A DNA stretch of 64,000 nt, taken from NCBI GenBank assembly GCA_025435555.1, contig JAIWWG010000015.1, positions 186,001 to 250,000 on the forward strand. The letters run 5' to 3'. This document shows, one piece after another, positions 1 through 64,000 of the stretch. The notes below the pieces were generated by a model. It had not been told where the DNA came from, did no database searches, and saw only the letters and a list, made by a program, of their open reading frames with translations. Positions within the stretch are counted from its first letter, which is position 1. Each line of letters begins with the position of its first letter. The DNA is from Chytriomyces cf. hyalinus JEL632 (lineage: Eukaryota > Chytridiomycota > Chytridiomycetes > Chytridiales > Chytriomycetaceae). The position numbers were made by a program, and so were the translations under genes.

Positions 1-267
1 GACCTGTTCTCTGATGCGTTCAAGGGATTCTAGATGGGCGAATACGCGTTGTTTGCTCAAAGCGTTGTCTTGAAATGGTTCCTGCAATTCTTTTTTTTTT
101 TTTTTTTTCACGATTCAGGTTGCGATGTTTTGGTTTCCCTTTGTTGACACGACTGAGTATATTGATGAGCTGACTGGTAATACACGCAATGCGGCGAGCG
201 TGACGTTGGAGTGAATCCAAAAATATTTACCAAGTTTCATAAACGACTTAACTTAATTACTCTGGAG
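1..267. other. Left edge: possible upstream exon or 5' flank
   Basis: Contains a T-rich tract ending in TTCAG near 117, a 3' splice-site-like string, and GTAATA near 177. An upstream exon of the Sec7-like gene could end here, but no frame is convincing. Confidence 0.3.
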
Positions 268-3082
268 ATGGAGCGACTCTCAGCCATGCTACAGCGGAAG
301 GAACAGGAGCTTCTCCTCGCGAAGGAGCGGGAGGCAGGCGGGAACGCAGGGGCGTCGACGCTGGAACTTAAGCTCCTGATCCAGGAGGTAACCAGGCCGC
401 ACATCAGTGTGAAGGGAATGAACATCTGACCCCATTTCCTTGCAGAAATACTCGAAACTGAAGGAGCTCGAGCGCAAAGAGCTGCAGTCCGTCACCGAAT
501 CTCCACAGCAGACTCGCTCGAACGTTCTCGGACTGTTGGCACGCCGAGTCAACAATGCCAACAACACCAACAACCAGCAGAACAAGGACCTTATACGCAG
601 ACCTTCTATCGACGATTTCATGGAGTCTGCGACTGCCTTCAATCCAGCCTTGTCTAAAACCGAGGTTTCTCCAGGCAGCGCCGTCGAGCCAGCAGGTGGT
701 TATAACGCTGCCATGAACCATATCCGTATCAAATCAGGCATTGATTCGCCAGTTCCAGTGAACGACAAAGGGGAAGTTATTGATACAGAGGGGCTTGTTT
801 CAATCGTGGATGAAGTTACAAGTCCTGATCAAGGCACGTTTGCATCAAGTCCAGCAGACGAGGCAACGGTATATGTTCCACCTCCAATCCCTGCCATTGT
901 CGGCCCAAATTCACCGCCTGGAACCCCTCCAATTATGCCGCGAACTTCATCAAAAAAGATTGGTTCCATGCTCTCGCAACAAGAAAAAGAGAATTCGTTT
1001 GTGTCGTCACCGTTGGTATCAGCTAGACCGGCGGCTGTTCGATCGGACTCAACGGATAATCTGGCAGACTTTCCAGCGCAGTTGAACGTGCCGCTTCCTT
1101 CTCAGAACCAGTTCAAGACGCTGCGCAAGGGAGACTGGGGACTGTTGGACAAGCAGCCGTTGAATTCTGGGGAAATTCGAGAAGCGCTGGACCCTTCCGT
1201 GTATTCAATCCCTTCGGATGATCGGAATGATGCAAATGGAAGCGATTTTGACGGTTCCCCGCGTGAAAGTGCCGTCGTTGCGTCTGTTTCGAAAGTCACA
1301 AGTCCGTTAACTCTGGAACGCAATTTGGTGCTCGAAGGGCCCGCGTGGACAGTTGCAACCATTTCGAGTTTGAAAGAGTGCTACTTGTTCTTGTTTAATG
1401 ATATACTGGTCATCACCAAACCCTATGAGAGGCGCTCATCCAAGCGCATTTACTTCAAGCCTTCAGCAGTCATCAATCTTTCGACATCGCGCCTTACATT
1501 CAATGACCCAAAAGCTCGACATCCAAACAACGGTCTCCTTCTCATTGACCAAGAAACCAGGCACAAAATTGAAACAGTTGTCTCCCGGACATTTGAATCT
1601 CACCCAGTCAAGTCTGTATCGTATCTTATATCCAAAGGTGTATTTCCGCGTACCCCGTCCGCGGTCGCAACATTTCTTCTGACCACCCCGCGTCTGTCGA
1701 AAACATCATTGGGCAAATTTCTCGCCCTCCAATCACATGCTCTCATTTTGCAAGCCTACATGAAATTTCTCAACTTTACAAGCACGGACATTGTACCCTC
1801 ATTCCGCATGCTCCTATGCTCATTCCGACTTCCCACCGACGAAAGTGACAAAGTAGATATCATCATTGACGCTTTTGTCGAACGCTGGCTCCAATGCAAT
1901 CCGAAATCGCTTGCAAAAATCCTGCCCCCGTATACCCAGTCCACCAACGTGACCACAGCCCCTTCACCTATCGACCAGCAGACACAGCAGCAGCAACAAC
2001 CTGCACAACGGCACTGGCAACACGACAGTATCCGCCAAGTAGTATTCGGTCTCCTTGCACTTGACTTTGAGATTCATTACGCCCAAGCAAGTGTCAAGGA
2101 AGAAAGCGTGTTTCTGAATCGGTTCATTCGCTCGTTGCTTCCTTCTCTGCAGGCGAGTCTGCAGCGTCGATCGGATGCTGCAAGTATCAGTGCAACCACA
2201 TGCGAAAAAACTCACCGAGAAGCGTTGCGCCACATTTTCAACAGCATCGCCGATGAGCGGCTTGACATGGGGGAAGTCTCAGGCGACAAAATTGCGGGAC
2301 CTTACAGCAACGCTTTATATTGGATCTTCACGGTGGAAAACTCGGGAGACAGCGTTTCGGGCCCTGCGTCTGCCCCAGCAACAGCTCCCATCCCTTTCAC
2401 AACAACGACGCCGTTCTTGAACTTGACGGTAAATGCCGTGAGCCCTTTGATTACATTGCGCATTTCTCAGCCAGTTCCTGGGCTCAAGATTGAAGTGAGC
2501 GGTGTGGATGTCAAGTGTGAGCCGAGGGTTCTTGATTTCACCAAAGGAGCATGCGCGAGTTTCCGAGTGACTGGCTTGAGTACGGGGAGAAAAGTCGTTT
2601 TGTTCACGAGGCGCTTCGCACAGCAGGAGGATGAAAGTGTAGACATTGGTCGTGGGTTGGAGAATCCAGCTGGCATTGGTGTGCTCGTGGAGCCGGAGTG
2701 GCTCAAGTATAGGTTTGCTGTGGAGGATGGCGAGGTTTTATTGGGATCCGACTTGAATGATGGTGCTGCGAAGGAGGTGGTTGACGTCTCTAGCGGGCAA
2801 GTTATTGCCGTGTCGAGTGAAGCGGTTTTTGGACAATGGGAGGAAACGTTGAAAAAGCTGAATGGTGGGTTTTGGGAGAAAAATGCAATGGAACTGACCG
2901 GGAATAATCCGTACGGCACATTGGGCGGCCCTGAACTGTTGGAAGCGTCACAGAAAGCGATTGAAAGTGAGGAAAGGAGTCGAGAGGTTAAAAAGCGACT
3001 GCTTTCCAACGAGCAACCGATTTCAAGGAACGCCCTGCTCGTTCAGTGCGGCGCTGTGTTGGGTGAGGACAAAAGAGAATAA
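268..3082 (+). CDS. PH and Sec7-like domain protein (putative Arf exchange factor family)
   Basis: Exons 268-387 and 446-3082; the intron 388-445 has GT/CAG ends and keeps phase 0. The start at 268 is tentative: the frame is open further upstream and an upstream exon may lie left of the window. The first 60 residues look like a charged coiled coil, followed by a long disordered stretch, a PH-like segment (motif LFLFNDILVITKP, codons near 1384-1422) and a Sec7-like segment (near 1660-2120) with the family signature CSFRLP and a following AFVERW-CNP. A C-terminal beta-rich part (from about 2400) follows, as in other fungal Sec7/PH proteins I recall. Sec7 domains load GTP on Arf GTPases at membranes. 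The catalytic glutamate loop and the MLNTDLHNP motif are not conserved, so exchange activity is doubtful. Poly(A) signal near 3079. Confidence 0.7.
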
Positions 3083-3213
3083 AAAGCCATGTGCGCCGAG
3101 AGTTTGGATGTAAACCCATGCAAAACCATCCAACTAGAATGTGGTGGGCCGTTATTGAAAAATGCATAACGACGAAGCAAAACAATCCAAACTGCGCTTG
3201 AGTGTCTCAATCA

Positions 3214-4200
3214 TTACCACAGCTGGTGCAATAAATCCATCCCCGCGGCTCTTCCCAGCAACCCAGCAGCATTTTTGCTGGGTAGGTTCGCAACAATGTA
3301 GGTCCCAATCCCTTGAGCAAAGCTGCAGGACCTTAATGCCCAACCATTTTCATTGCACAGTCCATGAATCCTATCTATATTCCAGGAGGTTGAGCCTGAA
3401 TACGAGATTTGATGACGTCGGGAGGAATTGCAGTAACGCCAGTCGCTCATTTCCACCGGCAAATAATGTGGCGCCAACAGAGATATTTTGTCCTTCCTGT
3501 TTCAAGAGTATGTAAAAGCATTCGTATGCGGCAAAGTACGGGCCATCGTATCAACCGTTCCTCTGATAAAGTCTTCGTGTTCTTGGAATAATGGTTTCAC
3601 GCGCGCGAAACTACACAGCTTCCTTGAAGACACCAACACCAGCATCCAACATACCCTTGCATTTAACGCCTCCTTTCACCTGGTCCTGCTTCTGAAAAAT
3701 CACCGTGATATGTTCCATGGGAGAGTGACACCAGTTGTGACGAAGCCCGAGAATCCCTCCCAGAAAGCAAAATTCGTGCAAGCTCATCTATTTCGATTTT
3801 CTGTTTGATGTGGCCGCGTACCGAGATTCGCTGTCCCAAATCGTGCGATCAGAATCTGAGATGCGGGAATAAAGAGTTTGAGTTACAGACGGTGGCATCA
3901 GAGGGGTAAGTACAACACGGCAGAAAAGGAGCGCATAAAGTGGCATTGACGATAGAAGAAGATTGACTCACCAAAAGGGCCTACATAGGAGTCAGCCAAT
4001 CAGCGGGCCTGAAACTCCTGTGTCAAGTGCTTTGAGCCCCCCGTCCTCCGCGATGGTCTTCTTGAAGTAATAGAATATGCCTCTGTACTGGCCAGGTATA
4101 GTCGTCTGCATGGGGGCCTTAATTGTGTCGAAGGGCTGACCAGCGAGCACATTTGCAATGCCGCAGAAACTACCTCCGAAGAAGGTCTGTGAAGGACGAT
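3214..4200 (-). pseudogene. Mitochondrial carrier (SLC25) pseudogene
   Basis: Translation of the minus strand in several frames gives all three repeats of a mitochondrial carrier in order: repeat 1 with GGSFCGIANVLAGQPFDTIK near 4115-4190, repeat 2 with PMEHITVIFQKQ near 3690-3722, repeat 3 with AIPPDVIKSRIQAQPPG near 3390-3430, and a recognisable C-terminal third to about 3214. The PxD/ExxK carrier signatures are intact or nearly so, but reading needs repeated frame changes, there are in-frame stops (after the first repeat, and twice after the third signature) and part of the segment after repeat 2 is deleted. A 5' exon may lie above 4200 (a GTAAAC...TTCACAG intron is possible at about 4195-4245) but I could not assign a start. 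Carriers of this family move metabolites across the inner mitochondrial membrane; substrate cannot be told. Confidence 0.82.
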
Positions 4201-4639
4201 AGAGTGAGGACCTTCAGTTTGGTTCCATACGTGGCCTGTGTTAGTTTACCTTCAGTGATCGACGTCTCGCTTCTTCTCAGTCCTTTGGGGCATCTTCAAC
4301 GCGTTTGACTTGGAACTGGAAGTTTTTTTGTTGCGCCAGATTTCCTTCACATGGGAGGTGCCCGAATTGAACATAAGCATTGCCGAGCTTTGAACCAGCA
4401 TTTTCAGATATTGTTGCTAACGCGGGCACGAGAGCTGTGATGGAGTGTCTGATGTATCGTCGTGGAACGGTGTCGTTTTTTCAGCGACCTCAGCGGTCCC
4501 CATCGGCGCGGCCCATTTGGGACAACGCTGAGCCAGAATAAACTTTTGCTGAAGGATTGTTTGTTGCTGTTTTGGAACAGGATCGCCGATGTAAAAACAA
4601 TACAAGTTATTCATTCAAATCGGACAAATAAACACAGTC
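4201..4639. other. Region without a supported gene (4.2-4.64 kb)
   Basis: Only short out-of-context ORFs. It probably contains the decayed 5' part of the carrier pseudogene and the promoter of the peroxidase gene that starts at 4640. Confidence 0.5.
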
Positions 4640-5558
4640 ATGCACGCCGCACTCATCCACATGATCGCCGTTGCCTGCGCAAGCGTCCTCGCTTTCCCCG
4701 TTCAGCAGCCGCTCTTTTCAGTAACTTTGATCGACGAAACACCTGTTGGCGTCTACCTTCCCCCAGCCGCCACGGATACGCGTGGTCCATGCCCCGCACT
4801 GAACACGATGGCCAACCACGGATACATCCCAAGAGACGGACGTGGCATCACTCAGCCCATGCTGATGGATGTGCTCGAGCGTGTGCTTGGTCTCGGCAGA
4901 GCTAACATTAGACTGGCAACCGTTGCTGCGTTTGCTCTCAAGACATCTACATGGTTCCCGGGTGTCCGCGATCCAACCGAGGTGCGTATGTTTCTTTTTC
5001 TTTGTGTGGGTATCTGCAAGCGTAAACTGACGGATGACTCGCAATTCAGGTTTTCGAAGACGGAACTCCGTATCTGAATCTGGACGATCTGAACATGCAC
5101 GGACGCATTGAACACGACGCTTCTCTGACCCGTCAAGACTCTTTCTTCGGCAACAATTGGAATGTCGACCAAAGCCTTCTGGCCCAGTTTAAAAACTCTT
5201 CCTCGAACGGACAAGTTGTCACCTTGGACGACATGGCCGCATTCAGAGTTGCAAGAACCGCGCATAGCAAAGAAAACAATCCAGAAGCTGACTTGACTGA
5301 CGGTCCTCAGAAGTTCTGCTGGGGTGAAGCATCATTGGCAATGATGATTTTTGGCGGTGAGAAACACCTTCTTGTTCCGATCTTCACTATCGCTAACATG
5401 GATTTGATCCAGACTCCAAAGAAATCAGCATTGATAACATTGAATCCTTCTTTGGACAGGAGCGTATCCCAGATGGCTACCAGAAGCCAGACCCTCCGAT
5501 CGGATACTTTGCGCTGCAATCTCACATTTCGGATCTCAAAGGCAGAGCAAAGAACTAA
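4640..5558 (+). CDS. Secreted heme-thiolate peroxidase (chloroperoxidase / unspecific peroxygenase family)
   Basis: Exons 4640-4981, 5050-5356, 5413-5558; both introns are GT-AG and the phases fit, giving 264 residues. A hydrophobic N-terminal signal peptide ends near residue 19. The family heme-ligand motif is present as PCP (Cys51) followed by LNTMANHGYIPRDG, and the acid-base Glu motif EHDASL follows with Glu135. The end contains FFGQERIPDGYQKP, typical of the short group of these enzymes. They use hydrogen peroxide to halogenate or oxygenate organic substrates outside the cell. Substrate is unknown. An AATAAA signal lies near 5648. The gene converges on the kinase gene ending at 5804. Confidence 0.92.
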
Positions 5559-5803
5559 TTGACGACTTAGTATGCGACGTGAAATCTGTGAAAAGTCCAT
5601 TTTATCTAATCTCGTTGTACTGTTTCCTTTTGTTCTTCCAAGCCGAAAATAAAACTTGTCCGGTCAGCCCCTCTTAGGAAGTACAAGGCATGTTTGGATT
5701 TATTGAGACGCGTTTTTTGTTCCACAAGAAACTGGGGAGGATCGCTCAGCACGGCAACGACCGAGCCTAAGTCTGCCTGCAAGCCACCCGCAATTGAGCA
5801 TCA

Positions 5804-7531
5804 TCAGAAGTCGGGAAACATGCTAGCGTATAAATGATCCTCGCTCGTTAACTGAATGGTGCCTAGCTGCATCTCAACTACAGAGCTTTGGTCAGTGTAA
5901 ATGTCAAAATTCTGAATGTCCCCGTCCCCAGCAATACTGGGCACAAACGGAACCGGAATCGAACAATTCTCCGCCTCCTTCCAACTCACAGTACGGAACC
6001 ACGGATGAGCCTTGATTTCCCTCGCGCCATTAATACCCAGCCGCTTTCCCGGGTTGCTTTGCAACAGTTTTGACAGTAAATCTTTTGCAACATCACCAAT
6101 CTGAGAACTCCACCGCATTTCAAAATTGAGAATGCGCTCATAGATTGATAGCGCCGAATCAGCTTGGAAAGGGCTGTATCCTGCCATGAGCTCGTAGCAC
6201 ACTGTTCCGAGCGACCACCAGTCCACCGCTTTCGTGTATCCAGCCTTCATGATGATTTCAGGGGCCATGTAGGCCGGTGTACCGCAAAATGTGGTTGCGT
6301 GGTTGCGAGGAATGACTTTGGCAAAGCCAAAATCGGCGATTTTGATATGACCCAAGGGGTCAATCAGGATATTCTGGTTTCTTCAAAGTCAGTGGCGGCA
6401 CTGCAAAACCCAACGCATCATTTTGCGCTCACCTCTGGCTTCAAGTCCCTATAAACCACGTCTTTCGAATGAATGTATTCGAGCGCAAGCAGGATTTCGC
6501 ACGTGTAAAACCGAGCAATTGATTCCGGAAAGCGGACATGTTTGCGAATATGGCTGAACATGTCCCCGCCAGGAATGTACTCCAACACCAGATACAGATG
6601 CTTTGGATCCTGGAAAGTCGTCACAAGGTCCACAATGAACGGGCTCTTTAAAATGTTGAGGATATTCTTTTCGCTCATCACGTGCTTGATCTGCTTTGTC
6701 TTTACAATATCTGCTTTCCGCAGTGATTTCATTGCGTATGTTCGCGGCATTTTGCACTGAGTATTCTCCGAGTTCACGTTGATGCTGGGCTCCCCTTCCC
6801 GACGCTTGAAGCTGACAACATGCACCCGCGCAAAGGCACCCTTCCCAATTTGTTCTCGGATTTCAAAGTCTTTTAAACTGAATGTATGGCACCGATCTTG
6901 TCACGTCCGTAGCTGAAGTTAGTCACTGAGAAGAGCAGGTTTATGCTGAAAAAGTATCTTCACCGTTTGAAGTCAGATTCCCCAGAGCCGCTTGCTCTTT
7001 CATCAGCTTCTTGGACTTCAAGTTGTTTCCCATAAAGTTAGCATGAATTCGCGCTTCCTGAACGTCATCATTATTGTTATGCGGCGCGGAAATGGGTCTC
7101 TTGAAGGTGGATGGTAGCTCCAATTTATTCCGCTGAAAAGTTGTCGGTCGCTTTTGAATCGGATCCATTGCTGGTGGAGTGGGAGCCTTCAAGGTGGCCT
7201 TTTTGGGAAGTATCGGCTTTTCAGGTGTTTCTTTCACAGTCAGTGTTTGCGTGGATCCTTTCAGACTCACTGCTGACCCCGAACTGCTGAGTTTTCGCGT
7301 TACAGCTCCAAGGATCTCAGCTTCGTTTTGCAACACTTCTGGATCCAGTTTGACTACAGACAGCCGACCACCCTTCGCAGCGGCTGCCGGGGTGGTAGGC
7401 GGTATTCCAGAGACATTTGTGACAGATGGCGTTCGACTTTTAGAAGGAGATGGCTGTTTGATGAGTGGGGGTAAATTCGCAGAAATGGATGTTGAGGGTT
7501 GCAGGGCATTCTTCTTTGATATGAGGGACAT
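5804..7531 (-). CDS. AGC-family protein kinase, PKA catalytic subunit-like
   Basis: Minus-strand exons 6964-7531, 6433-6896 and 5804-6373; introns 6897-6963 and 6374-6432 keep phase, giving 533 residues. About 195 low-complexity Ser/Thr/Pro-rich residues precede the kinase domain. Visible motifs: glycine loop IGKGAFARV (about 206-214), YRDLKPE with catalytic Asp340, DFG (358-360), activation loop TTFCGTP with the expected phospho-Thr372, and APE. The C-terminal tail ends in FPDF, matching the FxxF hydrophobic tail of PKA catalytic subunits. The likely role is cAMP-dependent phosphorylation, inferred from family. The ATG at 7531 is the first in frame; an upstream splice site (TTGCAG ending near 7580) leaves open a further 5' exon. 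Confidence 0.85.
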
Positions 7532-7812
7532 TTGAGATTTCGCAGCCCTTTCTCCCAGTGGAGAATCTGACCCAGTCTGCAAATGAATGGGTGCTGGTAC
7601 GAGGCTGAGTTGATCGTTTTGATGGAAAGCGGCTTGTCACGTCCACGACCGGCGCTAAAACTCAAATTCTTCAAGTCCAGTTCCTTCCAGATGCGCCAGT
7701 TCCAAATTTGGAAGCCCGAAAAAAACTAAAGGATACAGTGTTAAACCACAGCATCGTATCGGTGACTGATGGAAAAGATGGCCAAAATCAATGCGCTGAG
7801 TACCGAATCACG

Positions 7813-8847
7813 ATGTCAGTGGTTGCTTGGCCTGAACTCCGAAATTTTGAAATGAGTTTATTCGACCCTCGCACAGCCATCCAGCACTACGTGTGCCAAT
7901 GGACTGGCATCAAGCCCGCACTAACCGGAATGATCAATTCGTCTCCTTGGACTTCTGCGCCGTGGACAAGCGATTACATCGACATCACCGGAAACACGGA
8001 GCCAAGGCCGCGGTTCCGAACGCGCACAAAGATGCTTTGGGACGACGAGTACTTTTACTTTGCGGCAGAGATGGAAGAACCGCATGTCTGGACAAACATC
8101 ACTGAGAAGAACGCGGTTGTTTACTGGCAGAACGACTGGTGAAGCGTGCCTTTGTTGAGTTTATAAGAGGCTTGCACTGATCCAGCACAACTTGCAGGGA
8201 AATATTTATCGACCCAGACGGCGATGGACTCAACTACTACGAATTTGAAGTCAATGCGCTCAACACAATCTGGGAACTGACTCTCGACAAGCCATATAGC
8301 AGGGGTGGCCAAGCAACGCATCCCACCAATATCGACGGCCTCGTCTCCGCAGTCTATGTGGACGGAACTGTCAACGATTCGTCAGATGTTGATCGTGGAT
8401 GGTCCGTTGAGGTCGCAATCCCGTGGGCCGGCAAGTGGATGCCAGCGATATGAGCTGTTGCTGATTTGCGCATTTCCCCTCTCGCAAAACATCAGGACTC
8501 CAAAAGTACAACATCAACCCGCCTTCGCGCGCGACTCCTCCGAGCGTTGGGGACTCCTGGCGTGTCAACTTTTCTCGCGTTGAGTGGCCGTTTCGGATTG
8601 ACAAAGACGGAGCGTATGTGCGCATTCCCGATGAAAACCGATGGGATATTCATTACGAGGTCTGTCTGCTGTTCAATTTGTTTACGTCTGTTTATGCCGT
8701 CTTCAAAAAAATTAGGACAACTGGTCCTGGAGCAGCCAGGGAGAAATCAACATGCATATTCCAGAGAAATGGGGAGTCGTTGTATTCGCGAAAGAGGCTG
8801 GTGAAGGGGCTGTAAGGGGTGAATTGGTGCACCAAAGCAAGAGTTGA
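7813..8847 (+). CDS. CBM9-like carbohydrate-binding domain protein
   Basis: Exons 7813-8138, 8198-8430, 8496-8659, 8716-8847, 284 residues. The chain matches family 9-like carbohydrate-binding proteins: [28 protein letters not shown] in the first exon, then [45 protein letters not shown] and a last segment ending near [16 protein letters not shown]. The second intron (8431-8495) must start with GCAAGT to keep both frame and family motifs, i.e. a GC-AG intron. No signal peptide is seen, so a cytosolic or non-classical location is possible. The frame is also open upstream to about 7615 and codes a plausible sequence, so the true N-terminus may be up to 66 residues longer. It is head to head with the kinase gene. 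Confidence 0.8.
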
Positions 8848-9138
8848 GCCAGAACGAAACGATGTCGAGTTTATTCGCAACTGGCAATCAGTAAAACTGG
8901 GTGTATTGCATCCGAAAGAACCGCTGCAGCAAGTGCTCGATCTTGCGAGAGCCGCCAATTACTGTCGTCAAAATTGATGTCAATGACTTGGTTTGGGACC
9001 ACAGTCGCTTGCAGCTGCCGACTTTTTTTGTGTGTTGCTGCATTTGCAATCATCAAACTCGAACCCATCATGTTTCCATTGATTTTATTGCACGTTTCAA
9101 TTAAGAAGCAAAGGTATGATAAACTATACATAAATGCA

Positions 9139-10940
9139 TCATTCAGAGTGCGAATCCCTCCCATTCGCAAGTAGAGCATCTCGCTCTGAATACTCTGGCG
9201 GCCTTCTCCCCGCTATTCTCTCCGCTGCATCATCAGCACCATCATCCTCGACATACACGTCCCCACGCTCCCGGTAAAGTGGCAAAGGTTCTACAGTACT
9301 GTCGTCCGGATCGTCTCCTCTTCTACGCCCCTCTAACCAGTATTCCCAACCAAGCCAACGGAAAACTACCTGAACCACCCACCCAAGCACCCACACCACA
9401 GCAAAAATCCCAAGCGCGACTCCAACGCTGATGCCAATTACTGCACTGAAAGCCCAAATAAAGAACCAAACTGGGGATGCACCGGTTCCCTCACGTTGGT
9501 TCGGGTCCAAGTGAAACACCGTTGTTGCGTACGGATCCAGCGTGCCACTGTCCGTATGGGATGGGTTATTGAGTGGATTTCGTTGGTTTCCCAGGCCTGA
9601 ACCTCCTTCGAAACCGATGGCAGAGCTTGGGGAGGTTATAACGACGAACATTTGAGAAATGAATTTCGGATTTGGAAAAGGGATGCGGCAAGTGAATCGA
9701 GGAGCAGAAGATGGTGAAGGTGATGAATTCGAGATCAAAACTTCAGAATCCTGCCCATCATTGCTTTCCAACACAAGCCGTTGGGAATTTGAGTCATCGT
9801 ACGATTTGGTTTGATCATACTCGCGTTGGGTGCGACTCCGATTAAATAGGTTGTATGAGGCTTTAAGCAGCTCATTTAAAATAGTGGTATAATGTTTTCT
9901 GCGTGATTTCGAAACCCGAACAAGCGATGAACTGTTTGCAGCACCATTCGATTTCAATTCGCGCGGAAATTCGCAAGTTATCAGAGGCTTTGGCCTGTGC
10001 GGGTGTGTTCCAGAAACGTCGTACTCCATTAAATTCAACGTGAAGTTTGCCATTCCAGTGGCCTTAAATGACCAAAAGGAGGGTGGTGTTGCGAAAATAA
10101 AGTAGTACGATTCAGTTGGTTGATTTGAGAATTCATATTTTCCTTGATAAGATGATTCGCTATGGATTCGAAGTGCCTGCGTTTCCTCACCCGTGGCGTC
10201 ACGGCGCCTTGGTCGTGGTCAGACAGGATAAAATGAAACAAAGTCAAGCCTCCTCACCACAAGTCAAAACCAGCTTGACTCTGCATGACCGTTAATGATG
10301 GAGCCAGAGCTGAATCGTGCACGTTGTTGTCTGAACGTAGATCCCATTCCACCGTGATGTTTCCGCCTCCAATGACATCCCACCGCAGTGCCGCAAACTG
10401 AAACTGCATGACCCCATTAGCTTCCCGTGAATTGTCCAAAGTGATGTCCAGACTACGAGAGATTGTCTTTTCAGCTGGGATAACTATCGGAGGGTTGTTG
10501 TAAAATACGTGAGCAAGAGCCACAAGGCCAGTTGAATCCACATCTCGCGCATGCTCTGTAGCCATTTCATTTCCCGCATTCATGTAAGAACCTGCATCGA
10601 TTGCAAGCATGGAATAAAGCGCGGTGTCGAAGCGGACAAGATGTTGGGTGGAGCCTGGAAGGATCTCGGAGAACGCCGGATCGAAGGACACGATGGGCCA
10701 CAATACGAATGCCAAAGATATCACAGCTACGAGTGCGACGAGAACGGGTACAATGGCTTGCGCATCGTCCCAGTCGTCATCGCTATCTGTGCGCCGAGTG
10801 ATGGCAGGGAGTTCGAGTGTAGGTAGGAGGTGGTGACGCTGCGGCGAAGTTGCGCTCAATCCATCGGTGCTGCTTGGGACGGTATTCCTGGCCTCCACAT
10901 CGCTTTCATTTGAAGATGGTGCAGGGCCGCTTCCTTGCAT
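9139..10940 (-). CDS. Two-TM membrane protein with cytosolic PPEY tail, function unknown
   Basis: Minus-strand exons 10258-10940 and 9139-10159; the intron 10160-10257 has GT/TAG ends and joins TG to C, giving 567 residues. The first ATG in frame is at 10940. Residues near 75-100 form one hydrophobic helix (VPVLVALVAVISLAFVLWP) and a second long one lies near the end (WFFIWAFSAVIGISVGVALG). The roughly 340 residues between them would face the lumen or outside, with several NxS/T sites. The acidic tail contains PPEYSERDALL, a PY motif of the sort bound by WW domains of Nedd4/Rsp5 ubiquitin ligases, plus a dileucine-like signal. I do not recognise the family. Confidence 0.68.
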
Positions 10941-11457
10941 TTTTTTGTTCTTTCCACAGCTTGGTGTGGACGCTGTTTTACTGCACACTGGGAATGACTC
11001 TGCTTATAAAACGCGACTAGCGACTCACTCAACCATTGGATGCCCTTACGAGGCGTACTGATAAAGCTAATACGATTACTGACGATACCATCAGTGAATC
11101 ATCCCGTGACGTTGAGATGAACACACATGCGCCGCCCTCAAAGTGCAAATATCCATGCGACGTAATCCGCGCGTTTCAAACAAAATGGCATGGTTGTCTC
11201 CTTGCCCAACGAATGCACCAGGGACCGCAGTCCGTCCGAAAATTGAGCGCCAAAAGCGGTTCAGTTCCATGGTTAGCGGATGTAGTGAAACCGTCGTTAT
11301 TATGTGATAAAGACTGGCGTGCCATGGAGATTGCTCTAATTATTGATTGGTGAGTTGAATGTTTCTGATTGGTCCACCATTTCTTTCTTCTCAAGCTTCC
11401 ACCACCGATCAGCAGATACACACGCACACTCTGACAAGCACCTATATCTACAAAGCG
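10941..11457. promoter_or_regulatory. Divergent promoter region with two CCAAT boxes
   Basis: This 517-base gap separates the start of the minus-strand membrane protein and the plus-strand RhoGAP-like gene. Two ATTGG (inverted CCAAT) elements lie at 11346-11350 and 11368-11372, about 90-110 bases before the plus-strand ATG. No coding sequence is supported. Confidence 0.45.
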
Positions 11458-14400
11458 ATGGAATCTCGCGTTTTATCCCTTCAAAAACAGTCACAGGATT
11501 TGGAGCCTATATCTCAACCAGTGGTTTCGGGACCAGCTGCAAACCCGTTCACTGACGGACCAGTAAAAGTCGCTCGAGCAAAGACCGGGCCAGCCAGCAA
11601 CCCTAAACACTTTGATTTGGAACCACTGACATCAACTCTGGCAAATGGGTCTGAGCAAAATCGGCCCGTCAAGAAACCGCGTTCAAGTTCAGCCTACATA
11701 AAAACCCAGCGTAACAAGGTCCTCCTTCGCGAATTGAAAGACGGACCCGTTAGCAGTGCTGGCAAGGATGATAGTGACTCTGCATTGCAACGCAAGTATC
11801 CCAATATCGCCGTCGTGCCCACGGGAGCGGAATTCTCAACCGGTGTTGCCACTGTTGCAGTCGAAATCATCGATCCCGATGATCGTGGAACTCGGTATGA
11901 GAACAAGCTGTCTAAACCGCAGCCTCCGCACCATCCAAACACGGACGAAAATGCAAATGATTGCTCACTTGAATCCATCAACGAGTCCCAGTCGCAAAGC
12001 CACTTCCAAGTGCTTGATACCAACCTACCTCCTCTAATAAGCCGACCAGTGATTGTCAAATACGAAGCAAATGACTCGCTCCCGCTGCGCCCATTTTCCG
12101 CCGACGCAGCACTTTTAGTTTTAAAACTCGGCGTGAAAACGATGGACCCTGGATTATTGCGACTGCAAAAGCAACCAACGATAAAAGGCCCCGACGGACT
12201 GTATTTAAAGTCGTGCAAATCGAAAAGCGCGGAACCACGGATACCTGCGACACCCTGCCCTGCTGCCATATCTGAAGCTCTGACTCGGAGGGTCGATCCT
12301 TCGGACACTTATAGTTCTTCAAATGGAAGCACAATGGTTTTAAACCGCACTTCTGCGATACCTTCCGCGTCATCAGCGACCATTAGCGCTGAAACTACCC
12401 TTATGCTGCCACAAAATGCACCCAAAGATCCTGTCTCTAAAATTCAGTTTCTGGAGAGCGTCGAAACCATTGGAGCTTCAATCGAATTAATGAACACGGA
12501 CCGCGGATCAAATCGCATTATATTGAAAAGTTTAGACGGGGGAATGAACGAGAAACCCGCTGGAAAGGTGCGTTCTCTTTTTATGGAAAAATTTGAACCA
12601 TCTTCAAAGATTTTGGAAACTTTATCAGACAAAAGCTCCAAGCGGACGTTACTCTCCCAGCAAAGGCAGCAAAGAAAGGCTTGCGCCAGATGCGCGAAAA
12701 ATACCCACCCAAACAAGGCAACCGAATCATGAACAACCTGCATTGCCCAAAAAAGAGGACGCGCCAGCCAGAAAGTCAACCAAAGCATTGGCTCCTCTAA
12801 AAGTATCGAACAAAACATCTCTCGGGACTTCGTTGACTGCGTCAGAAGAAAATATCATTTTATCTGCGGCGAAAGTTTTGGCAAAGCAAGTGGAGCAGAG
12901 ACGGAGAATGTGGAGATACTCAAGCATGACCGAAGAGAAACGAATTGCGTACTTTAAAAACAGTGAGATCCGTATTTAGCTTTTCAAAAATCCAGCCCAA
13001 GTTCTGATGTAATTTTCTTGGCGCCAGAAATGCGGGTTGAGGAAATGATGAAACGCGTTCGACCAGAAAAACGAGTGGTTACCGAAACAAAGACCTTGGT
13101 TGATGAGTTACCAGTGACAGAACAACCGAACCAGTTGGAGCGTCCTGGTAAGTTTCTTGATTTGAAGCATACTTTTTGCGGATCCAGCTGCTGAATGAGA
13201 GTGAGTGCAGTATCCATCACGACAGCTCCAAAAGAAATTACGAAAAAGCCGACATCTTTGGAAACGTATATCGCTAGTTTGGAAGACACGCAGCCGCCAG
13301 CAAGACCCCTTCATGAACTGCGTGCCCGGTTTGTTAAAGGTCGGTGAATAATTTGACGGTTCATCTCAAAACGTGTTGACTTGGAAACCCTACTGCAACA
13401 GACTTTACAAAAATGGAGCGCCGCGCCATGCAAGAATACCAAAACTATTTTGATATGCAACTGCGAAGTGTGGATGCCATTCCTCGGAGCATGGTCCGAT
13501 CATTCAGCGTCGCTGAAACGCTAAATATGGCGTGGCGGTGCTACCAATATTTTCAAAGCTTACCGCATGCACTTGTACCGCACGCTGTGGCGCTCAATCT
13601 TTTGTTGATCTCTGGTGGGGCGTTAATGCTGTCTTACTATCGCCGCAGGCGTGCAGACAACTGATTAACGCAATGCCCGCTTTCCCAGAAACCGAATGGT
13701 CCCTTCAGGAAAAGCTGTATGAAATCCAAAAAGTTACTGCAAAGCTACCAAAGGAGACCTTTCTCGTTCTCAAGTCTGCATTCACGCACCTCTGCAGGTA
13801 TGGCAAGTCATCGCTGCTGTGCTTGAAATTGTTTGATCATCATCTGATAAATCAACAGAATTGCCGTCGCCCAAAGACTCGACCCCGAAAATCTCTTTCA
13901 AGCCGTGTCCAACACCTTCGCACCAGTTCTGTTTCGTGTGCCCTCCCGCCAAAACAGCATCTACCGCGAAGAAAAATACTTGGCCAAATTGTACCCCGAC
14001 ATTTCACAGCAGGACCGCGCCGCGTTTTCAACTACCCAAGCACCACCAGAATACCCTCGCAGCTATGATTCCTTGAGCAACTGGAAAGGTGACAATTCCG
14101 ACTGTGTGCAGCCAGATGAAAACGGGAAAGGTGGCCGGAGCACTACGACATACAAGCAGCGAGGAACTCAGGCATCCCGCACTGTTCGCGTGAGCATTCA
14201 GTCGGGGGCGTTGGCTTCCAGTGTGATGGGCTCCGCTGCAGCCCACGAGATTGATAATCTGTGGGACAGAGATCAGGCTGACGCGGGTGGGGATGCTGCT
14301 CGTGGCTTCAGAAGCGATTCTACTGCGCAGGCGTTGCAGAGGGTTTCAAGCATTCCGTTACCTGTGCTTGGTGCACCGTCGAAAAGTGAAGAACAGCCCG

Positions 14401-15311
14401 CAGAAGATTTCGACGAAAGAGAGGAAGAACAGTTCAATGAATGGGTGCGAAACCAGATGCAAGAAGCCTCGCGCATTTACAAAGAGCGCAAATGGAAAGA
14501 ATCCAACGAGAGCATTGCACCACTTGCCAACGCAAGTGCGAGTGCGTCCACGTTGGTGGATTTGACGTCGCTTTCTGCGAGCGAGTCGAACCTTGCACAG
14601 TCGAGTTTACCCGGCTCTCTTCAAGGCTCGCTCGGATCGCTTGCTGCTGGCCCCTCGGAACTTGGAAACTCGCAATCATTACTCGCGGAATCCCATGAAG
14701 AGAAGCTGGAATCCAGTTTCTACCTGGCACTCTCAGTCAAGGACACTCAGATTGCATCGTCGCAAATCACGGCACTGCTCACGATCCTGGAGGAGGAGTC
14801 CAATACATCTGTTCGCTCTACCTCAAGCGCAGATGCGCTTGTCCAAATGCCTGAGAACGTTGTCGCCGAAAGGTTCGGGTCAAAAACAAGTCAAAGAGAA
14901 ACCTCGAAAGTGGCTCGGTCAGAAGTGACCGCGTTGCTCACACCGACAGCAAGCCGGAGAGAAACTATTGTGGCATCGAACACGCCACGAGTTACCGCAA
15001 CAACTATTGGTGGAGACAGTTCAAGCAGGCGAGAAACTCAAACCAGGGCGCAGAGTACTGGGTATACAGCACGCGCTTCTACAAAGACCAAAGCGATCAC
15101 GCAATATGACGCGTCCCTCGACTTCAAAATTGAAAGTGAGCGCTCTCTTGCAACCGGCTTGTTTGCAGAGTACCGGTGCTCAACGGCATTGGGTGGGATC
15201 CTGGAAATCATTTTGCAGAACATGGACACTGTGTTTGACTGGAATATGCAGATTGAGCGGGAGCGGCATGCTGCAGCAGCGGTGCAGGATCGGCAGTCGT
15301 TGCGCCGATGA
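11458..15311 (+). CDS. RhoGAP-like domain protein
   Basis: Seven exons: 11458-12567, 12629-12962, 13028-13147, 13211-13339, 13402-13574, 13649-13797, 13859-15311. All six introns are 61-74 bases, GT-AG, and keep phase, giving about 1155 residues. Exons 5 to 7 carry a RhoGAP-like stretch (about residues 600-700): a QSLPHAL segment, then KLPKETFLVLKSAFTHLCR and a final AVSNTFAPVLFRVP, which match the second half of RhoGAP domains (LPxxN...LxxHL and NLAxxFxPxLxR). I could not place the arginine finger of the first half, so activity on Rho GTPases is uncertain. The N-terminal 500 residues and the Ser-rich C-terminus are disordered. Reading through intron 5 instead gives a short hydrophobic tail and a stop. 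Confidence 0.62.
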
Positions 15312-15484
15312 GACTTGTTGACGTCCCTTTTTTTCGAAGTAAAGCGTCGTTGACAACCAAAATGATCCAGTTCACGGCTATATTTTATAAACATTGAATC
15401 CTGTCTTGCCTTTCTGGGAACGCCTTCTCAGAACCTGCCTTGTGACATATGGGTTCATCGGTGGATTAGTTTTTAGAATTCAAA

Positions 15485-16482
15485 ATGGTAAATACATGCA
15501 CTGCTGACGGACACCCATCCGAACCTGATGCGGCATCCGTCCCCATCCACGCCATAGCTCTCTGTATGGCGCAAGCCTAATGCATAACACGGCGGACGAA
15601 TGCCCCTCTCCTGATGGACGAATGTTCAATCAGCTGATCTTCACTTTCGATTCTCAGGCCCCAAAAAAGACTGCTGAAGCCGCCCCAAAGGAAAACGTCC
15701 AGCTCGGACCTAACGCCCGCGAGGGTGAGAACGTCTTTGGTGTTGCCCACATCTTTGCGTCCTTCAACGACACCTTTGTCCACGTCACTGATTTGACTGG
15801 ACGTGAAACCATTGTCCGTGTGACTGGTAATTTGCCTTTTCTTCGTGATTCTTCTCTGCCGCCTCTCGCGCTTGTCGTCTTTGGACACCAGTGCTGGATT
15901 GTGCTTGGCAGGGAGCGGCATCGGTGCGTGGGGAGTCCTTTTTTGCTGGTTTGAGTGTGAGTGCTTGCTTGGGCTGTCGGAACTGGCATGAGGGGTGTCT
16001 TACCATTGGTGGATGAAAGGGGTGAATCCCTGTCCTCCTTTGGCGCGCCCCAACTGCCTCTTCTGGCTGCCTTTTCGCCAAACTCGTGCGAAGTGAGCAC
16101 TCATACATCGTCACTCAGATCGGCATGAAAAGGATGAAACCGTGCCTTTCCCCCTCCCCAAGAATGTTGTGCTGAAGTCCAGCGTTTTCCTCAATCAGGT
16201 GGTATGAAGGTGAAGGCTGATCGTGACGAGTCCTCTCCATACGCTGCCATGTTGGCCGCCCAAGATGTCGCTGCCCGTTGCAAGGAGATCGGTATCACTG
16301 CCCTGCACATTAAACTTCGTGCTACTGGAGGAACTGGATCCAAGTCCCCAGGCCCAGGTGGACAATCTGCCTTGCGTGCCCTCGCCCGTGCCGGCATGAA
16401 GATTGGGCGTATTGAAGATGTTACCCCCATCCCAACCGATTCTACTCGCAGAAAGGGTGGTCGTCGTGGTCGTCGTCTCTGA
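15485..16482 (+). CDS. rps14: 40S ribosomal protein S14 (uS11)
   Basis: Exons 15485-15487 (the ATG alone), 15658-15826, 16199-16482, giving 151 residues, the normal eukaryotic length. The protein begins [15 protein letters not shown] and ends in the conserved basic [10 protein letters not shown] tail; the whole body ([36 protein letters not shown]) is the standard uS11 sequence. It sits on the 40S platform and contacts 18S rRNA at the 3' end region. The first intron (170 bases) directly follows the start codon and the second (372 bases) is by far the longest intron near here. Splitting right after ATG is common in fungal ribosomal protein genes. Confidence 0.96.
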
Positions 16483-17320
16483 GTTTCTTTCTTTGTATAT
16501 CTTGCCGCGTATCCTTGGTCCTCTGAGAGGTTGGAGATGCGAGGTGACAAAGATGGGATGAGAGAGACGAGAGTTGTCTCAGTAAAGGCGTTGGTTCGAC
16601 ATAAATTATTGTAGTTAGTTCTCTGCTGTACATTTGGATTGCATCAGACGGACCTTCATTTGTTTGAGCAGATCGTACTTCCCTGCCCCATATTCACACT
16701 TGCCTCGTCAAGTTCCTCTCACCAACAACCTGCCGAATCCACTGCATGAACATGTCGACGTGTGTTGATGGCGCCGCCTATTGCGGGCTTTCTCTCAATT
16801 GACTGTCCACCTTCCACATCAAACAGCTGCCTTGCATTTGCCAGAACATGACTCTGCTCAACATGATTCCAACTGGATGCAACGCGCAGAATAATGCTGT
16901 ATTTGAGGAAGCGCGGAAGCACTATATCAATAGTGTGTGATGGACTGAAGCGCCACCTTGTGGGGTTGCGTTGAAGTAGGCTGGGTGAGCAGTTGTTTAA
17001 AATGAGATCAAGCTGATGGATGGGAGAGCATCTTTGATTTTGTTTCAGGGTGAAAACAAAGCGCGTCGCTGTCGCTGTCCACAGCTTCCCGTCAGCGGAT
17101 CATTATTTCTCTGCGGCAGTCATGGCTGCAGGCACACTACTCGATGTATCTTTGCTGAATTCCGTGTCACGGACAGCGACACAGCCGACTGCAAATGCGT
17201 GTTCATTTGCGACCCCAAAGGAGTTGAACCCTAAAAAGTGTTCAACTCACGAAACCCGAAAAAAGAAATAAAAAGAGCCGCTGTCTGCGACACACACAGA
17301 TTCACCAGTAAATACCAACA
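16483..17320. other. Region without a supported gene (16.5-17.3 kb)
   Basis: 3' end of the uS11 transcript and promoter of the next gene; a TATA-like AATAAAAAG lies near 17266. ORFs here are short and match nothing I know. Confidence 0.5.
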
Positions 17321-17383
17321 ATGAAACCCACTCTTCTCAACGCAATCATCATCGCAGCGACCATGGCGTCGCTGCCTGTCCTC
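17321..17383 (+). other. Signal peptide of the collagen-like protein
   Basis: Residues 1-21: basic N-terminus, hydrophobic core and small residues before LAQ, consistent with secretion. Confidence 0.7.
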
Positions 17384-18651
17384 GCCCAAACCAACGAGGC
17401 CTGTACCGCAGCACAGTCCAGCTTCATGACAACGGTGGCTGGATGTGGCATTGGCGGCAATGCTGATGCCACCAGTCTCACTCAGCAACAGCGCTCGTGT
17501 TTGTGTGCCCTGGCAGTCCCAGGTGGGCCGCTTCTCCTGATGGGCACCGCATGCCAGGGCAGTGCTCCCGTCGCTGACTCAATCCAACAGATCCAGGCCA
17601 TGTGTGCAACATCTGCCACTGGCACTGCCTCTGCTGCCGCTTCTCCTTCCTCTGCTTCTTCTTCTCCTTCATCACCTCCATCCTCTTCGCAATCTCCATC
17701 AGCACCGTCACCCACATCAGTCTCTGCCCCTGGTGCCGCACCCGGCTCCGCCCCAGCATCGATCTGTACTACTGCGCAGGAGGCATTCATGGCGGGTATC
17801 GGCGGCTGTCAACTCCCACCGAACGCAGACATTTCCAGCATTAATCCCCTGCAAGCACAATGTCTCTGCCAAGTTGCTGGCATCGGAGCTGGAGGACCGA
17901 TTGACGCGATTGACGCTGAATGTGTCGGACAGGTGATTATTTTTTTTTATTCTTGCGAGGTTGCTTGAAACATGGTTTTTCTAACGAGTTGTTCATGAAT
18001 GATTTTCAGGCTGATGTTCTTGCTGCAAGTCAGCGCGTTCATACTCTCTGCTCCTCTGCTAGGTCTGCCCCTGGTGCTCCTGCCGGTGCTCCTTCGTCTG
18101 GAGGACCACCTGGTCCAACGGGATCTTCGGAACCTTCAGGACCATCAGAACCATCAGGAACACGCACTGGAAACGTGCCACAACCAACTGGTCAACCATC
18201 AACTGGTTTTGAACAGGGCCCAGGCAGTGGCCCTGCCGGTGGTGATCCAAACCTTCAAAATGGACCAGGAGGACCAGGAGGACCAGGGAACGGACAATTT
18301 GGTCCTGACCCAAACCAACAGAATGGAGGCCCTGGAGCACCTGCCAACGGACAAGAACAATTTGGCCCTGGCAGTGGTCCCACTGGTGGCGACCCTAACT
18401 TTCAGAACGGACCAGGAGGACCAGGAGGACCAGGAGGACCAGGAAACGGACAATTTGGTCCTGGCAGCGGTCCCGCCGGTGGCGACCCAAACTTTCAGAA
18501 TGGCCCTGGACAACCAGCAAGTGGACAAGAGCAGTTTGGCCCTGGTGGCCCTGCGGGAGGTGACCCCAACTTCCAATCCCCGGGAGCAGGTGCTGAATCT
18601 GGAAGTGGATCGGATGCACCACACTTCATTAACCCATTTCGCGGAATCTAA
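17321..18651 (+). CDS. Secreted Cys-rich protein with two Cys modules and Gly/Pro-rich collagen-like repeats
   Basis: Exons 17321-17932 and 18010-18651 (intron 17933-18009, phase 0), 417 residues. A signal peptide (about 1-22) precedes two related Cys modules, each beginning C(T)TAQ(S/E)xF and containing a QCLC / SCLC element and a further Cys downstream, separated by a Ser/Pro-rich linker. Intron 1 falls within the second module. The C-terminal 180 residues consist of repeats built from QFGPGSGPAGGDPNFQNGPG and GGPGGPGG units. The module layout resembles small fungal surface proteins of the CFEM or hydrophobin-like type, but the spacing does not fit one named family. Likely an extracellular matrix or wall protein. 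Confidence 0.8.
18230..18560 (+). repeat. In-frame Gly/Pro-rich tandem repeat
   Basis: About four imperfect copies of a unit coding QFGPGSGPAGGDPNFQNGPG-like residues, interspersed with GGACCAGGA triplets coding GPGGPGG. Copies differ by substitutions and small in-frame length changes, as expected for recombination-prone coding minisatellites. Confidence 0.8.
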
Positions 18652-18752
18652 GGTTTTATTCCCACACTGAGCAATAAAACGATGCTATCCATTTGACATT
18701 CTATAGTCTGAGGGTGAGGTTGCAACTGTGATGGCCGGCAAACCCTTTTTGC

Positions 18753-19550
18753 ATGTTCAACTATTTTAAGTGTTCAAAATCAAAACAAATGAGTGAAGCT
18801 TGTCTCGCCGCCCAATCCAAACTGATTTCAAGCATCGACGCGTGCGGCATCGGCCCTGACGCAAGCCCAAGCACACTTACTCCGATACAGGCTCAGTGTC
18901 TGTGCGCTCTGACTGGACCCTTGTCCGCTGTCAGTGGCGCGTGCTCTGACGAGGTGTGGCCCCCTTGCCCCTTTATTTCACAGGTTGCTAACATACATTC
19001 CCTGTATCAGCCGAATGTTCTCGAAACGGCCCTGAGCCTGCAGCAATATTGTGCCAGTCGTACCGGAAATGAACCTTCGCAGCAGTCTCCATTTCCATCA
19101 TTCGTGAACCCACTGAATTCTAGTGGAAACATCGCTCGTCCCACTGCAACTGTCTCTGAAGCACTTTCCTCTGCGGCTTCACCCATATTATCAGCATCCC
19201 GATCACAATCAATCCCCGCAACAGCCACAGCATCTCCCTTCGCCCAAAGCAATGCTACCTCCGCCGCTTGTGCATCCCAGTTGACAAAACTCATCAACCT
19301 CCCCACAGACGCCTGTTTTATCATAAAAGGATCCACTCCAACTGCAGGGCAAGTCACGTGTTATTGTAACCAAGCTGGCGTGATGATGAAGGAATTAAGC
19401 GAGCAATGTGAAAAGGACCCTGCCATTGAAGCGTTCAAACAAAACTACTCGCCTATTTGTCTGCTAGTTAAAAGCGATGCATACCGTGTCACAAGCAGTT
19501 TCGCGGGTGCTGCTGTATCGGCGATTTGGGTTGTTGCTTTTCTGTTTTGA
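18753..19550 (+). CDS. Cys-rich GPI-type surface protein, apparently lacking its signal peptide
   Basis: Open from ATG 18753 (or 18789) to 19550. The first module (EACLAAQSKLISSIDACGIGPDA...QCLCALTG) is clearly related to the modules of the preceding gene. A 57-base GT-AG segment (18954-19010) has no stop and keeps frame whether spliced or not; removal joins CSDE to PNVLETALSLQQYC, as in the related proteins, so I treat it as an intron. A Ser/Thr-rich linker, a second Cys cluster and a hydrophobic end (SFAGAAVSAIWVVAFLF) typical of GPI anchoring follow. No signal peptide precedes the first Cys and only 101 bases separate it from the previous stop, so it may be a 5'-truncated copy. Confidence 0.6.
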   Translation: MFNYFKCSKSKQMSEACLAAQSKLISSIDACGIGPDASPSTLTPIQAQCLCALTGPLSAVSGACSDEVWPPCPFISQVANIHSLYQPNVLETALSLQQYCASRTGNEPSQQSPFPSFVNPLNSSGNIARPTATVSEALSSAASPILSASRSQSIPATATASPFAQSNATSAACASQLTKLINLPTDACFIIKGSTPTAGQVTCYCNQAGVMMKELSEQCEKDPAIEAFKQNYSPICLLVKSDAYRVTSSFAGAAVSAIWVVAFLF

Positions 19551-19961
19551 TTCGGACAGTTTGGTATTTCCTTAGCTTACTTGGAGATGCTTGGTTGCCT
19601 CATGCGCGTTTACGTTCATCACTCCCCGCCCCGCCCCGCCCCCCGCGGTCACATCCAAATCCAAATAGTTTATTAAAGAGGCTTGCATCTATCACTGGCC
19701 GGTGAGAAGATGATAGTTTGCATTTAACGTTTTGTCAATGTTACGGAATGGGCTCAGACAGATTCCGAGGAGGTCTCAGAATATTCAGAGGATAAGATGT
19801 TCTTTATTGTATTTACATCAGAGGAAGGTCCTTTACACCCGTGTTCTTGTCTTGGAATGTCAGAGAAAAAGATCGAAAGGTGATTAAAAGAAATGGAAGA
19901 ATTCGGAAGTCAGGGTTTTAAAGACTCTGGAAGTAATGGTTATTTACGATCCGATCAAACA
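19551..19961. other. Region without a gene, with a GC-rich run
   Basis: Contains a CCCCGCCCCGCC-type run at about 19623-19648 and AT-rich 3' flanking sequence. No ORF is supported. Confidence 0.5.
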
Positions 19962-20035
19962 GCTCGATTGGCTCAGCTGGTAGTAGCGTGGGGCTGTTAA
20001 CCTCAAGGTCAGTGGTTCGATCCCACTATCGAGCG
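19962..20035 (+). tRNA. tRNA-Asn(GTT): tRNA-Asn (GTT)
   Basis: Acceptor stem GCTCGAT pairs with ATCGAGC; anticodon stem TGGGG/CCTCA encloses loop CTGTTAA with anticodon GTT; T-arm AGTGG TTCGATC CCACT; discriminator G. No intron. A run of four T (20038-20041) just downstream can serve as the RNA polymerase III stop. Confidence 0.95.
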
Positions 20036-20783
20036 CATTTTGATCTGTTTCTGTGCCGTTTTCTGCAGCCACAGGTGCTTAAGTGTTGGGTGTTGTTGTT
20101 CATGCACACGAGCTGTTCAGCAAGGCAACCAAACCTCTCGCCTCATGGCCGCATGCAATTATCCGAGACGCAAACCAACCCTTTCCATTCTGCTGGGTGC
20201 AACAAAAACCATTCAGCGGACGAGCGTAAGCCAACTCAATCTCGGGATGGACCCTGCCCTTACGGCATGATAGTCTGTGGCCGTGTTCGCAATCGGACGG
20301 ACAAAACTCCCCAAACTGAAAACTGAATCTGTTCGCAACCCTTCCAAAATACGTGTTCAGCCGCGGGTGAAAAAGGAGAGTACGCAGTGTATGTCGTTGT
20401 TACCATGAAAGATGACTTGCCAGATGTAACAGATCTGCACTTGACTCCGTTCGTGTCTAAACCCGCAAGATTCCTTGACCAGGAAAATAAGTTACCGTAT
20501 ATAACAGATGAAAACCCGCGAGATTTTGTTTTAAAGGTCGCACGTTTTTTTGTCAGTCCGGACAATCAACGTGTTTTATGTGGCCAGTGGCCCCTTCAGC
20601 TGTGGTTGCGCAGATGACGAGCTTGCAGCGGTGGCAGCCAGGACACATCAACAGCAAGAGCGTAGCCTCGTCGAGAGCGATCGTCGTATCAGTTGGTTCA
20701 TGTGAGCGGCCCGTTGAGAATAAAGACCAAATGGTTTTGGAGACTGGGTCAATTTGCGGCTTGAGCGGTCAGACACAAAAGAA
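20036..20783. other. Region without a supported gene (20.0-20.8 kb)
   Basis: Upstream flank of the transglutaminase-like gene. ORFs of 76-112 codons occur on the plus strand but show no family features, and they are not needed as exons for the downstream gene. Confidence 0.45.
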
Positions 20784-22540
20784 ATGCTCAGCTTCTTTGG
20801 CTTCGGCAAGGCCGGCAACAACACAACCAGCACAACCACAACCACCACCACCACAAAGACCTCCCTCACGAAGCCAGACGTAGCAAAGCCCCACACTTCC
20901 TATGTCGCAAAGCAGGACCAAACCGTCACTGTCCAGTCCACACCTGTTGTGCGCACGATTGACGACGTTGATCAATGGCACAGCGCAATGAAACGGCTCC
21001 GCATTGATCAACTTGAGCAGGCAAAGAAAGAATCGCTTCGTCTTCGAGAGAAGGACACGATTGAGAAACTTGCGAAAGTGGACCAATTTGCGATCAACAC
21101 CCCAAAATCTCATGTGAGCTCAGTGAAGCAGCTCGCGGAGCACCTGACTACGCCGTACGAAGATGCCGTCTGCAAGACCAGAGCCATCTTTGCCTGGGTC
21201 TCAAACAATGTCGCATACGACGTGCAAGGCTATTTGTCCGGGAAGCGGAGAGACCAGTCCGCCGAAGCTGTCTTACGGGACAGGATCTGTGTGTGTGAAG
21301 GGTAATTAAGTTCTCGCATCATTCAACGTGCGTCTAATCGTCACTTCATGACAGGTACGCGAATTTGTTCCTTGCCCTCTGTGAAGCTGCGCCAAAAGTC
21401 TCCGGCCATGAAGACATCATTGCAATCAAGATCACAGGAGCAGCAATGGGAGCCGGAGTAGAAGCCGGAGACGTGTATGCCAACCTGGACTCGCATGCAT
21501 GGAACGCCGTCCAGATCCACGGAGAGTTCCGGTTCATTGAGTCAACTTGGGCCGCCGGAGTCATGGCCAACGGCAAGTTTGACAAACAGTATAACCCAGG
21601 GCCTTACTTCCTGGTCAAACCAACCGAGTTCATCTTCTCGCACATCCCCAAAAGTGACCCTGGCCTGCAGCATCTCGCCATTCCTCTGTCCCACAAGGAA
21701 TGGATCCAGTTGCCTCAGTGTGGGCCCGCTTTTCGTATCAATGGTATGCGACTCGTTCGTGCACGTGGGCTCCAAAAGACTACCACCGCCCTCCTTTCGT
21801 ACTTGGAAATCAACGACGACTTAGTCGAAATTGTTGTCGAAGTGGACGAAGAGAGACACGCTGCGACTGGCGGAGTTGTCCTTGGACACATCACGCACGG
21901 CAAATGCGCACCCATCCACGTTCCTGCTGGTCGCGAAGTTGTGTGGGTTGACCACCCGCCTTACAAGGACACGGTCCGCGATGCTGGCGGCCTTGCGCAG
22001 TCCATGATGGTGCATACCAGAAAATCCGAGACTCCCGGTAAAATGCTGTGGATTTTACGTGCGCATGTTGGGAAGGGCGACTTTGTTGCCAAGGTGATGG
22101 CTTCGATGGTCAGTGGTTTTTTTTTTTTTTTTTTTTTTTTTTTTCCTATAATACGGTTGGCATGCCGCTAAAGAGCTTCTTTCTAGGTTCCTGGAAAGAA
22201 CGCTTACTATCCGGCGCTCTCCTTCCGCGTGAAAAATACTGGCGCTGGGAAGCATGCTCCACCACCAACTTTGTTCGCAGGCTCCGTCAAAGTTGTCGAA
22301 CCACTTTCCGGAACTCTACATGTCGGGGAAAAGATCCGCTTCAAAGTGCAAGGCCCCCAGGATGCCATTGTCATGAGTCCGTCCAAACAAATCACAAAGT
22401 TCCAAAAAGTCGTTGGCAACGATGGCTTCCAAATTGCGGACATTGTGATTGATGTGAAGGGAGACTGGCAAGTGGGCCACGGGACTGTGCAAGGAAACGC
22501 GACGCGGTACGCGTTTGGCGCCAAGTTCCACGCAGCCTGA
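20784..22540 (+). CDS. Transglutaminase-like (Cyk3/kyphoscoliosis-peptidase type) protein
   Basis: Exons 20784-21301, 21355-22108, 22187-22540; phases fit, 541 residues. After a short Thr-rich N-terminus (a run of Thr codons), the transglutaminase-like core shows AIFAWVSNNVAYD, the nucleophile region CVCEGYANLF (Cys171) and DSHAWNAV (His220), followed by FRFIESTWAAG where the family usually has Asp-x-TW; here it is Glu235. The C-terminal part (from about 22187) is a beta-rich extension. Family members such as yeast Cyk3 act at the division site, often as non-catalytic scaffolds. Intron 2 contains a run of more than 20 T. Confidence 0.78.
22119..22144 (+). repeat. Long poly-T tract in intron
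   Basis: An uninterrupted run of more than 20 T lies in the second intron of the transglutaminase-like gene, between the 5' splice site and the likely branch region. Confidence 0.9.
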
Positions 22541-23844
22541 TCCGCACGTGCTTCCACTCTCCTTGCTTCGCAGCATCCATTTACCTGTCCTTTCATCTTG
22601 AAAGGGACCTTAAGTCGTCTTATCTTTTAATTATCTGTACAAACCAGCTGGTCAAAAAGATAAAAGATAGAATATTAATATGACTGTGACGTTTGAGTCG
22701 CGTTTTTATTGCGAACTGCTCTCCACATTCCAAATAACTTCGTCCATCGTCTTTGGCCGCAGCAGACCCATCACTTTGCATTTCAGCGATCCGATCCAGC
22801 TCTTGCACGACTTGAGCGATCCGGCATGCGATGTGCTCGAGCTTCTGCGGCTGGAGAGGTACTTGATCCTGTGCCGGGGATGGCAGCCGTCGAGAGACAG
22901 GACGAACTCGTCTGAGTCTGTGCTTGGCCGGTACTTCATTCGAGACTAGTTTTTTTTTTGTAATGTGCGTGTCATTAATAATGTCATTTAAGTTGACTTT
23001 TGTCGGGGAATTGAAGCGCGCATGTTTCATTTCACGAGCAGTTTTGTGCGTTGCGAGTGACGCTGGAAATAATAACATCAAACAGCTTCACGAATGCGCG
23101 ACAGCGGGATCTTGTCGGGCGTGGCTGTGCGACCAATTTGTTGTCAGCGCGTGCTCACAAATTTTGCCAAACCTGTTCAGAGTGTTCATCTCCAAAACGA
23201 TGCAGAGCGACTCGATCTCGCTGGTCGCGGAACGGACTGTAAGGGCCCCATATAAATATAAATATATAAATGCATGTATGCTGCTGTGCGGCGGTGCGAT
23301 GCGAGCATGGAGTTGGATGTGGTGACTATCACAAGTTGAATTGTTGGAAGGATAATGCGGAGTGCATTTTGCTCCGTTCAAGGTTGCTTTACTGCGGAAA
23401 GTGGGTATCTGATGATGGGTTGATTCCCTTGGAGCGCATGTAATAATGAGAGCTTCGTTTATGCAAACGTGGAGTATATTGAAAATTCATTCGTCAGTGC
23501 CCATTGGCGGCGTGTAACGTGAAGGAATTCAAACGGGCATGCGAGTCTGGCACCACTTCACAGCTTTAGTGCGCAGTGCCTACCCTCCTCATCTCTGGCG
23601 ATTCATTCACAGTGCCCATTTCTGCGTCTGAAGCTGGGCATACTACCTTCATCAAAATGCTCACCCCCAGTTGCCATTAATTCAACCAGCGCCAAACTGA
23701 TCCAGCTAGTTTTTTTTTTAAAAATGGAGACTGTCTCCCAGCCAAGAAAACCGCTTTAATTATCAAAATGACGACAGGATTTACAAATGCGCGTAAATAT
23801 TATGAGGACTTCCATTCAAAGCGAGCAGCAATGAGAGTTATCCT
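22541..23844. other. Mostly non-coding region (22.5-23.8 kb)
   Basis: AT-rich. The only candidate is a minus-strand ORF described separately (22706-22939). An ATAAATATAAATATATAAATG repeat-like AT stretch lies near 23250-23270. I see no RNA gene. Confidence 0.45.
22706..22939 (-). CDS. Small hypothetical ORF
   Basis: ATG at 22939, 77 codons, Ser-rich and basic with a DEVIWNVE end. Its composition is not obviously random, but no family, splice partner or promoter is recognised, so it may be chance or the last exon of an unseen gene. Confidence 0.2.
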   Translation of the reverse strand: MKYRPSTDSDEFVLSLDGCHPRHRIKYLSSRRSSSTSHAGSLKSCKSWIGSLKCKVMGLLRPKTMDEVIWNVESSSQ

Positions 23845-24764
23845 TTACAATAAAATGCCGTTTAAGTCTGCGACTTTCCATTCCACTTTGGACGCAGCCA
23901 GTCCATGGTTTGCGTCTTCCAAAGGAATCAAACTGCTTTCGAAACAAACTTGAATATCGCGTCTTGATCGTTCCTGAACATCCAGAGTGGCACTGACCAG
24001 CGCAAACTCTACATCTGCGTCCAATGTGGCTCGCACTTGGATCGTGAAGCCCGCGTCCATGACTTGGGCAGCCTCGCTCGCAAAGAGGGCCTCAGTGACA
24101 TCGCCACCAGTTTGCAGCACTGCGTGCCGCGGAAACACCCACTCAAAGTTGTTGCACTTATACAGAAAGTCTCCTTCGCTGAACCCCGAGGTGCCGTTCA
24201 CGAACGCAAATAACTGTGTTCCGTCCTCGTTCGCGCACTTCAAGCGCAGCTTTCGAAACGACGCCGGGGCTTGCCCGTACCGAATCGTTGTTCCTAGAAC
24301 TTGAACGTCATGCACACTAGCATTCAATTTGATTTTCGTGTTTGGATCCGGCATCAACTTGATCGAGTCCGAAAATGCATTCAGCAGCGGCGCAGTGACC
24401 ATACTTGCTAGCTGCTCGCGATTACCTTGCCCGAGCGACGTCACAGACAAGGCAGAGCATAGCTGAGGAAACGCCGCCTCGACACCGACACTGAAGTCGT
24501 GGTCAAAGTAGTCTGGTCCAAGCGCGCTTGAAGCGATCGCGTGTGCCGTTAATGCTGAAGCTTTCCTTTTGATGGGATTGAGGAGAAATCTGGAGACATG
24601 CGACGTGTCTGTGGGGGTATGAGTAACGGGCGCAGGGACGGGAGCGGCAGTCAGGCGCCAGGGGAAACGGACCAGCGCTTGAGTCTATCGAAAGACGTCA
24701 GAGCGAGTCACGCTGGATGCAAAATGAGGACGTGACTTGCCGTGATGTGTCGGTGTTTGCTCAT
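23845..24764 (-). CDS. Probable mitochondrial protein, possibly Tim44/Mba1-like
   Basis: Minus-strand exons 24741-24764 and 23845-24684, 287 residues. The intron 24685-24740 starts with GCAAGT and ends TAG; the alternative GT three bases in breaks the frame, so this is read as GC-AG. The N-terminus (MSKHRHITTQALVRFPWRL) is basic and amphipathic, fitting a mitochondrial targeting sequence. Further on, PDYFDHDFSVGVEAAFPQL and SLGQGNREQLASMVTAPLLNAF resemble the start of Tim44-like domains (Mba1/mL45 group), which bind the mitochondrial ribosome or import motor at the inner membrane. The assignment is weak; the rest of the chain is not recognised. Confidence 0.55.
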
Positions 24765-24947
24765 TGAAACAGAGTTCGAATCTTGAATCTAAATTTGGAA
24801 AGTGCTTGGTTTTATCATTTCCCGATTATTTTTTTTTTTTTTTGCTGTTATTTATTTACGAAACAGAAAATCTCATTAGAGACACATCCCGCTCGTACTT
24901 AAGCGCAAGCGTCCCGCGTGTCTCCCACTCAGGCACCACCCACTCCA

Positions 24948-26632
24948 ATGCAGATCGACACCCTGTCTTCGCTCTTCTCCCTCGGCTACCGGAGACGGGC
25001 GGCAAAAAGAATCGAGGGTGCCGAGTCCCTTCAACAACCTGAACCTGTCAACCAGGCACAAGACTCCACGGGGCCGTCTCCATTCGATTCTCTCCCAGTA
25101 GAAGTCCAGCTCCGTGTCTTTGCGTTCTGCTGTGACGGTGGAAATGACTTGCAGATGCTCGGACGTTTGGCAAAGGTTTCCTGTTCTTGGAACGCGCTTT
25201 CGCGCAGCGGAGACTTGATCACGTTCATTTCTATGGCGAGGTAATGTCTTGAGCCTTTTACTCGTGGGGTACTGTAGACTAACACTTCTTCAGATCAACC
25301 AGAAAGGATAAAGTGCAGATGTTGGCTACCCTGGCCCAACGGTCGGGCGGATTCTTGCGACACCTCGACCTGCGCGGTTGCACAAACATGTCTTCGTCCT
25401 ACATCAAGCAGATTCCAACTGTGTGTCCGAATATCCGCTTCCTCAATCTGTCAAGATGCAATTCTATCACTTCAGCTCAACTCATTTCCGTCATTCGCCG
25501 GCTTCCATTTCTGACACATGTTGATCTGAGCGGACTTCGCTGCACGTCAGACATTACTCTCGACATTCTCTCACGACCCGGAAAACTGGTCTCTCTTGAT
25601 GTTTCCTACTGCCGGAAGGTTAAAGCGTCTGGACTCAAGTTTGTTGTTGACCGCTGCAAAAATCTTGCGTCCCTTTATCTGTCTGGACTGGGAATTGCAA
25701 ACGATCCACTCTTGGCTGCAATGAGTCAGCTCTCTAGTTTGCAACAGTTGGATATTGCCGAATCTGATGATGTTACCTCACGTGGTCTGCAACTAGCCTT
25801 TCTCGAACCATCCACCCACAGTCAGTTTCTAGCTTTGGTGCCTGCATATACGGACACTGAGGAAGACTTGCACTTACCGGCACCACCAATGAAATTCATG
25901 CCTGCGCTCACCCAAATGACCAGCATCAACTTGTCCAATCTCTCGCTTGCCGTAACAGACGATGTTTTCACTGTTCTGGCGTGGAGCACGCCCAATCTGC
26001 GCAGCATCATCTGTCGCAACGCGCTTGCCCTCACTGACGTGGGAGTGTCCCGCCTTGCTGAAGGATGCATTCAGCTGGAGAATGTGGATCTTGGTGGATG
26101 TGTGTTGGTGGGTGACGCAGGTCTGCTTGCATTGGGACTCTGCTGCGGCAAGAAGCTGTCGGTAGTGCGGGCTCCCTTCTGTCCACGCATCAGTGGCGAA
26201 GGGGTGCGAGTCCTGCTTAGTCTATGCGTACTGCTCACCACGTTGACGCTTGATTCATGCGCTGGAATTGACGACACGCTTTTGAAAATGCTTGAACATG
26301 ACCCATGCCCGGCCCTCCATACTCTCGACCTGCATGGATGCAGCTCAAGCATCACTCAAGCCGGAATTGCACGTGCGCTTGCCGCCGTGAACAAGCCAAT
26401 CGTGCAGCAACAACAGCTCATCCATCCCCACCGCACACTGATTCGAAGGGGCAGTGTCGACTCGGACATGACTCTCACTGAACTCAACGACCGCATCAGT
26501 GCTATAAAATTATACAGCAAGAGAGAAAAGGAGCTTGTGATTCGAACAGACTCGGCGTCAGTGTTCAACCAAGTATTTGGGCGCCGTGCTTCGACGTCGG
26601 GCTTGATGGATATTCTCTTTCGCGCGTTTTAG
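24948..26632 (+). CDS. F-box and leucine-rich-repeat protein
   Basis: Exons 24948-25240 and 25294-26632, intron of 53 bases, 543 residues. An F-box (SPFDSLPVEVQLRVFAFC...LARLAKVSCSWN-type, about residues 45-85) is followed by cysteine-containing leucine-rich repeats such as LRHLDLRGCTNMSS, IRFLNLSRCNSITS, LVSLDVSYCRKVKA and LENVDLGGCVLVGD, the pattern of FBXL/Grr1-type proteins. These bind Skp1 through the F-box and recruit substrates to SCF ubiquitin ligases through the repeats. The C-terminus is a disordered Ser/Arg-containing tail. Substrate unknown. Confidence 0.85.
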
Positions 26633-26859
26633 ATGTTGCGTACTATCTCCTTTAGTCTTTTTTTTCAGTCTTGCCTGACACTTCATGTATCCATATGTTT
26701 AATATATACCTATTATATCCCTTTTAATGCAAGTTTGGTGTGGATATGGTTTATAAAGTGAAAAGTATTTCAAGCCGTCACCAGCACGCCACCTTCCTCA
26801 TATGACACAAAACGAACGCGGTGCTTAAAACAATAACAGAAACAAAGAGCCCGTTTTTG

Positions 26860-27639
26860 TCACTTTGTTCGCCAGGCGCCTCGCTTGAACATGTGTTTCA
26901 GCCCAGCTCTTTTCTTTGAATCGTCCAACGTTTCTGCAATTTGTGCAGGCGTGTCTGCAATGACCTCAGCTTTTAAAGAATCAAAGCGCTGCTCAGAATC
27001 TGCGGGGGGAGATGGAGTGGATGGAAATCCGTGACTTTTTCGGGTGAGAGTGGAAAAAATCGCCGGCTTTTCCCCACCCCGTGCCCCCCCGCTTTTAAGT
27101 TGCAGGACTGATGCCATTTTCCCAATTCGATTCACTTTGCGTGAATGATGATGCGTAGCATGCAGCTCAGAGGCAGTGTCAGGTGTAATTCGCTGACACG
27201 GCGTGCTGGTTACCCTTCGTAAGGCATGTTTCGACATGTGCAGTGGCATTGGGGTTGGCGACGTTAGAGGTGACGTGGCTGCCAATGTGCTCCCAGAGAT
27301 GCCACTTTTGATGGTGAAAGTAGGGCCCATGTCCAACTGGAACTCAATCAGTGAAAGGAATGTGTCGAATTTGGTGCTGCGAAGATGGGAAGGATTCCCT
27401 TCCTCCTGCTCATGGGGTGGTTGAGTAAAGGGCCATTCTGGCTCAGGTTCCAGCAGCGGAGAAGCCAGTTCAGCATTGCGTTTCAGTGTTTGCGAGGTTG
27501 AGCCGCCGCCAAGTGTGAGCAAACTCGAACGGCTTGCCTCTCGGGCGGGGTCGGCAGTGGCTTCAGTGTCGGACAGGCCAAGCTCGTCACCGAGATCGAG
27601 GTCGTGGAGGATGGAAGCCACGGGTGCTGCTGACAACAT
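26860..27639 (-). CDS. Hypothetical disordered protein
   Basis: Single ORF of 259 codons from ATG 27639. Low-complexity, rich in Ser, Pro and Thr, with one more ordered segment (TKFDTFLSLIEFQLDMG) and a basic end (LKHMFKRGAWRTK). No family recognised. It is the first of a minus-strand run of four such genes. Confidence 0.55.
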   Translation of the reverse strand: MLSAAPVASILHDLDLGDELGLSDTEATADPAREASRSSLLTLGGGSTSQTLKRNAELASPLLEPEPEWPFTQPPHEQEEGNPSHLRSTKFDTFLSLIEFQLDMGPTFTIKSGISGSTLAATSPLTSPTPMPLHMSKHALRRVTSTPCQRITPDTASELHATHHHSRKVNRIGKMASVLQLKSGGARGGEKPAIFSTLTRKSHGFPSTPSPPADSEQRFDSLKAEVIADTPAQIAETLDDSKKRAGLKHMFKRGAWRTK

Positions 27640-27790
27640 GAACCCTGATTTGAGTCAAAATGTTTTGGAACACGATGTGCAAGAATTCAGAGTGGTGTGG
27701 CTATTTATTAGTAGTAATGATAGTTCAACCAGAGCAGTCTGAAGCACGTCTGATTGTGCTCGTGAAAAAGATAAAGCGCGTGTCTCTCTT

Positions 27791-28750
27791 TTAACGCAGC
27801 TTCAAACGACACGCCAGCTTTTTCAGTCCCGAGCTTCGTTTCTTTGACTTTGTCGTTGACGAAGGCTCGAGTAATTCATCCCTCTGACCAAACTCTGCTG
27901 CTCCAAGCAGCTCCTTGTCGTACGACGGCGCCAGCACTGCCAGATCCGGCATCGACATTATTGAGAGTTCCTCATCAAGTTTGGATGGAAGACGCGGTAC
28001 AATGCCACCGGCCCCAATTGTTTCTGAGTGGCCGAAAGGTCTGAATTTGAATTTGTGGTGTATCTTTGGCACACTTCGCGATTTTGATTTTTCCGACACG
28101 TTCACGCGTTCACAAGGTTTGCTCAAACTCCGACCCAAGGCATTCATGCTTCCATTCTTGTCAGAATCCTTTTCCTGCTAAACGGGCGGGTATTTCGAAT
28201 CAGCGTGCTTAAGCTGCGCGAGTATGTGTTTCAGAATGCAATGTGAAACAAAACTCACCTTCACTTCATTAAAACCCACGGCGCTGTCCTGCCTATCCTC
28301 CAAGTCATGTACAAAAAGCGTGCGATCGCTTTGCTCGGACCCTTTCGCAGAGTTCTCCATCGCAAACGCCGCCAACTGAACAAACAGAACATCCAACTTG
28401 ACAAAACTGTCGCGGCTGTCCCGATCACAGCTCCGAGATTCAATCTGCAAGTTGAACATGATGTCGTCTGCGATATGGGATTCATCCGGGTTGGTGTAGA
28501 GACTGGGGCTGCGTTTTCGTAGGCTCGAGAGCATGTGGGAATGGGATGGGTCCAGGTCTTCAGAGTCTGTGTGGATAGAGCTTGAGTCGCAGTCATCGCA
28601 TGGCTGGGTGATGAGCATTTGTTTTGTGGAATGTGTTTTTCGTGAAGTCTGCGCAGCGGGTCGGTACTTCAAATGTGTCGTACCCTGGCCAGTTGTACCG
28701 CCTGATTTTCTGTGTTTCAGATTTCTTCGTGAGGGGAAGTTCATCAGCAT
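27791..28750 (-). CDS. Hypothetical disordered protein with basic C-terminus
   Basis: Minus-strand exons 28259-28750 and 27791-28174; intron 28175-28258 has GTGAG/CAG ends and phase 0, 291 residues. Ser-rich with acidic patches, one hydrophobic helix-like segment (FVKLDVLFVQLAAFAM) and a very basic end (KKLACRLKLR). Function unknown. Confidence 0.55.
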
Positions 28751-28841
28751 TACAAATATTATAAACCCTCAGGATTTACTGGATAATCAGTGGGGAAGAA
28801 TAGCAACCGCACAATCTGAAAGTACAAACAATAAAACAAGA

Positions 28842-30110
28842 TCACTCTGCTGCGTTCTTTCTAAACAGCTTGCTCGTGTTGCGACGCACGATGCCCATCC
28901 ATTCCCCCTTCTTGCTCCCAACATTCTCACTCGCATTCAACTGTCTTGTCGCATATGTTTGCGCTTTCTTTGGAAACGCGTCATACGAGTCTTTTGAATC
29001 TTTGGCAGCGGATCGTCGCCGAGCGAGAAGACTGAGCCACTTTTTGCCAAACTTTGCAGTGGCATGGTCCCTGCCATTTTTTGCTTCAAAGGCTTGGCTT
29101 GTCTTGCTTTGGCTTGTTTGGCTTTTAAACAATGGCGCTGCTGCTCTTGTTGAAGACGCCATAAGGTTTGAATGGAGATTTCGCAAGCTCATCTTTCGAC
29201 CAATTCCGAAACTCTGCCTTGATGAATAGTCCGCTGGTACAGATCGCATGGGTGTGGATGGTGGTCGTTCTCGTTGATTTTGGATGGGGAAATTATTGTT
29301 TGAAGAGCGCACCAAGGAAGTGTCGGAGGGCATATAGCTGGTGTCTGAATGCAAGCTCGAAATGTGTCTGAGTTCCAGCGTTGTCTTCATGTCGGGTAGA
29401 GTAAACGAGGAATTTGAGTGAGAATGGAGAGATGAGCGGTTTGCGTCCAGTGAGGTAGCTCTGCGAGCTGCGCTTGACGTTTCAAGTTTCTGGAGGTGTG
29501 ATTCGCTCTCGTCGATGCGCTGTTGGCTCAGAATTTTGGTCAAGACTTGTTTTGGTGCAAATTTCCGAGATATAAAGTCGGGAATGGGTGGGACGGGTGG
29601 AATGACTGGCTGCGGCGCGCCATTGAACCAACCACTTCGATGTGCGTTGGCTTCACTCGGGCTTTCACCATTGAATCGAGAAACATCCATTGAGGATGAT
29701 CCTCTCGCGCGGGGACGATCAAACGACGCAAAAACCGGCCTTCGACCAAGAGTAAAACTCTTTCTTCCTTCTCCTTCATACGTCTGATTCGGATTCTCGC
29801 TCTGCTGATTGGGAGACTCTTGGTCTCGGTTGGCAGAACGCACTTCGACGGGGTATAGACTCCGGCCAACATAAACATCAGACGGATTCAGCTTCATGCA
29901 TCTTGAGGACCTTCGGCGGCTGATTGCGGCCTTTGACATTGGGGTCTGGTTGGAGCCGCCTCGCTCAACGAAGGGACCAGTGGCCAACATGGTTGGGCCG
30001 CCGGCGGCCGTGGACCCGGAACTGTTTGAGTCGCTTGGATTTTGCAGAGTTGATGCGTCTGAACCGGACTCTGCGCGAGTCTGGGTTTGGTCGGTGTCGT
30101 TGTCCAGCAT
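28842..30110 (-). CDS. Hypothetical Ser-rich disordered protein with basic C-terminus
   Basis: Single ORF of 422 codons from ATG 30110. Long Ser/Asn/Arg-rich regions, a proline patch (PVIPPVPPIPDF) that could bind SH3 or WW domains, and a basic end (RRNTSKLFRK). No family recognised. It lies 91 bases from the end of the neighbouring minus-strand gene start, and the short spacing of this group is notable. Confidence 0.55.
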   Translation of the reverse strand: MLDNDTDQTQTRAESGSDASTLQNPSDSNSSGSTAAGGPTMLATGPFVERGGSNQTPMSKAAISRRRSSRCMKLNPSDVYVGRSLYPVEVRSANRDQESPNQQSENPNQTYEGEGRKSFTLGRRPVFASFDRPRARGSSSMDVSRFNGESPSEANAHRSGWFNGAPQPVIPPVPPIPDFISRKFAPKQVLTKILSQQRIDESESHLQKLETSSAARRATSLDANRSSLHSHSNSSFTLPDMKTTLELRHISSLHSDTSYMPSDTSLVRSSNNNFPIQNQRERPPSTPMRSVPADYSSRQSFGIGRKMSLRNLHSNLMASSTRAAAPLFKSQTSQSKTSQAFEAKNGRDHATAKFGKKWLSLLARRRSAAKDSKDSYDAFPKKAQTYATRQLNASENVGSKKGEWMGIVRRNTSKLFRKNAAE

Positions 30111-30551
30111 GGTAAAGCGTGCTTTGAACAGAGTTGCCTTCTCATTGCGTAAAATCTGGCAGCGGATTAAATTGACCTGTGAACTTGCGGTGCGTGAACA
30201 GAGAACATGCGCGGAGACAGAGACAAACTCACCACCTCCTACTGCTCACTTACCACCTCAGTAGGCACGTAACACGCGACAGACAGCAACAAGCAGATGA
30301 TATTATCCAGACTCACAACGCGTGTTCCATTCCATTCTTGACCCAGCTTCTGCGCGTATGCTCTGATGCTCCAGGTCCCTTTCGATGCACCAGCCAAAAC
30401 CAACTCCAATAAAAAAAAAACTGAAAGAATGCAATTTATTTCTTTACACCGCTCAGACATGTCCACAACGACAGTGCCAAACAGACGGAACAATAAATAT
30501 GAAGTGCGTTTGCATGCAATGAATTACAAAGTAAAGCAATAGAATTCGCAA

Positions 30552-32998
30552 TCAAATCTGCTCAAAGGTCAACTCGTCGCTGCTCTTCACTGACTGGAAG
30601 CTGGTTCCTCTCGAGAGTTGGTACCGCGCCATGGCCGACGCTGCCGCGCTGCCACTCATTGTATCACTGTTGCTTGCAAGTGCGTTGACGCCTCTCGAGA
30701 ATATCAGTCTTCGCGCGTCTGCGACTGAAATCGTGTCTTCCGCATCCATCGCTGAAATGTTCAACAATTCGTCGCCATTCCTTGCATCGAAAGTGTCTGG
30801 GATATCGACTAAATCAAGAGTGGAAAGCGCCATCGACATTAGTGAAGTTGCTTGTCGAAAGTTTTCAAGCGGAACATGATGTGCATCAAAGACGTTGTTT
30901 GGAACCAGCGAAATCGGTGGATTCGAAGACTCATCAGCATTCATTAGTGATATACCTCTAGCAAGACGGAATGAGTTGCTGCTGGTTGCTCTTGAGAATT
31001 GGCTGGCCGTGTGCAGTGATGGCATGCTCATTACAGAGTTTGCGCGTGATTCCATAAAAGTATCGCTTGCTTGGGAATTGGTTGTTCCATCATACAAAGA
31101 GCTGTTGAAAAGTAAATTGCCAGAGGAGGAGACGCTGAATTCGGTATGGGTAGTTGAAGCATCTGTGGCTCCAAAAAACTCTCGCAACGGAGGAGGAATG
31201 CGGTCAAGGAGGTAAGCAAAGTTTGATGAAGAGGCATCAAGTTCAGAGTCCATTGAACCGACATCCGCCGACCCAGACCTCATCTCAAGGCCAGTCGCCG
31301 GCCGTAATACTCCGGCCGAGTCAATGACAAGGCCTGTATTCGCAGTGCTTCCAGTAGGTCTAATTCTGTTTCTCATGGCTGCGATAATGTTTGCGGGGGG
31401 TGGGCTCGTTGCTCGTGCAGTGAGATTACACTCCCTTCTGTTCAGGCAATTCTGGCATGAAATCGAATGGGCAAATTGAGTGAGGTATCGAGCTTTCGCA
31501 ACGGCCATTCGAAGATCGGCCATGACTATTCGATGATTGGTAGTAGTGGTGTTCTGTTTATACAGCGACGAGAGGGCGCTGATGATCAACGCTGGGTCAA
31601 CGTTCTGAATTTCGCCGACGCGAGAGGCCTCGTTCAGCTCCGCCAGAAGAAGCTCTGAAAACTTTTTAAAGTACTGTACGCATCGGGATGGGATGGGATG
31701 GGATGGGATGCAGCAAGTTAGCCCAGTTTGAAGGATGGATGGATGGATGGATGGATGGATAGATGGTCGGAAATGAAACGCACCTTGTCTTCCCATTCCA
31801 AAACTGTGTCTAAGGTGAAATTACGTAAGTCAACCAATCCTGTCTCGATAAGACGAATCGCAGCTTACCCAAGCACGATATCAACTCGGTGATTCTGTCT
31901 GCGTCCCAGCCAATGGTCAGCGACCGAATAAACAGCGCTGCAATTTGCGGGCTTTCACCCATCATCATGAACGCAACGACCAGACCCATTTTAGGCCGAA
32001 GCGGCCACGCGGACCCAATTCGGGCAATTGCAAATGCAGCCAACTCTGGCAGCCAGTCGTCGAAAATATTCTTCAGAACCCGCGCAGTGCTCTCGATCGT
32101 CCATCCTTCGACAAGCCATTTGATGCCGTGCACAACTTGGTCTAGTTTGTAGTCCTGCTCCAAAAACCGTACACTTAAGCAACAGGACAACCAATCTGAT
32201 GCAAAAGTTTCTCATTCACCTTCACCATGTGTGCAATATGTTGCCCGTTGTACTCGCAGTTCTTTTCATTTTTGATAAACTCCACGAAGGATGCATTGAA
32301 TAGAGCGTCCATGGTCCGCATGCTCCATTCACAGTCTGGCGGAAGTTGAGTATTTAGGGACGGTGAAGCTTGCCTGCGAGTTCCAAACCTATGTGGCTAA
32401 ACTCCTTATACCAGGGGGGCTCCTTTGCTTCTTGAGTTTTCGTTGCTGAAGAATCTGCGTAATTCGATTCACTCATGGCTGTGGCAAGTGGGGTTGCGCT
32501 TGACTGGGAACTTCGGAGGGTTGCCGACTCCCTCATTTCGACATCCACGTTCTTCGTGTCTGAGTTGTGATTTTCAAAGAAATCAGACTTAGCGACGGTA
32601 ATGATGGTTCTTATAGATCGGCTGGCAGAGGTACCTTTTGACTCCTCTGCGTCAGGAAGCTGCGAATCTACCGCCGGTGTTTCGACAGAAATGTCGACGG
32701 AAATACTGGCTTCTGAAACGCCAATGGGTGTCGTATGGATCGGTAGATTCTCTGTGCTTGCAACAGGCGAACCAGAGGGCGAATAAGCGCGTGGCAGTGG
32801 GGACCGAAAGAGAGTTGAGTCCGACGACACTGGCAGATAGTTTTTGAAGGAGCGCGAGTTTGGAATAACAGAATCTGAAAGCATAACGCGTGAAGTGGCT
32901 GTAGAACGTGTCTTCTCGTTTGGATGAATCGCAGGTGTAACTCCACAGCTGTTCAGGACCATGGCCCGTGAAGCAGGCGACAGCCTTCCGTCGCGCAT
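30552..32998 (-). CDS. Hypothetical protein with a helical repeat-like core
   Basis: Minus-strand exons 32389-32998, 32220-32335, 31869-32154, 31784-31809, 30552-31673; every junction keeps phase, giving 719 residues. N- and C-terminal parts are Ser-rich and disordered. The spliced centre is an ordered helical domain (about 205-380) with two similar elements, VEGWTIESTARVLKNIFDDW and TIGWDADRITELISCLGD followed by EW, hinting at internal duplication. A CxxC pair (CQNCLNRREC) follows. The splice site chosen for exon 1 is GT at 32388; a GC alternative 15 bases downstream also keeps the frame. No family recognised. Confidence 0.6.
31674..31783 (-). repeat. Intron with GGGAT and GGAT microsatellites
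   Basis: Within the fourth intron of the minus-strand gene, plus-strand sequence shows five GGGAT units at about 31685-31709 and a run of GGAT units at about 31733-31760. They explain the unusually long 110-base intron. Confidence 0.85.
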
Positions 32999-33242
32999 GT
33001 AAACTTCCGCGCGTTCAGCAGTACGAGTTGGGGGTGGTTGGAAAGCTGCTGCGTGTGTGTGTACGCGCAGTCTTTGTGGGTTTGAGCACTTGTTCGAGAA
33101 CAAATTGGGGGGGCTGTCCAATTTCTGCAAATGCAGCAAACAGGCCAATTTATTTTTAAAATCGCACAATTTTCCCGTCGAGCAGAGTACAAAAAGGAGA
33201 AGGATTCGCACAACTATTTTGCAGCCCAATTTGTTTTTTCTG

Positions 33243-35013
33243 ATGGGATCCAACACGAAGGCCTTCACGCCAGTCACGGCCTCCGCGCCGTGCAAGTACG
33301 TCGTGCCCCCAGCCACCGTCCCCGTCGACGGCGCTGGCTCGCTCACCTTCTCCAACAACCAGGTTTCTGCCCCTGCATTCATTCTCTTTTAAATCCCGCC
33401 CTTGCCTAATTGCATCCCTGTTCCTGCGTCGCAGCTCATTGGATTTATCGTCGTCGTGCCCCTGTTCATCACTTTGGCCGTCGGCATCTCCTTCGCGTGG
33501 TTCCCTCTTATATTCGTCCTGACCGCCCTCCCGTCTTTCGGAGCCTACAACATCCTGTTCGCCAACGTCGCCGTCCCAATCAGACAGCAAAAAGGGCTCC
33601 CAGGCAAACCCCGGGACCACTACCTCAAGATTAAGGACCAGGCTTTGGCCGCAAAGTTCCCCTCCAAGATCCCAATGGAGACCTTCTTCGAGGCATACTT
33701 TGACCAGAAGATTGACTTGCCTGAGGTGTGTGCGCTTAAAATCTGTTATTTTGATTTGGCCGGTCTGGGCGTGTTCCCCGCTTTTCTGCTGCGTGCCCTT
33801 TGTTTTTGTGTTCCCAACTCTCAAATTCGAGATTAATAACGTGTCTCCGTCTCCCAGGGCCAGGACATGATGTACACTCTTGAGCACAGATACGAGTGGG
33901 CGTCATTCGTTTTCACCCTCGGAAACCTCAAGTTCTTCTTGACGCAGTGGATCCCAGAGACCATCTGGCACTCCAAGAAGCAGGACGAAGACCAAGTTCG
34001 TGAGCACTACGACCGTGGTGACGACTTCTACAACTGGTTCTGTAAGTGATGACTATTTCTTCCTGTTGCTTTCGTTTTTTCCTCATCTGACTTTGTGCAA
34101 CGTGATAAAAAAAACAGTGGGCCCAAGAATGATCTACACCTCTGGAATCATCTCCGACTTGAAGACCCCAGAAACCCTTGAGCAACTCCAGGACAACAAG
34201 CTTAACCTCGTTTGTGACAAGATCAACCTCAAGAAGGGCGACAAGATGCTCGACATTGGATGTGGATGGGGAACTCTGTCCGTCCACGCTGCCAAGCGCG
34301 GTGCCAACGTTACCGGTGTCACTCTCGGACGTAACCAGACTGCCTGGGGTATGGGAAAAGCCAAGGAAGCCGGAGTTGCCGACAATGTCCGCATTCTCTG
34401 CATGGACTACCGTGACATTCCGAAGGAGAAGTACGACAAAATTACCTGCTTGGAAATGGCTGAACACGTTGGTGTCCGCAAGTTCCAAGAGTTCTTGATT
34501 CAAGTTCGTGAAATGCTTACCGACGACGGAATTTTCTACCTTCAAATCGCTGGTTTGAGACGTGCCTGGCAGTACGAGGACCTTATCTGGGGTGTAAGTT
34601 GAATCATCTTTACTCTGATGTCGTCCTCAGGTTTTTAACTTTGATGCTTAATTCAGCTTTTCATGGCCAAGTATGTCTTCCCTGGAGCTGATGCATCTGC
34701 CCCCCTCAACTGGGTTCTTGAGCAAGCGGAACGTGCTGGATACGAGGTCGCCCACTGTGACACCATTGGAGTCCACTACTCTGCCACCATTTACAGATGG
34801 TACCTCAACTGGATGCAGAACAAGGAGAAGGTTATTAGCACGTATGGGACGCGCTGGTTCCGTGTCTGGGAAATCTTCTTGGCGTGGTCCAGCATTGTTG
34901 CTCGTCAAGGAAGCGCAACATGCTACCAGATTGTTCTGCACAAAAACTTGAACGCTTTCGACCGCAACCAATTCATTGGTGGCAGAACCAAGGCTGCTTC
35001 ATACAACAACTAA
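33243..35013 (+). CDS. Sphingolipid C9-methyltransferase
   Basis: Exons 33243-33362, 33435-33725, 33858-34041, 34118-34593, 34657-35013; 475 residues, the usual length. Two membrane segments lie at about residues 41-80 (LIGFIVVVPLFITLAVG and FPLIFVLTALPSF). The methyltransferase part belongs to the cyclopropane-fatty-acid-synthase class: SAM-binding LDIGCGWGTLS near 243-253, then VTGVTLGRNQ, CLEMAEHVGVRKF and a C-terminal VHYSATIYRWYLNW. The enzyme methylates C9 of the sphingoid base of fungal glucosylceramides in the ER or Golgi membrane, a reaction found almost only in fungi. AATAAA signal near 35134. It is divergent from the helical-core gene (244 bases between starts). Confidence 0.95.
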
Positions 35014-35510
35014 GTAGGCTGAATGTCGCTCTTTGTTTTTGTCTGTATTTTCTGCTGTAAGACTGTTCGGGGTTTCGTTTTTGTACACGAAAAAGTGGGT
35101 TTATTGATTTCGTTCTTATGTATTTGTGAGGAAAATAAAATCACTCAGCGGTTGCTTCCATCCATGTTTGTTGTGTTTCTCTTCCGTTGACTGCCCAATC
35201 TTGACCTGCTGGCCATGGAATCTCATGTAAAATCATGCTGACATAAGGAAACGTTTTTCCGCAGCTCGTCTTGCCGAGTCGCTTTTGAAGGTGGCCAAAT
35301 GCAGGTGTCGGCATAACCGGCTGAATGCGATGGATGCCACGAGTCACTATCTGCCTTTTTTGTCCGTTGCGTCAATTTCATTGGCCAATGACTCTTCCGA
35401 AATCGGATCAATTTTGATTGGTCAATTCCACTCCCGAGAATCTGCCCAAACAGTTAAATAGCAGCTATGCACCAGTCTGCACTCGCATCAACAACGACAA
35501 CTCTCCCACC

Positions 35511-35756
35511 ATGAACTCGTCATCATCAGCACCAGCCCCAATCTCCACCAACGGCATGGGAGCCCGCAGCGCGTCCAACACCTCCAAATTATCCCAAGAA
35601 ACCTCGAGCTCTACTGACAGCAGCTCATCCTGGCTGGAACAAACCACTGCAGCTTTCCAGTCCGTCTACACTAGCCTTACTCAGCCACAGACTTTTGCAC
35701 AAGTGCGGGAACAAAGTCACAAATCGAACCGCCACCGTCTGCGTCGCTGGGCATGA
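35511..35756 (+). CDS. Small Ser/Thr-rich hypothetical protein
   Basis: 81 codons from ATG 35511: a Ser-rich start, then WLEQTTAAFQSVYTSL and a basic end. CCAAT elements (ATTGG near 35379 and 35418) precede it and an AATAAAT signal follows at about 35873, so transcription is plausible. No family. Confidence 0.35.
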   Translation: MNSSSSAPAPISTNGMGARSASNTSKLSQETSSSTDSSSSWLEQTTAAFQSVYTSLTQPQTFAQVREQSHKSNRHRLRRWA

Positions 35757-36636
35757 GAACTTGCCTGTCTTTTTGCTGAGCTGCCGCCGATGCCGCCACA
35801 TGTCTTCACCTTATACCACTGCTTCTGCCTCGTCTGCGCATATCTTTCCCTTGATAGAGCTCTATGTGTGTGTAATAAATCACCAAGTTTTTAACATTCA
35901 AAGTTTGGAGTTATATTGCCTCGGCTTCACAGCGTCAATGAACTCTAAGCTGACAAGCCTTTCGTGTGGGAAACGTTTCCAGATGAAATACCCGCAGCTG
36001 CCCGTCGTTGGTAATTCAAAATCCGAACAGGCCGCAACATCTCCGAACGATTCATCTGCCCAAACTAATATCAACAGGATAAGGGGGGGTGCAAGCGCCA
36101 GCGAAGTACTACCTCACGTCTTTTATCGGTTATTGAATTATATGGCATCAAACATCGCGAGAACCAGCACAGAAATCTCGTGCAGAACAAAAGGGTGAAA
36201 GCCCCCCTTGATTTTCAGTGTGAATACAAACCATGGAAGTGTAGCTTACCAATCCTTTAGTTGCTGGGTACTTCAGCCTGGAGGCGTCAGAGAAGTCAAC
36301 ACAGGAAAAACAGCCAAGCGTTCATAGCGACGTTGCTTTTTGATCCTTCAATGTCGGCTCTTCCTATCATTAAGAAGCAGAATTCTTAAAGTGTCGTATT
36401 GCTCACCCGCCAATAGCTAACGTGAGCTGGGTTTAGACCGTCGTGAGTGAGGTTAGTTTTACTCAACTGATGAAGCAATCGTGATCACTCAGTGCTAGAG
36501 GAACCGTATATTCCCATGAATGGCTTTTGAGGTTAGTACCGAAAAGTTAGCAGGGTAACAACTGAACCTCTCTTGCGACTTTAGTAACATTCCAAATATG
36601 TAGGATTATATAGTTACAAAATTTTGAAGTAATCGC
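35757..36636. other. Region without a supported gene (35.8-36.6 kb)
   Basis: Short unrelated ORFs only; ends at tRNA-Pro. No repeat or RNA gene seen. Confidence 0.5.
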
Positions 36637-36708
36637 GGCCTTATGGTCTAGTAGTATGATTCCTGCTTTGGGTGCAGGAGGTCCGGGGTTCAATTCCCCG
36701 TGAGGCCC
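36637..36708 (+). tRNA. tRNA-Pro(TGG): tRNA-Pro (TGG)
   Basis: Acceptor GGCCTTA pairs with TGAGGCC (one G-T); anticodon stem CCTGC/GCAGG encloses TTTGGGT with anticodon TGG; T-arm CCGGGG-TTCAATT-CCCCG; discriminator C. No intron. Seven T at 36711-36717 form the polymerase III terminator. Confidence 0.95.
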
Positions 36709-36710
36709 GC

Positions 36711-36717
36711 TTTTTTT
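36711..36717 (+). terminator. RNA polymerase III terminator of tRNA-Pro
   Basis: Seven consecutive T starting two bases after the mature 3' end. Confidence 0.85.
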
Positions 36718-36876
36718 CTCCCCTGCTTTTCTTTGTTGCCGTCCTGAAATGAGGAAGGTGTCAGTCTCGACGTTGCCTCCTTTCCACTGTCTGAAGGAAA
36801 GTCACGCCAAGCTTTCTGATTACTTCCATTAATTTTATATCTTTGCGCATACAGTCATCATCCCCATCGATATTAT

Positions 36877-39800
36877 TCACATATCGCGAAGACTCAACTC
36901 CAAAACATACATCAATTCTTCGTCCTCTTCTTCTGATGTTGCACGCGGCGCAATTTGTATCCCAACTCCAGGGAAAATAGTCGTTGGTGCCAAGCTCGGA
37001 CTCACAGAAGCGACAGGAGCAAGTCGCGGGCTTACATGCGATGCCATCGGTCCCAGACGAGGGCTTCTTAGCAACTGAAGTCCCGAACCCAATCCTTGAG
37101 GACTTTCACCCGGGACAGAAGTTCCGAGTAAAAATCTCCGCCTTTCGAGAGATGACGTTGACGAGGAGAGAGATGACATGCTGTTGCGAGTTCCAGAGAG
37201 TCGGCGGCCGTGATTGTCAAATGAGACTCCGTTGCCACCATCATTTCGAGAATTGCCGTTTTCGTGTGAGTCATCGTGCGCCCATTCGCCAGAGTCTCTA
37301 GGTGCCAAATTGGCACTCTCATTGTCTTCCATGGACGGTGGAAGAAAAGAGGGAAGGTTAAGACTGAGGCTTGAACTTCGTTTTGTAGGAGTTTCAAGTC
37401 CACCGGCATAACCATCGTACGCAAACCGATCGTCTTCCCATTCCCCGTCGTCATAATACCAGGGTGTCGGAAAACGAGATCGATACGATGAATGCCCCGA
37501 TAGCGGGGTTGTTAATGCAGGAGTGCTCGCCATGCCCTTGTTCATTGGGACTGATTCACTGAAAGCGAGCACACTTGTAGACTTGCTCGATATTGGCGGA
37601 CTAGTTAGCGTTGAGGTAGACGAATTACTTGATGCAACCACGGATGCAAACGATTTTCCAGAAGACCATGGATTTCCTGGAGACTTTGGGACTGAATGAT
37701 TGGTTGGGGTTGTTTGGACGGCAGCTGTGGTTGCAAACGCTGCTAATTTTGATGGTGCTTTCGTAGGAGTGGATGGGAAGGCAGAATTTGATTCGGATTC
37801 GACAGTTTCCGCGAAAGCAAATACATCATCCTGTTCATCATGCGTCAAGCCATTTGTTTCGAAGCCCCAGGCAGCGGATTCATTCAATGCGAACCCAGTC
37901 TTGTCCTCCATTGAAAGCATAAGCGCATATTCAATCATTTCCTGTTCGGTTAATGGAGCAGAAGTCACAGATTCGGAGGACTTTGAAGCGCTTCCAGGAA
38001 CAGCACCTAACGATCGACCAGAACCAACAACCCCAACCAGACCGGTCGAACTGGATGTAGAATTGCTTGATCCATTCATTTTCAACCACAGCGACCGCCT
38101 GCGCTCGTCTTGCGCGCGCTCCATTTTGAGTTCCATATTCGTGGCCAACAATTCACTTTTGACATCCAATGCAAACTGAATCTTGGAGCTGGATGCGAAT
38201 TTTCCGGTAGATGACCGGCCAGCACCTCCTGATGGAGAAGGAGAAGCACCTCCAACACCAGCACCAGCAAACCGTGATTTCCCCGCGCGATTCTTTTTCT
38301 TGAATCGCCCAGGTGCCCACTCCCTCCCAGTTTCTCCCAAAAACAGTGGCGCAAAGTCCCAATTTCGGACATGGCCTCCTACGGTGGCGGCAATGAGATT
38401 CCATTCACCTCCCCAGACACAAGTGACTTTTTTGCGGTTTTCGAAATCAATGCCCGGAACTGCTGGGTCGCCACCTTTACGCAAAGACATGCTCTTGATG
38501 TGAGCGCCAGTGTTAATGTCATATGCCTTAATAAGCCCGTCCGTCGTGCTTACAACCAACTTAAATGGGTCTATAAAGATTGTACTCAGTGGGCTCGCAA
38601 TTGTCACTTGCAATTTACGAAATGGTGTAATTAACATTGCCGATTGTGGGTTGGATCTGTTGAGCGCAATATCGGGAATCAACCAGAGAAGAACACTGCT
38701 GTCAGCATGACCAGTCGCTAAAAGCGAATTCAACATTGCGCCACTGGCAAGTGATTGCTGTGCCATAGCGGGTCGATCCCACGCACCGATCGCGAGATTC
38801 GATAACGAAGAAAACTTCATGGCACCTTTTGGATGCCCAAAACTGGCGAGTGGCAGTGTCGATTCGCAGGACCAAAGTTTAACAGCGTTTGGAATGGCGG
38901 CTTCAACCGCAGTGATGTACGTATTGCTCGAGACATCATGGATCAAACTGCAAATTCGCGTTTGTACATCTTGAATTTTGTGTGCTAGATGCCTGGAGGG
39001 AAGGAGTTCTGGAATATTTCCCGGAACAACTGGTCCTTTTGATAAGCTTAAAAGGTCAAAGTCCCACACGCACACCCGCCCATTTTCGCCGCAAGCAACA
39101 ATGTGATTTTTCGCATCAAATGAAATTGTGTGTATGGAACTATCCACACCTGAAAAAAGGTTTTAAGTAACACACAGGAACAGAGGCGACGATAGGCGCT
39201 TACCAACAAACTTCACTAGGCACTGAAATGAAACCAGATCCCATACGAAAATAACTCCATCAGAACCTCCGCTCAAAACAATCGATGGAATGTTTGGAAT
39301 GCATGCCAGCGCGGTAACAGGGCCGTCATGGAATCCCGCCGAATGGCTCAATGAATGTATTGCAGTCGGCCTAGATATGAATTGCGTCACCATGGAAACT
39401 TTCCCCGACAAATGGCCTGCTACAATATGAGTCCTTGACGCGTCCCTTTTCAGTTTCCGGCATGCCTCCATAAAACAAGGAAGATAAAAAACCTTTCGAT
39501 CAGGAGGGAAGATATGGGCATGGGCTCCATGTCCGAGTTGAAGAAAACAACCTCACGATCGACTTTTCCGGTGGTCGGGTTGCAGACAACGACGGTACCT
39601 GGAATTTTTCTTTTGATGAATGGGAAACGGCCGAACAAAAACACGTGCTTTGTCAAAAGAAACCTTTCTCCATGGATCCAACATACATTCTCTCCTCATC
39701 AGTGTCTACAAGCATATTCGAGATGGGTCCGATTCGCGGGTCAAATTGAACGACACGCTTTCCGCCTGCCTTCCACTCCCTGGTCACGGAAAGTAAGTAT

Positions 39801-40211
39801 CCCCACCGTTTTTTGGATTGCACTGACGAAAAGGAAATCGATTTACTTTAGCAGAAGGAATCTCCGCATATACTCGCTCTTCCAGCTTCTTCGTGCAATA
39901 CGCCTGGGGGTTGTAATTCGCGTCAGTGAGAATCGATGGGAAGAACATCGTTGAACGCAAAAATACCGGCCAGGAAGACAGCCCATGAACACTTCCAACG
40001 CCATTCGCCAACATGAATCGTCGTTAATGACTCGCAGCCAGCGTTGACAAACAGCCCCACAAAGCCTCTGAAGCAAATATCAGTGCATGGACAAGTGCCA
40101 CACGGAGAGTGTCCATACCAGCTCCTCGGGCTGCAGATTCGCCAGCGCCATGATGAGAAGCTCGTCGGGTAAATTCACGCTGTAGTTGCGCTGATGGAGG
40201 GAGAGGGACAT
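36877..40211 (-). CDS. F-box / WD40 protein with C-terminal ubiquitin-interacting motifs
   Basis: Six minus-strand exons: 40119-40211, 39847-40067, 39664-39779, 39493-39598, 39204-39445, 36877-39149; all introns 47-67 bases and in phase, 1016 residues. The F-box lies across the first intron: NLPDELLIMALANLQPEEL then RLCGAVCQRWLRV and RSWKSEYMRR. WD repeats follow (ALACIPNIPSIVLSGGSDGVIFVWDL; HIVACGENGRVCVWDF; LLATGHADSSVLLW; LIAATVGGHVRNWDF). Two UIM-like motifs are present: TEQEMIEYALMLSMED in the middle and EEDEELMYVLELSLRDM at the very end. This would be an SCF substrate receptor that can also bind ubiquitin; an architecture like S. pombe Pof10 comes to mind but is unverified. Confidence 0.85.
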
Positions 40212-40433
40212 GTGATTTTTTGGTGAAGTAGCTGTTCCACAAATTTCTTTCGATTTTATGTTTTAGTTTTTATCACGCATTCACGTATATCTTTTTGCTT
40301 GAGATTTACGTGAGTGTCAAAGTGTCAGCAGGTAAAAAATCCTTCCAGAAGCGAGTTACGCGTTCTTATCCTCTGAAAGAAAAGCTGTTACATCCGATCA
40401 TCCATCTCCAACTGCCGCTACAGAATATTACCC
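40212..40433. promoter_or_regulatory. Shared promoter of two head-to-head F-box/WD40 genes
   Basis: Only 222 bases separate the two start codons (40211 minus, 40434 plus). The gap is AT-rich, without an ORF, so both genes probably fire from one bidirectional region. Confidence 0.65.
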
Positions 40434-42121
40434 ATGAGCCACCCACGCGCTTCCGAAACGACTCTCAGACAATCCTCATCCGATGATGGCAACAGCGACG
40501 TCTTTTACGACTGCGCGGACTTTGCGACCGAAAGGCACTCTCTCACAGGTGATGGTGAGCGTAAACACTGGGGCTCCCTAAAGACTGGTCAACGATCAAT
40601 GTCGCTGGACAAGAGTGCCTCAAGAACCCGAAACTCTGCCGTCAAAACTGAAATCAAGAGGCTCAAATCTTTCCACTTTAGCGCACCGTTTGAAAACGCA
40701 ATTTTTGGTTTGGAAGCGTTTCAGGTCGGAAGTCGCAGCATCGCTCCAAACAAGCACAGTTTTGATGGGCGACAGGCTGGCGAGGAACGTGAGAGGGGCA
40801 TCAACTCTGTTCTTCCAGAAGAAATCATGATCCAGATATTTCTCAACATGCACACAAACTCCAAAGCATTGGCGTTGAGCGCGTTGGTCTGCCGTCGCTG
40901 GGGAACTATTTTACGCGACAATGGACTCTGGAAAGGTCTTTGCAGTATCAAAAACTTTTCCCCGATCGTGAACCCGCATGAATTTGCCGAATCCGTTCAC
41001 AGTCCAACCCAACTGGCCGCTCGTAAAACAAAACTAAGATGCCGATGCATCAGCGTGACGAAGAGATGTCCAAGTTCAAACGGGGCCGAGGCATTGGTGG
41101 AGGGCAAAAAAAAGTGCAACGTGAACTGGAATGGCGTCAGTCTTGCTCCGTGGAAATCTGTCTACAAGCAGAACCTGCTCACGTCCATGAACTGGTTTAC
41201 TGGCAAGTATACCATGCGACCACTATTTGGAGGAATGAACGCGCTTTGTTTGGCATTTGATGAGAACTGGGCCGTGCTGATTTCCCAAGGAGAGGCCGGG
41301 AAACTTTTGAACGTCAAAACAGGTCGGTTGCACATGCATTTGGAGGGACACACCGGCATAATTTCAGCCGTAAAGGTAAAAGCTGGCTTTATTTGCCGTC
41401 AACACCAACTGTCGTTTGAACAATTTTCAATCAGCTCCACGGCCATTTCTTGATCACGGGGGGAGTTGACTCCATTATTAAAGTATGGGATATTGATGCC
41501 AGGCAATGCTTGCTGACACTACACGGTCATTCCGGCGAAATTGTGGCAGTTCAGTTTAACCTGCAAATCATTGCCTCAGGATCCGAAGATTTTACAGTGC
41601 GAGTTTGGAGCACTCAAACAGGCGAGGTTATCCAGGAACTGCGAGGCCATACGGGGGCAGTGTGCTCTCTTCAGATCGTTGACCAGTTGCTAATCACGGG
41701 TTCCATTGACCACTCCATCCGCATCTGGGACTGGGGTAAAGGAGAGTGCGTGTCGGTTCTCAAGGGGCACATTGGCTATGTATACTGCTTGCATGTATTC
41801 GGAGGACGTATTTGCAGTGGTGCCTCGGACGGGCTGATCAAAATATGGGACATGAGCCGAGGAGAGTGTATTCAAACGCTGGAGGGTCACGAAAGCGGGG
41901 TAGTCTGTCTCCAGTATGATGGCTCCAAGATTGTGAGCGGCAGTGGCGACTACACAGTGAAAGTATGGAATGCGGTGACGGGTGTGTGTCTGTACACCCT
42001 GAACCACCACACGGCAACGGTCTGGAATCTCAACTGCATCGGATCGAAGCTGATGACGTCTTCGTTCGACACATCGTTGGTTGTGTTGGACTTTGCCGAG
42101 CTGATTCCTGATGATGAATGA
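40434..42121 (+). CDS. F-box / WD40 SCF receptor (Cdc4/Met30-like group)
   Basis: Exons 40434-41375 and 41435-42121, 542 residues. The F-box is at about 125-165 (INSVLPEEIMIQIFLNM...LSALVCRRWGTILRDNGLWK). At least seven WD40 blades follow, several with GH...WD spacing (GHSGEIVAVQ...VRVW; GHTGAVCSLQ...IRIWDW; GHIGYVYCLH...IKIWDM; GHESGVVCLQ...VKVWN). Proteins of this design bind Skp1 and hold phosphorylated substrates in the propeller for ubiquitination. An insert with many basic residues separates the F-box and propeller. Target unknown. Confidence 0.9.
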
Positions 42122-42171
42122 AAGCACTGGATAAATTGTAGATTTATTTAAATTTAAGCAAAATATAAACG

Positions 42172-42912
42172 ATGGGTCAGTCAGAGTCGTCGCTTCAGCT
42201 AACAGCAGAGGAGATACAAGAGATGCGAGAGTACACCAACCGTGAGTGCCGAGTGCATCTCATACGCACTGTCTGCACTGTCTGACGGATCGACGACAGT
42301 GTCAGAGCCCCAAATCAAGCGTCTCTACACCCGCTTTCGCCAGCTGGACAAGAACAGAACCGGCGTAATCACTGCGGACGAAATGATTGCCATCCCCGAA
42401 TTTGCAATGAATCCGCTTGCTCTGCGAATGATTGCTGTCTTTGACTCGGAGGAACGAGGAGAAATCAACTTTCGTCAATTCCTTGGTTGGCTGTCAGTGT
42501 TTGCGAAAGGCGCTGGACGGGATCAGAAGCTGGCGTGTGAGTGTGGGAGAGCCAAAGAGATATTCAACTGTCTGAGCCTGACTATACTTGCAGTTGCATT
42601 CAGGGTGTACGATGTTGACAGCGACGGGCTCATCAGCTTCGACGACCTTCAAACCATCCTCAAACTGATGGTTGGCAAAAACCTCCCTCAGAACGAAGTT
42701 GACCAGCTTGTCCGGCAGACGATTCTGGACGCAGACACCATCGACAGGGACGGGTCAATCTCCTTCGACGAGTTTAAAAGGGTGGGGAACTCTTTCATCA
42801 ACACCTTTGACATGCTTCTGACCCTGCACCCACCCACCAACCAACCAACCAACCAACCAACTAGGCCGTCTTCAGCGCAGACTTGGAGCAGTCCTTCTCC
42901 ATCGACTTCTGA
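42172..42912 (+). CDS. Calcineurin B homologous protein (CHP-like EF-hand)
   Basis: Exons 42172-42241, 42300-42536, 42594-42781, 42865-42912, 180 residues. The start MGQSESSLQLTAEEI gives a Gly2 N-myristoylation site and an acidic helix as in CHP proteins. EF-hand regions: YTRFRQLDKNRTGVITADEM (degenerate), FDSEERGEINF (degenerate), YDVDSDGLISFDD (canonical) and ADTIDRDGSISFDE (near canonical). The end LEQSFSIDF matches the CHP C-terminus rather than calcineurin B. CHPs act as obligate subunits of Na+/H+ exchangers and regulate calcineurin. Splice sites were selected to keep QKLAFAFRVYD and YTNLSEPQIKRLY. The third intron contains CCAA repeats. AATAAA overlaps the stop. Confidence 0.85.
42833..42860 (+). 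repeat. CCAA tetranucleotide repeat in intron
   Basis: Seven CCAA units precede the CTAG 3' splice site of the last CHP-like intron, displacing the usual pyrimidine tract. Confidence 0.85.
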
Positions 42913-43079
42913 ATAAATTCTCATGTGTTCATAACCCCACACTTAATGAGTGTCTCGACCCCCGAAAGTGAAACTGAATTAACGCGTAGAGTTTATTTTG
43001 ATGAAACAAAACTGGTTTCGAAATGGAATTGTTCCGAAGAAGAAGTTTCAGTCCCCGATCGATGAAACACCGCCGTGTG

Positions 43080-43087
43080 TATAAAAA
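43080..43087 (+). promoter_or_regulatory. TATA box
   Basis: TATAAAAA 44 bases before the ATG of the Cys-rich GPI gene, a good core promoter position. Confidence 0.6.
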
Positions 43088-43130
43088 CCCCGAGCCCTGA
43101 ACCAATACTACTATTTCCAAACACTCCACA

Positions 43131-43616
43131 ATGAATTTTATCCTGTCCTCATTGCTTCTCGCTGCCGCCGCCATGGCCCAGTCCACCGAAACACTTCCAA
43201 AACTGCCCGCGATTCCACCAAACGTTCTTCAAGACTGCCAAAACATGAATCTACTCACGAACCTCGTCACGATGCTTCAGACGTGCAAAATTGACGTGGC
43301 CGATCCAACTTCCGTGACAGTTGTCCAGGCCAAATGCGCATGCCAGCCCAGCAATATTGTGGCGTTTAAAAACTTTTACAAGGAATGCGGTGCAAGCCTT
43401 GGTGCCGCGTTTGGGGAGCAGATTGCGAGTCTGTGCCAACAAGTGTCTGGTGAAGCTGCAAGCCAAGCTGGTGGTAGTGCCAGCGTCGTTGCGACGGCAG
43501 CAGCAGCGGCACCCAGTGCTCCATCAACCAAGGCAACGGCTTATCCAAACAATAGCTCGGCGAGCCAGATATTGGTCAGTGTAAGCGCTTTCGGAGTCGC
43601 AGCCTTTTTGATGTGA
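43131..43616 (+). CDS. Small secreted Cys-rich GPI-anchored protein
   Basis: Single exon, 161 codons. Signal peptide (1-16, ending AMAQ), a compact Cys domain (CQNMN...CKIDVAD...KCACQ...CGAS...SLCQQ; six Cys), an Ala/Ser linker and a hydrophobic GPI-type end (ILVSVSAFGVAAFLM). Related in plan to the proteins at 17.3, 18.8 and 47.0 kb. Probably on the cell surface; AATAAA at about 43649. Confidence 0.8.
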   Translation: MNFILSSLLLAAAAMAQSTETLPKLPAIPPNVLQDCQNMNLLTNLVTMLQTCKIDVADPTSVTVVQAKCACQPSNIVAFKNFYKECGASLGAAFGEQIASLCQQVSGEAASQAGGSASVVATAAAAAPSAPSTKATAYPNNSSASQILVSVSAFGVAAFLM

Positions 43617-43704
43617 ATAGGAGTGTATGTATGTGTGTGCGTGCGTGCGTAATAAATGAACCTGTACAGTATTGGCAAGCTTCTTCAATTAAGTTTTCTG
43701 TAAC

Positions 43705-43932
43705 GTGTTGCTTGGGGGAAGCAGGGCTGCCGTATTTGTGTGGAGATTGGCAAACAAACGGCCGTCGCTCAGAGCGAGTCAGTCCACCAATCAAGCAACC
43801 GCCACATCCAGAACAACAACACACACTCCAAGTACTCCCAGTGCAGATGCTACCGGATCAAAGTATACTTCTTGCGCCGTTGTGAGTTCAGGTCGGGCAA
43901 CTGCGAAGCTTGCTTTTTTAATCATGTTTTGA
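43705..43932 (+). pseudogene. Possible C-terminal remnant of a Cys-rich GPI protein
   Basis: One frame codes a Ser/Thr-rich linker (SQSTNQATATSRTTT, TPSTPSADATG) followed by a hydrophobic stretch ending AKLAFLIMF and a stop, the tail plan of the nearby GPI proteins, with no start, signal peptide or Cys domain. Could be a fragment left by duplication, or chance. Confidence 0.3.
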
Positions 43933-43977
43933 TTGGCAGCGGCGTGCCAGCAGCCCATTTGCCCGGCCGGCCGGCGC

Positions 43978-44683
43978 GACCCCAACTCTGTCTACCAAGA
44001 AAATGACGCTTGCGTAGCCAGTAAACTGCTTCACACGTTCATCACTGCTTCCAAAATCTTTCAAGCAACCACAACTGCCTTGTCCATGCTTTCAGGTGCG
44101 TGCGAAATGGTAGTTGGCGGTCAACCTGAATCTCACCCACCTTGACTGCTTTTAACAGGAACCTCCACCATCGTTTTCATGCTGTGGCCAGACAAGGAAC
44201 CAAAGAAATCATCAAGAAACGGTCTGCTAGCCCTTCTCGGGATTGTTCTGACACCGTGGATGTGTGTCATTGACTTGTTTATTCAAAACGGATACTCGCC
44301 ACGTGTCGGAGTCGGATACTTTCAAAGATATGCCCGTTAATTTTTACACGGAGCTGCGCAAGCGTCGATTCTCACGTCCAGTGTGGACTTTTTTGTGCAG
44401 TTTTTCTTTCTTCAGTCGGCAACACATCGATACGGTGGAAGCTGGTGAACTTTAACATTGGCGAGGTTGGGATGGGTCCCTCGCTCTCCTTTGGTGGGAC
44501 CAGTGTGGAGCGTCTGGAGATGCAGAATCGCAAGAAGGTGAAGCAGGCGGTGGATGCTATGATGGCGATGGGCATTCCTGAATCTATGACTCGAAAGAAG
44601 TGGAGCGCATTGCTGTGGAAAAGAAGGCTGACATTAACCTCATTGTTGAAGAAGTGATGGCCAAGGAGGCTGTCTCAAAGTAA
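43978..44683 (+). pseudogene. Decayed copy of the neighbouring claudin-like gene
   Basis: Similar, segment by segment, to the intact gene at 45155-46479 from the middle of its second exon to its end (for example IVFMLWPDKEPKKSSRNG, IVLTPWMCVIDLFIQNGYSPRVGVG, GEVGMGPSLSFG). Breaks: no counterpart of the first exon, an in-frame TAA at 44338-44340, a missing base near 44436, and another frameshift near 44595. It keeps one GT-AG intron (44096-44158) that matches intron 2 of the intact gene, but exactly lacks intron 3. AATAAA follows the terminal stop at once. Confidence 0.85.
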
Positions 44684-45154
44684 AATAAACACACGTTACA
44701 ATACTCGCTACTAATACTTCCCGCCTGATTCATGGTTCGACGGAGCTCTTTGCAAATTAAACAGGCGATTCCAGGTGAAACAGGACAATTTGGAATGGTA
44801 GGTTTGCCGCTGGTTTCACTAAAACCGCAACCCCAAATCTCGGTGCAAGCACACCTGTGTCGAGACTTGAATTGTTTCCATGTTGAAAGCCGGCACTCAC
44901 CCTCACAGTTGCGCTCCGAGACTGTCGATGCAGCATGGGATGGCATGGCATGGCATGCGTGCGCGAGAGAGAGTCCGCGAGCACGGCGCCTGAACAGCGT
45001 TCACTTCGCGGCCAAATGCCGGTGGCGAAAGCGGCCATCCAAAAATCTCAATTTTTTTCCAATCAATCTTTTTTCTTCGATTGCCGCTTCAGACGTACAA
45101 AAAGCACCAGCACCCACTTTTGGGATCACCAGTTGACCCACTCCGCCACTTCAC

Positions 45155-46479
45155 ATGTTCAGCTTCACAATCCAGGAGCCAGAGCGCCCTCCCCCAGTGC
45201 CGGACGCGGACCGCGATCCAGACATTCTCTACGACAAGCACGGCCAACCCGTTGACGGCAAGTTCACAAAAGACAGGGTGGTCGTCATTGTTGCTGCTGT
45301 AGTCTTGCTCGTTCTCATGACCTCATGGACCATTCAATGGGTTGCATTCGCTCTCCCTTACTGGCACGGTGACACTTACCACACTGGCGGACTATTTCAG
45401 GTAAGGGGTCAAGTTGGGGAGTGTTTCTTGCGCTTACACAAAGCATTTGGAAAAAGGTGTGCGGAACTCAAGACCTGGTTTATGACCCTTACCGCGCGAA
45501 TCTCTGGCCCGACCCGCTGCCCAGTGCGCTCCATCCCTTTCGCTGCCAGACAATTGAAGAATATGCCGCCGACATTGCCAAATGGGCTTGTGACCCATCA
45601 AAGTTTCGGAACGGGACAAAGCCATCGGTACAGCTGAACCGCAGAGGAAAGAACGAACTCGATGACCTCGGCTCCGGTTTTGCGAGCAAAAACGGATCCT
45701 TTGATCCACATAATGACGTCTGTGTTGGCAGCTCTCTGATTGGTCCACAAATTCGACTGTCGCGCTGGTTCCAAGCATTCACAACCAGCATGTCCATGGT
45801 GTTTGGTATGTTTTTTCAGTTTCATTTTGTCAAATGAATGCTTCCCCTGACACCTTTTGTTTGTTTGTTCAGGAGTGACTACCATCACTTTCATGCTCTG
45901 GCCAGACAAGTGAGACCTTCCAAAAAACTTTCCTCATGTCCAAAATCTAACTCAACAATAAAAAAAACCTTCAGGAGCCCAAAGAAATCCTCCAGGAACG
46001 GAATGTGTGCCATTCTTGGAATCCTGCTCACACCATGGCTTTGTGTCACCGACCTCTACATGCAAAACGGATACTGGCCACGAGTCGGTGTGGGCCTTTT
46101 CGAGCGCGACGCCCGCTATTTCCTTAAAGGCGCCGCGCAAGCTTCCATTCTCACTTCCACCGTGGACCTTGTTGTCCAACTCGGTTTCTTGAACTGGGCA
46201 ACGCATCGGTACGGGTGGAAGTTACTCAATTTTGACTTGGGAACCGTTGGAATGGGTCCATCCATGTCGTATGGGAATGACAGGGCCAGGCGGCTGGCCA
46301 AAGAGAAGGAAGTCAAGGTGAAGAAAACTGTAAATACGGTGATGGAAATGGGGGTGCCAGAGGGTGTTACGCGTGAGCAAGTGACGCAGATTGCGACTGC
46401 CCACAATGCAGACATTGACCAAGTTCTGGAGCGCGTGCATGGAAGTCAGCCGACAACAACAAGCGCACCAGCTGTTTAG
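45155..46479 (+). CDS. Claudin-like tetraspan membrane protein
   Basis: Exons 45155-45400, 45457-45805, 45873-45909, 45975-46479, 378 residues. TM1 is at about 42-66. The first outside loop carries the claudin/PMP22 signature: W70, then GLFQVC (G79-C84, across the first splice junction) and a later Cys near FRCQ. Three more hydrophobic helices follow (ASTTSMSMVFGVTTITFMLW-like region, AILGILLTPWLCVTDLY, ILTSTVDLVVQLGFLNW), then a cytosolic tail ending TREQVTQIATAHNADIDQVLE, similar to a UBA-type helix bundle. In other eukaryotes such proteins organise membranes or junctions; in fungi they relate to Sur7/PalI-type proteins. Function here is unknown. Confidence 0.75.
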
Positions 46480-46985
46480 CCTTTTTTCTTTTCATTTCTT
46501 ATCCATATACATATACACAGACAATTATTAAACGCATACGCGAATCGTTATAGACGTAATGCTTTTGCTGATGTCTTTTTTTGAGGCTGGCGGTTCAAAT
46601 CAAAGACAAGCTTGCCGCTTCTCTGATTGGCCGCCATCTCCATTTGGCATCTCCAAACGGCGGCGTGATCACAGCGTGCTCAGAGCATGTTCCAATCTGT
46701 CAAGCCAAAGGAGTTTGGATACTTTTAGAGTCAACAGTGACGCTTGGGCAAGGTACTGCACAAGAATATTATCATATGAAAGGAACGCATGTTGACAGTA
46801 AAGTAGTACTGAATGAGTCCAAGGAAGGCCAGGATTTCCCCATACATGATGAGATATTTGTAAGAAGCAAACGAAATGTCCAACGCGCATCGAGCTTCGC
46901 GAAGAAGTTCCACGCATGAGAAGATTGAACGATCTCGGGATGAGAAGTGATCCGGCCAAAGAAATTGGGCTTCAAACTCTCAAAA
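46480..46985. other. Region without a supported gene (46.5-47.0 kb)
   Basis: 3' flank of the claudin-like gene. A 112-codon ORF at 46581-46919 has no family features. Confidence 0.45.
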
Positions 46986-47587
46986 ATGCACCCCTTTGCA
47001 ATCCTTGCCGCCATTGTCCCGCTCTCGGTTGCCACCCAGAGTACCCAGGCCTTCTTTACCGTGTTGCCACCCGGTTTGATTGACGTTCCAGCTTGCGAAA
47101 CGGCTGTTACGAAAGCATTGCAGCAGGTCTGCGACTGTGGTGCACACTTCAACTTGGAGGGAGAGCTTTCGCTGGTTGTTACTGAATCAGTTCTGTCAGC
47201 ATGTGCATGTGCCCCCAGTAGAGTACGTTGATAGCAGTGTTTCACGCGTATTTGGACTGACATTTGTACGACGCTTGCAGGTCAATGGTGCCATCATCTC
47301 AGCTCCTGCCACCGCTTGCAAGAGCACCCAAAGCGCTGCCCAGCAATTGGCGCTGTTCTCCAATTTTTGGCAAACCGTGCGCCGCTGACGCTTCCAAGGC
47401 CGCCGAGGCCTCCTCTGCAGCCGCGCCACGCACGTCCGCGGCTTCTGCCAAACCGTCCATCTCATCCCTATCGCCGGCTATCACTGCTGCTACGTCTGTG
47501 CCAGCGTCCACCTCCTCCAAGAGCATTGGATATGCACTTGTCATGGGAGCCTCGGAGGTGGACGCGGCAGCCATGCTCGTTCTCTGA
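46986..47587 (+). pseudogene. Cys-rich GPI-type protein gene with one-base frameshift
   Basis: Exon 1 46986-47222 codes a signal peptide (MHPFAILAAIVPLSVATQS) and Cys residues CETAV...VCDCGAH...ACACAPSR; intron 47223-47280; exon 2 starts at 47281 (VNGAIISAPATACKST). In the current frame exon 2 stops at 47386-47388. Removing one T from the T5 run at 47364-47368 continues as NFGKPCAADASKAAEASSAAA, an Ala/Ser linker and a hydrophobic end, exactly the plan of the sister gene at 43131. So it is either a frameshifted copy or a base error. Confidence 0.7.
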
Positions 47588-47983
47588 TGGATTTAGATCT
47601 TCCTTTTGCTCTTGCGCAGTTGTCCGAATAGAATTCTCATAAAGGAGTCGGGCCCTGCGTATGAATCTGAATTTAAGTGCACTCAAATGAAGCTAAATAA
47701 ATAGCGTCACCCGGCATGAAAGTCAGCAAGACCGCTGCTTCTTGCCAGGAACAAGCGACTTCTGCTTCTTCTGCAAAAAGTCAGTCACTATTCCTGCGGC
47801 AAAATTGAGGTGTAGCACGTGTATTCAGGCAGTGTCGTTTGGTTCCCTTTCCGTGTCCTTGTTCTCTCACTGAGACACGGTGGAAGTGAGCAACTCTCCA
47901 ACTCTGAGTCAGGACTTGTGCGGCAGGAGTTCGTTCTGATTTTATGGCTTGCTCACGCAAGAATAGCAAAACAAACCAAGCGC
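47588..47983. other. Region without a supported gene (47.6-48.0 kb)
   Basis: Convergent 3' flanks; no coding evidence. Confidence 0.45.
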
Positions 47984-50169
47984 TCAAAACACGCACAACT
48001 GTCTGCCAAGCGCGCTCAGACATTCCCACGTCTCCAAACGCCATAGCTCTCCTTCCTCTTCACCATCTCCAACCCCGCTCCCAAACACCATACTCAAGAC
48101 AAAATGGGGTGACACGCGCAACACAACATATGTACATCCAAGCTTACGATCCCAAAACAACACACCATGCTTGCGAACCCATGGCACACTTAAACGCGTA
48201 ATCTTGGAGCTCTTTGTTTTGGATGATGGCGACTGGCTTTGTACTGTTGTTTTACTCCAAGGCTGCATCAGCACACTTGCGATCATTTCAAACATGTTTC
48301 CTGGTTGTGACTGGTCCAAGTTGGTTGAGCTGAAATGTGCACTGCTTTCACCCATAGACGTTCGGTTATTTGAATGTCTTGAATGCCATCGTCCACGAAT
48401 TGATGGAGATGTCGCATCAAAAGTATCCTCCGCGCGGAACGCATCATCAATGAGTTCATGAATGTCCGTGCCTTCATTTGATGTACTATATGCGAGCAGC
48501 TGGTCCATCAAAAGCGTGTTGGAACTAACACTTTTTCGCTGAGCAGTTTGTGATGCCGACTGGGAAGACTTTAATCCTCCTCCTCCTCCAGCATTTCCAG
48601 TCACCGTTGCATTGGTAGCGGGACGACTGGTGCTCTTACCGCGCGCGTTACAATCTGCACTGGCAGGACGGTTTCGTGATGTGCTCCGACTACGAGCCTC
48701 GCTTGAACCCAAATCTGTTGGGACTGTAATCTTTGGTTGTGCGAGACGTTTCGCACCTGCGAGTATGGCTGATGCAGGAACTTGACCCATTGGGAGAGTA
48801 TCGAGTTGCTCATCCTGCTCATGAAGGAGGGATATAATATTGGGTAAATGCTCTATTGGCGGACTTGTCTAAGTTGATGTGTTTTTTCCAAAGAGTGAAT
48901 ACAATGCAAGTGTCACAATGCATTTTTGCAACTCAACTGCTGGGTAAGAAAATAGTGCGGGAAGCGAAGCAAGTCCCGTTCGCTTCGTATAAGAAACAGT
49001 GGATCCGGAACAATGGAATCCATCAGGGTAATATCGAACACTGTCTGACACTTGATATAGCAACGAAAAATTAATGAGAGAGCCATGATTGACCGCGTAA
49101 TCTGATATTCTGATGGATACAAGTTAGTTTGCCTGGGATGGAGTCAAATTGGCGTGAAGGAATACATTTTTTGAAAGGGCACATGAGCAGAACATGCGAT
49201 CGGCGTGGAGGCAATTATTTGTGAAAACACGAGCTCAAATTTCGACGAAAGTTTATCCAACCGATGTGATATCCAAGTCGTGATATGGATCATTGGGATT
49301 GGAGGGACCGGGTCTACATCGTCAGAATGCTGATCGGCTGAGGCGGCCTGACTGACAATCGCTGCGATCGAAAGCAGCAAAGACTGTGCTCTGACAGGTG
49401 TGTGATGGAATGTTGAGGTCGAAGAAGCTGGTGGAGGCGCGTCAACAGAGCGCTCAATGGGCAAAGGCGTGAGTTCGGTCAAGTGAAGGTTCAAGTTCTG
49501 CTGAAACTGATTCAAGGAAGCTATCCATCGGGACAGAGATTTTCGAGCTGAGAAGAGCGCCAGAGACGCGTCTTTAAAGTCAAACTGGTTGATGTGGATG
49601 TCTGCAGTGAGAGCCAGACGGAGACAACGAGCGTGTGAATGCAAAGAAACGATGAGACAGTTTTGGGTGTCCATCTCGCGGGCGTTTTTTGTGCTGGGCG
49701 TTGTGCTGGTTGTTTTCCTTGCCTCTTCGTTCATGAGTTGGCCCATCTCGCTTTCGACGCGAAGACATTGGGCAATTGCACGTTCAAGACTGGCATGGAA
49801 ACCAGAGTGCGCTGAAATCAGCAGGAGCATGCACAATACGTAGACAGACAGACCCGCGTCTCTTGCGGCAGCAGCAGCCAGCGACTGTTCAGGACCCGAG
49901 TTGAGAAGCTGCTCTGGCCAAACAAATATTGCTCTTACCTGCACCGCGCCAACATTGAAGCTCCCTACTCTTTCATTCACACCAGGTTCGCTGTCAACGG
50001 GCACGTATTCAACGATGCGCAACAGAGCCTCAATTGCCGACACTTCGTCAAGGTCGTTCGCACTCTCCCGCCGACTGCGTCGCTGCATGTCTTCGCTCTT
50101 GTCGCCCTCCTGAGGCACGTTGGACGCAACGCGTGCTGCAATGTGGCTGACTTGGATGTCCAGAACCAT
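47984..50169 (-). CDS. KICS2: KICS2 (C12orf66)-like KICSTOR subunit
   Basis: Minus-strand exons 49166-50169, 48917-49109, 47984-48868; introns 56 and 48 bases, in phase, 693 residues. Matches to human KICS2 as I remember it, in order: ITTWISHRLDKLSSKFELVF with its LKNMLLAKF helix; a SYPAV element followed by a HLPNIISLL element (human YPAV...HWPNVIMIM); and, near the end, WDRKLGCTYVVLRVSPHFVLSMVFG (human ...STYFLTRPEPHFTIVIIFE) followed by a final helix. The splice joins were chosen independently of this and bring these motifs together. A Ser/Gly-rich insert of about 190 residues separates the last two blocks, and the N-terminal part aligns poorly. In animals KICSTOR tethers GATOR1 to lysosomes and dampens TORC1 when nutrients are scarce. 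Confidence 0.72.
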
Positions 50170-50328
50170 TTCTGTTTGTTGGTTCTTTTCGCTTTCACAT
50201 TTTAAATAAAACTAGGTGTTGAACCTTAAATACACTTTATTTGCTGAAGGGGAAACACGGACAGCCACTCACACCAGCCAGCGAGACGCAACTCGCGCCA
50301 GCAGGAGCAACCCATCCATCCATCCAGT

Positions 50329-51387
50329 CTACAGACTCGCAACAAACTGGGCCCCATCCTCATTCAACGCAACATTCATCGACATGCCTGGCTCCTCCGC
50401 GTAGAAATACCCATTCTGCGATAAAGGCACCAGGCCAGGCTTCCCACTTGCAGCACCTTGTTTCGGCTTCACGACATGAATCCCATTCATTTTGAGCGTG
50501 GCCCTCCTGTTCTGAAACCAGAACTGGACCTGCTTGGCCTCCAGATTCAGCTTCTTCGCAAGCGACAGACGCAGCGCAGTCGATGGGAACGGGTTCTTTT
50601 CAAACACGGCCATTAAGCATTTCAGGTCATTGTCCTTGGCCTTGAATCGGTTGTTTTTCTTGATGTTGTTGGGGTCAATAAACTCTTGCAGCCGCTTTTG
50701 CGAAGATTGTGGGCTCGGTGATGTAGTGTAGGAGGGGGGAGTGGTTGGACCGCTTGGAGAGAGGTCTTGTGTTTGTAGCGGAATTTGGTACATGGGCATA
50801 TCGTGCATGGCTTGTTCAGGCGATGTAGATCCAGGACGGGTCATGTCTGGCATGACGGATGTTTGGGATGGGAATGAGTATTCGTTATGCAAAGAGGTAG
50901 CAGTGTCGAGTGACGAAGTAGGCATGTTGTATTCTGCAGCCCGAGCAGGTTGAGCGGCCGATGTGTCTTCTGACGTTTCAGGAAACATGATGGAGTTGTA
51001 CGAAGCCATCATTTCTCGCAAGTTTGCATTGAAACTGTCGGCAAGTTTCGTTGGCGATAGACTGATTGGGGCCATATCGAATGTGAAGCTTTGTGCCAAT
51101 TTTGTGGGTGAAACGGTGGTAGATGCAGTGGTGGTAGACGGTGGGGTAGGCATAAAGTTCAAGGATGAGACTGGCAGTGACATGCGTCGACCGGATGCTG
51201 TCAGGTGGCTCATGGAGGGCATGGAAAAGTTCATGGGCATCCTGGGGGCAGCCATACCAGCGGGACCAGCGGATGAGTTTTCAGTCAACTGTTCAAAGAA
51301 GAGTGAAGTTGGGCTGGTTGCAGCAGGGACTGAGAAACGGCGTTGTTGTGTCGAGTAGGCGTTCGCAGGGAATTGGAGAAGCTGCAT
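50329..51387 (-). CDS. Homeodomain transcription factor A
   Basis: 352 codons from ATG 51387. The homeodomain is at about 242-302, ending KQVQFWFQNRRATLKMNG with the invariant W, F, N and R of recognition helix 3. Upstream is low-complexity Ser/Thr/Pro/Met-rich sequence with a duplicated SPTKLA(Q/D)SF element (residues 93-119), possibly a docking or activation motif. A TATAAAAAG lies at about 51516-51524 on this strand. Tandem paralogue of the next gene. Role unknown; fungal homeobox genes often govern mating type or development. Confidence 0.9.
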   Translation of the reverse strand: MQLLQFPANAYSTQQRRFSVPAATSPTSLFFEQLTENSSAGPAGMAAPRMPMNFSMPSMSHLTASGRRMSLPVSSLNFMPTPPSTTTASTTVSPTKLAQSFTFDMAPISLSPTKLADSFNANLREMMASYNSIMFPETSEDTSAAQPARAAEYNMPTSSLDTATSLHNEYSFPSQTSVMPDMTRPGSTSPEQAMHDMPMYQIPLQTQDLSPSGPTTPPSYTTSPSPQSSQKRLQEFIDPNNIKKNNRFKAKDNDLKCLMAVFEKNPFPSTALRLSLAKKLNLEAKQVQFWFQNRRATLKMNGIHVVKPKQGAASGKPGLVPLSQNGYFYAEEPGMSMNVALNEDGAQFVASL

Positions 51388-51816
51388 CTGAGCGATGATC
51401 AGGTATGAATGGGAGAAGCAGCTGAGTCGTAGTAGTGGTAGTAGTAGTGGCAGTAGTAGCTAGCACTGGCAGAGTAAAGGTATCGAATGAATGGAATTGT
51501 TTTCTTGCAGAGACCCTTTTTATAAGCTGTGACCAAACAAACTCATTTGTTTCATTTCGTGAAACTGAAACGCCAAATTTGGGTTTCCAAAATTTCATTC
51601 GAACTACGGGTTTGACTTCGTGTATGATCAACGTTAAATGCTTAATATTGTCAGCCTGGACAAGCGCCAATAAAATTACGTTCGTGTTACTCATGCTACT
51701 TCCAATGCTACTACCGACGCTACCACTAACCAGCGACATTGATAACGCCATCACCACCGACACGCACGTAAACAAGCATAAATACAAGCCTAGCTAGAAA
51801 CTACTGTCATTGCCAG

Positions 51817-52596
51817 CTACCGCTCGTCCTTCTGCACTTGTGGCCGTAACACATGAACACCCGCAGCCTTCATGCCAGCCCTCCGATTCTGAAACCAAAA
51901 CTGAACTTGCTTCGGCTCACAGCCCAATTTATCAGCAATTGCTTGTCGAAGTAAAAGCGAAGGAAACGCGTTCAGCACAAACACGTCAGCCAGACACGCG
52001 CTCTCGATGTCTGTTGGACGGAACTTGCCGCGTTTTCCAGTCGATTGAAAGATTTGAGTGCGCGCGTTGAACTCGGCAGCGTCAAAGGCCGCGGGGTACT
52101 TTGTCAGCGCACTGGCGCCGGGTTCGTTCAAGTCTGGCGATGAAGCAACGAATGACGCAGCCAATGTCGGTGTGGTGGGCCTAGATGCAGTGACAGAGTC
52201 CGCAGTCTCTGGTTTGACTGGGTATGCTGTGTTGAGTCGTGTTTCAGGTATCGGCGAAAGAAACGGCGTTGATGGAGCAGATTCAATGTATGTGGAAATG
52301 GCGCCACCGAGTTCTGGTGCTGACTGCCGTCGCAGGTTGGAATACGGTGGCTGAGGAACATGGTAGGGCGTGAACGACGGAGAATGGCTGTATCGCCGAT
52401 TGCAGCCATTGTTGGGTCCCGCTTGTGATTGCGGGAGATACGCGTCCGCAGATTGTCGGCAATGAGGGACTGAGATGTGATTCGGTTGTTGATGTTGTTT
52501 CTTGTGCACAGGAGAAGGCCGGATAAAGTCGGTGTCTTGAAGCAGGGCGGCGAGAATAAGGTAGTCCGCGCTGGGTTCCAGACGGGAGTTGGTCAT
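51817..52596 (-). CDS. Homeodomain transcription factor B
   Basis: 259 codons from ATG 52596. This start is preferred over the in-frame ATG at 52638 because a TATAAAG element (52644-52650) lies only 6 bases above that one. The homeodomain is at about 187-246 (KQVQFWFQNRRAGMKAAG), and both paralogues continue G(I/V)HV(V/L)(K/R)P, showing common ancestry beyond the domain. The rest is disordered. Divergent from the acyltransferase gene. Confidence 0.88.
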   Translation of the reverse strand: MTNSRLEPSADYLILAALLQDTDFIRPSPVHKKQHQQPNHISVPHCRQSADAYLPQSQAGPNNGCNRRYSHSPSFTPYHVPQPPYSNLRRQSAPELGGAISTYIESAPSTPFLSPIPETRLNTAYPVKPETADSVTASRPTTPTLAASFVASSPDLNEPGASALTKYPAAFDAAEFNARTQIFQSTGKRGKFRPTDIESACLADVFVLNAFPSLLLRQAIADKLGCEPKQVQFWFQNRRAGMKAAGVHVLRPQVQKDER

Positions 52597-52643
52597 GCTT
52601 GTTGGTCGGGGATGGGTGACGAAGCCTGCGCCGCGCATTTGGT

Positions 52644-52650
52644 CTTTATA
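52644..52650 (-). promoter_or_regulatory. TATA box of homeobox gene B
   Basis: TATAAAG on the minus strand, about 48 bases upstream of the chosen ATG. Confidence 0.55.
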
Positions 52651-52808
52651 AGTCGGTGTCACTTAGTAAAGAAATTTTGACCTATGCCCAGGCGAGCGTG
52701 AAAATGATGAATTGACTCCCAGACTTGGCTGCGGCGAGCTTCCATTCGTTTGTGCGGAGATACACCGAGCACTTTTCGTTAAAGTGACGGGAAGCACGTA
52801 CGGGACGT

Positions 52809-54077
52809 ATGGATCTGGTGATGCTTCTTCAAAATACAACACAGCCAATATATGCACAAAATATGCTCAATCTCCTGATGAACAGCGTGAGTGCAGTCAC
52901 CGTGTCTGTCCACGCCAACTGACCACCCTTACAGATCGGCACATTTGCAGTCGTCCCGGGCATTCTTCGTTTCCTTCTCAGATCGAGCCTGTCGGCGCTG
53001 CCGTTTGCTGCCATCTCAGTCTTTTCAACCATTGCCATCCCGCTTCTCTATCCACCGTCAAGCATCATCTTTCTCGACAGCATTCTGAAAATATTCGCAT
53101 GGGTCATCTTCCCGCTCCGAGCCATGGAGATTGCCACATTCGACCGAGTGCTGACCCGACAGTGGAGCCTTACAGACCACGCCGAGTTCGTCACTACTGG
53201 ATCGAACGCGCAAGTGCGGTTGCTGGAAACCAAAAAGGACTCTGGAGTGCGTCCAGTCGTTGTTTCCATCCCCGTGCATGAGCGAACACTTGCCTTCCAT
53301 GTTCAACACGCACTCAAAGTGATCCTTTCGTATCTCTGCTATTCCGTAGCAAGGGTTTACTTTAGTGTGAGCCCGTATGCTCCTGTGGTCGGATTGTTGG
53401 ATTTAAGGGATGCGAAAGCTGTTGTCGATCATGTCGTGTTTCTCATGCTCCTCATGTCTCTCTTCGAAGTGTGCAATGGGCTTGTGCTTCTGCCGCTCGC
53501 AGCTGCCACCAAGTCCCCGTTTGTGCCCGTATTTCGCGCGCCTTTGCTCGCCACCTCGATCCGCGACTTTGTAAGTGTCAAAACTGCAAACCGACACATT
53601 TGACTGAAAACAGTTTAACACCGCCAGTGGTCTCGCCGGTGGAACATGATCATCAAAGGGATCCTGCATCGTCTTTCGTTTGCAGTCGTGGTTTCGATGC
53701 TGTCAAAGTCGCCGTCCGAAAAGCGCCAGAAACCAACCAAGGTTCAGTTTGGCGTCGCATCCATGGCGGCATTCTTCATGTCTGGCATGCTGCACGAGTA
53801 CCTGATTTACATGTTTGTGCCGAAACCCCACATCTTTGGTGAGAACACGCTGTTCTTTATGCTCCACGGCGTATTTTGCGCGGGACAAGTATTGGGCGGC
53901 GGTAGCAGCGGTGGATGGGTAGGAACCATGGGACTGCTGCTGTTGACCAGTCCGCTGTTTGTGCGGGCGTATGAAACGGCCGGGTTTTTTTCGCGACTGG
54001 TCGTGTTTCCAGTTCCTGAGGTGCTGTGGGTATCTCTGCGGAGCGTGATCAGCAGTATCGTGGGATCGCGTGCGTAG
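52809..54077 (+). CDS. MBOAT acyltransferase, wax-synthase domain type
   Basis: Exons 52809-52886, 52935-53570, 53628-54077, 387 residues. Many hydrophobic helices. The catalytic region shows SIRDFWSRRWNMIIKGILHRLSF, the wax-synthase signature crossing the second intron, and the probable catalytic His in FMSGMLHEYLIYM, followed by FMLHGVFCAGQ. The family esterifies fatty alcohols or sterol-like acceptors with acyl-CoA in the ER membrane; in fungi similar proteins also serve in secondary metabolism. Acceptor unknown. Confidence 0.82.
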
Positions 54078-54458
54078 ATCACCTGTTGTTAAAGTGCCGT
54101 GGACATTATTTGGAGTTGCAGTTGAAGAACTGAAAGAACGAGAGTCTATTTAACTTATCTCTTCTGTTCATCTTCCTGTCTATCTATCGTCTGTTCCGCA
54201 GTCTCAATCGCGCAGGACAATGCGTGGAATACGCGAAGGAAACCGTTAAACAAGAACGAGCGAATGAAGCGTCCCAATTTTGTGTCACCCACAACCAAAC
54301 ATAAATTCAATCTGAGAAAGCGTCTAAACCCACTCACTCGCTGCTGCTGCACAGAAACCGCAGTCACCCCATACATCCCCCCCACTAGAACATAGAAGGG
54401 GACATAGAGCAAGAGAGCACTTCAATAGAACCCACCCTACGAACCCCCCTGCCTTCCA
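54078..54458. other. Region without a supported gene (54.1-54.5 kb)
   Basis: 3' flank of the acyltransferase and promoter of the phosphatase gene. No ORF supported. Confidence 0.5.
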
Positions 54459-55718
54459 ATGAGCCCATCCAACCCTTCTGCCACGGCTGCCACCACTTCG
54501 GACGATGCCGTAACCCAGCTCGAGGAGCAGCTCGACAAACTCGAGCTCGAAAGCGATGCTGTCCAGAATGTCATGACGCAGGCCTTGCCCGCCCCAGCGG
54601 CCAAGGCTGCCAGCGTGAAGGCACGGCAGAGCATGGCCAAGCGACTCGCTCGCATCAAAGCAAATTCGAATTCAACCTCCGCATCGAGAAAGAAGCCCTC
54701 CTCTGCTGACTCGGGCAACGATGCTTCCTTTGCCACCCAACTTCGCTCACTCTGGCGAGGCTGCTGTGGATCCCCCAGTGTCCATGTTAAGGATGACTCC
54801 TTCACAACCATGACCGATCTCAAACAAGGGGACGCTGTCGTAACAACTGCGAGGGATATCTCCTTGCCCGCTGTCATGACAACCGATGCCGCTGCCCACG
54901 AAACAAAGAAAGCAGAGCAGGTTGTTCCAGTGAGCAGAGACAGGGACATTACCATCCCCATGGAAACTACTGCACAGGTATGCCAGTCCTTCTTTTTATT
55001 GTTCTGGGTGGTGGTTGTGCTTACGAAAACTGACCATCCAATTTAACACCCCTTGACCTCGAACTTGCAGTATGTCTTGCCCCCTCTCCACCCTTCAGAC
55101 GCCGGCAAAAAGTGTCTTGTCTTGGATCTGGACGAAACGCTCGTTCACAGCACATTCAAACCAATTCCAAACGCCGACTTCATCATCCCCATCAACATTG
55201 AGGGCCAGTTCCACAACGTCTATGTCCTGAAGCGTCCTCACGTGGACAAGTTCTTGCAAGTGCTGGGAAAGCAATTTGAGATTGTCATCTTCACCGCCAG
55301 TATGAGCAACTACGCCAATCCAGTGCTGGATCTGCTCGACACCTCAAAGGTTGTCAAGCACAGGCTCTTTAGAGAACACTGCGTCTTTCATGAAACTAAA
55401 TATGTTAAGGTAAAAGGAGGGCTGCTTGTATTTTTGTTTTTTCTTCGCCTTATCGGTTGTCATTTGACACCCTTTTGTGCCACTTTGCAGGATTTAAGTG
55501 TGTTGGGGCGGCCTTTGGAATCCACCATGATTCTTGACAACGCTCCTGAATCATACATGTTCCAAAAGTCGAATGGTGTCCCTTGCCAGTCGTGGTTCAA
55601 TGAAATGGATGATGACGAATTGGACGAACTTATCCCCTTCTTTGAGGGATTGAAAACTGTTGAAGATGTGCGGACTGTGCTGGGCATGGATGATGATGAT
55701 GATATGATGGAGACCTGA
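54459..55718 (+). CDS. FCP1/SCP-like (NIF family) phosphatase 1
   Basis: Exons 54459-54977, 55071-55409, 55491-55718, 361 residues. Catalytic DLDETLVHS with Asp192 and Asp194, then [29 protein letters not shown] and [12 protein letters not shown], the standard SCP/Psr1-type haloacid-dehalogenase phosphatase. The N-terminal 170 residues are low-complexity with a CC pair (RGCCGSPS). Such enzymes dephosphorylate Ser/Thr in RNA polymerase II CTD or membrane and nuclear targets. Same exon lengths (339 and 228) as its paralogue at 59.7-61.1 kb. Confidence 0.92.
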
Positions 55719-56228
55719 TGGCTGTAGACGACAGCAGACGCTTTTATTTTTTCAGTCTGTTTTGATATTCCTTTGGTAACCTTTTTATCATATACTTTGT
55801 TTGCTTATTAGAGCCTGATTTATTTCATTGTTTGCTCTCTCCGATGGTCTGAATATGGCTTTTCATGTGGAATAATAACTCGTTGTTGAACGCCCCTTCA
55901 TTTGCTGGACTTCTAGCGCTTTTACCACATCCGCATCGTTGAAGCAACAAGGAGCACGTCTGAGAAGCGGTTTAATAAAGGGTGCGAATGTTACGGCCCA
56001 CAATTGCTGCTCGTGCGTGTTTGTCGAGTCAATACATGCGGCAAAGCACTAGGCATGCCAGCATCCCTCGCATCGCAGATTCAGTTGCAGTACTTTCAGT
56101 GCTGCAAGAAGCCACGGTGTCTGTCGATGTGAAAGACACATCTCAAGCCGTTCCAATTTTGAAAACCAACTTCAAATTTAAACAGTGCTGGAAAACCCAC
56201 TCTATCGGTCCCCCACTCCCGTCTCCGA
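55719..56228. other. Region with only a doubtful small ORF (55.7-56.2 kb)
   Basis: 3' flank of phosphatase 1. An ORF from ATG 55989 (82 codons) starts with a basic, Arg/Ser-rich sequence like a mitochondrial presequence, but it has no family and overlaps the start of the kinase by a few bases; I do not call it. Confidence 0.4.
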
Positions 56229-59139
56229 ATGACTGAACGATACTGGCCACTACGACGCTTCAGCGACCGCAGAGACAACATCTGGATAGCAAGGGACCTC
56301 GAAACGGACGAAGAAGTTGTGCTCAAACTCACCGACATTGAGACAGACCCGTCCTATGCCACCAAGAATGATCAAACCAACTTGGAAGCACACGCCCAGC
56401 GGGACTTATCGGAACTGAATCCGTTCCGCATCGTCAACTACAAGTACGTGGGTTCTGGGTGCATGCGTTAACGCTTGTGTCTGATCAATTAATGCGCCGC
56501 CCCACACACACACCTGCAATCACAATCTATCCAGATCATTCTATCGCAACAGTGAAAGTCAATTCGTTCTTGCCATGGAAAAGGCGCAGTGCTCTCTGGC
56601 AGATGCGCTCTTTGTGCGACCGAGACTGACCGAATCCGAAGCAAAAGAAGTGATCCGATGTGTTCTGGAGGCCCTTGTCACATGCCACTCCAAATACATT
56701 GTCCACAGAGACGTGAAGCCGGAAAACTTGTTTCTGTTTTCCGATCATTTGGATTCCCTGAAACTCGGCGATTTCGGCATCTGCGCGGAAGATAACGGAT
56801 ATTCAAGTTGCGGTGGAATGAAAGGTTGGCTCCGGGTTCTGCTTACCGCAACTTACTGCATTCGATCCTGAAACATTTTTCTGCAATCAGGAACGAAGGG
56901 ATATATGGCTCCAGAGGTGCTGAGTAAAAAGCAATATGGGAGGGCTGTCGATATTTGGGCGACTGGTGCAACAACCTATCAACTTTTGTACGGTTCTTTG
57001 CCATATCCGGTGAACACGCCGAAAGTTGGGATGTTCACGGCGAAACCAAAAGTGCAATTTCCAGTCACCTTCAACATCTCGAAAGAAGGTTCGCACCTCT
57101 CTCAACAAATTTAAATACCACCTAATGCAAGAATAACGAACGAAATCTTAACAATCTGCAAACTCTCCCCAGGAATCGAATTCATTCAGCTGTTGCTTTC
57201 AGACGACCCAGATGACAGACCTTCTGCATCAAAAGCTCTGCAACACCCATGGTTCAATGCCCCCACACCTGCTATCCGCGATGAGGTGGCTGCGAAAATT
57301 GTCGGTGCAAATCCATATGGCGTCGCCCCAATCATCATGCCAACTGCAGCCACCACCCGAACATCACAACAGGCTCCTATCGCTGCCGCCGCTGGCGCTC
57401 TTTCTGCCGCACCAGCACCCGCCGCCGAAGCCAAACCGACCCCGGAAACACTTCACGGATTCAAGGACTGGATCCGACTGATTCCAGTAGCAGGGCCAGC
57501 ATATTTTGTGCACCTCCCTTCACGAAAAACTCAGTGGGAACACCCTGTGGAGACTGGAGTCGCTCCCGATAATGTCGCAAGTATTGCGAACCCTTCAGCC
57601 GGCGTTGTGGAGAAATCAGAGACATCTGAGAAATCTGAGAAATCGAACGCATCCGTCCTGAGTGCGAGTTTCATTCCTGCGACGACGGCGCATGAAGACG
57701 ATGAAGATGAGGTGCCTTTAATCCGAAGAGGCAAGCAGTCAAGCCAGCTAAGCGTGCACGATGAAGGTGCGACCGTGAAACAACATGCGCATGTGCATTT
57801 TTCCGAGCAACAGCTCGTGATTCCTCCTTCTGCAGCGGGGTACGATAGTATCAGTGATAATGGCGCGTCGCCTGACCCGACAGCTGCGGACATGAATCCA
57901 TCAAGGCCTGGAAGTGATCTTGTTTTGGGTGATAGCGAGACATTATCCACGGATTTCAAGTCGGAACAGCTGACGGTGGAAAATTCTGCTGCTGAGCAGG
58001 TAGTCTCTGCAGAAGTGTTGGATCGGCTGGACGATATTTACATGCCTCCACCGAATGCCGATAATATCATGACTTTTGAGTGGGAAAAAAACGACTCTCT
58101 TACGCATGATAGTGAAGTTGTGGTGCCACATGAAATTGTGGGTGAAGGGCTTGTTGTGGGCGCCTTTGAGGATTTTCATTTGGACGACCTTCCCGGCCGC
58201 TTTGATTCCCTTAGAGCCGAACTTACCATCAGCCGTCTTCCAGACGAAAAGGTTGCCACGCGCGAAGAACCTGCAGAAACTGGAGAAGGATTTGTTGAGT
58301 CTGATGTGGGGCCGGAACTGGAGGAATGGAGAATGGTGGCTGTTCCTGCGAATACCACGTATGTTCCATTTTGATGCGCTCACCCTTTTATTAGCAATCC
58401 GGAAATGGCCGTTTGGATAAAGCGACCAACTCATTTTCATAGATACTACTACAATGTCCGAACAAAATCATCGCAATGGCAACACCCTCGATCAACGTCT
58501 GCACCTGCAAATTTACCCCCGAGTCCACCAGTTCCGCCATATTCTTCAAATTCAGATCCCATCGCGTTGGATTTAGTCATGAGTCCCACTCGCGAGGAAG
58601 CACCCCCACTCCCTCCACCCAAAGAATCCTCGAGGAACATGTTGTCGCCAACGAAGCAAAGAAGTGTGACAGTCAAGAAAACGAACTCAAGTATTCCGGC
58701 AACAAGTGCATTCCAACCACGCGTTTCAAGCGCCCCTGCGGCGTTGGCTGCACGCAACAGCAAATCCACAGCCCCCGTCAAAACCGGATCAACCTCACAA
58801 TTAGCAACAACTCCAACGACAAGAAAATCCACGCTGACTTCAACCCTCAACAAAGTACCTTCTCCTCCGCCCCGAGGATCCCCTACACGATTGTTGAGCA
58901 GCGCAAGTTCGGGTTTGAATGGAAAACGAACGTCTTCTCCTCTTCCGGCCTCTTCCAGTCGGACACCTGTGGCTTCAGGCAGGAGCAGCACCAACAGCAG
59001 TCCTCTTTCACCCACACAGACGAGCCCCACCACGAATTCGAGTCGCGCGAAAACGAAAATCGAAGCTGCTCAAGTGGGACTCAAGAATGTCATGGATAAA
59101 GCAGGCACCGTGGCCAAATCTATCATCCCCAAATCATGA
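56229..59139 (+). CDS. Ser/Thr protein kinase with two C-terminal WW domains
   Basis: Exons 56229-56443, 56535-56824, 56891-57088, 57173-58358, 58395-59139, 877 residues. The kinase domain is at about 5-262: VLKL (Lys33), HRDVKPEN (Asp131), DFG (151-153), GYMAPE, VDIWATGATTYQLL. The usual glycine-rich loop is absent; the same place reads FSDRRDNIWIA without a Gly. WW1 at 333-360 (DWIRLI...YFVH...TQWEHP; W334, W356, P359) and WW2 at 636-662 (VWIKRP...YYYN...SQWQHP; W637, W658, P661). WW2 is split by a 36-base intron (58359-58394), which must be removed to form it. The C-terminus is Ser/Thr/Pro-rich. No known family name. Confidence 0.82.
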
Positions 59140-59666
59140 GAAAAAAAAATAGCGTGAACGCGTTTTTGTCGTTTTTCTTTTTCCCGGTTTTTTTTTTTTT
59201 TTTGTTCAAAATATAAAAGTTATTGGAGGTCATGATCGCAGTTTCATAGAAGCCATTTTTTTGGTGTTTTGTTTTTGCACATCAAGACAGGCACAAAACT
59301 CCTCCAAATTCAAATGAACAAGAATACTCCTCCTTGGAAGCACAGATATGAGATCCACATTGCTTGCGAACTGATACGAAAAGAAGGGGAACAAAAAAAG
59401 GACAGGGTTGGTGCTGGTGTAAACATCTATCAACGGAGCAAGTGAGCACAACGGTGTCGCGAGAATGAGAAAAAGTCACGGGTTGAAAGAAGAAGGCCGC
59501 GCGCAATAAAATAGATAGCTGGTAGGATGAGGTCATTTGGAATCGAAAGGGTGAGTGAGGAAAAAAGGAGAAAAAAAAAAGAAGGGGTGAAGAATCCCTT
59601 CGCTTAAAAAACAAACTTCGAAATTTGCTCCCTTGACTTTTTTTTTTTTTTTTGGTCAACTGCGGC
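59140..59666. other. Convergent 3' region with homopolymer tracts
   Basis: T- and A-rich tracts and no supported gene between the kinase and phosphatase 2. Confidence 0.5.
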
Positions 59667-61085
59667 TTAAAACATGGGTTCGTCCTCATCCATTTCTGCG
59701 CCCAAGATGGCACGCACATCTGGGACAGTGTTCAGCTCAAACAGGAAGGGGACCAAGTCGAGCAGTTCCTCGTCATTCACGTCATCAAACCAAGAGGTGC
59801 ACGGAATCGCATTCGAGGGATGGAATAAATACGCGGCTGGAGAGTTGTCGATAATGATGGTTGAATCCATTGGACGCCCAAGAAGACTGAGGTCCTATTT
59901 AATAAAAACGAAGAAAATTTTAGGAAACCACGTCCGATCGGAAAGAAAGGAGAACAGGACTAACCTTGACATAGTTTCCTTGGTAGTATGTGCAGTGCTC
60001 GCGAAAGAGCCGGTGCTGAATCACGCGCTTTGTGTCGAGCATGTCCAGCACTGGGTTCGCGTAGTTGCTCAGCGACGCTGTGAACACCATGACTTCGTAT
60101 TCATCCCCGAGTCGCTCAAGAAACTGGTCCACGTGCGGCCGCTTCAGCACATACACGTTGTGGTATTCTCCGTCAATGTCAATGGGGATGATAAAGTCTG
60201 CGTTCGGAACGGGTCTGAACGAGCTGCATACGAGCGTTTCATCCAAGTCTAAAACCAGGCACTTTTTGCCCCGACTCTTTTCGCTTTGCTCAGGGAGGAG
60301 GTACTACAAGCAGCAAAGGCAACAGAAGTGAAAAGGGATGTCAGCATGTTTTTTTTTTTTTTTTTTTAGGTTCAGTGGAGTTGAACATGACATCGTACCG
60401 GAATGCCAACGGAGTGGACAGAAAGCTCCTCAGCGAGAGGCACTTCGTCCACTTGTGGGACTTCATCAATGTGTTGCTCTTCGCTGGCGGTCTCATCCGA
60501 CGGCACTGAATTCATTGGATCCATGTACGACACTTCGTCTGGCACCAACGATTTCGTCTCTACAGGCACCAAGATATCCACGACAGCGTCCGCATCTTCA
60601 GCCTTTTTGTAACCATCATGGGACCGCCGTTTGGTGGATCCGCATGGCTTCAGAATTCGAGAGAATAGGATCCGCAGTTTTTGAGTGAACCGTTTAAACG
60701 AAGAAGTTTTAAGGGCCTTGGAGGACACGGCGGCAGATGGGACTGAAGTGACTTTGGTTGCGTTGTAAATACGCTTGCGCTTGTAAGGGGAGGTTGGGGG
60801 TGGGTTGATTGGTTGGGCAGCCTTTGTGATGATCGTGGAGGGGTCAAACGCTTTTGCGGGCTGCGAAGGGTCAAATGGTTTGACGGTGTTTGTTGCGTGG
60901 TCCACGTCCTGCTCTAGCTCGAGGATATCGAGGCGCACCTCAAGCTCGGCAAGTATCTCATGCTCGAGGGAGAGAGAGAGCTTCTTGGTTGTTGGGGAAG
61001 GCTGCTTCAGAGAGAGCGAGTGTGCGTCGCTGCCCCTGAGCGTCTCGTCGCCCGTGGAGACGGAGGCGACGTCTATGCTTGTCAT
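59667..61085 (-). CDS. FCP1/SCP-like (NIF family) phosphatase 2
   Basis: Minus-strand exons 60399-61085, 59965-60303, 59667-59894, 417 residues. Catalytic DLDETLVCS (Asp248, Asp250), [41 protein letters not shown]. Intron positions and the sizes of exons 2 and 3 equal those of phosphatase 1 (54.5 kb), so the two are duplicates. The N-terminal 229 residues differ completely and are disordered. Intron 1 holds a T-tract. Orientation is opposite to phosphatase 1, with the kinase gene between. Confidence 0.92.
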
Positions 61086-61295
61086 TGGGGTGGTTGGTTT
61101 GGGTTGTCACGGTGTTGTCCAACGAGTGATAATTCTGATGTGATTAACTCAAGCCCAATTTCGCATTTTTATTAGTCAAGTAAACAAACAGCGACGCCAT
61201 CGTCAAATATCCAAAGCATAGCATGCATGCATCCCGAGAGCGTGTCCGAGCGAGAAAGACGCTGTGCGAGAGAGAGAGCGGGAGAGGGAGAGCCA

Positions 61296-63085
61296 TCACT
61301 CGCCATCGTTCAACATGTACAACACCTCATGCAATCTCTTCCAGATATCCTCACTCATCCCTGCTCCAGCTGCACCATCCACTCCTATTCCAACAATTGA
61401 ACTTTCAAATCGCTTCACTGCCCGCCGAGCTTCTTCTCCACCTCGAGTTATCCCTTCCACAAGAACCCGACATGCTTTCATACACAGCGGGTCAAACTGC
61501 GCAACAGCTTGTGCGGAAGCAGCTGCCACGCTAGTCTGTGGGCGGCGCATCAAACTCAAGAGCAACGGAACTAGTCGTGGGACTCGCCCCAAACTACTGT
61601 ATCGACGACGAATTCCTCTCGCGCTCAACTGCTGCCTGGATGTTTGCCGTAATATGGCTGATGTGGGTGTTGGGATCGACTTTGCAACTGCTTCCTCCTT
61701 CAGCAGTTGCTTCGGCGGCTCTCCGGGTGCTCCATCCAAAATGAGAACAAGGTAGTATAGGCATGTTAGGGCAAGCTCCCAGGAAATCACGTCATCCACT
61801 GTCGCAACAATCACAAACCCACCGCATGACGGCAACATATCAACGCAAATGTGCAATAACGATTCGATCCCTTCGCATTCGCTCAATAAGTCAGCGTTCC
61901 CCAAATCAACCGTCAGCTTGGACAATCCTTCCAGAATAAAATGAGGGGAAAGATCGTCGCCAATGTATGGGCAAGGACTTGACCATGTGAAGCCGTTGCA
62001 AGGTGTGGAAATGTAGAATGCATGCGTTTCGAGAGTGTCACGGATAATATTCAAACAAGTTTGAGCGGTGGTGACGTTAGGTAGCCGACTTTGAGCGCTC
62101 ATGTTGACGAGGTTGGCAAATGCAAGGCGCCGGAGTTCAAGGCAGAGAGTCGGCGCCTCATAAAACAAAATCTCTTCCGTGTCCGGATCATTCAGTGAAG
62201 AGTACGACGGGGTTGACGTTTCAGTGAGCGTTGGGCAGTCTATCCTGAATACGTCTGCATCATTCTCTCCTTCATCTTCGTCTTGCGAAACGCATTCAAG
62301 TGGTGACACCGCAAATATGCCGAATAAAACATCCGGAAAATCAATGTGCGTCGCTAAGAATTTTTGATTTGGTTCGAGGGTCACAGTCAGGTTCCGAAAG
62401 ACGCTCAATAAAGCAATTAGCCGTTCCATCAGCCCTTTTCTGGCATCAGGCCGTGAGCTTTTGAGCCCAGTCGCTTTGCCGACAGAGAGGCTGGATGACT
62501 TCGCTTCCAGATGCATGAGAGTTTTGAGGGGTATAATATCGCTCTCTTTTGCGGAGGGGAAGAGTTTTGCTTTTGGCAGGAGAGATTGAAGCTCCAAATG
62601 CGTTTTTTTGAAAAGTCCGACCAAGGCATGACCGAGAGGAGGAAAGTCTGGCAGCTTGAGCACGACTTCCCGATCATGCGACAAAATGGTGAGAATATTG
62701 ATGGCACTTGTGACATCAATCGGGGTATCGGATTGGAGAGACATGGAGACATTGTACAAATCAACGGCCCCTGAGATTACATGAAAAATGATTGAATATC
62801 GGAAATGAGAGCTAGTCAGTATTCATTCACTCACCCAGTTGGGATTTGATCATCTTTTTAGGTTTGGGAGCCAAAGCCACAACTTTATCCACGTCCAGTC
62901 CTCCATAGTGTTTTCCTCTGCTTGCAGTCAAAGACTGAGTTTGATACTGTAGCTGAATTTGTTGTTGCACCTGCGATAACTGTTGCTGCTCTGCCAGTGC
63001 CCAGGAATGGATCGCCATTTTTTGAGAATGTGTTCCAAAGCCATGATGGGACTGTTTGGATTCGATGTCACTTTGCAGCGTTTGC

Positions 63086-63124
<39 letters not shown>

Positions 63125-64000
63125 TGTTGCTGCAATTGTTGTTGTTGTTGCAACTGCGCTTGCACTTGCGCCTGCACTTGAGCCTGCACTTGCGCTTGCA
63201 CTTGCTGTTGCTGCTGCTGCTGTTGCTGCTGCTGTTGAAGTTGCTGTTGCTGCTGCATCAAGTGAAGCTGCTGCTGTTGCTGCTGCTGGAATGACCCCTT
63301 CGCTTGCGGCAATTGTTGCTGCAAACCAGCAGTAGCAGTAAACGTTTTCATTGGAGTGGCAGTGGGGACAGGTACACGCGCTGCAGCGGCCGCCTGCAGC
63401 ATATTAGCAGCTGCAGCTGCGCCGGTCTTTGCCATGGCCATGGGCACGCCAGGAGTGGCTGCAGGTGGTTTCGGCACAGCAGCAGTCACGGCAGCCGTTT
63501 GAGCTGATGTTGATGCAGTTAAGGCGGGCGCAGCGGCCACCTGCGGAGTGCTCCAAGGGGCAGGTGGTTTAACGGAAGTGTCTATTTCAGGCTCTGGCCC
63601 TAATGACAGGGACGCATGGAAAGCGCTGATCAGCAAACAGAAACGACGACCATAGAAAAAAAAATTACCCAATATTCCTGGTGGTATGAACCGAGGATTG
63701 GCGCCTTTATAATCTTGAGCATGAGGATATAATTCTTTTTCCAGGACCAGAAGATTCTGTTGGTAGTATTTTCGCAACGCTGTAGGAGCTGAAACAGGTT
63801 GCAATATTTGCATTCGGTCGGTGATCTCTTTCCATTTTCTTTCCACCTGGGCCTATCAAACAAACAGATGGAAAGATAAAACCAGGAGTAAAAGCATCAA
63901 AGAAGTGGAGTGCATTAGTCAAAGACGTGGCAGAACCAAACGACTGAAAACAACGTGAAAACGCTCTTACAAGCTCAAATCCCCCGTAGTCCAATACAAT
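61296..64000 (-). CDS. ARID-domain SWI/SNF subunit (SWI1/BAF250-like), 5' end beyond the window
   Basis: Minus-strand exons 63971-64000 (partial), 63669-63852, 62835-63599, 61296-62770, all joints in phase, at least 817 residues. The first two exons give the C-terminal half of an ARID: DYGGFELAQVERKWKEITDRM, then LRKYYQQNLLVLEKELYP, the core of DNA-binding ARID folds. A long Gln/Ala-rich part follows (including runs of Gln), and the last exon is an ordered helical region with FRNLTVTLEPNQKFLATH, like the BAF250 C-terminal domain that scaffolds the complex. Known role: SWI/SNF chromatin remodelling. The gene continues right of 64000. Confidence 0.75.
63080..63290 (-). repeat. Gln-coding CAG/CAA repeat with QAQV insert
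   Basis: Runs of Gln codons (mixed CAG and CAA) in the ARID gene, with a central tract of repeated QAQV codons. Several runs exceed ten Gln. Confidence 0.9.

Follow-up and report, generated by a model that had tools for sequence, protein, structure and literature searches.

A probable divergent KICS2 gene in the genome of what is probably a zoosporic fungus

In human cells, the complex to which KICS2 belongs tethers a brake on growth to the lysosome. Positions 47984..50169 of the window, the 64,000-nucleotide stretch of DNA analyzed here, raise the question of whether a fungus encodes a relative of this protein and whether such a relative would serve the same pathway. An earlier note had proposed an intron-split, KICS2-like gene at this locus, belonging to a fungus and pointing to a nutrient-sensing branch linked to GATOR1. 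From our sequence comparisons, the gene is very likely a divergent KICS2 (KICSTOR subunit 2, C12orf66 family) of a probably zoosporic fungus, and it would act in the SZT2/GATOR1 pathway.

The proposed intron-split gene was borne out on the minus strand (50169-47984), where the preferred model has three exons and two short introns and encodes 686 residues. All of the following features lie on that strand. Exon 1 (49166..50169, residues 1-334) begins with the first ATG at 50169, and its open frame continues to a stop at 49144-49146; the match to Pfam family PF09404 starts at about 49290, and the N-terminal half is without a recognizable match. Intron 1 (49110..49165, 56 nt) has a GTATTC donor, a CTAAC element and a CATCAG acceptor. 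Exon 2 (48938..49109), assigned on the basis of homology, encodes the central part of the KICS2 C-terminal domain as far as SYPA, and is followed in the preferred model by a 69-nt intron 2 with uncertain ends (48869..48937, GTTGAG...ACTTAG). Exon 3 (47984..48868, including the stop codon) encodes an HLPNII block, a Ser-rich insert, a TYVV..PHF block and the C-terminus. Within this exon, the 210-residue insert (residues 418-627, 48164..48793) contains 37 Ser, 20 Ala and 19 Thr. The C-terminal block (residues 628-686, 47987..48163) includes a stretch, residues 628-657, that matches positions 382-411 of human KICS2.

Searched against Pfam, the spliced protein matched PF09404 (KICSTOR C12orf66-like) in two stretches with 37.8 bits (E 1.2e-9, curated cut-off 22), and no other family was listed at E up to 10. 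Residues 294-417 make up the best-matching stretch, on positions 247-373 of the 439-position profile. One shuffled and one reversed copy of the protein, used as controls, were both silent against Pfam. When the exons were searched separately, exon 1 gave a chance-level match to DUF3630 (E 0.25) and exon 3 again listed PF09404 as its sole family, at 14.4 bits (E 0.015, profile 377-405). Neither exon alone thus reaches the PF09404 cut-off that the spliced protein clears, in agreement with the claim that splicing unites the conserved blocks. Additionally, a 114-residue piece comprising exon 2 and the start of exon 3 scored above the cut-off, at 27.8 bits, and the PF09404 match of this piece fell to zero when exon 2 was removed or replaced by a competing frame.

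Comparison with individual proteins likewise supported the KICS2-like assignment. A phmmer search of the PDB at E up to 10 returned four sequences, three of which are KICS2 chains with E values of 4.8e-4 to 9.9e-4: 25gf_D and 9o5a_F (both KICSTOR subunit 2) and 2gnx_A, a KICS2 chain deposited as a hypothetical protein. The fourth sequence is unrelated (E 0.51). The local alignment score against human KICS2 was 93, a value reached by 0 of 500 shuffles (mean 38.1, maximum 57). Identity is low, with 24% of the 135 positions in the main match identical.

As judged from these alignments, the homology covers the C-terminal domain of the spliced gene model. This domain is collinear with that of human KICS2/C12orf66, and two blocks common to both proteins keep their order: an HxPN(I/V)I block (HLPNII in the fungal protein, HWPNVI in human KICS2) followed by a TY..PHF block (TYVVLRVSPHF and TYFLTRPEPHF, respectively). 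These two stood among the late KICS2 blocks listed by the earlier note, but others did not hold in the form described. In the phmmer alignment human YPAV is paired with fungal LPAL, six residues before the fungal YPA(V), and the late strand ends in MVFG rather than in FE.

The fungal protein differs from human KICS2 in length (686 versus 445 residues), in its N-terminal half and in its insert. The N-terminal half of human KICS2 has no fungal counterpart that can be aligned by sequence: exon 1 scored 39 against the human protein, a value reached by 110 of 500 shuffles and thus not significant. The best N-terminal piece, fungal residues 187-230 against human 198-240, is collinear and lies at this same chance level. 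An AlphaFold prediction of exon 1 alone, run without an alignment, had a pLDDT of 38.9, too poor to use. The long helix described previously was thus not confirmed. The Ser-rich insert separates the HxPN(I/V)I and TY..PHF blocks and splits the C-terminal domain at a point, before the TY..PHF block, that is occupied by about three residues in human KICS2. Because its frame is open throughout, the insert is probably translated. With its Ser/Thr-rich composition it probably forms a disordered surface loop, and it is possible that this loop is a phosphorylation platform.

To place the gene in a pathway, we searched the genome (37.78 Mb, 242 contigs) for its partners. Residues 1-328 of human SZT2 used as a query matched a single genomic place, C23:39275-39568 (E 0.009). 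At this locus, blocks 81-112, 124-141, 198-295 and 304-328 of human SZT2 follow one another collinearly along a single strand. The best-scoring block, at 36.6 bits, exceeded all of 100 shuffled queries (mean 19.0, maximum 32.7); the three lesser blocks (24.3, 21.9 and 27.3 bits) are singly within the shuffle range and count by their order. The SZT2-like locus occupies about 29.5-40.5 kb of C23 on the minus strand. Further along it, a 988-aa downstream exon had zero PDB matches at E up to 1, a 259-aa piece gave just chance matches to glucose dehydrogenases (E 1.5-1.6, PDB), and 0 of 8 pieces of the locus matched any Pfam family at E up to 1. Because the downstream pieces match nothing relevant, the SZT2 assignment rests on the N-terminal region, and outside this region the protein looks very divergent. 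Two GATOR1 subunits are also encoded in the same genome: Iml1/DEPDC5 (E 6.8e-43) and NPRL2 (E 4.6e-36), the latter with a match that reads through five stops, presumably introns.

The remaining partners were sought with low-power searches. ITFG2 was found neither with a six-frame search for its family, PF15907, nor with a provisional human ITFG2 query sequence, and a human KPTN query across the genome found no KPTN. Additionally, a six-frame family search of the genome with PF04636 found no Sestrin. Because an equivalent search with PF09404 overlooked the KICS2 gene, which the genome does contain, the misses of KPTN, ITFG2 and Sestrin are not evidence of absence. The proposed GATOR1-linked branch is thus partly supported, by the SZT2-like locus, Iml1/DEPDC5 and NPRL2 in the genome, with KPTN and ITFG2 not found at this low search power.

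By analogy with human cells, the KICS2-like protein is likely a scaffold bound to SZT2 and serves to place GATOR1 at the vacuole. It would bind the SZT2-like protein, and the two would together hold GATOR1 at the vacuole or lysosome; when nutrients are short, GATOR1 would inactivate RagA/B-type GTPases and, through them, TORC1, as it does in human cells. A bolder version, which we consider unlikely, has KICSTOR pared down in this lineage to a core of SZT2 and KICS2 that lacks KPTN and ITFG2, with the Ser/Thr-rich insert serving as a regulated contact or phosphorylation surface and the scaffold reading the nutrient state directly.

Among the alternatives to a KICSTOR role, the one that survives best is that this PF09404-family protein shares the domain ancestry of KICS2 and works outside the KICSTOR pathway, having taken another partner and another role in this lineage. 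The strong divergence, the 210-residue insert and the unrecognizable N-terminal half would suit such a change, as would the failure to find KPTN and ITFG2 in the genome searches. However, this genome has kept SZT2-like and GATOR1 genes, and the type of search with which ITFG2 was not found fails to find KICS2 as well, so that we regard a departure from the pathway as improbable and retain a KICS2 acting with SZT2 and GATOR1. The divergent KICS2 together with the SZT2-like and GATOR1 genes agrees with an origin of KICSTOR before the animal-fungus split, and zoosporic fungi could be used to ask what a minimal KICSTOR does.

The suggestion that this gene extends KICSTOR beyond animals has been overtaken in print. 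As late as 2024 KICSTOR was still termed a vertebrate-specific GATOR1 partner (PMC10957897), and Barua et al. 2025 report KICSTOR from non-Dikarya fungi (PMC11836306). Within the literature searched, just this latter paper brings KICSTOR and Chytridiomycota together. It gives one or more KICSTOR components as absent in Chytridiomycota, Blastocladiomycota, Zoopagomycota and Kickxellomycota, and SZT2 as found in selected Chytridiomycota (PMC11836306). Our gene is thus a useful and unsurprising addition to a presence of KICSTOR in early fungi that is already published (PMC11836306). The non-Dikarya KICS2 described there is of the same family and from the same broad fungal group as ours, and that work likewise reports KICSTOR and GATOR1 components.

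How the present copy relates to the reported losses depends on the search. The published screen covered 183 proteomes by BLASTp at E of at most 1e-5 with mammalian and yeast queries, and losses were confirmed by tBLASTn with the closest relative's proteins (PMC11836306). Human KICS2 against our fungal protein gives 35.0 bits and, if the proteome is taken to hold 5 million residues, an E value of 0.035. The screen required 1e-5, and a gene like this one would therefore fail its first step when searched for with the human protein, although it might still be recovered by tBLASTn. Because the KICS2 described here falls below that first threshold, the patchy losses of KICSTOR reported in early fungi may in part be genes missed by pairwise search.

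The organism itself was assessed from two gene sets. The chitin synthase N-terminal family PF08407, which we take to be typical of fungi, has 14 matches on seven contigs, in line with the fungal origin proposed previously. An IFT57 gene, presumably a mark of ciliated organisms, is also present (E 5.4e-36); the same search also gave matches below the cut-off in 3 of the 14 control genomes, all of them archaea. Zoosporic fungi carry both chitin synthase and ciliary gene sets. Because PF08407 matches and an IFT57 gene occur in one genome, the organism is probably a zoosporic true fungus that makes swimming cells. The presence of IFT57 could also be read as the sign of some other ciliated opisthokont, or of a mixed assembly, rather than of a fungus. 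Such an origin is highly improbable given the 14 PF08407 matches spread over seven contigs and the occurrence of both gene sets in zoosporic fungi, and we keep to a zoosporic fungus as the source of the KICS2-like gene.

The splice model was chosen by enumeration. Candidate models that connect exon 1 with exon 3 through at most two GT-AG introns, each 35-300 nt long, were generated and ranked by their score against part of human KICS2. Of these, 396 were open, and intron 1 (49165-49110) was common to the six best-scoring. Intron 2 was more variable: a 69-nt variant with both ends shifted (48932-48864) scored best (99), the preferred model came second (93), and a 48-nt variant that uses the same acceptor as the preferred model (48916-48869) scored 86. 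The corresponding PF09404 segment scores were 33.7, 32.3 and 23.4 bits. The ends of intron 2, its donor included, are thus uncertain. The 693 residues given by the earlier note would fit the 48-nt intron, the variant with the lowest PF09404 segment score of the three.

Codon usage gave a mixed picture across the gene when scored with a table trained on 4173 codons, taken from six other open frames of the window and from one at the SZT2-like locus. Exon 1 scored +0.10 bits per codon in the gene frame versus -0.02 and -0.03 in the other frames. The 210-residue insert was coding-like, also at +0.10, and the tail was weakly positive (+0.05). For two intergenic stretches the values ranged from -0.14 to +0.04. 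Exon 2 scored against the KICS2 frame, at -0.08 versus +0.02 in the next frame, and the opening 69 nt of exon 3, also at -0.08, were not in favor either. Because codon usage does not support exon 2, its frame was assigned by homology.

At 48941-49102 of the window, on the minus strand, exon 2 shares its DNA with another open frame, ITRSIMALSLIFRCY..., whose codon usage is slightly the better of the two (+0.04 versus -0.07 for the KICS2 frame) and which is without a family match. The competing frame (ITRSIMALSL...), tried in place of exon 2, was rejected, being without a PF09404 match. A hand-made join of the competing frame to SYPATSPP... gave PF09404 at 14.3 bits, from the end part only, and a third variant, lacking exon 3, had no Pfam match.

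That the KICS2 match is an artefact of splice-site choice, with exons drawn from different or non-coding sequence, is hardly credible: the human protein was in view when the splice sites were picked, and for exon 2 the codon usage is weak and another open frame exists, but an E value of 1.2e-9 leaves ample room for 396 enumerated models, exon 3 alone has PF09404 as its sole family, exon 2 with the start of exon 3 passes the cut-off while the competing frame scores nothing, and intron 1 carries its own GTATTC donor and CTAAC element. We therefore retain the three-exon KICS2 gene.

Several other features lie in the window. Directly upstream of the KICS2-like gene sit two tandem homeodomain frames (PF00046) on the minus strand, at 50332-51459 and 51820-52662, with 54.0 and 41.0 bits, respectively. 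Two tRNA genes are found on the plus strand, tRNA-Asn (gtt) at 19962-20036 and tRNA-Pro (tgg) at 36637-36708.
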